Origin: a virus
Length of the DNA: 27,166 nt
Virus record (IMG/VR): IMGVR_UViG_3300006735_000184
Location: 1-27,166 of that record
Strand: one strand, 5' to 3'
The notes under the pieces were generated by a model. The model made no database searches. It was given only the letters and a program-made list of their open reading frames with translations, and had not been told where the DNA came from. The position numbers were made by a program, and so were the translations under genes. How positions within the stretch are numbered: position 1 is the first letter of the stretch; each line of letters opens with the position of its first letter. Of this stretch, positions 1-27,166 are shown piece by piece.

Positions 1-2
1 CT

Positions 3-245
3 ACTAGCACAGCACAAATGGTAGCTCAAAATAAAAGAGCAAGACTTACTTCGATACAAGCTAAAGGTAACGCTAGTGGATCTATCATTTTTAAAAGTGG
101 TGGTGCTTCAGGCACAACGATAGCAACCTATTTGTTTGGCACTGAAGGTTTGGATATGTATCTTCCAGGAAACGGTATTTTGTTTGATGATGGTATTCAT
201 GCAACAATCGCTGGTACTGGTGGTGTAACAATTACATTTACGTAA
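3..245 (+). CDS. Small virion-type protein, 5' end cut off by window
   Basis: The frame is open from the first bases of the window, so the true start may lie upstream; an in-frame ATG at 18 would give 75 residues. The protein is rich in Gly, Ser, Thr and Ile in short alternating stretches, has no transmembrane segment and no Cys, and ends in a beta-strand-like tail (GGVTITFT). That composition suits a small all-beta virion protein such as a capsid decoration or head protein. It lies just before the small basic protein at 247, with one base between them. I recognise the style from marine podovirus genomes but cannot name a family. The coding call is firm and the role is inference. Confidence 0.7.
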   Translation, partial: TSTAQMVAQNKRARLTSIQAKGNASGSIIFKSGGASGTTIATYLFGTEGLDMYLPGNGILFDDGIHATIAGTGGVTITFT

Positions 246-246
246 G

Positions 247-564
247 ATGGATTTAGAATATTACTCTGATATTCTGCAATTAAGAAGAGGTGGCGATGTA
301 CAGCCACCTAAAACAAAAAAATATTTTAGGTCAACTAAATCAGGTGCAGGTATGACTGCAGCTGGAGTTGCAAAGTACAGAAGAGACAATCCTGGATCTA
401 AATTAAAAACGGCTGTGACTGGTAAAGTCAAACCTGGTTCAAAAGCTGCTAAACGTAGAAAGAGCTTTTGTGCAAGGTCAGCGGGACAAATGAAAAAATT
501 TCCTAAAGCTGCTAAAGATCCAAATTCAAGATTGAGACAAGCAAGAAGAAGATGGAAGTGTTAA
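247..564 (+). CDS. Small basic phage protein, DUF6321-like
   Basis: This 105-residue protein is strongly basic (Lys/Arg-rich). Its core reads GMTAAGVAKYRRDNPGSKLK followed by KPGSKAAKRRKSFCARSAGQ, and it ends in an Arg/Lys-rich tail with a terminal Trp-Lys-Cys. From memory this matches the DUF6321 family of small phage proteins of unknown function. The basic charge and the position among head genes suggest a nucleic-acid-binding or virion-associated protein. Two other small basic proteins at 6862 and 7504 have a similar flavour (conserved Cys, many Lys/Arg). The start at 247 follows the previous stop by one base, so the two are probably translated together. The family call is from recall and the function is unknown. 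Confidence 0.7.
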   Translation: MDLEYYSDILQLRRGGDVQPPKTKKYFRSTKSGAGMTAAGVAKYRRDNPGSKLKTAVTGKVKPGSKAAKRRKSFCARSAGQMKKFPKAAKDPNSRLRQARRRWKC

Positions 565-570
565 ATTAAG

Positions 571-604
571 TTGATTTAACAATTAAAATTTATATATTTT
601 CTCT
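571..604 (+). promoter_or_regulatory. Putative promoter giving a leaderless start at 605
   Basis: TTGATT at 571-576 and TATATT at 593-598 form a sigma-70-like pair with a 16-nt spacer. The -10 box lies 6 nt before the ATG at 605, so transcription would begin at or next to the start codon. No Shine-Dalgarno sequence precedes this ATG. The gap is very AT-rich, so chance matches are possible. It fits a pattern seen at several other gene-block starts. Confidence 0.4.
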
Positions 605-1519
605 ATGATAATTTTAGGGATAAATATATCTCATCATACCTCAATATGTATTTATGAGGATGGTAAAATAAAAAAACTTTATAATGAAGAAAGATTTATT
701 TTAGAAAAAAATTGGGCACCCAATGGAAAAAACTTTGAAATATTACAAAGTATTAATACGAAAATTAATTTTAAACCTGATTTTGTTTGTTATGCATCTG
801 CAACTGGCGCATCAACATCAGATAGAGAATATAAAATAATAAAACAAATACAAAAACAACTTAACCACCCACCGTACTTTTTTGATAATTCAAAACACCA
901 TGTATATCACGCATTAACTTGTTTTTACTTTAGTAAATATGATGAAGCTGTAGCCATAATTGTAGATGGTGGTGGAGCAGTCTCAAAAAGATTTTCTCCC
1001 TATCAAGAAATGCAATCAATTTTTACTGTTAACAAAAAAAGTATTGTTTGCCATTTTAAACACAATTCTAACAGAATTTACCAATTTCCAGAGTTTTCTA
1101 ATGAAGAAGTAATTAAAAATTATGCTTATAATTATCTTAATATATACTCACAAAAAGCCATTGGAGGTAGAGCTTTTGTTGAGGGTTGTGAAAAAATAGG
1201 AATGAGAGGCACAGATGCTGGAAAATTAATGGGATTATCATCGTATGCAAATTCTAAAAATAAATACAATTTAAATTACGATCATGTAAAAATTGCAAAT
1301 GACATACAAATTCAAACTTTTAATGAAACCTGTGATTTAATTGAAATCGCAAAAACTAAAAGTAAAAATATTTTATTATCTGGTGGATATTTTTTAAACT
1401 GCTCAAACAATTTTAAATATGTTAAAAAATATCCTGGTCTAAATTTTTTTGTTGATCCAATACCAAATGATGCAGGAACATGTATAGGAGCATGTGTTTA
1501 TTATGATAATTATAAATAA
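605..1519 (+). CDS. Carbamoyltransferase, N-terminal (Kae1-like) half, NodU/TobZ family
   Basis: These 304 residues match the N-terminal domain of NodU/CmcH/TobZ O-carbamoyltransferases, which transfer a carbamoyl group from carbamoyl-adenylate to a hydroxyl, usually on a sugar. Visible motifs are ILGINISHHTSICIYEDG at 3-20, the metal-site signature HHVYHA at 98-103 with DGGG at 121-124, GKLMGLSSYA at 206-215, SGGYFLNC at 259-266 and NDAG at 288-291. In TobZ the equivalent His, His, Asp and Asp residues hold the iron. The ORF stops just after NDAG, where family members normally continue into the C-terminal domain; that domain is the next, overlapping ORF in the +1 frame. Two subunits, a programmed frameshift or a sequencing error could each explain this. 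It opens an inserted AT-rich cassette. The substrate is unknown. Confidence 0.88.
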   Translation: MIILGINISHHTSICIYEDGKIKKLYNEERFILEKNWAPNGKNFEILQSINTKINFKPDFVCYASATGASTSDREYKIIKQIQKQLNHPPYFFDNSKHHVYHALTCFYFSKYDEAVAIIVDGGGAVSKRFSPYQEMQSIFTVNKKSIVCHFKHNSNRIYQFPEFSNEEVIKNYAYNYLNIYSQKAIGGRAFVEGCEKIGMRGTDAGKLMGLSSYANSKNKYNLNYDHVKIANDIQIQTFNETCDLIEIAKTKSKNILLSGGYFLNCSNNFKYVKKYPGLNFFVDPIPNDAGTCIGACVYYDNYK

Positions 1520-2045
1520 TTTAAATGAAGCAGTAAAAATATTACTAGATCAAAAACCTCTTGTAATTTTTCAAGGTGACAGTGAGTGGGGACCTAGAGC
1601 ATTGGGTAATAGATCTATATTATTTGATCCTAGAAATAAAAATGCAAAAGAGATAGTAAATAATTTTAAACAAAGAGAATGGTGGCGACCTCTAGCTGGA
1701 ACAATTTTACATGAGTTTGCAAATGATTATTTTTATTTCGCAAATTTATCAGAGAGTCCACATATGTCCTTTGCTGTTGATGCTAAGGAAAAAGCTTTAG
1801 AGGAGGTACCTTCTATAGTTCATGTTGATAATACTTGTAGAGTTCAAACTTTAAAAAAAAATCAAAATGAAAATTATTATAATTTAATTTATGAATTTTA
1901 CAAAAAAACAAATGTACCAATGTTATTAAACACTTCATTTAATTTAGCTGGTTTTCCAATTGTTGAAGATTTTGAAACATTAGAATTAACAGCTAAGACT
2001 TCTGAATTTAAAAATATCTATGCACCTACAACCAATCTTTGCTGA
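1503..2045 (+). CDS. Carbamoyltransferase, C-terminal (YrdC-like) half
   Basis: This is the C-terminal carbamoyltransferase domain, which in TobZ makes carbamoyl-adenylate from ATP and carbamoyl phosphate. Its motifs are very clear: FQGDSEWGPRALGNRSIL, then WWRPLAGTIL, HVDNTCRVQTL and LLNTSFNLAGFPIVE. The ATG at 1503 gives 180 residues, and a GTG at 1494 would add three. The start lies 17 nt inside the upstream half-gene, in the +1 frame, a layout typical of translational coupling. Both halves keep all the motifs I would expect, so the enzyme is plausibly functional as two polypeptides. The linker between the halves looks shorter than in fused enzymes. Its 3' end overlaps the oxygenase gene at 2020. 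Confidence 0.88.
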   Translation: MIIINNLNEAVKILLDQKPLVIFQGDSEWGPRALGNRSILFDPRNKNAKEIVNNFKQREWWRPLAGTILHEFANDYFYFANLSESPHMSFAVDAKEKALEEVPSIVHVDNTCRVQTLKKNQNENYYNLIYEFYKKTNVPMLLNTSFNLAGFPIVEDFETLELTAKTSEFKNIYAPTTNLC

Positions 2046-2619
2046 CAGTTTTATTTTATTTAAAAATATTGATTTAGACCATAATGAAATAAAATTATAT
2101 TTACAAGATCAGAAATACAGATTAGAGAAAAAAGAGAATCAAAGTTTGATGTCAGATAGTATTAAATTACTTGATCAAACAAACGTTGGTTACAATGTAA
2201 AAAAAGTTTTTGATAGATATATAACTAAAGCAATAGATGCTTGGGGATACGATGTAAGCCATAGAATAGTTAATTCTTGGGCTACCAAAACTTATCCTAA
2301 TAACAATTCACATCTTCATAGACATTTAAATTTTTGGTTGACAACTGTCTATTATCCAAAATCAGAAAATAAATTTAAAATAAAATTTGAATCAGATAGA
2401 TTTGATCTAACTGATTATGATATACATATTAAAAATAAAAATACCTTTAATAGTAGAACTTTTGTTCAAGAAGTTGAAAGTGGAGATTTAATAATTTTTT
2501 CTGCAAGATTAAAACATCAAATAGAATATAATGATACAAATGAGATAAGATATTCTTTAGCGACAAATATTCTCCCTCAAGGATGTGTAGGTAGCAGAGA
2601 TAGTGAACTTGTACTATAA
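2020..2619 (+). CDS. Putative 2OG-Fe(II) oxygenase 1 (TIGR02466-like)
   Basis: These 199 residues have the pattern of the small phage 2-oxoglutarate/Fe(II)-dependent oxygenase-like proteins. The N-terminus is MHLQPIFADSFI, followed later by SWATKTYPNNNSHLHRHLNF with candidate metal ligands among His98, His100 and His102. Then come ESGDLIIFSARLKHQIEY with His166, and EIRYSLATNILP with Arg177 in the place of the 2OG-binding Arg. Such enzymes hydroxylate proteins or small molecules. The start overlaps the carbamoyltransferase C-half by 26 nt, so the three genes form one transcription unit. A hydroxylase next to an O-carbamoyltransferase suggests that a new hydroxyl might be carbamoylated, but that is inference. 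The exact metal ligands are uncertain because three His alternate. Confidence 0.72.
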   Translation: MHLQPIFADSFILFKNIDLDHNEIKLYLQDQKYRLEKKENQSLMSDSIKLLDQTNVGYNVKKVFDRYITKAIDAWGYDVSHRIVNSWATKTYPNNNSHLHRHLNFWLTTVYYPKSENKFKIKFESDRFDLTDYDIHIKNKNTFNSRTFVQEVESGDLIIFSARLKHQIEYNDTNEIRYSLATNILPQGCVGSRDSELVL

Positions 2620-2620
2620 T
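2615..2620 (+). promoter_or_regulatory. Putative -10 box for the gene at 2628
   Basis: A perfect TATAAT overlaps the stop codon of the preceding oxygenase and ends 7 nt before the ATG at 2628. No Shine-Dalgarno is present. I see no convincing -35 box. The position would give a leaderless mRNA for the conserved gene that follows the cassette. Confidence 0.35.
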
Positions 2621-2627
2621 TATTTAT

Positions 2628-3335
2628 ATGTCATACTTAAATGCAAATTTACCACCTATTTATTGCAAGGTAAGAAAGGAATATTTATATGATCTTAAAA
2701 AACATCACGGAGAAAGTGAAGACTGTGTGGTCTTCGGTCTTACATCCATTTCAGGACGTGCACTCTTATTTAACATCATGCTTCCCAACGGTGCATGCTT
2801 TTGGCGTTTGCCTATCTCAGCGTTTTTTCAAAAATCGTATGATCGAGCCGATGTGCCGAATATGCAGACGCACGAGTTGGAATTGTGGAACTGTTTTAGT
2901 TATTGGCCTAGTGTTCATAGGTTTGATTGGTTGGCTGGTGTAAAAGGTAAATATCTTGGCATAGATAAAAAATTTTATCATGGAGAATATTTATTTACGA
3001 TTGATTGGGGCCACCCAGATGTTAATATCTTGGATGTTGAACATTCTGAAATACCTCAAGAACATAAGTGTGCGCATATATTGGCTCTTGCTAACGGTAA
3101 TTATGCAGCTCAGCCTAATAATCGTATTCTCTGGCACATTAATAGTTATACTACTGATAACAGCTGGCCAGATTACAAGGTTCAAACTACATATTGGGAT
3201 GCTGAAGATAGTGGATTGGTTACAGAAGATAGTGATAAAATGTTCTATGAAATGGAAAAAAAAGAACAAACTTTAAGCGAAACTTTGCAAGAGGGTTTTG
3301 AAAAAGAAAGAGAGGAGGACAAAACGTACGAATGA
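2628..3335 (+). CDS. Conserved phage protein of unknown function
   Basis: This is a 235-residue soluble protein rich in Trp, Tyr and His, with no signal peptide or membrane segment. Recognisable stretches include MSYLNANLPPIYCKVRKEYL, HHGESEDCVVFGLTSISGRA, LHELELWNCFSYWPSVHRFD-like acidic-aromatic segments and a C-terminal charged coil (about residues 205-235). I believe relatives occur in many marine short-tailed phage genomes, always without a named function. Its base composition is higher in GC (hand count about 46% over 2701-2880) than the cassette before it. It begins a run of tightly overlapping genes: its TGA shares bases with the ATG at 3332. I cannot assign a function. Confidence 0.75.
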   Translation: MSYLNANLPPIYCKVRKEYLYDLKKHHGESEDCVVFGLTSISGRALLFNIMLPNGACFWRLPISAFFQKSYDRADVPNMQTHELELWNCFSYWPSVHRFDWLAGVKGKYLGIDKKFYHGEYLFTIDWGHPDVNILDVEHSEIPQEHKCAHILALANGNYAAQPNNRILWHINSYTTDNSWPDYKVQTTYWDAEDSGLVTEDSDKMFYEMEKKEQTLSETLQEGFEKEREEDKTYE

Positions 3336-3430
3336 TTGATAAATTTATTTATAAATGTTTTGAAGCACTAGACAAAGTATGTGAATGGTTAGATAATATA
3401 TTTTACACTAGAAGGAAAAAGAAAAAATGA
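3332..3430 (+). CDS. Tiny 32-residue amphipathic/basic protein
   Basis: The ATG overlaps the previous stop (ATGA) and the ORF runs for 32 residues. It starts MIDKFIYKCFEALDKVCEWL and ends in a run of Arg and Lys. The first 25 residues could form one amphipathic helix with two Cys, followed by the basic tail. An AGGAGG-type Shine-Dalgarno lies at about 3313-3318 inside the preceding gene. Coding status is supported by the ATGA couplings at both ends and by the strong ribosome site. The function is unknown; given the lysis genes nearby, a small membrane-active peptide is conceivable. Confidence 0.6.
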   Translation: MIDKFIYKCFEALDKVCEWLDNIFYTRRKKKK

Positions 3431-3582
3431 ACTTTAAATGGGATCTTAAAAAAGCAATTCAGGAGCAGAGAAAACAAGAATCTGCAAAAGTGCAATTAAG
3501 AAAAAGAAGTATGGATTCTTTAGCACGACCTAAAGCTTCAAAAAATATAACTTCAAAAGATCCAAGATTACAAGGAATTTAA
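3427..3582 (+). CDS. Small 51-residue basic protein
   Basis: The start codon overlaps the stop of the 32-residue gene (ATGA), and the stop overlaps the next ATG (TAATG). The 51-residue product starts MNFKWDLKKAIQEQRKQESA and is dominated by Lys, Arg, Gln and Ser, with no hydrophobic segment. A helical, nucleic-acid-binding or scaffold-like peptide is possible, but nothing specific is recognised. The coupling on both sides is the main evidence that it is real. Confidence 0.58.
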   Translation: MNFKWDLKKAIQEQRKQESAKVQLRKRSMDSLARPKASKNITSKDPRLQGI

Positions 3583-4007
3583 TGTCTAATAGACCATTAC
3601 AAATCGGAGAAGAGGCAAAAGTGCAGATGCCTATGAAGACGGTTGCTAGTTTGATAATTATCGTGGCACTCGGCACTATGGGTTATTTTCAAATAATTGA
3701 ACGTCTTAATGTTGCAGATACTAGACTTCAACTAATGGAAAAAGATCTTGAGGAGAATACAGAGTTTAGAATCAAGTGGCCACGTGGACAATTAGGTTCA
3801 TTGCCCGCAGATTCTGAGCAGTACATGATGATTGAGGATTTGTACAAGACCACGGATAAGTTAAATGCACATATCGAAAACATGGCTTTAAATAAAGTAA
3901 ACATCGAGTTTTTAAGAAAGCAAATGGACAAGGTTTTGTTAGATATTGAAAAATTAAAAGATGCTAATCGTGAGATTGGTTACAAAAACGGGAGTTACTC
4001 ACAATGA
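3582..4007 (+). CDS. Membrane-anchored coiled-coil protein (spanin- or holin-like candidate)
   Basis: The protein has 141 residues. A hydrophobic segment at about residues 20-38 (TVASLIIIVALGTMGYF) follows a short charged N-terminus. The remainder is charged and heptad-like, with a conserved-looking block reading RIKWPRGQLGSLPADSEQYM near the middle. This topology (short cytoplasmic end, one membrane helix, periplasmic coiled coil) resembles inner-membrane spanins and some holin partners. It sits upstream of the M15 endolysin and before two small exported-looking proteins, which fits a lysis role. I know of no proof of function, so the lysis call is inference. Its GC is higher than that of the cassettes on either side. 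Confidence 0.65.
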   Translation: MSNRPLQIGEEAKVQMPMKTVASLIIIVALGTMGYFQIIERLNVADTRLQLMEKDLEENTEFRIKWPRGQLGSLPADSEQYMMIEDLYKTTDKLNAHIENMALNKVNIEFLRKQMDKVLLDIEKLKDANREIGYKNGSYSQ

Positions 4008-4213
4008 TAGAGTCTATAGTGGCCCTTTTGATGTTTGTAAACGGAGAGATCAAGGAACACCTTGTGCAAAAAAACATGGCTCATTGTCTTCGCGGGAAGC
4101 GCCACGCAGAGAGACAGTTCAGTGAATCAGTAACCTACAAATGTTACAAAGGTAAAGCAAAGATAGAGTTATACCAAGGTAGAAAATATATTCAAGCTTT
4201 GATACTAGAATAA
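4004..4213 (+). CDS. Small protein with hydrophobic N-terminus, unknown function
   Basis: The product has 69 residues and the start overlaps the previous stop by ATGA. The first 12 residues (MIESIVALLMFV) are hydrophobic and could be a weak signal anchor. The remainder is basic, with two Cys (CLRGKRHAERQF and YKCYKG). It is adjacent to the membrane protein at 3582 and to another Cys-containing small protein at 4213, so the three may act together at the cell envelope. No lipobox is visible. Function not recognised. Confidence 0.6.
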   Translation: MIESIVALLMFVNGEIKEHLVQKNMAHCLRGKRHAERQFSESVTYKCYKGKAKIELYQGRKYIQALILE

Positions 4214-4425
4214 TGAAATTTATTCTTAGTCTTTTAATTTGCTCTAGTGTAGCAAACGAATGTATGCCTCCTTATCAATGGCCTGAAACATTTCCTACTA
4301 AATATGATTGTTTAATGTTTGGGTATGACGAATCAAAAAATAAAATGTTAGAAATAGGAAAATCTGATGTTAATAAACATGGGATGTTTATAAGATTTAT
4401 TTGTGCACCTGATAATTCAATTTAA
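4213..4425 (+). CDS. Small secreted-looking Cys-rich protein
   Basis: This 70-residue product begins MKFILSLLICSSVANECMPP, which reads as a short signal peptide followed by a Cys- and Pro-containing mature part. Cys residues at 10, 17, 33 and 64 could pair after export. The start overlaps the stop of the previous gene (TAATG) and its own stop overlaps the sulfotransferase start (TAATG). An outer-membrane spanin-like or periplasmic role is possible, but I do not see a clear lipobox. The gene is more AT-rich than those upstream. Confidence 0.58.
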   Translation: MKFILSLLICSSVANECMPPYQWPETFPTKYDCLMFGYDESKNKMLEIGKSDVNKHGMFIRFICAPDNSI

Positions 4426-5207
4426 TGAAAATTAAAAAAATATTTTTTCTATGTTCATTGCCAAGAGCAGGCAACACAGTTTTAGGATCTATAATTAACT
4501 CTAATAAAAATATTAAAATGAGTCCTAATTCAATTTGTCCTGATATAATAAATAATTTACAAATAATTAAAAATTCTGACATATTTCAAAATTTTCCAAA
4601 TCATAAATCATTAGATAATGTGTTAAAAAATTGCATTCAAAATTATTATGAAGATTGGAATGTCGAAAATATTATAGATAGATCACAATGGGGTACGCCA
4701 GGAAATTTATCATCATTAAAAAAAATTATAGAAAAACCTAAATTTATTATTTTATATAGACCCTTAGTTGAGTGTGTATGCTCTTTTGCAAAATTACAAA
4801 TTGAAAGTAATAATTATACAAAAGACAACGTTTATGAATATATAAGTCAAATGATGAATTTTGAAAATGGAATATTAGGTAAATCTATTTGGAGCATCAC
4901 TAATTTAGTAAAAGAAAAAGAAGACTACAGAATATTTTATTATAAAGATTTAGTAGAAAACATTGATAATTTTTTAAAAAATTTAAGTTTATTTTTAAAT
5001 GTTGAAATAAATAAACCTAAAAAATTAGAGCAATTTAATGTTAATGGTGTATACTACGATGATAGTAAAACAGTTAAAAATTTACATAAAATTGAATTAA
5101 ATTATAACACTAATTTTAACTATGATTTAAGAAAATATTTAAGTAAACAAATTATTAATGAGTGCAATGAATTTGAGGAAAAATGGATATTACCATACCT
5201 AGAATAA
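4425..5207 (+). CDS. Sulfotransferase family protein
   Basis: The 260 residues show the two PAPS-binding signatures of sulfotransferases. The 5'-phosphosulfate loop is FFLCSLPRAGNTVLGSIINS at 7-26, and the 3'-phosphate site is KFIILYRPLVECVCSFAK at 106-123 with Arg112 and Ser120. Members move a sulfo group from PAPS to a hydroxyl or amine on a sugar, lipid or Tyr. It is cytoplasmic with no membrane segment. The gene is extremely AT-rich (hand count about 17% GC for 4561-4620), unlike the genes at 2628 and 3582, which suggests recent insertion. It overlaps an oxygenase gene at 5183, so the two are probably co-expressed. A GATAAT at 4411-4416 could be a weak local -10 box. The substrate is unknown. 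Confidence 0.85.
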   Translation: MKIKKIFFLCSLPRAGNTVLGSIINSNKNIKMSPNSICPDIINNLQIIKNSDIFQNFPNHKSLDNVLKNCIQNYYEDWNVENIIDRSQWGTPGNLSSLKKIIEKPKFIILYRPLVECVCSFAKLQIESNNYTKDNVYEYISQMMNFENGILGKSIWSITNLVKEKEDYRIFYYKDLVENIDNFLKNLSLFLNVEINKPKKLEQFNVNGVYYDDSKTVKNLHKIELNYNTNFNYDLRKYLSKQIINECNEFEEKWILPYLE

Positions 5208-5686
5208 TTAAAAATTGGAGATTCTCTTCTAACATAGAATTTACAAAAAACTTTGAAGAAAATAAAGTTTCTCCTGGTAGAAGGTTTGCAAGACAAAATT
5301 CAAATGGCTATTTATGGCAAAGAAGTTTTGCTGAGTTTGGTTTATATCCTGATAAAGAAGAACCAATTTTAGGATCTTTATTAATGAATCATTTTAAAGA
5401 TAAAGCTTGTACACATTTACATAAAGATTCAGCACCAGAGGGTTATGTACATATTAGAGCTAACGTGATGTTAAAAAAACCACAAAAAGGTGGTAATATA
5501 ATTATAGATGAAAAAATATATAATGTTGAAAAAAATGATTTATGGTTAATATTAGCGTCATTAGAAGATCATGGATCAACACCAATTGAAAATGGAGAAA
5601 GATTAATTTATTCTTTTGGAGCCATAATTGAAAAAGATAAAATCAATAAAATTTTAAAGGAGAAAAAAAATGAATTTGAGTCGTAA
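5183..5686 (+). CDS. Putative 2OG-Fe(II) oxygenase 2
   Basis: This 167-residue protein carries a clean facial-triad pattern. THLHKDSAPEGYVHIRANVM gives His80-x-Asp82, EDHGSTP gives the distal His130, and GERLIYSFGAII gives Arg140 for 2-oxoglutarate. The strands between them (GGNIIIDEKIYNVEKNDLWL) match the cupin-type core. The start lies 25 nt inside the sulfotransferase gene behind a GAGGA-like ribosome site, and the end overlaps the endolysin start by 17 nt. It therefore forms a sulfotransferase-hydroxylase pair inserted directly before the endolysin. The acceptor could be a protein or glycan. Confidence 0.8.
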   Translation: MDITIPRIIKNWRFSSNIEFTKNFEENKVSPGRRFARQNSNGYLWQRSFAEFGLYPDKEEPILGSLLMNHFKDKACTHLHKDSAPEGYVHIRANVMLKKPQKGGNIIIDEKIYNVEKNDLWLILASLEDHGSTPIENGERLIYSFGAIIEKDKINKILKEKKNEFES

Positions 5687-6146
5687 TTTTACTTTACAAG
5701 AGTTGATTAAATCAGACACTGCTATTAGGTTAGACATTAATAATAATCCTAACTCAGGTCAGATAGAAAAACTAAAAGCACTTTGCGAAAATATTTTACA
5801 ACCCGTACGTGATCACTTTGGTAGGGTGAAGGTGACTAGCGGATTCCGTAGCGAACAGCTGTGTATTAAGATCGGCAGCTCAGTTAACAGCCAACATGCG
5901 CGGGCCGAAGCTGCGGATTTCGAATGTATGGGTACAGACAATGCTGAGCTGGCTGATTGGATTAATCAAAACCTGGACTATGATCAATTGATCCTTGAGT
6001 TCTATACTCCTGGTGAGCCAAACAGCGGATGGATACATTGTAGCTATACTACTGATCAACCTAGAAAACAATTTTTACATGCATACAAGTCAGAAGGTAA
6101 AACAAAATATAAACCTATAATTGGTAAAGCAAAAGATTTAGTTTAA
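5670..6146 (+). CDS. Endolysin, peptidase M15 type (D-Ala-D-Ala / L-Ala-D-Glu-type carboxy/endopeptidase)
   Basis: This 158-residue protein matches the zinc M15 peptidase domain found in many phage endolysins, which cleave peptidoglycan cross-bridges. Seen are VTSGFRS at about 55-61, SQHARAEAADF with zinc ligands His76 and Asp83, Glu110 in LILEFY, and GWIHCSY with His123. No signal peptide is visible, so release would need a holin. An AAAGGAG ribosome site lies at 5656-5662. The gene is a composition mosaic: about 52% GC over 5821-5940 by hand count, but about 32% at 5701-5760 and 25% at 6061-6120. The conserved catalytic core may have been exchanged by recombination. Confidence 0.88.
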   Translation: MNLSRNFTLQELIKSDTAIRLDINNNPNSGQIEKLKALCENILQPVRDHFGRVKVTSGFRSEQLCIKIGSSVNSQHARAEAADFECMGTDNAELADWINQNLDYDQLILEFYTPGEPNSGWIHCSYTTDQPRKQFLHAYKSEGKTKYKPIIGKAKDLV

Positions 6147-6161
6147 TAATTTTAAATTAAA

Positions 6162-6170
6162 TGGTATTAG
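6162..6170 (+). promoter_or_regulatory. Putative extended -10 promoter before 6177
   Basis: TGGTATTAG at 6162-6170 matches an extended -10 (TG, one base, TATTAG). It ends 6 nt before the ATG at 6177, with no Shine-Dalgarno in between. This would give a leaderless start for the inserted oxygenase gene. Confidence 0.33.
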
Positions 6171-6176
6171 ATAAAT

Positions 6177-6713
6177 ATGAAATTAAATATTTTTTCTATA
6201 CCTTTATACATAGCAAATATAGATGTCACTAAAATAAATTTAGTTAGTGAAAAGTTTGAAGAAACATGGCTATCGGAGACAAGTAGTAGTCATAATTTTA
6301 AAAATACTTTAGATACCAAAAGTATAAATTATCTTCTTCAAAAGATAGCATCTTTGTTATCAAAAGATATCAAAGGTAATTATAAAATTAACCTTACATC
6401 TATATGGCAAAATAATTATAAAGAAAATGACTTCCAAGAAAGACATACACATGCAGGTTCGCATTTTTCTTTTATTATTTTTAAAAAAATAAATGAATCA
6501 AGAACAGTCTTTTTGAATCCTATTGAAGATCTTATAACAAGCTATTATAATGGATCTAATTTAAATATCTTTGATCAAGTCTACGTTCCTGAGTGTAGGC
6601 AAGGACAAATGATATTATTTCCTAGTTTTTTAGGGCACATGGTAAAAAAAACAAGTAATGCTAGTACAATAGCAGGAAACATAAATTTGGAGATTATAAA
6701 TGACAATAACTAG
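6177..6713 (+). CDS. Putative 2OG-Fe(II) oxygenase 3 (possibly lacking the usual Arg)
   Basis: The 178 residues follow the TIGR02466-like pattern: a short N-terminal MKLNIFSIPLYIANI, SIWQNNYKENDFQERHTHAG with His90 and His92, FIIFKKINESRTVFLNP, RQGQMILFPSFLGHMVKK with His154, and TIAGNINLEI. The position where related proteins usually carry the 2OG-binding Arg (just before TIAGN) reads Asn-Ala-Ser here. Either another residue serves, or the protein has lost catalysis and kept a binding role. It sits alone between the endolysin and the small basic genes, and its 3' end overlaps the start at 6700. Confidence 0.7.
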   Translation: MKLNIFSIPLYIANIDVTKINLVSEKFEETWLSETSSSHNFKNTLDTKSINYLLQKIASLLSKDIKGNYKINLTSIWQNNYKENDFQERHTHAGSHFSFIIFKKINESRTVFLNPIEDLITSYYNGSNLNIFDQVYVPECRQGQMILFPSFLGHMVKKTSNASTIAGNINLEIINDNN

Positions 6714-6840
6714 AGGTCAAATATCAAAACAAGTAGAAGGTAAGCTTCGTGGTGCTAGAGACGAGAAGAAAAAAAAGAAGAGAGTTGAAGTAGCTATCAA
6801 ACGTAAGAAAAATCCACTGTCTAGGACTTTTACTGCCTAA
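6700..6840 (+). CDS. Small 46-residue Lys/Arg-rich protein
   Basis: The ATG at 6700 overlaps the oxygenase end by 14 nt. The product starts MTITRGQISKQVEGKLRGAR, has a run of Lys in the middle and ends PLSRTFTA. It is strongly basic without hydrophobic segments, which suggests a nucleic-acid-binding peptide or structural tail peptide. It is followed by further basic proteins at 6862, 7504 and 7776, so it likely belongs to that group. Coding status is supported by context and codon-like composition only. Confidence 0.5.
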   Translation: MTITRGQISKQVEGKLRGARDEKKKKKRVEVAIKRKKNPLSRTFTA

Positions 6841-6861
6841 TAAAAAATGTTATAATCTTGC
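6829..6861 (+). promoter_or_regulatory. Promoter with extended -10 giving a leaderless start at 6862
   Basis: TTTACT (6829-6834), a 16-nt spacer and TATAAT (6851-6856), preceded by TGT, form an extended -10 promoter. The box ends 5 nt before the ATG at 6862, so transcription should begin at or near the A of the start codon. The 18-nt element from 6847 through the ATG is identical at 16 of 18 bases, with identical spacing, to 16277-16294 before the tail-hub gene. That repetition strongly suggests a functional element. Confidence 0.6.
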
Positions 6862-7356
6862 ATGACCAAATTATGTGCAAGAGGCAAAGCTGCTGCCAAA
6901 AGAAAATTCCGTGTTTATCCCAGTGCATATGCTAACGCCTATGCTAGTAAAATTTGTGCTGGCAAAATTAAAGATCCATCAGGTTTAAAAAGAAAAGATT
7001 TTAAAGGACCAAAACCAGCTGGTAAGAAAGTTGGTGGTGAAGTAAAAAAAGCGGTACTTGGTACTATGGTTCAAAAACTTGCAAAAAAAGTTTTTGGAAA
7101 AGGATCAAAAACAGCAGAAGCTAAACCTAATAATTCATCGTCATTTATGGGATCACGTCTAGTAGATTTGTACCAAAAAAACGTTGAGCCAATGAAGGCT
7201 AAAGTTGGTAAAGAAGCAAAAATGAAAGAAGTTATAAGTGGTTTGAGAAAAGCATCAAAAACACACGCTGCACAAGCAAAGACTTTAAGCACTATTAAAT
7301 TAAATAAAGGTGGTGGGAAAGATATGGGTGCTAAGAAAAAAAATAAAAAAATATGA
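6862..7356 (+). CDS. Basic phage protein with N-terminal Cys/aromatic motif
   Basis: The 164-residue product opens with LCARGKAAAKRKFRVYPSAY and NAYASKICAGKIK, a motif I recall from many marine phage genomes. It is followed by a Lys/Gly-rich central part, a helical stretch (about 115-140) and a Lys-rich end. Two Cys (residues 5 and about 32) flank the aromatic core. Basic charge suggests nucleic-acid binding or a virion-internal role, without proof. The C-terminus ends in a run of A residues where the next reading frame (7310-7504) continues; a frameshift or overlapping start is possible. A NKGGG segment near the end recalls the NKGG motifs in the ejection proteins. Confidence 0.68.
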   Translation: MTKLCARGKAAAKRKFRVYPSAYANAYASKICAGKIKDPSGLKRKDFKGPKPAGKKVGGEVKKAVLGTMVQKLAKKVFGKGSKTAEAKPNNSSSFMGSRLVDLYQKNVEPMKAKVGKEAKMKEVISGLRKASKTHAAQAKTLSTIKLNKGGGKDMGAKKKNKKI

Positions 7357-7504
7357 CAATAACTTTGAAGATCTACCAAGAGGTTTACAAATTGATACTA
7401 CTACAGATAAAACAGGTTCTGCAGCAAATAAAATGAGTTTTGGTGGTGAGGTACGTGGAGCTGGAGCAGCAATTAGAGGTATGGGATTCAAAGGAGTATT
7501 CTAA
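7310..7504 (+). CDS. Small Gly-rich phage protein, start uncertain
   Basis: The well-defined part of this 64-residue frame reads YDNNFEDLPRGLQIDTTTDK and then MSFGGEVRGAGAAIRGMGFK before the stop, a small Gly-rich protein type common in marine phages. No ATG precedes the conserved part. Starts could be GTG at 7310, 7313 or 7328, all inside the 3' end of the gene at 6862. Alternatively the frame may be entered by a +1 shift in the A-rich run at about 7336-7351. The stop overlaps the next ATG (TAATG at 7502-7506). The coding call rests on that coupling and on the recognisable sequence. Confidence 0.55.
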   Translation: MVGKIWVLRKKIKKYDNNFEDLPRGLQIDTTTDKTGSAANKMSFGGEVRGAGAAIRGMGFKGVF

Positions 7505-7779
7505 TGAGTCTTAAAAAATGGTTTTCAGAAAAATGGGTAGATATTGGAAGCAAGCGAAAGGATGGTTCTTACGCACCTTGTGGTCGATCAAAATTAAAAG
7601 CAGATCGAAAACGAGCTTATCCAAAATGCGTGCCTGCTGCAAAAGCAGCAAGGATGACAGACTCTCAAAGGCGGAGTGCCGTTGCGAGAAAAAGAAGTAA
7701 ACCACAAGGAGTCGGTGGTAAACCAACAAATGTGAGCACCTTTACCAAGAAGTATTACGGTGGTATGATTGAAGTATGA
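7504..7779 (+). CDS. Small basic protein, DUF5872-like
   Basis: The 91-residue product contains WVDIGSKRKDGSYAPCGRSK, then ADRKRAYPKCVPAAKAARMT and a Lys/Arg-rich middle. From memory this matches the DUF5872 family of small phage and cellular proteins with two conserved Cys (in PCGR and PKC). Cys spacing and basic charge fit a nucleic-acid-binding or metal-binding peptide, but the role is unknown. The gene is coupled on both sides: TAATG with the preceding frame and ATGA with the next gene at 7776. Confidence 0.72.
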   Translation: MSLKKWFSEKWVDIGSKRKDGSYAPCGRSKLKADRKRAYPKCVPAAKAARMTDSQRRSAVARKRSKPQGVGGKPTNVSTFTKKYYGGMIEV

Positions 7780-8453
7780 GTGAAAAATTATTTAAAGCTG
7801 GCCAAGCTCTATCAAGAGCATATAAAAAAGTTGACGATTTTGCACAGAAAGGTTTAATTACAACTTTAAAACAAAAATTTAAAGGTAAGACACCTATCAG
7901 TACAGGAAACGTTTTAAGTAAAAGCAAAGCATTAACAGTATTTGATCCAAAGAAAGCATTACCAGCTGCGCTTCCAAAAGCAGCTAAAGCAGCTAAAAAA
8001 TTAACTAAACTTGGTAAGGTAGCTAGATTTGCTAGAGCAGCTACACCACTTGCTTTAGGAATTGAAGGTGCTACTCTTGCTTATAAGGTTGCAACACTTT
8101 CCCCTGAGAAAAAAGCTAAAGTAAAAAAATTAAAAACTAAATTAAGTAAAGTAAGCACAAAAGATTATCATGCTGACCTTATGAAAATGAGATTAGGAGG
8201 AGATACAATGTTAAAGAACCCAAAAAAAGCTGACTTAGATAAAGATGGCAAATTATCTAGTTACGAGAAAAAAAGAGGAAAAGCCATCGAGTCAAATATG
8301 AAAGCTAAAAAAGGCAAAATGATGTATGCTTCAATGGGTATGGAAGCTAAATCTACAAAAGGTTTTGGCGCAGCTAGAACTTCTGGCATGGGTCTACAAG
8401 ATGAACAATTAGTACCGGGAAAGTCTTTAGATTATTATAAAGATTTAATGTAA
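7776..8453 (+). CDS. Lys-rich virion-type protein with a canonical EF-hand loop
   Basis: The 225-residue product is Lys/Ala-rich, with a hydrophobic Ala/Leu segment at about 85-107 (FARAATPLALGIEGATLAYK). The most specific feature is DLDKDGKLSSYE at 153-164, with ligand residues Asp, Asp, Asp, Ser and Glu at loop positions 1, 3, 5, 9 and 12: a textbook EF-hand/dockerin-like calcium loop. It is followed by Met-rich and Gly-rich segments. A role in the virion or ejection machinery is likely from its place before the head-tail adaptor. Calcium binding is inferred from the motif only. A second EF-hand partner is not visible. Confidence 0.65.
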   Translation: MSEKLFKAGQALSRAYKKVDDFAQKGLITTLKQKFKGKTPISTGNVLSKSKALTVFDPKKALPAALPKAAKAAKKLTKLGKVARFARAATPLALGIEGATLAYKVATLSPEKKAKVKKLKTKLSKVSTKDYHADLMKMRLGGDTMLKNPKKADLDKDGKLSSYEKKRGKAIESNMKAKKGKMMYASMGMEAKSTKGFGAARTSGMGLQDEQLVPGKSLDYYKDLM

Positions 8454-8459
8454 TGAATT

Positions 8460-9155
8460 ATGGCAACGTCAGGAACTACAGCATTCGATTTAAATATCGA
8501 TGACATTATTGAAGAAGCATACGAGAGATGTGGTATGCGGACTAATAGTGGTAATGACTTACGTAGCGCAAGAAGAAGTTTAAATCTTTTATTTTCAGAG
8601 TGGGGTAACAGAGGAGTTCATCTTTGGAAAGTTTCTCTTAACGAAGTACCACTTGTAGCAGGGACTGCACAATACGCTGTCAATTCAAGTGTCTCTGATG
8701 TATTAGAAGCCTATATCTCAACAACTGCTGCAGCTAGTAATACTGCATCAACTAACGATATCTCTTTAACAAAAATTGATAGATCCGCATATGCAGCATT
8801 ACCTAATAAATTACAAACTGGACAACCCTCTCAATATTTTGTTGACAGACAAACAACACCTCAAATTTTTTTGTATTTAACTCCTGATGCAACAACTTAT
8901 ACAACTTTAAAATTTTACACTATTGATAGAATTCAAGATGCTGGTATTTACACTAATCAAGCAGATATAGCATATAGATTTTTACCTTGCATGTGTTCAG
9001 GTCTTGCATATTACTTATCCGTTAAAAGAGCACCAGATCGAATTCAATTATTAAAACAATTATATGAGGACGAATTATTAAGAGCATTAAGTGAAGATGG
9101 TCAAAGAGCATCTGTTTATATCTCACCTCAAACATATTTTGGAGATGGAGTATAA
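8460..9155 (+). CDS. Head-tail adaptor / tail accessory factor, P22 gp4-like
   Basis: The 231 residues begin FDLNIDDIIEEAYERCGMRT and continue with a helical block RSARRSLNLLFSEWGNRGVH. This is the pattern I associate with P22 gp4-like tail accessory factors that extend the portal and seat the tail hub. A beta-rich middle with Thr/Ser repeats follows, then a helical C-terminal part with YLSVKRAPDR and EDELLRALSEDGQR. It starts the tail module and is followed by two further connector-type genes with TAATG couplings. A gp10-like hub protein at 16292 supports a P22-type tail. The homology is judged by eye. Confidence 0.72.
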   Translation: MATSGTTAFDLNIDDIIEEAYERCGMRTNSGNDLRSARRSLNLLFSEWGNRGVHLWKVSLNEVPLVAGTAQYAVNSSVSDVLEAYISTTAAASNTASTNDISLTKIDRSAYAALPNKLQTGQPSQYFVDRQTTPQIFLYLTPDATTYTTLKFYTIDRIQDAGIYTNQADIAYRFLPCMCSGLAYYLSVKRAPDRIQLLKQLYEDELLRALSEDGQRASVYISPQTYFGDGV

Positions 9156-9592
9156 TGTCATACGCAACTGGTAAAAGATCTAAAGCGATATCTGATAGAT
9201 CAGGAATGGCTTTCCCATATAAAGAAATGGTAAAAGAATGGAATGGATCCTTAGTACATATATCTGAGTTTGAACCAAAACATCCTCAATTAGATCCACC
9301 GTATCACAAGGCAGATGCGATAGCTTTAAGAAATACTAGATCAATGAAATTTCAACAACCATCACAAAAATTTTCAAATGATACTACCATTTCAGACTCT
9401 GGTGGCATTGTTGTTGGAGTCGCAAATTTATCACTACCGGGAGACTTTGCTTTTAAGACACAAGAATTTAATGTAACGACAAATGGAATTACAACAACAA
9501 TACATAGCATGGTTCCTGAAGATCCATCTTTGCAAAATAGAAGAAGAGAGCTTATTTCAAACATAGGTTCAGTGGAGGTTAGTATTTCATAA
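9155..9592 (+). CDS. Conserved phage structural-module protein, unknown function
   Basis: The 145-residue protein starts MSYATGKRSKAISDRSGMAF and PYKEMVKEWNGSLVHISEFE, with a His/Pro-rich patch (EPKHPQLDPPYHK). A beta-rich second half follows (GGIVVGVANLSLPGDFAF, then Thr-rich). His and acidic residues in the first third could bind metal, but that is a guess. It sits between the gp4-like adaptor and the next connector-like protein, sharing TAATG overlaps with both, so a minor head-tail joining role is likely. No named family comes to mind. Confidence 0.65.
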   Translation: MSYATGKRSKAISDRSGMAFPYKEMVKEWNGSLVHISEFEPKHPQLDPPYHKADAIALRNTRSMKFQQPSQKFSNDTTISDSGGIVVGVANLSLPGDFAFKTQEFNVTTNGITTTIHSMVPEDPSLQNRRRELISNIGSVEVSIS

Positions 9593-10263
9593 TGGCTATT
9601 ACTCATTCAAATTTTTTAACACAAGTAAGAAATTATACAGAAGTTGATGCTAATGTTTTAACCGATGCAATAATCCAAGATTTCATTAGAGCAGTTGAAT
9701 TAGATGTAGCTGGTAAAGTTGATTATGATGACTTAAGAAAATATGCTACTTCAAATTTTACTGCAGGCAATAGATATGTTTCTTTGCCATCTGATGCTTT
9801 AGTAATTAGATCAGTTCAAGTTATCGATGGCGGTACCAGAGTTTTTTTAGAAAAAAGAGATACAAGTTTTATCTCTGAGTTTAACAGCAGCGATGCTCAA
9901 GGAACCCCAAAATACTTTGCTAATTGGGAGGATAATGTACAAACAGGAAATATTATATTAGTAGCACCAACTCCTGCTACAGCCGCAACAGTGCAAATAA
10001 ATTATATTAAAGATCCACCAAATTTTACTAATTCAAGCAATACTTATCTTTCTCAACATCAAGAGACTATGTTGTTGCATGGTGTATTAACAGAGGCTTT
10101 TAGTTTTTTAAAAGGACCCGATAATCTATACAACCTTTATCAAAGGAAGTATACTGAAGAAGTACAGAATTTTGCCCTACAACAAATGGGTAGAAGAAGA
10201 CGTGGAGAATATGATGATGGTGTACCAAGAATTGTTGTGCCATCTCCTTCTCCAAACCAATAA
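9592..10263 (+). CDS. Connector/adaptor-type structural protein
   Basis: The 223-residue product has the layout of phage adaptor proteins. An N-terminal helical part (NFLTQVRNYTEVDANVLTDA and FIRAVELDVAGKVDYDDLRK) precedes a beta core with YVSLPSDALVIRSVQVI, EKRDTSFISEF and NIILVAPTPATAATVQINYI. A helical end with HGVLTEAFSFLKGPDNLYNL and an Arg-rich tail follows. Such proteins are found near the head-tail joint or tail tube of short-tailed phages. GGAGG at 9574-9578 is a distant ribosome site. The stop precedes the strong ribosome site of the next gene. Confidence 0.65.
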   Translation: MAITHSNFLTQVRNYTEVDANVLTDAIIQDFIRAVELDVAGKVDYDDLRKYATSNFTAGNRYVSLPSDALVIRSVQVIDGGTRVFLEKRDTSFISEFNSSDAQGTPKYFANWEDNVQTGNIILVAPTPATAATVQINYIKDPPNFTNSSNTYLSQHQETMLLHGVLTEAFSFLKGPDNLYNLYQRKYTEEVQNFALQQMGRRRRGEYDDGVPRIVVPSPSPNQ

Positions 10264-10266
10264 TTT

Positions 10267-10274
10267 AAAGGAGG
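10267..10274 (+). promoter_or_regulatory. Strong Shine-Dalgarno site for gene at 10281
   Basis: AAAGGAGG ends 6 nt before the ATG. It is among the strongest ribosome sites in the window and contrasts with the many coupled or leaderless starts here, implying high translation of the following structural protein. Confidence 0.7.
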
Positions 10275-10280
10275 CCAATT

Positions 10281-10742
10281 ATGGCAATAACAACAAACGC
10301 AATTTGTGATTCTTTTAAAAAAGAATTACTACAAGGTAAACACGACTTTGATACATCATCTGATACTTATAAATTAGCGATGTTTACAAGTTCTGCAACA
10401 TTAGGAAAATCAACTACTAATTACGCTACAAATCCAGGAGGAGGATCTAACACAGAAGTTACTTCACCTGGGTATACAGCAGGTGGAAAAGCTTTGGTAA
10501 ACCAAGGTGTGAAAGTTTCATCTTCAGTAGCGATTACTGATTTTGCTGATTTATCATTCGTAGGTGTAACTCTTACAGCAAGAGGAGCATTAATTTACAA
10601 TACAACAACTGATGGTGGATCAAACACTACAGATGCAGTTGCTGTATTAGATTTCGGTGGAGACAAGACTGCAACTTCGGGAACTTTTACAATTCAGTTC
10701 CCTGCATTCACAACCTCTGCTGCAATTTTAAGACTTGCATAA
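10281..10742 (+). CDS. Virion structural protein, likely abundant
   Basis: The 153-residue protein begins with a short helical part (AICDSFKKELLQGKHDF), then DTYKLAMFTSSATLGKST and a Thr/Ser/Gly-rich all-beta fold. The end reads AVAVLDFGGDKTATSGTFTI followed by FPAFTTSAAILRLA. This organisation is common in small phage virion proteins of unknown detailed role that follow connector genes. The strong ribosome site at 10267 suggests many copies per virion. No metal or enzyme motif is visible. Confidence 0.7.
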   Translation: MAITTNAICDSFKKELLQGKHDFDTSSDTYKLAMFTSSATLGKSTTNYATNPGGGSNTEVTSPGYTAGGKALVNQGVKVSSSVAITDFADLSFVGVTLTARGALIYNTTTDGGSNTTDAVAVLDFGGDKTATSGTFTIQFPAFTTSAAILRLA

Positions 10743-10755
10743 GGAATAAAATGAT

Positions 10756-11733
10756 ATGGCCACTGGATGGGGACGTAAGACATGGGGAGCATCAGAATGG
10801 GGAGATCTTTCTGACGAGATAGTTTCCGTTAGTGGCATATCAGCAACTTTTTCAATAGGATCAGTAACAACAACTGCTAACGCAGATGTGGATGTTAGTG
10901 GAATTCAATTAACATCTACTCAAGGCACAACAGTTGGCGGAACTTCTGTACTAATAGAAAACCCAGGACCTGTAACAATGTCTATAGGTGTTGGTAGCTC
11001 AACCATAGGAATTGGTGTTCCTGTATCTGGAAATGTAGCAACTTCATCCATTGGTGCTGCATCTGTTGATGAATCACAATTGACAGGAATAGGATGGGGT
11101 AGAAAATCTTGGGGTAACCTTGCATGGGGTGGTGCTTATTCAGTTATCGCTACTGGTCAAAGTTTAACATCATCAATCGGTTCTGCAGTTGCATCAATTG
11201 ATGTTTCTGTATCAGTTACAAGTGCAGGACAATTATCATCTACGTTTGGAAATTTCTCATTACAAATTGATCAAGACATAACTGTTTTTGCTGCTGAAGA
11301 TCAACTTGATTTTACAATAGGATCATTAGATTTTGATGCAGATGCTAATGTAACTGTATCTAGTGCGGGATCATTAACTAGTTCAATTGGAACTACCATA
11401 GCTGGTTTAAAAACTCCTGTAGATGTAAGTGGAGTTCAAGCCTCGTTTACTCTTGGAAGTATTAATTTAGTACAATCTACAAATGAACAACCAACAGGCC
11501 TCCAAGGAACTTTAACTTTAGGACAACACGCAGAAATTCCAGGTCAGATAATAGGAGTTTCAGGTCTACAAATTAGTGGATCAATAGGTCAAGTAATAGT
11601 TGAAGCCACAGCTGGAATTGATGTATCAGGCATTCAAATGACTGCCTCTGTTGGAAGTCCTAGTATAACGGCATGGGCAGAGATTGATCCCGGTGTATCA
11701 AATACTTGGTCACCAGTTGATTTGGCTGCTTGA
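10756..11733 (+). CDS. Beta-repeat structural protein with WGRK motifs
   Basis: The 325 residues consist almost wholly of an approximately 20-25 residue repeat whose core resembles VSGIQLTSSIGS. About ten copies are visible, for example at 25-37, 134-143, 154-166, 202-212, 223-235, 267-278 and 288-301. The N-terminal WGRKTWGASEWG (5-16) returns as WGRKSWGNLAWG (114-125), dividing the protein into two blocks. No enzyme motif or membrane segment is present. The repeat geometry suggests an elongated beta structure such as a tail spike, fibre shaft or virion surface protein. It lies immediately before the fibre gene. The name is descriptive because I do not recognise a family. Confidence 0.68.
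   Translation: MATGWGRKTWGASEWGDLSDEIVSVSGISATFSIGSVTTTANADVDVSGIQLTSTQGTTVGGTSVLIENPGPVTMSIGVGSSTIGIGVPVSGNVATSSIGAASVDESQLTGIGWGRKSWGNLAWGGAYSVIATGQSLTSSIGSAVASIDVSVSVTSAGQLSSTFGNFSLQIDQDITVFAAEDQLDFTIGSLDFDADANVTVSSAGSLTSSIGTTIAGLKTPVDVSGVQASFTLGSINLVQSTNEQPTGLQGTLTLGQHAEIPGQIIGVSGLQISGSIGQVIVEATAGIDVSGIQMTASVGSPSITAWAEIDPGVSNTWSPVDLAA
10828..11658 (+). repeat. Degenerate coding tandem repeat (VSGIxxTxSIGS units)
   Basis: Within the gene at 10756, residues 25-301 hold about ten units sharing a hydrophobic-Ser-Gly-hydrophobic segment followed by a Ser-Ile-Gly-Ser turn. The DNA copies are diverged, so the repeat is conserved at protein level and is not a recent tandem duplication. Confidence 0.6.
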
Positions 11734-11755
11734 TTAATGTAAAATAAAAATATTT

Positions 11756-11761
11756 AAGGAG
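11756..11761 (+). promoter_or_regulatory. Shine-Dalgarno site for the fibre gene
   Basis: AAGGAG lies 8 nt before the ATG at 11770, inside a 36-nt AT-rich gap after the repeat protein. No clear promoter is seen in the gap. Confidence 0.6.
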
Positions 11762-11769
11762 AAAAAATT

Positions 11770-12972
11770 ATGGCATCAAGTTACTCAACTGATCTAAAAT
11801 TAGAATTAATGGTCACTGGTGAAAACGCTGGTACATGGGGTGATAAAACAAACACAAATTTAAATTTAGTACAACAAGCAATTGCTGGTTTCGAGCAAGT
11901 TACACTTTCTTCAGGAGGAACTGTGGCATTAGTAATGTCAGATGGTGCACTATCAAACGCAAGAAATTTAGTAATTAAATTTGCAACTGCAACAATCGCA
12001 GCAAGCACAGTTTGTACTATTCCAGATTCAATAGAAAAATTTTATATCTTTGATTGTTCAGGGTTAACTAATCCATCAAACCTTACAATCAAAACTGCTT
12101 CAGGAACAGGATTTAGTCCTGATGCTGCAAAAATTTATGCAGCATACGCTGACGGAACAAATTTAAAAGAAGTATCATTAGATACTTTAGGTGGCACGAT
12201 CGGAACTGCACAAATTGCAGACGATGCTGTTACGAATGCTAAAATTGCAGACGATGCAATTCGAGCTGCACAACTTTCAGATAACGCAGTAATAACTGCA
12301 ACTATAAACGATGATGCTGTAACTCAAGCAAAAATTGCTGATGACGCTGTTGGTCCAGACCAACTAGCTAACACTGCAGTATCTGCGGGAACATTTACTC
12401 TTGCGACAGTGACAGTTGATGCTCAAGGTAGAATTACAGGAGCTTCATCAGGAACAGCTGGCGGAGGAAACTTTGTACCAGCATTAGCAGAAGATGGTCC
12501 TGCATCAGGAACTTATTCAAGTGCTGCAAATGCTAATTTTATTGGTGCATACATGTATGCAGGAGCTGGAGGTAATGGCGGAGCTGCAACAACAAACTTT
12601 GGAGGACAACCTGGAGGCCCTGGAGGCATAGGTGGTTTTGGTTTTTATGGTGCACCAGTTTCTGGTCCTTTTTCTGGAACTTTTTCAGTAGGTGGAGCTG
12701 GAGGTAATGGAAGCCCTGGAACCCCAAGCGGAGGATCGGGCAGTGCGGGAGGTGCTACTAATTTACAAAATATTGGAACAGTTAATGGTGGAAACGGTGG
12801 TAACGGTGGTACAGGTTACAACGTAAGAAACCCTGGAAACCCTGGTACTGCTGGAACAGCCCCAGGAGCAACAAACACATATAATCTTAGAGACATTGTT
12901 GTTGGTGATAAATATGGAACGACAAATGCTCAACAAGGTTGTTTAGTAGTATTTGAAAACTCTGGAGCATAA
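11770..12972 (+). CDS. Tail fibre / adhesin with Gly-Pro-rich distal domain
   Basis: This 400-residue fibre has three parts. The N-terminal virion-anchoring part (1-145) carries LMVTGENAGTWGDKTNTNLN at 13-32, a segment I recall from many marine phage fibres. A shaft of roughly ten-residue repeats follows at 147-204 (QIADDAVTNAKIADDAI type), as in trimeric phage fibres. A Gly/Asn/Pro-rich distal domain (264-367) holds GGQPGGPGGIGG, GSPGTPSGGSGSAGG, NGGNGGNGG and NPGNPGTAGTAPG, and recalls polyglycine-II adhesin folds as in T4-like gp38. The last 30 residues form a beta cap. It probably binds the host receptor. The nearby oxygenases make its Pro and Asn residues candidate modification targets; that is inference. 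Confidence 0.85.
   Translation: MASSYSTDLKLELMVTGENAGTWGDKTNTNLNLVQQAIAGFEQVTLSSGGTVALVMSDGALSNARNLVIKFATATIAASTVCTIPDSIEKFYIFDCSGLTNPSNLTIKTASGTGFSPDAAKIYAAYADGTNLKEVSLDTLGGTIGTAQIADDAVTNAKIADDAIRAAQLSDNAVITATINDDAVTQAKIADDAVGPDQLANTAVSAGTFTLATVTVDAQGRITGASSGTAGGGNFVPALAEDGPASGTYSSAANANFIGAYMYAGAGGNGGAATTNFGGQPGGPGGIGGFGFYGAPVSGPFSGTFSVGGAGGNGSPGTPSGGSGSAGGATNLQNIGTVNGGNGGNGGTGYNVRNPGNPGTAGTAPGATNTYNLRDIVVGDKYGTTNAQQGCLVVFENSGA
12208..12381 (+). repeat. Fibre shaft coding repeats (QIADDAVTxAK type)
   Basis: Residues 147-204 of the fibre contain about five imperfect copies of a ten-to-thirteen residue unit with Ile-Ala-Asp-Asp-Ala. They are typical of trimeric fibre shafts. Confidence 0.7.
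12559..12870 (+). repeat. Gly-Asn-Pro-rich distal fibre domain
   Basis: Residues 264-367 of the fibre are dominated by GGxGG and PG steps. Such low-complexity stretches can build polyglycine-II helix bundles in phage adhesins and are likely sites of host-range variation. Confidence 0.6.
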
Positions 12973-12974
12973 TT

Positions 12975-13481
12975 ATGGCACTTTTTATTTTTACAAAAAA
13001 TTCTGATGGAGTTGAAAACTCATTACTTGCAATTGCACCTTCGCAATCACACTATGATACTCATAGTAATTTTCAAGATCATGAAGTTGATATAGTCACT
13101 GTAAGTCAAGAAGATTATGATGCTGTAAGGTTAAATGAAAAAAATGTTGTAAGTAAAAATGGCAGCTCAGTTAATATGGTTGATGAAATGTATCGTTATG
13201 CATACCAAAATCAAATTCAAGATGCCATCAACGAGAAAACAAAACAATTTGATAAATGGATTGCAAAAAATACTTCAAGCTCTGTTTATTCAAATGTTCT
13301 TGCCTTTAACAATTATTTAAGAGGCATTGATGTGTCTACTATGCTTACTGAGCCATCTGCGTCAGCTACATTTGACAATGACACACTTCAATGGTCTGAT
13401 GGGTCACCTTTAACTACATCAATTGAAAAATGGTGTGAATCTCAAGGACAAACTGCTATTAATTTTTTAGAATTATTCTAG
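12975..13481 (+). CDS. Fibre-linked protein, possible fibre assembly chaperone
   Basis: The 168-residue protein begins two bases after the fibre stop. It starts MALFIFTKNSDGVENSLLAI and contains a helical stretch with YRYAYQNQIQDAINEKTKQF followed by DKWIAKNTSSS. An acidic Ser/Thr-rich end precedes NFLELF. Size, position directly after the fibre and the helical middle resemble phage fibre assembly proteins, but no family signature is recognised. It could equally be a minor tail component. It closes the first structural block before the cassette at 13514. Confidence 0.62.
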   Translation: MALFIFTKNSDGVENSLLAIAPSQSHYDTHSNFQDHEVDIVTVSQEDYDAVRLNEKNVVSKNGSSVNMVDEMYRYAYQNQIQDAINEKTKQFDKWIAKNTSSSVYSNVLAFNNYLRGIDVSTMLTEPSASATFDNDTLQWSDGSPLTTSIEKWCESQGQTAINFLELF

Positions 13482-13500
13482 TAATTTTTGTATTTTAAGT

Positions 13501-13506
13501 TATAAA
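13501..13506 (+). promoter_or_regulatory. Putative -10 box for the second modification cassette
   Basis: TATAAA sits 7 nt before the ATG at 13514, within GTTATAAAC, which resembles the GTTATAATC of the elements at 6850 and 16280. No Shine-Dalgarno precedes the ATG, so a leaderless transcript is predicted. No strong -35 box is seen. Confidence 0.4.
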
Positions 13507-13513
13507 CATTTAA

Positions 13514-14269
13514 ATGTTTAAAAATACAATTACATTTTCTGCACATGAAGATTATGTAGATAATTGTGAAAAAGAAGATTTTCCTGTTCCTATAAAATTA
13601 AATATACCAGATTGGTATAAAAAAATGAAACATGGTTTTGGAAATCAAACTGTAAAAGGTTGTATACCATTTCTTGATACTCTAACGACTGGTTATTTGC
13701 TCAAAGTCCCTCAAGATTATAGAATAAATCATAATATATTCAATGAAGAATTAGGTAAACAAGATAGCTTTGCTCATAGTGGTAGAATAGATCCAGGATA
13801 TTTAACATCAAGATTAATTAATTTAACTATGGATCCAGCTAAAGAAGTTCATCCTGTACAACAAATACAAGGATCACCGATGGTAGAAAAAAATAAAAAT
13901 TTGCCTATCTACAAAATATTTAATCCTTGGATAATTAAGACACCACCGGGATACTCAACACTTTTTTTACCACCCATGAATAATACTGATGATAGATTTT
14001 CAATAATACCTGGAATAGTTGATACCGATACTTTTCAGTTTGAAGTTAATTTTCCCATACTTATTAATGGTGATAAATATGAATCTTTAAAAACAGTTAT
14101 AAAAAAAGGGACTCCGTATGTTCAAGTAATTCCATTTAAAAGAGACTCATGGAAAATGAAAATAAAAAAATTAAAAATAAAAGATATGGCTGGACCTAAA
14201 AATTTATATTGGACAAGAATGCTTCACATATATAAAAGTAAATTTTGGAGCAAAAAAACATGGACATAA
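13514..14269 (+). CDS. DUF6065-like phage protein
   Basis: The 251-residue protein has no membrane segment. Notable blocks are the opening HEDYVDNCEK, IPDWYKKMKH (31-40), VKGCIPFLDTLTTGYLLKVP (47-66), FNPWIIKTPPGYSTLFLPPM (136-155), VDTDTFQFEVNFPILINGD and TPYVQVIPFKRDSWK (200-214). From recall this pattern matches DUF6065, found in marine phages and cyanobacteria near 2OG oxygenases and sugar-modifying genes. The function is unknown. It leads the cassette and overlaps oxygenase 4 by 10 nt. Whether it is an enzyme or a partner of the oxygenases cannot be told from sequence. Confidence 0.68.
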   Translation: MFKNTITFSAHEDYVDNCEKEDFPVPIKLNIPDWYKKMKHGFGNQTVKGCIPFLDTLTTGYLLKVPQDYRINHNIFNEELGKQDSFAHSGRIDPGYLTSRLINLTMDPAKEVHPVQQIQGSPMVEKNKNLPIYKIFNPWIIKTPPGYSTLFLPPMNNTDDRFSIIPGIVDTDTFQFEVNFPILINGDKYESLKTVIKKGTPYVQVIPFKRDSWKMKIKKLKIKDMAGPKNLYWTRMLHIYKSKFWSKKTWT

Positions 14270-14835
14270 AAAATTACATAGAAGTGTTTGATGCGGTAAT
14301 ACCATATCCAACTCTTGCTAATTTAATAAAATTTGTAAATACTAAAAATTTTGAAAAGGCAGAAGTAATAGGGACAAGTGGTCATGAAGTGAATATGAGC
14401 ATAAGAAATACTTTTAATATTTCAATTGATATAAATTCAGAAAGCATGACTGATGTACATTGGTTAAATTTACTTACCTTAATATTTAAAACACACATGA
14501 GAAAGTATACAGAAAAAGTATCAGGTGATCCCAACAAAATTTTTGTAAGTAAAATTATAGATATTCAACTTTTAAAATATATTGAGGGTGGTTTTTACAA
14601 TTATCATGTTGACCACTGTGCTACTATACCTAGAACTTTAAGTGGAATATTTTTATTAAATAATGATTACGAAGGTGGAGAATTATGTTTTAGAGATCCA
14701 AACAACCATAATGAAGTAAAGATCGATGTCATACCTAATAGAGTGATAATTTGGCCAAGTAATTTTTTATATCCACATTGTGTTAAACCAGTTAAGAAAG
14801 GAACGAGGTACTCAGTTGTAGCATGGGGATTATAG
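14260..14835 (+). CDS. Prolyl 4-hydroxylase-like 2OG-Fe(II) oxygenase 4
   Basis: This is the clearest oxygenase of the set. The ATG at 14260 gives 191 residues; an upstream TTG at 14245 is less likely. The P4H-type core reads YIEGGFYNYHVDHCATIPRT with His116-x-Asp118, LSGIFLLNNDYEGGELCFRD, PNRVIIWPSNFLYPHCVKPV with His173, and GTRYSVVAWGL with Arg183 for 2-oxoglutarate. Length and motif order match small prolyl hydroxylases and PiuC-like proteins, which hydroxylate Pro or related residues. It overlaps oxygenase 5 by 13 nt. Its nearest structural gene upstream is the Gly/Pro-rich fibre, a reasonable candidate substrate (inference). Confidence 0.88.
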   Translation: MDIKNYIEVFDAVIPYPTLANLIKFVNTKNFEKAEVIGTSGHEVNMSIRNTFNISIDINSESMTDVHWLNLLTLIFKTHMRKYTEKVSGDPNKIFVSKIIDIQLLKYIEGGFYNYHVDHCATIPRTLSGIFLLNNDYEGGELCFRDPNNHNEVKIDVIPNRVIIWPSNFLYPHCVKPVKKGTRYSVVAWGL

Positions 14836-15377
14836 GAAAAGATTTTAATTATAAAATTATTAAAAATTTTTTATCAACCGATGAAATAAATTTATTAAAA
14901 GAATTTTGTAAAATTAGACATAGACTCAATATTGATTTTAAAGATCCAAAGGTTGAAACTTTAGATACAGGATTTTATGGCGATCCAATAATGGAATCTC
15001 TATTAATTAACAAAACTAAGATTGTTCAAGATGAAGTTGGTTTAGAATTATTACCTACTTATTCTTTTTGGAGAATGTATACAAAATTTGCAGATTTAAA
15101 AAAACATAAAGATAGAGAGTCTTGTGAAATTAGTATTACCGCCATGATAGATGGAGACACTAATTTTAATTGGCCTATTTATATAGATGGTAATGAAATA
15201 AATTTAAATATAGGTGATGCTGCAGTTTACTTGGGTTGTGATCTATTACATTGGAGAGACGAGTTTTTAGGAGATTATCAATCTCAAGTTTTTTTACACT
15301 ATGTAAATAAAGATGGAAAAAACAAAGAATTTTTTAAAGACAAAAGAATTTTATATGGAGGGGAAGGTACAATATGA
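14823..15377 (+). CDS. Putative 2OG-Fe(II) oxygenase 5
   Basis: The 184 residues start MGIIGKDFNYKIIKNFLS. The candidate triad is FADLKKHKDRESCEIS (His95-x-Asp97), then INLNIGDAAVYLGCDLLHWR with His143. After it comes YQSQVFLHYVNKDGKNKEFF, where other members of the fold would carry Arg. Here Gln155 occupies about that place, while Arg145 lies right after the His. I recall this subfamily from marine phages with the same HWR and QVFLHYV signature, so the variation may be a family trait. It overlaps both neighbours by a few bases. The substrate is unknown. Confidence 0.75.
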   Translation: MGIIGKDFNYKIIKNFLSTDEINLLKEFCKIRHRLNIDFKDPKVETLDTGFYGDPIMESLLINKTKIVQDEVGLELLPTYSFWRMYTKFADLKKHKDRESCEISITAMIDGDTNFNWPIYIDGNEINLNIGDAAVYLGCDLLHWRDEFLGDYQSQVFLHYVNKDGKNKEFFKDKRILYGGEGTI

Positions 15378-15607
15378 AGTTTGTTCAAAAAAAAGATGGA
15401 AGTGCTGATATAATATTTTCAAATGAAGAAATTAAAATAATTACAAATACTAACAAACTTACTTTAGGTGATGAAGCATTAAGACATTTTGGTAATAATT
15501 TAGTTAAAATAGTATCAGATTGGAATTTAAATTTTAATAAAAAAATTCAAAATTTACAGACAGAGGAAAATCAAGAAATAATATCTGATGAAACCTATAA
15601 TAAATAA
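15374..15607 (+). CDS. Small conserved cassette protein, unknown
   Basis: This 77-residue protein is coupled by ATGA-type overlap to oxygenase 5 and overlaps the start of oxygenase 6 by 20 nt. It contains KKDGSADIIFSNEEIKIITN and LGDEALRHFGNNLVKIVSDW, which predict strands then a helix, and an acidic C-terminus. No catalytic motif is visible. It may be a small partner or a separate early protein carried with the cassette. Confidence 0.55.
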   Translation: MKFVQKKDGSADIIFSNEEIKIITNTNKLTLGDEALRHFGNNLVKIVSDWNLNFNKKIQNLQTEENQEIISDETYNK

Positions 15608-16238
15608 TATTGAAATATTTTATCTATGGGGACTTCCAATTGCAAAATCTAAAATATCTCCACTTGATTTTGATAAAAAAAATATTGTAGAAAAAATTGA
15701 AAAAAATTACAAATTATTACCGAGGAGAGAATCAAATTTAAAAAATAATTATGGTACTGATATTCACCAATCTCTGTACGATAATAGCAATGTTTTAAAA
15801 GATCCTCAATATGAATCGCTAAAGAAACCATATTCATTAGTAATAAAAAACTATATCAATACCTTTCATGTTAAAGAAAATTTAAAGTTTGAATTTTCAA
15901 TTTTAAACTATACTGCATCAAATGAAAAATCTTATTTAGCACCCCACTGCCATGAAGACTCGGACTTTGCAATGACACACTATATTAAATTTGATAAAAC
16001 AAATGATCCTACAACATTTGTTAATCCTTACGTATTCAATGATTTTTGGATTAGACAAAATAAATTATGTTCCTCAGTATCAAATAATATACACAATAGT
16101 TGGCTTTTTGACACTTGGACTTTTGAGACAGAAGAAGATGATATTTTAATTTTTCCAGCAATTTTAAAACATTTTGCTAATATTAGAAAATCTAATAATA
16201 TTAGGATTACCCTAGCTACAAATGTAAAGATATCTTAG
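15588..16238 (+). CDS. Putative 2OG-Fe(II) oxygenase 6 (TIGR02466-like)
   Basis: The 216-residue protein opens NIEIFYLWGLPIAKSKIS. It carries SYLAPHCHEDSDFAMTHYIK with His120, His122 and Asp124, FVNPYVFNDFW, EEDDILIFPAILKHFANIRK with His195, and NNIRITLATNVKI with Arg206. The order HxHxD, distal His, Arg matches the small 2OG-oxygenase proteins at 2020 and 6177 but is more complete, with a clear Arg. It ends the second cassette, and a 53-nt gap with a promoter follows before the tail-hub gene. It is AT-rich like its cassette neighbours. Confidence 0.78.
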   Translation: MKPIINNIEIFYLWGLPIAKSKISPLDFDKKNIVEKIEKNYKLLPRRESNLKNNYGTDIHQSLYDNSNVLKDPQYESLKKPYSLVIKNYINTFHVKENLKFEFSILNYTASNEKSYLAPHCHEDSDFAMTHYIKFDKTNDPTTFVNPYVFNDFWIRQNKLCSSVSNNIHNSWLFDTWTFETEEDDILIFPAILKHFANIRKSNNIRITLATNVKIS

Positions 16239-16258
16239 TTACACAATATTACTAGTAT

Positions 16259-16291
16259 TTAACACAATTAATAGTCATGTTATAATCTCGT
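16259..16291 (+). promoter_or_regulatory. Promoter with extended -10 giving a leaderless start at 16292
   Basis: TTAACA (16259-16264), a 16-nt spacer and TATAAT (16281-16286), preceded by TGT, form a strong sigma-70-like promoter. It ends 5 nt before the ATG and has the same spacing as the element at 6829-6861, with 16 of 18 identical bases through the start codon. An 8-bp palindrome TACTAGTA lies just upstream at 16250-16257 and could be an operator half-site, though it may be chance. Confidence 0.6.
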
Positions 16292-18445
16292 ATGCCATTA
16301 ACAAAAGTAAATATAGCTCCAGGTTTTAATAAACAAGTCTCTCAAACAGGTGCCGAGGGTCAATGGACTGATGGAGATTTTGTTAGATTTAGATATGGCC
16401 TTCCAGAAAAAATAGGTGGATGGGAACAAATCCTTTCAGGAACTTTAGTAGGCGCAGCTAGAGAACAATTTATTTGGGCTGATTTAGACGGCAGACGTTA
16501 TGCTGCAATAGGAACAAATAAACTTTTAGTAATATATTACGAAGGTGCTTTTTATGATATTACACCTTTAGGAACTGCTTTAACTAGTTGCACTTTTGAT
16601 ACAGTAAATACATCAGCAACTGTTACTGTTAACAAAGCTGCTCATGGTTTAGAACCTGGGGACATAATTTTATTTTCATCTGTAACACCTCCTACAGGGG
16701 CTGGATACTCTGCGGGCGATTTTACAACTAATCCTTTTGAGGTAGTAACTGTTCCTAGCAGTGATGAATTTACTGTTACAATGGCTAGCGCAGCTGGAAC
16801 CACGGTCAACGGATCTGGATCAGCTACTGTTACTCCCTATATAAAACCTGGTGCTTTAGGATTTACTTATGGATTTGGTTGGGGCACAGGATTATGGGGT
16901 GGAGGACAACAAGTTTTTAGTACCCTTAATGGAGCTTTACTTGATGACACTGCGGGTACTGGTGGATCAGGAACTTCGATTACACTTGCGTCAACAACTG
17001 GATTCCCAACCACGGGCACAATAAAAGTTGGAGCAGAATTTATTTCATATACTGGTATATCAAGCAATGACTTAACAGGAATTACAAGAGCTGCAGCAGG
17101 AACAAGGTCGGCACATTCAAGTGGGTCTGGTGTAGAAGTTTTTACTGGATGGGGTGTTGCCTCTTTATCACAAACATTAACAACTGATCCCGCATCTTGG
17201 TCCTTAGATAATTTTGGTGAAAAATTAATTGCTACTATTAAAAATGGTGAATCGTTTGAATGGAATCCAATTAACTCAAATCCTAACGCTTTAACTACAA
17301 GAGCCACAGCAATAAGTAATGCGCCAACAGCTTCAGTCATGTCTCTAGTTTCAGATAGAGATAGACATTTAATTATGTTAGGAACTGAAACAACGATTGG
17401 CACTCCAAGCACACAAGATAAAATGTTTATAAGATTTTCGGATCAAGAGGATATAAGTGATTATTCACCTACCTCTGTGAACACAGCGGGTACATTTAGA
17501 CTTGATTCAGGCACTAAAATTGTTGGAGCAGTGAAAGGAAAAGATTATACATTTATTGTGACTGACAATGCTGCATATGTAATGCAATTTGTTGGTCCTC
17601 CATTTACTTTTTCAATTAGACAAGTAGGATCTAATTGTGGTGCTATAGGTCAACATTCTATTAAATATGTTAATGGTGCTGTATATTGGATGGGTGAGTC
17701 TGGAGGATTTTTTGTTTTTGATGGAACTGTTAAATCTTTACCATGCTCAGTAGAGGATTTTGTTTTTACAACTAAAAACGGAAATAATTTGGGTGTAAAC
17801 TACTCTAATGGAGAATCAGTTTATGCAGGTTTAAATCACTTATATGAAGAAATATGTTGGTATTATCCAAAAAGTGGATCTAGCTTCAATGACAGATACG
17901 TATGTTTTAATTACCAAGATGGAACTTGGGTGACAGGCTCATTGTCTAGAACAACTTGGGCAGATGCCAACTTGTATGACAAACCATATGCAACAGAATT
18001 TACCTCAACAGGCACTCCCACTTTTCCAACTATACAAGGTGTAACAAATATAAACGGATCCACAAAATATTATGCTCATGAGGTTGGTGTTGATAATGTT
18101 GATGCTACTGGAGCAAAAACTGCTATTCCAGCTTTTATTGAATCAGGAGACTTTAGTTTAAATGTAGAAGGAAATGCTCAAGTATTTATGAGTATGAGAA
18201 GATTTGTTCCAGATTTTAAAACTATTCAAGGAGATGCTCAAGTGACTATTTTATTAAGAAATTTTCCAAGTGATACTGAAGCTTCTTCTCCTCTTGGGCC
18301 TTTTACAGTTTCAGGTACAACACAAAAAGTAGATACCAGAGCACGAGGGAGATTTGCAAGTTTAAAAATAGCAAATACCTCAACGGAACAAAATTGGAGA
18401 TTTGGAACTTTTAGAGCTGATGTGCAACCAGATGGTATGAGATAA
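16292..18445 (+). CDS. P22 gp10-like tail hub / packaged DNA stabilisation protein
   Basis: The 717-residue protein starts TKVNIAPGFNKQVSQTGAEG and QWTDGDFVRFRYGLPEKIGG, the pattern of gp10-like DNA stabilisation proteins that plug the P22-type tail. Repeated strands with Trp and Gly (KDYTFIVTDNAAYVMQFVGP, GQHSIKYVNGAVYWMGESGG) fit a beta-propeller-like body. Two inserted modules are visible. The first is Thr/Ser-rich (about 103-180), containing VTVNKAAHGLEPGDIILFSS. The second is about 228-284 with GFPTTGTIKVGAEFISYTGI and LTGITRAAAGTRSAHSSG. A WGTGLWGGG motif lies between them (197-205). It restarts the structural block after the cassette, from its own promoter. Confidence 0.8.
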   Translation: MPLTKVNIAPGFNKQVSQTGAEGQWTDGDFVRFRYGLPEKIGGWEQILSGTLVGAAREQFIWADLDGRRYAAIGTNKLLVIYYEGAFYDITPLGTALTSCTFDTVNTSATVTVNKAAHGLEPGDIILFSSVTPPTGAGYSAGDFTTNPFEVVTVPSSDEFTVTMASAAGTTVNGSGSATVTPYIKPGALGFTYGFGWGTGLWGGGQQVFSTLNGALLDDTAGTGGSGTSITLASTTGFPTTGTIKVGAEFISYTGISSNDLTGITRAAAGTRSAHSSGSGVEVFTGWGVASLSQTLTTDPASWSLDNFGEKLIATIKNGESFEWNPINSNPNALTTRATAISNAPTASVMSLVSDRDRHLIMLGTETTIGTPSTQDKMFIRFSDQEDISDYSPTSVNTAGTFRLDSGTKIVGAVKGKDYTFIVTDNAAYVMQFVGPPFTFSIRQVGSNCGAIGQHSIKYVNGAVYWMGESGGFFVFDGTVKSLPCSVEDFVFTTKNGNNLGVNYSNGESVYAGLNHLYEEICWYYPKSGSSFNDRYVCFNYQDGTWVTGSLSRTTWADANLYDKPYATEFTSTGTPTFPTIQGVTNINGSTKYYAHEVGVDNVDATGAKTAIPAFIESGDFSLNVEGNAQVFMSMRRFVPDFKTIQGDAQVTILLRNFPSDTEASSPLGPFTVSGTTQKVDTRARGRFASLKIANTSTEQNWRFGTFRADVQPDGMR

Positions 18446-18609
18446 TGGCTAGAGTAGATATAGTAATTCCAGAACCAACACCTAGATATACTGAAGAAAA
18501 TCAAAGACAAGTGACACAGTCTTTACGAACGATGCAAGATAAGTTAAACACTTCTTATCAACAAGAATTAAAAAATGAACAAGATACTTTTACTTGGTTT
18601 ATATCATGA
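18445..18609 (+). CDS. Small 54-residue helical virion-module protein
   Basis: The start overlaps the previous stop (TAATG) and the stop overlaps the next start (ATGA). The product begins MARVDIVIPEPTPRYTEENQ and continues with a polar helix containing RQVTQSLRTMQDKLNTSY, ending TFTWFIS. It is charged, coiled-coil-like and lacks a membrane segment. Its place between the hub protein and other small virion proteins suggests a minor tail component. Function not known. Confidence 0.62.
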   Translation: MARVDIVIPEPTPRYTEENQRQVTQSLRTMQDKLNTSYQQELKNEQDTFTWFIS

Positions 18610-18947
18610 CGATTAGATACAAAAACGAAGGAATTAATTTAAACTCAACTGGCACTATAAGTGTCCTGACAGCACCCGCTGACGCAACTGTTTTAATAAA
18701 ACAAATTCAAATTAATAATGGTTCTACTAGTGCAGTAAATTTAAGTGTTCAAGTAACAGATACTTCTGCTACTGCAACTTTTAGAATTTTCAATGAACAA
18801 GTAGCAGCAACAACTACTAAAGATATAATTAATCAAACTTTAGTTTTAGAAGCGAGTGATGTTTTAAAAATGACTGCAGGCACTGCAGATGAAATACAAG
18901 GTATTATTTCTTACGCATTATTAGATCGATCACAAGAAAATGGCTAA
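18606..18947 (+). CDS. Small beta-rich virion protein
   Basis: The ATG at 18606 gives 113 residues; an earlier in-frame GTG at 18594 is less plausible because the ATGA overlap marks 18606. The protein is a run of strands such as GINLNSTGTISVLTAPADAT, VLIKQIQINNGSTSAVNLSV and IINQTLVLEASDVLKMTA, a jelly-roll-like layout with no enzyme motif. A small decoration, tail-tip or fibre-attachment role would fit. Coupled at both ends to short neighbours. Confidence 0.65.
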   Translation: MTIRYKNEGINLNSTGTISVLTAPADATVLIKQIQINNGSTSAVNLSVQVTDTSATATFRIFNEQVAATTTKDIINQTLVLEASDVLKMTAGTADEIQGIISYALLDRSQENG

Positions 18948-19074
18948 ACAAAAATTTGTAAACTTTGTACCAAGGCCTAAACCTAGGAAACGTCCTGGTC
19001 GTCATAAAAAAAGACTTTCAAAAAGTGAAAAAAGAAGTTATAAAAAATATAATAAACAAGGACGAGGAAAATGA
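18940..19074 (+). CDS. Tiny 44-residue Arg/Lys-rich protein
   Basis: The ATG lies 8 nt before the previous stop, and the product is highly basic. It starts MAKQKFVNFVPRPKPRKRPG and continues with KRLSKSEKRSYKKYNKQGRG. It ends with ATGA overlapping the next start. The dense positive charge suggests binding to DNA or RNA, or a small virion peptide. It resembles basic peptides seen in the same position in other marine phages, judged from memory. Confidence 0.6.
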   Translation: MAKQKFVNFVPRPKPRKRPGRHKKRLSKSEKRSYKKYNKQGRGK

Positions 19075-19268
19075 ATGATTTACCTAAAATACCAGCTGAA
19101 GCTAAAGAAATAATAAAAAATAAAAGGACAGGAAAAGTTTATGCTAGTAAAGCTGATTTTGATTCTGATGTTGCTGATCCCAATAGTGATACTACTGCTG
19201 ATGATTTTAGACAAGATTTAGAAATTACTGTAACAAGAATACCAATGGGTATTCATACAAAAAAATAA
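19071..19268 (+). CDS. Small acidic protein, unknown
   Basis: The 65-residue product reads NDLPKIPAEAKEIIKNKRTG and KVYASKADFDSDVADPNSDT, ending with a basic tail. The DSD and DPNSD segments are acidic and could bind a cation, though no canonical EF-hand loop is present. The start overlaps the basic 44-residue gene and the stop overlaps the glycosyltransferase start (TAATG). Role unknown. Confidence 0.6.
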   Translation: MNDLPKIPAEAKEIIKNKRTGKVYASKADFDSDVADPNSDTTADDFRQDLEITVTRIPMGIHTKK

Positions 19269-20197
19269 TGGAACCCAGAGGCGCAACAGAAATTCAACAT
19301 GAATTGTTAGAAAAGTATGTTTCAAAAGATCTATTAGATAAATTTCAAATCTGCACATCTATTCCAGGAAAAGTTCCTTTGAATCCAAATAAAATAAATA
19401 TTCTTTGGCAAAAAAATTCTTATGATCAACCTAACTTACAAAAGTTTTTTTCTGATCCTAATAGGCATAACGAATATGATTGGTATATTTTTAACAGTCA
19501 TTGGAATTTTGAAAAATTTAGATATTTCTTTAACATTCCAACTGAAAGATGCACAGTAATTAAAAATGGTGCTCATCACTTTCCAAAGAGAAAAATTTAT
19601 AAAAAAGGAGATCCAATAAAAATTTTACATCATTGTACACCTTGGAGAGGTTTGAATGTTTTATTACTTGCAATGCAAATGGTAAAAAATCCTAATGTTA
19701 CTTTAGACGTTTATAGTTCTTGTCATGTTTATGGTAGTGAGTTTGTAAATAAAGTTGATAAAGATTTTACTGAATTGTATAACCAAGCTAAGAGTTTACC
19801 AAATGTAAATTATATAGGATACAAACCAAACGAATATATTTTAGAACATATGACAGATTACGATTTATTTGTTTATCCATCTATTTTTGAAGAAACATTC
19901 TGCGCATCTGCTTTAGAGGCTTTAGCTTCTGGCTTACATGTCATTACTACAAATTTTGGAGCACTACCTGAAACTTGTGCTGAGTGGCCTGTTTACATAA
20001 ATTACACATTAGATAAAGAATTAATGGCTAGCTCTTTTGCACAAGCAATTGATGTTACTTCAAGCTATTTACATACAGACGTAATTCAAAAACATTTAGA
20101 TGAACAACAACAATATTATAAAAAATTTTATAGTTGGGAAAAAAAGGGTATTGAATGGACAAATTTTTTACAAGGAGCCTTAAATGTCAAACGATAA
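19268..20197 (+). CDS. Glycosyltransferase, GT-B fold, family GT4-like
   Basis: The 309 residues follow the GT-B pattern. The N-terminal half has ILWQKNSYDQPNLQ, DWYIFNSHWNFEKFRYFF and VIKNGAHHF; the C-terminal half has HHCTPWRGLNVLLLAM and FEETFCASALEALASG, giving the E-x7-E signature (Glu209, Glu217), then TNFGALPETCAEW. It would transfer a sugar from an activated nucleotide donor to a sugar, lipid or protein acceptor. It is cytoplasmic, with no membrane helix. It overlaps a second glycosyltransferase at 20184. Its acceptor could be a virion protein (for example the fibre or hub) or host surface glycan. Confidence 0.87.
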   Translation: MEPRGATEIQHELLEKYVSKDLLDKFQICTSIPGKVPLNPNKINILWQKNSYDQPNLQKFFSDPNRHNEYDWYIFNSHWNFEKFRYFFNIPTERCTVIKNGAHHFPKRKIYKKGDPIKILHHCTPWRGLNVLLLAMQMVKNPNVTLDVYSSCHVYGSEFVNKVDKDFTELYNQAKSLPNVNYIGYKPNEYILEHMTDYDLFVYPSIFEETFCASALEALASGLHVITTNFGALPETCAEWPVYINYTLDKELMASSFAQAIDVTSSYLHTDVIQKHLDEQQQYYKKFYSWEKKGIEWTNFLQGALNVKR

Positions 20198-21059
20198 ATA
20201 TGTAAATGAAGACACTTATCAAACGCTTACTGAACTAAAAATAGAACCTCAGTCTAATTACGAATCTGCAATCACTCCATTATGGAAACCAGAAAAAGAT
20301 GAGTTTACTAAGTATGATGTATTTGTTGGAACACCTGTACATAGTGACGTATCTATACATTATACACAAGCACTTATAGAATTCCAAAAAGAATGTTTTT
20401 TAAAAAAAATGAGAGTATCTTTTCATTTAATTAAATCGTCTTTAGTTACTCAGGGTAGAAATTTATGTGTTTCTGGATTTTTAGAATCAAATGCAACGCA
20501 TTTATTATTTATTGATTCTGACATTTATTTTCAAGCTAAATCAATTTTTGCAATGCTCAAAGCTAATAAGCATGTAATATCTGTGCCATACCCTTTAAAA
20601 ACTTTAATGTGGGAAAAAGCTTTTAACAAAATGCAACAAGGAAAAATAAAACATCCAGATGATATTAGAAGAGCATTACATACTTACCCAATGAAAGTAC
20701 CTAATATAAATAATATAAATCTTAATAAAGGTGTAATGGAAGTTACTGATTCTCCTACGGGATGTATGCTTATAAAAAGAGAAGTCATTGAAAAAATGAT
20801 TGAGAAGTATCCTGAAAAATCTATTGTTCAGAAAACAGTTATCAATGGACAATATGTTAACAAGCCAAATATGTGGAATTTTTTTGATACAATTCATGAT
20901 CCTAAAACAAAAACATTTAATGGGGAAGATTTTGCTTTTTGTCAGCTATGGAGAAATATAGGTGGTAAATGTTATGCTTACGTAAATGATTCAATAGTCC
21001 ATGTGGGTGAGCATCAGTATCAAGGCAAGTTTCACGATGAGTTGATAGCCCTTAAATAA
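20184..21059 (+). CDS. Glycosyltransferase, GT-A fold with DXD motif
   Basis: The 291-residue enzyme contains YDVFVGTPVHSDVSIHY, SSLVTQGRNLCVSGFLES and HLLFIDSDIYFQAKSIFAML, where Asp111-x-Asp113 is the metal-nucleotide DXD. Later come DSPTGCMLIKREVIEKM and GEDFAFCQLWRNIGGKCYAY with a candidate catalytic Glu-Asp. It has a normal size for a GT-A domain and no membrane segment. AAGGAG at 20172-20177 is a good ribosome site. With the GT4-like gene it could build a disaccharide or add two different sugars. The donor and acceptor cannot be read from sequence. Confidence 0.83.
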   Translation: MSNDKYVNEDTYQTLTELKIEPQSNYESAITPLWKPEKDEFTKYDVFVGTPVHSDVSIHYTQALIEFQKECFLKKMRVSFHLIKSSLVTQGRNLCVSGFLESNATHLLFIDSDIYFQAKSIFAMLKANKHVISVPYPLKTLMWEKAFNKMQQGKIKHPDDIRRALHTYPMKVPNINNINLNKGVMEVTDSPTGCMLIKREVIEKMIEKYPEKSIVQKTVINGQYVNKPNMWNFFDTIHDPKTKTFNGEDFAFCQLWRNIGGKCYAYVNDSIVHVGEHQYQGKFHDELIALK

Positions 21060-21070
21060 AATGTTAATAT
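21042..21070 (+). promoter_or_regulatory. Putative promoter before the ejection module
   Basis: TTGATA at 21042-21047, a 17-nt spacer and TAATAT at 21065-21070 (preceded by TGT) match a sigma-70 promoter with an extended -10. A second, overlapping -10, TATTAT at 21075-21080 preceded by TGC, is also plausible. Unlike the leaderless sites, this leaves a short leader with AGGGA at 21083-21087 before the ATG at 21096. Confidence 0.45.
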
Positions 21071-21095
21071 ATGCTATTATTAGGGAAAATAGTAT

Positions 21096-22001
21096 ATGGA
21101 TCCATTTACACTTGCATTAGCCACATTTGGCGTACAGAAACTTAGAGGAAAATCAACTAGAACAGCATTAAAAGATGCTGCCCTTGTGGGTGGTACAACT
21201 TTTGGTATAGGCCAATTAGGTGGCATGTCACGTTTTGCAGGCACACCTTTTGCATCGGCTACACAAGGTTTTAGAGGGAGTGCTTTTAGTGGTATTCCAG
21301 GGATGCAAGGCAACAATTTTTTAACAAGAATAATAGGACAAAAAGGTTCTCCAAAAAAAGAGATTATTAAAAATGCAGCTGGAGAAGTCATACAAGATGC
21401 AGCACCAGCAGTCAAAGGATCTGGAATTTTAGGTGCAGATACTGGAACTAAGCTAATTGCAGCTTCAACAATACTACCTTTATTAGCAGGAGATGATGAA
21501 GAAGTTAAACCTCCTTTTACAGAAGAAGATTATAAAAAAGCTTACGAAGAACAATCAAAAAAATTAGAAGGCGGATTTAAATCTGTAGACATGAAAACTG
21601 CTACACCTTCAAGGGCAGACGTGACGGGCTCTAACATGTTTTATGCTAATGAGGGTGGATTAGCTACAATGCTTCCAAAATATAATCAGGGAGGAGTAAA
21701 TTACTTACCATCAAAAGTTGATCATGATGAAAACGATGTTAACAACTATGTAAGAGCAACTGGTTACGTAGAAGACGGAGCAGGTGTAGGTGATAAAGAT
21801 GAAGATACAATGTTAGCTCAATTAGCTGATGGTGAATTTGTTTCAAGAGCAGATGCAGTTTTAGGAGCTGGTATTTTATCTGGTGCAGATCCAAAAAATT
21901 TTAAAGGAATGAGAAAAGCAGGAGCAGATTTTTTTTATAATCAACAAAAACAATTTAAAAGAATTTACGATATAACAAATGCAAGCAAAAAAACAAATTA
22001 A
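21096..22001 (+). CDS. Internal virion / ejection-module protein
   Basis: The 301 residues start DPFTLALATFGVQKLRGKST with Gly/Ala-rich, partly amphipathic segments to about 130, typical of small internal virion proteins. The second half contains two Gly-Gly motifs (NEGGLA at 185-190, YNQGGV at 196-201), an acidic stretch VEDGAGVGDKDEDTMLAQLA and EFVSRADAVLGAGILSG, then GADFFYNQQKQFKRIY. I recall this acidic/GADP part from marine phage proteins. It opens the ejection block from its own promoter. A role inside the capsid or in DNA delivery is inferred from context. Confidence 0.68.
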   Translation: MDPFTLALATFGVQKLRGKSTRTALKDAALVGGTTFGIGQLGGMSRFAGTPFASATQGFRGSAFSGIPGMQGNNFLTRIIGQKGSPKKEIIKNAAGEVIQDAAPAVKGSGILGADTGTKLIAASTILPLLAGDDEEVKPPFTEEDYKKAYEEQSKKLEGGFKSVDMKTATPSRADVTGSNMFYANEGGLATMLPKYNQGGVNYLPSKVDHDENDVNNYVRATGYVEDGAGVGDKDEDTMLAQLADGEFVSRADAVLGAGILSGADPKNFKGMRKAGADFFYNQQKQFKRIYDITNASKKTN

Positions 22002-22437
22002 AAAAGGTGTAGAGGTTTTAGAGATCTATCCTAAAATTCTAAATGAATATTGGAGTCTTTGTGAGTTCATGCTACGAGAGGGTTTAAAATATGATGGTGA
22101 CCCTATGTCCATAGAACAATTAAAAGAATACATTCAAAATGACAAAGCTGGATTATTTATGATGTTCGGTTCAGATGATGGTGTTCACTATAAAGTTTTT
22201 GGAGTTTGTGTTTTGAGAATTATGCCTCTTCCAAATTACTCACAATGTGAAGTAATTCTTTTAAAAGGAGAGAAGAGAGAATTGTGGCAAGATGAATTGG
22301 CTGATACAATTGAAAAAGTTGCAAGAATAAATGATTGTAAAAAAATTGCAGTTCATGCAAGACCAGGATGGCAACCTTTTTTAAAAACAAAAGGTTGGGG
22401 TGTAAAAAGATATTTATATACAAAGGAGATTAAGTAA
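21979..22437 (+). CDS. GNAT-like protein (T7 gp13-like candidate)
   Basis: The 152-residue protein has an alternating alpha/beta layout resembling GNAT acetyltransferases: WSLCEFMLREGLKYDGDPMS, GLFMMFGSDDGVHYKVFGVC, VARINDCKKIAVHARPGWQP and a final FLKTKGWGVKRYLYTKEIK. In T7-like phages a similar small GNAT-like protein (gp13) helps assemble the internal virion proteins. Here it also precedes the ejection proteins, which supports the same role. A clear acetyl-CoA binding loop (R/Q-x-x-G-x-G/A) is not visible, so activity is doubtful. The start overlaps the previous gene by 23 nt. Confidence 0.65.
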   Translation: MQAKKQIKKGVEVLEIYPKILNEYWSLCEFMLREGLKYDGDPMSIEQLKEYIQNDKAGLFMMFGSDDGVHYKVFGVCVLRIMPLPNYSQCEVILLKGEKRELWQDELADTIEKVARINDCKKIAVHARPGWQPFLKTKGWGVKRYLYTKEIK

Positions 22438-23300
22438 TGAGTTTTATATTTGGTGGCGGAGGCGGAGGCGGTGGCTCCTCAACAGGAACACAAACTGCCA
22501 TAACTAGAGAAGCCCCTGGAGTAGAGGCTAGAAAGTTATCGTTATATGATGAAGCTGCAAGACTAGCGTCATCACCCGTAAATTTACCCGCAGTTCAAGT
22601 AGCACCTATAAGTGGTATTGAACAAGCTGCAGTTAGACAAGCTGGACAAACAGGAGTTGGTGCTCCTACAACCACAGCTGGTATAGGATCATTATTGGGT
22701 GCACAACAAACTGCTGCAGCAGGACCTAACATTTCACAATTTTTTAATCCATTTCAATCATACGTTACTGACGAAATAAATAGACAATCTGCTATGGCAC
22801 AAAATCAATTAGGTGCACAAGCAGTTGCTTCAGGGGCTTTTGGTGGTGGTAGACAAGGAATTGCTCAAGCTGAACTGGAAAGAGCTAGACTTGCACAAGT
22901 GGGTCAAGCGCAAGCTCAAGGATTTCAAACTGCATTAGGAGCTGCCCAACAACAACAAAATTTATTAAGTGGAACTCAACTTGCTGCAGGACAAGCTTTA
23001 GGAAGAATGGGTCAACAACAACAAGCGATGAGTCTTGCTGATATACAAGCACAGTTACAAGCTGGGGCAGTACAAAGAGGTATTGGACAAGCACAATTAG
23101 ATGCACAAAGGCAAACCGCTTTGCAAAGAGCATATGAACCATATCAAAGAATTGAATTCTTAAAAGGTATCATGACAAATTTACCTACAACACAAAGCAC
23201 ACTTACAGCAACCACGGCTCCCGGTGCGAACCCTATTGGACAGGCTCTTGGTGCTGGCTTAGGTGCATATTCTACATATAATTTAATGCAACCGAGGTAA
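22437..23300 (+). CDS. Gln/Ala-rich internal virion protein
   Basis: The 287 residues begin with a run of eight Gly (6-13). Ala/Gln-rich helical segments follow, such as NQLGAQAVASGAFGGGRQGI, AQAELERARLAQVGQAQAQG and QALGRMGQQQQAMSLADIQA. This low-complexity helical composition is typical of phage ejection proteins that form a DNA-delivery tube. AAAGGAG at 22422-22428 is a strong ribosome site and the start overlaps the previous stop (TAATG). No enzymatic motif is seen. Confidence 0.68.
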   Translation: MSFIFGGGGGGGGSSTGTQTAITREAPGVEARKLSLYDEAARLASSPVNLPAVQVAPISGIEQAAVRQAGQTGVGAPTTTAGIGSLLGAQQTAAAGPNISQFFNPFQSYVTDEINRQSAMAQNQLGAQAVASGAFGGGRQGIAQAELERARLAQVGQAQAQGFQTALGAAQQQQNLLSGTQLAAGQALGRMGQQQQAMSLADIQAQLQAGAVQRGIGQAQLDAQRQTALQRAYEPYQRIEFLKGIMTNLPTTQSTLTATTAPGANPIGQALGAGLGAYSTYNLMQPR

Positions 23301-23301
23301 T

Positions 23302-24204
23302 ATGGATAAAGTTTTAACAAGAAAAATGTTTCGAGATAGATATTTTCAAATGCATAAACCAAAACAATTTAATAAAGGTGGAATTGCTAACATTCAACAT
23401 TTTCAAGAGGGTGGTATGTCGTCTAGAGAAAAAGCTATTATTGCAGCAACCTTTGCTGCTCCTTTGTTACAATCAACACAAAGACAAGGAGAAAGCGCAT
23501 TGAGTGGTGTTCTTAGAGCAGTTGGTCAAGGTGCAGAAAAATTACCATCTACTTTAATCGCAATACAAGAAGAAAAACAAAAAAATAAAAAAAGCACAGA
23601 AAGTATTAGAGCTGCAACTGATGCTGAAAAAGCATCTCTTGGATATAATGTAAAAGATAGATTAATTGTAAAAGTAAAAGATGGAGAAGTAGTTGATATC
23701 AAAGATAAACCTACTTTTGGTGAAAGAGAAAAAGCTGGTAAAAGATATACAACCTTACGTGCAGCCGATGATATTTTAAAAGATATTCAAGAAGGTGCAG
23801 ATTCGGGTCCTATAGCAGGTCGTATTGCAAAAGCTACAGCAGCACTTGGTATGAATGCTAAAGCTGCAAACTTTAATACAAAACTAGAAACATTCAGAAA
23901 AGAGGCTATTGCTGCACTTAGGGGTGCACAAGTAGGTCCTTTAGAGGAAGCTAGTTTCAACGCTATCTTGCCATCAATAAACGATCCTGAAAATGTAATT
24001 GTTGAAAAAATTAGAGTTGCTAAAAATAAAATTCAACAATTAGATGACAGACTAGGTGCTGGCGGTGTTGTGACAGATCCTAACACTGTAGATTATTACA
24101 GTTCAGCATTTAATAAATTTGGTATCAACGCACAAGATATAACATATGATCAAAGCCTAGACTTTTATTCTTTTGACGAGTCGGGTAACTTAGTAAAGGA
24201 TTAA
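23302..24204 (+). CDS. Internal virion / ejection protein, 300 residues
   Basis: It begins MDKVLTRKMFRDRYFQMHKP and then carries two Gly-Gly motifs, FNKGGI (23-28) and FQEGGM (34-39). An Ala/Gly-rich segment (about 45-90) that could insert into a membrane follows. The middle reads SGPIAGRIAKATAALGMNAK and EAIAALRGAQVGPLEEASFN, a helical region found in many phage ejection proteins. It ends acidic. Its place between two other internal-type proteins supports an ejection role. The motifs link it to the neighbours at 21096 and 24206. Confidence 0.68.
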   Translation: MDKVLTRKMFRDRYFQMHKPKQFNKGGIANIQHFQEGGMSSREKAIIAATFAAPLLQSTQRQGESALSGVLRAVGQGAEKLPSTLIAIQEEKQKNKKSTESIRAATDAEKASLGYNVKDRLIVKVKDGEVVDIKDKPTFGEREKAGKRYTTLRAADDILKDIQEGADSGPIAGRIAKATAALGMNAKAANFNTKLETFRKEAIAALRGAQVGPLEEASFNAILPSINDPENVIVEKIRVAKNKIQQLDDRLGAGGVVTDPNTVDYYSSAFNKFGINAQDITYDQSLDFYSFDESGNLVKD

Positions 24205-24205
24205 C

Positions 24206-26605
24206 ATGGGACAAATAAATGTGAAAGGTCTTGGTGTTGTAAACATAGAGGGTGAAACTCCTACTGCTGAAGAAAGTAAAAAGATTGGAGAAGCATTATC
24301 TGAAATTAATAGTAATTTAGTAGGTGATGCTGTTGCTGATGAAGCTACACAAAAATATACAAACGATCCATCATTTGGAAGAATTCTTACAGAAGCTGGT
24401 TTATCTATCGTTGGTGCATTAGGAACTGGTGCTAAATTTTTACCAGGAATAGCTGGTAGAGTTGGTATGCTATCTCAACCTTTTATAAAAGCATTACTGA
24501 AAACTTCAGCTGGAGCTGCAGCTGGTGGTGGTGCGGGTGCTATTGTTGCACAAACATTTGATCCAAAAGAAAATGTAGTTAAAGAAGTTGTAAGAGCTGC
24601 AACTGAAGGGGCAGCAGCAGAATTAATTGGTGGACCAATAGTAATTAAGGGTGGTCAGTACGTTTCAAAAATTTTAGGTAAACCTGAAGGATATGCAAAA
24701 TTATTAGAAGGTGCAAACGAGGCTGAAAGCACATTAAGAATGAAAGCTAATGAAATTTTATATGGTAAAGCAGGAGCTAACTTTATTGCTAAAACTGCTG
24801 ATGGCGCAATTAGACCTATAAAAGAACAAGTAGAACTACAAGCAAAAAGAACTATTGATGACGCAGCTATAAAAGATTTTATGGAGAAAAATAATATTCC
24901 TGAATCAAAATTTCAATCATTAAAAGACACTGCACAAGAAATGCAAAAAGGTTTGACCCCAGGTGTTAAAACAGAAAATAGAACACTTAACATTATTGAG
25001 AATGTAGTATCAAAAGCTTTATTTGGTGGTGGTGCATTAGAAAGAAGAAGAGGATCTGCACAAGCAATAGGCTCTTTTGTTTCAAGAGATATTGTAGATA
25101 GTTTTCAAGCTATAACTGCGGGTGGAATTAAAATTACTGACAAAGAAGCTTTAGGTAATTTCTTTTTTAAAACAATTACTGATGCAGACAGAATGTTTAA
25201 AACTGCGTCTGATGCTATGTATAAAAGAGTAGATGACGCCCTAATAAGTGCTTCAGGAAAAAATACAAAAATGATGCCTGTTCTACCAATTGAAGGTAAA
25301 GGAGGTTTGCAAGAAACATTAATTAAATTAAGACAACAAGCAGCTTTAGGTATTGAAGAAGCTAATCCTTTGACTCCTACACTTAGAGTTATAAATAGAA
25401 AATTCGAAACAGCTGCAGCTGAATATGGTGGTAAATTAAGCTATGCTCAAGCTAGTGCGATTAGATCTGATCTTGCGGGTCAGTTACAAGCGTTAAGAGC
25501 TTCAGGTCAAAGTAAAGCTGCGGGTCAATTAAGTGAATTAGTTCGAGTTTTTGATGAAACTTTATCTCCAGAAAATTTAACTAAAAGTGGATTAGATCCA
25601 CAGGCAGGAAAATTTTTACAAGAGGCAAATGAATTTTATGAAGGCGGTATGGACATATTTCAACGAGGCAGTTTGAATGCAGTATTGGCAAAAGGTGTTG
25701 GGGCTAACAAAGATATTGGTGATATATTTTCTGCAGTTTTTAAAACAGGTGATAAATCAGATTTAGTAGGTAAGGTTGCTGAACAAATTAAAAGTCTACC
25801 TAAATTTACAAAATATGTAGATGAAAATGGAGTTGTTAGACAAATTACTAAAAAACAATCAGATGACTTACTTCAATCTTTTAAAGGACAGTTTTTGAAT
25901 CAAGCATTAGAAGCATCTAAAGAAATAGATCCACAATTTGGTACTATAATTAAAGGGAAAGATTTTGCAGCTCGGTTAGAAAAACAAGCATTAAGTATGA
26001 AAAAATTATTTTCGCAAGATGAGATTGGAGAGATAAATAAATTAATTAAAACTTTAGCATTTGCACAAGGAGATCTAACAAGAATGAAAGGTCTTCCTGG
26101 TGGCGTATTTATTCAGTTGAAACAAGCAGGTGCAGCTGGGCAATTACTACAATTAGGTGGAGCTGGTTTTGGTTTAGCTACAGGAAATATTTTACCTGCT
26201 GTTGCAGTTTTAGCTACTCCAGCTTTTTTAGCTAAAGGTTTACTAAGTCCTAAATTTCAAAAATTAATATTTGATTCTTACAAAGCACCAAGTGCGCCTA
26301 AATCTGCTGCAGCTATGAGACAGTTGATTGGAAGAATGTTTAGTGATGGTTATATACTTGAAGATGAAAAAGATAAAGCACTAGCACAATTAGAATTATA
26401 TGAAGAGGCAATAAAAGAAGGTGGTGAGCCAACTGCATTGGCTGAAGCAGAAAGCGTGCCATTACCTAATGTATCACAAGGTAACTTTCCTGTAATAAAT
26501 CAAGGAGGTGGTGCTACTCCAACTGGTGCAGCAAATCCACAACTAGCACAAGCCTTAAATTTATTTAATAAAGGTGGAATAGTAAGTGCCAAAAAAACAA
26601 TCTAA
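24206..26605 (+). CDS. Large internal virion / DNA ejection protein
   Basis: At 799 residues this is the largest gene here. The N-terminus reads GQINVKGLGVVNIEGETPTA, a short beta motif common in large phage ejection proteins. A Gly/Ala-rich segment follows at about 55-115, with glycine-zipper spacing (TSAGAAAGGGAGAIVAQTF). Long charged helices make up the body. A second hydrophobic stretch at about 650-678 (FGLATGNILPAVAVLATPAF) could cross a membrane. The end carries FNKGGI at 787-792. No lysozyme or transglycosylase motif is recognised. The protein likely builds part of the channel through the host envelope. The 3' end overlaps the holin-like gene by 20 nt. Confidence 0.72.
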   Translation: MGQINVKGLGVVNIEGETPTAEESKKIGEALSEINSNLVGDAVADEATQKYTNDPSFGRILTEAGLSIVGALGTGAKFLPGIAGRVGMLSQPFIKALLKTSAGAAAGGGAGAIVAQTFDPKENVVKEVVRAATEGAAAELIGGPIVIKGGQYVSKILGKPEGYAKLLEGANEAESTLRMKANEILYGKAGANFIAKTADGAIRPIKEQVELQAKRTIDDAAIKDFMEKNNIPESKFQSLKDTAQEMQKGLTPGVKTENRTLNIIENVVSKALFGGGALERRRGSAQAIGSFVSRDIVDSFQAITAGGIKITDKEALGNFFFKTITDADRMFKTASDAMYKRVDDALISASGKNTKMMPVLPIEGKGGLQETLIKLRQQAALGIEEANPLTPTLRVINRKFETAAAEYGGKLSYAQASAIRSDLAGQLQALRASGQSKAAGQLSELVRVFDETLSPENLTKSGLDPQAGKFLQEANEFYEGGMDIFQRGSLNAVLAKGVGANKDIGDIFSAVFKTGDKSDLVGKVAEQIKSLPKFTKYVDENGVVRQITKKQSDDLLQSFKGQFLNQALEASKEIDPQFGTIIKGKDFAARLEKQALSMKKLFSQDEIGEINKLIKTLAFAQGDLTRMKGLPGGVFIQLKQAGAAGQLLQLGGAGFGLATGNILPAVAVLATPAFLAKGLLSPKFQKLIFDSYKAPSAPKSAAAMRQLIGRMFSDGYILEDEKDKALAQLELYEEAIKEGGEPTALAEAESVPLPNVSQGNFPVINQGGGATPTGAANPQLAQALNLFNKGGIVSAKKTI

Positions 26606-26801
26606 TAAAGATACCCTTGCTCATCAAAGAATCGATGATCATGAGAAGTTATGTAGAATTATGCAAGAAGAAACTAACAAAAAAATAAATGACGTACATC
26701 AAGATATCCATAGGCTTGAAAAGATAATGATAGCATCTACAGGCTTTTTGATGACATCTATGTTAGGAATAATTGTTGCTCTTATATTGAAATTAAATTA
26801 A
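26586..26801 (+). CDS. Holin-like / XhlA-like membrane protein
   Basis: The 71-residue product has a charged coiled-coil N-terminal part (RIDDHEKLCRIMQEETNKKI) and one C-terminal membrane helix (about 48-69, ASTGFLMTSMLGIIVALILK). This layout matches XhlA-type proteins that act with holins and lysins, though the class is not definite. The start is a GTG at 26586 inside the end of the ejection protein; no ATG of useful length replaces it. It is far from the M15 endolysin at 5670 in this window, so lysis genes are split between two places. Confidence 0.6.
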   Translation: MPKKQSNKDTLAHQRIDDHEKLCRIMQEETNKKINDVHQDIHRLEKIMIASTGFLMTSMLGIIVALILKLN

Positions 26802-26809
26802 AAGACCTT

Positions 26810-27166
26810 GTGCGTCTTATCAGAGAAAATAACAGTTTTATAATTACTGATTTAAAAAGAGAATCTAAATACGACTATCAGAAATATACACGAGACAACG
26901 ACCTCGGCTCACGGCACTATAATGTTGGTAACAAAAAAATACCGAGTGTTACAACCATATTATCGGCTACACAATCTGAAGAAAAGAAGGCAGGACTAGA
27001 TGCTTGGAGAGAAAGGGTCGGATACCAAGAAGCTGCTAGAATTACCTCTCAGGCAGCTCTCAGAGGGACGGAGATGCACTATGTGCTAGAAAACTACATA
27101 GATGGCCGTGGATATCTAAATCTCTCTCCAGAGGGGGCTCAGGCACGCCTAATGGCACATGAAATA
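26810..27166 (+). CDS. RecB/Cas4-like phage exonuclease, N-terminal part (3' truncated)
   Basis: The frame is open to the window end. It reads DLGSRHYNVGNKKIPSVTTI, LSATQSEEKKAGLDAWRERV, GYQEAARITSQAALRGTEMH and then LENYIDG. The PSVTTIL and RGTxMH segments are typical of PD-(D/E)xK exonucleases of phage and RecB/Cas4 type, where the His lies in the metal or DNA site; the PD-x-K core lies beyond the window. It likely works in DNA recombination, replication or host DNA breakdown. I chose the GTG at 26810. The frame extends upstream without an ATG, so a rarer start such as ATT at 26786 is possible. Confidence 0.75.
   Translation, partial: MRLIRENNSFIITDLKRESKYDYQKYTRDNDLGSRHYNVGNKKIPSVTTILSATQSEEKKAGLDAWRERVGYQEAARITSQAALRGTEMHYVLENYIDGRGYLNLSPEGAQARLMAHEI

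Follow-up and report, generated by a model that had tools for sequence, protein, structure and literature searches.

Class III O-carbamoyltransferases of the TobZ type have been described as one-chain enzymes in which a labile intermediate is passed between two internal sites (PMC9633730, PMC6022934). In the accounts of the TobZ/GdmN family given there, carbamoyl-adenylate is the product of the YrdC-like domain, and transfer of the carbamoyl group is the task of the Kae1-like domain. Acceptors described for fused relatives include sugars, antibiotics and 5-hydroxymethylcytosine (PMC8670742), and one such relative is described as acting on a lysine amine (PMC13174530). HypF also combines a YrdC-like and a Kae1-like domain, with the YrdC-like domain first, but is described as a single chain with extra acylphosphatase and zinc-finger domains that acts on HypE (PMC6022934). 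Phages carry fused Nol-like enzymes (P-SSM2, S-SSM7, HTVC008M and Mosig; phrog_1601), each encoded by one ORF of 501 to 600 aa according to the annotated coordinates. In the synthesis of tRNA t6A, YrdC-type and Kae1-type proteins, TsaC/Sua5 and TsaD, share an adenylate while residing on separate chains.

We analyzed a stretch of viral DNA of 27,166 nucleotides (IMG/VR record IMGVR_UViG_3300006735_000184), called the window here, in which the two domains of such an enzyme are encoded by two overlapping ORFs, the N-half and the C-half (Table 1). An earlier note on this DNA had described a carbamoyltransferase divided over two overlapping ORFs with its motifs kept, and the coordinates, frames, Pfam matches and motif alignments all agree with that description; its account of TobZ-type enzymes, with both domains in one chain and carbamoyl-adenylate passed on, matches what is written in PMC9633730 and PMC6022934. 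The N-half stops just past NDAG, as had been noticed: the motif is residues 288-291 and 13 residues remain before the stop. The C-half does begin inside the N-half in the +1 frame, its stop codon ends at 2045, and the overlap is indeed free of long homopolymers, the longest run being three A. An in-frame GTG further upstream is a less likely start, because relatives share the ATG at 1503. The overlap would suit translational coupling of the two halves. The gene that follows encodes a 2OG-Fe(II) oxygenase, a possible partner of the carbamoyltransferase pair; relatives of this oxygenase (32-34% identity) come after the C-half in loci L032, L033 and L034.

Table 1. Coordinates of the carbamoyltransferase pair and of neighbouring features in the window.
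Feature	Coordinates	Strand	Remarks
Left border of cassette place, DUF6321 gene	247..564	+	PF19846; same neighbour in L003-L005
N-half gene, Kae1-like (ASKHA) acceptor domain of carbamoyltransferase	605..1519	+	304 aa; PF02543, phrog_1601, metal ligands, fold match
Alternative in-frame GTG start of C-half	1494..1496	+	less likely than ATG 1503
Overlap of N-half and C-half	1503..1519	+	17 nt; C-half start inside N-half end, +1 frame
C-half gene, YrdC-like carbamoyl-adenylate-forming domain	1503..2045	+	180 aa from ATG; PF16861, PDB matches, motifs
2OG-Fe(II) oxygenase gene	2020..2619	+	downstream, overlaps C-half end by 26 nt; PF13759 E 9.9e-12
Right border of cassette place	2628..3335	+	phrog_3704, labelled ferredoxin; no Pfam match

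The N-half matched PF02543 (Carbam_trans_N) with an E value of 1.3e-8, the best stretch being residues 249-297, and positions 1-231 of phrog_1601, a family of 528 positions. Alignment to TobZ, together with the ligands named for GdmN in PMC9633730, placed the metal site at H98, H102, D121 and D289, all of which were invariant in 22 of 22 aligned N-halves. The N-half thus has the Kae1-like domain of a class III enzyme, whose metal ligands are two His and two Asp. A structure model of an artificial chain that joins the two ORFs (discussed below) matched Kae1/TsaD chains with Z of about 18-19 and an rmsd of 3.3-3.8 Å over about 255 residues, a range that reaches the end of the model and so includes a few C-half residues. 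The N-half ORFs of L011, L012 and L018 have no ATG near the expected start, and another start codon is probably used.

The C-half is the YrdC-like, carbamoyl-adenylating domain of the class. It matched PF16861 (Carbam_trans_C; E 1.2e-51), the PDB entries 7xb6 (E 2.8e-29) and TobZ (E 2.7e-19), positions 359-522 of phrog_1601, and the stand-alone family phrog_20469 (181 positions). Its motifs GPRALGNRS, RExxRP, HxDxTCRxQT and NTSFN were found with most positions invariant in 22 of 22 aligned C-halves. Up to an E value of 0.1, PF02543 was the only Pfam match of the N-half and PF16861 the only one of the C-half; PF00814 and PF01300, which we take to be the Pfam domains of TsaD and Sua5/YrdC, were absent from the matches of either half. 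The pair resembles TsaC/Sua5 and TsaD in principle but not in domain family, and shares both domains, the catalytic motifs and the metal ligands with the class III enzymes (CmcH/NodU; TobZ, GdmN, NovN, VtdB). The fused phage enzymes are homologues of both halves.

The earlier note had proposed comparison with related phage genomes. A search of IMG/VR with the N-half gave 47 related loci, 44 of which show the same split: the C-half is a separate ORF in the +1 frame, and from its ATG onward it overlaps the N ORF by 17-26 nt. As some of the contigs are almost copies of one another, the 47 loci do not amount to 47 independent observations. In two of the other three, L019 and L020, a 206-aa ORF encoding a 2OG-Fe(II) oxygenase (PF13759, E 5.9e-15) lies between the halves, and the contig of L021 ends 55 nt past the N stop. 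The two-ORF state is thus present in the window and in 46 of the 47 loci, where the two domains do not form the single polypeptide that characterizes class III.

Two wider scans of IMG/VR (best 80 loci each, duplicates removed by DNA sequence) gave, together with the first, 107 split units with N before C (N>C), 9 split units with C before N (C>N), 23 fused units and 16 single-domain units, in a sample drawn by similarity to split-type proteins, so that the ratio of split to fused is no census. The single-domain units comprised 7 N and 1 C near contig ends and 8 N in the contig interior; with N domains standing alone away from contig ends, pairing of N and C is not universal. Among the 107 DNA-unique N>C units, overlaps in the +1 frame were of 17 nt (41 units), 20 (23), 23 (9), 14 (8) and 26 (3), a 4-nt overlap in the +2 frame occurred in 8, and the remaining 15 had other spacings or no nearby ATG. 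Over all N>C units the +1-frame overlap spans 8-56 nt, and in 5 units the halves are more than 200 nt apart. The C>N order was found in S-RIM44, Sf-FP1, S-SCSM1 (two tandem pairs) and the marine virus AG-345-D19, as well as in the 9 IMG/VR units; the C-half and N-half genes are annotated separately in the first three, while AG-345-D19 carries no annotation. In having the YrdC-like half first, the swapped cyanophage pairs resemble HypF. The best 80 bacterial or archaeal loci were fused in one ORF in 78 cases and cut at a contig end in the other 2.

The split pairs also lack part of the chain that connects the domains in fused enzymes. From the end of DxGxxxGA to GPRALGN, fused enzymes had a median of 73 residues on the phage side (19 of 29 units) and 74 in cellular genomes (71 of 80), whereas split pairs had about 8 residues after DxGxxxGA and about 29 before GPRALGN (97 of 107 units); the motif pattern missed, and left unmeasured, 10 phage-side fused, 9 cellular and 10 split units. 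In fused L118, L106 and L290 and split L104 and L129 the anchor hit an earlier motif; these were kept, which makes the ranges too wide and affects the medians little. The interdomain stretch of about 73 residues seen in class III enzymes is therefore not found in the split units, and by this comparison of sequences the domain boundary has lost about 36 residues. Many fused phage forms have an LYLGP-like stretch in this linker. The split form would thus differ from the one-chain enzymes in having two chains, two genes and no such linker.

We modelled the joined chain, which gave a pLDDT of 91.8 and a pTM of 0.81. Against TobZ and GdmN it reached Z of 22-25, and among the structures listed only carbamoyltransferases exceeded Z 20, but the rmsd was 23-24 Å over 405-423 residues: the domains were recognised and their mutual placement was unlike that in TobZ. 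As a control, the naturally fused phage relative L111, modelled with the same 91 alignment rows, gave a pTM of 0.94 and superposed on 518 TobZ residues at 2.7 Å, although the alignment contains nearer fused relatives for L111 than for the joined chain, which may have helped the control. That the linker-less joined model misses the TobZ arrangement argues against a functional joined product; the model gives nothing direct on the docking of two separate chains.

We calculated a quick tree of 126 C-halves, from which near-copies (88% or more) had been dropped and in which every third remaining cellular row was kept (25 of the 126); the window is represented by the identical L001. Sixty of the 63 N>C rows fell into one clade (SH-aLRT 89). 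The window's clade contains L078, L081, L084 and L101, with a 4-nt overlap in the +2 frame, and L079, L171 and L172, in frame 0 without overlap. The three N>C rows outside it, L098, L099 and L112, each have the C domain between two N domains, so that the pairing is ambiguous there. Closest to the clade stand fused phage forms interspersed with C>N rows, and the C>N rows as a whole are scattered over several places. The phage part of the tree that contains the split forms also contains P-SSM2 and S-SSM7, but not HTVC008M and Mosig. Of the cellular fused rows, 24 of 25 are outside the phage group and one, L207, is inside it among phage fused forms. The Nol-like genes of S-RIM44, Sf-FP1 and S-SCSM1 are likewise two separate genes, but they differ from the window's pair in running C then N, in standing beside a thymidylate synthase gene and in their place in the tree. 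Provided that the state seen in cells is the ancestral one, fused enzymes probably gave rise to the split on two or more occasions, the cyanophage C>N splits and the N>C split probably being separate events. A fused carbamoyltransferase lies upstream of the split pair in L013, L014 and L159, and the fused copies of L013 and L159 branch far from the split clade in the C-half tree. Fictibacillus L218 consists of three fused units with long branches.

Across 73 split representatives, N and C distances are correlated (r 0.79), yet the C-half of L066 is 93% identical to that of L026 and its N-half only 41%; for L063 and L013 the values are 83% and 39%. In AU tests the N data rejected the grouping of L066 with its C-half kin (p 1.9e-27), and the test on the C data gave p 0.02, values that are indicative only, as the groups were named after the distances had been seen and long branches meet in the N tree (L070 with L066). 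No sharp recombination breakpoint was seen in L066 at the DNA level, where identity to L026 merely rises past the junction. The low N and high C identities in L066 and L063 fit an exchange of the N-half with the C-half left in place, which seems to have happened in both. Loci L087, L098 and L107 have more N than C domains, and one generator may serve several acceptor subunits in some cyanophage-like contigs. Tentatively, and at somewhat less than even chances in our estimate, the split may have made the enzyme modular, with a conserved C-half generator working in trans with exchangeable, faster-evolving N-half acceptor subunits, so that phages could retarget carbamoylation through the exchange of a single small gene. 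Surplus N-type domains that lack their own C-half stand beside complete pairs or a fused enzyme in L087, L098, L107, L099, L112, L126, L127 and L288 (S-SSM7).

We consider it very probable that the two ORFs are two real genes encoding the subunits of one class III carbamoyltransferase of the TobZ/NodU type, the C-half making carbamoyl-AMP and the N-half transferring the carbamoyl group; the complex, its activity and its substrate are predicted. By analogy with published work on TobZ and GdmN, the C-half would form carbamoyl-adenylate from carbamoyl phosphate and ATP, and the N-half, which has two His and two Asp at its metal site, would pass the carbamoyl group to an acceptor. The overlapping start and stop would couple translation and yield about equal amounts of both chains. 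Most likely the chains would dock in trans like the two domains of TobZ, which we propose because the linker joining those domains is lost here.

The earlier note had offered a heteromeric enzyme or a frameshift as the two readings of the split. A programmed +1 frameshift in the overlap, giving one fused protein, would agree with the C frame, which is +1 wherever the halves overlap in the 47 closest loci (44 cases), but frameshift genes keep their adjacent frames in order and in frame across relatives, and these do not: a gene separates the halves in L019 and L020, the order is reversed in cyanophages, and the same clade holds the four +2-frame rows with 4-nt overlaps and the three frame-0 rows without overlap. 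The product would, in addition, be about 36 linker residues short, and its model does not take up the TobZ arrangement. On the intervening gene, the reversed order, the other frames and the linker loss we reject the frameshift as very improbable, and the two-chain part of the note's alternative is well supported. A sequencing or assembly error, or a decaying pseudogene, has the interrupted frame itself in its favor and nothing more. The note had held a sequencing slip to be unlikely, and the occurrence of the split in 44 of the 47 related loci excludes it; the two-ORF state recurs in 46 of those 47 contigs, many of them diverged in sequence, and a one-base slip cannot explain the loss of some 36 linker residues, which it would have left in place. 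Metal ligands and motifs are conserved, and dN/dS is below 1 in both halves. In 154 of 176 pairs, which are close and not independent of one another, its median was 0.094 in the C-half (maximum 0.24) and 0.213 in the N-half (maximum 0.70); by this measure both are under purifying selection. We reject error and decay as next to inconceivable.

Within the reading of two genes, and on the same evidence, the halves could also be separate enzymes linked only by diffusing carbamoyl-adenylate, with no stable complex, in the manner of TsaC/Sua5 and TsaD. Each half matches a complete domain, the intervening gene of L019 and the swapped cyanophage order show that one-chain linkage is unneeded, and loose pairing is suggested by the N-halves that seem to have been exchanged while the C-half stayed. 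A paired unit is favored instead by the tight coupling of the genes in most of the 107 N>C units and by the numbers of domains: 15 of 16 chosen larger records with the pair have exactly one N and one C, and the other, that of L159, has two of each, one pair fused and one split. TobZ-type enzymes, moreover, are described as passing the intermediate inside the protein (PMC6022934). We regard a purely diffusing intermediate as unlikely, and return to two subunits of one enzyme as the preferred reading.

The acceptor of this two-subunit enzyme may be a hydroxyl group of a surface glycan, either of the virion or of the host, or of the product of a neighbouring 2OG-Fe(II) oxygenase, which would fit the surroundings better than DNA. 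In the window these comprise 2OG-Fe(II) oxygenases, a sulfotransferase-like gene and a glycosyltransferase. A modified DNA base as acceptor is suggested by a phage-type fused metagenome enzyme described as carbamoylating 5-hydroxymethylcytosine (PMC8670742), by the position of the swapped pairs of S-RIM44, Sf-FP1 and S-SCSM1 directly after a thymidylate synthase gene, and by reported HTVC023P-type clades, some of which have thymidylate synthase and other thymidine hypermodification genes (PMC9599517). However, PF00303 thymidylate synthase was found in none of the 16 chosen split-bearing records and ThyX in one, though the records may be incomplete; together with the surroundings this points, weakly, away from DNA. 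Over 148 residues the C-half shares only 28% identity with the published enzyme, and after GPRAL it has GNR in place of that enzyme's CNT (TobZ positions 421-423, mapped by motif with position numbers given in PMC8670742). A DNA base is, on balance, rather improbable as the acceptor of the window's pair. The thymidylate synthase gene and reversed pair of L048 (S-RIM44), L049 (Sf-FP1) and L291 (S-SCSM1) form a possible DNA-base modification cluster.

We compared the genomic position of the pair among HTVC023P-type pelagiphage genomes. The halves travel as a pair, which stands at three or more distinct positions within the structural genes, with the halves together each time (L019 and L020 being counted as together though one gene intervenes); named by the window genes whose homologues flank them, the places are 247/2628, 15374/16292 and 18594+19071/19268. 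The window has 2OG-Fe(II) oxygenase genes of PF13759 or PF13640 at 2020-2619, 6177-6713, 14245-14835 and 15588-16238, among structural genes, and in some relatives the carbamoyltransferase pair occupies the place of the 15588 gene. The sulfotransferase-like gene (4425-5207; PF00685, just above the cut-off) lies in the structural region, and its relatives come after the split pair in L010 and L042. A tRNA-Leu (caa) called by ARAGORN at 21806-21904 is inside ORF 21096-22001 and is probably a false positive. By the two proteins searched, Pelagibacter phage HTVC023P is the nearest cultured relative, with 82% identity over the 8460-9152 protein and 60% identity over four fifths of the 16292 protein, which makes SAR11 the likely host. 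Between 18,000 and 60,878 the HTVC023P genome has no annotated carbamoyltransferase.

Pieces of the split enzyme are already in databases, as separate genes annotated in a few cyanophages and as a stand-alone C-half family in PHROGs. Among the literature matches listed we found no description of a split carbamoyltransferase, and the main text of a survey of 80 HTVC023P-type genomes contains no word beginning carbamoyl or carbamyl (PMC9599517). The split enzyme apparently arose more than once, with the halves in either order, and a conserved two-gene version in either order suggests that the covalent link between the two sites is dispensable. Natural separate subunits would permit channelling of the intermediate to be tested against diffusion, and carbamoylation would join the modification genes of the abundant HTVC023P-type pelagiphages.
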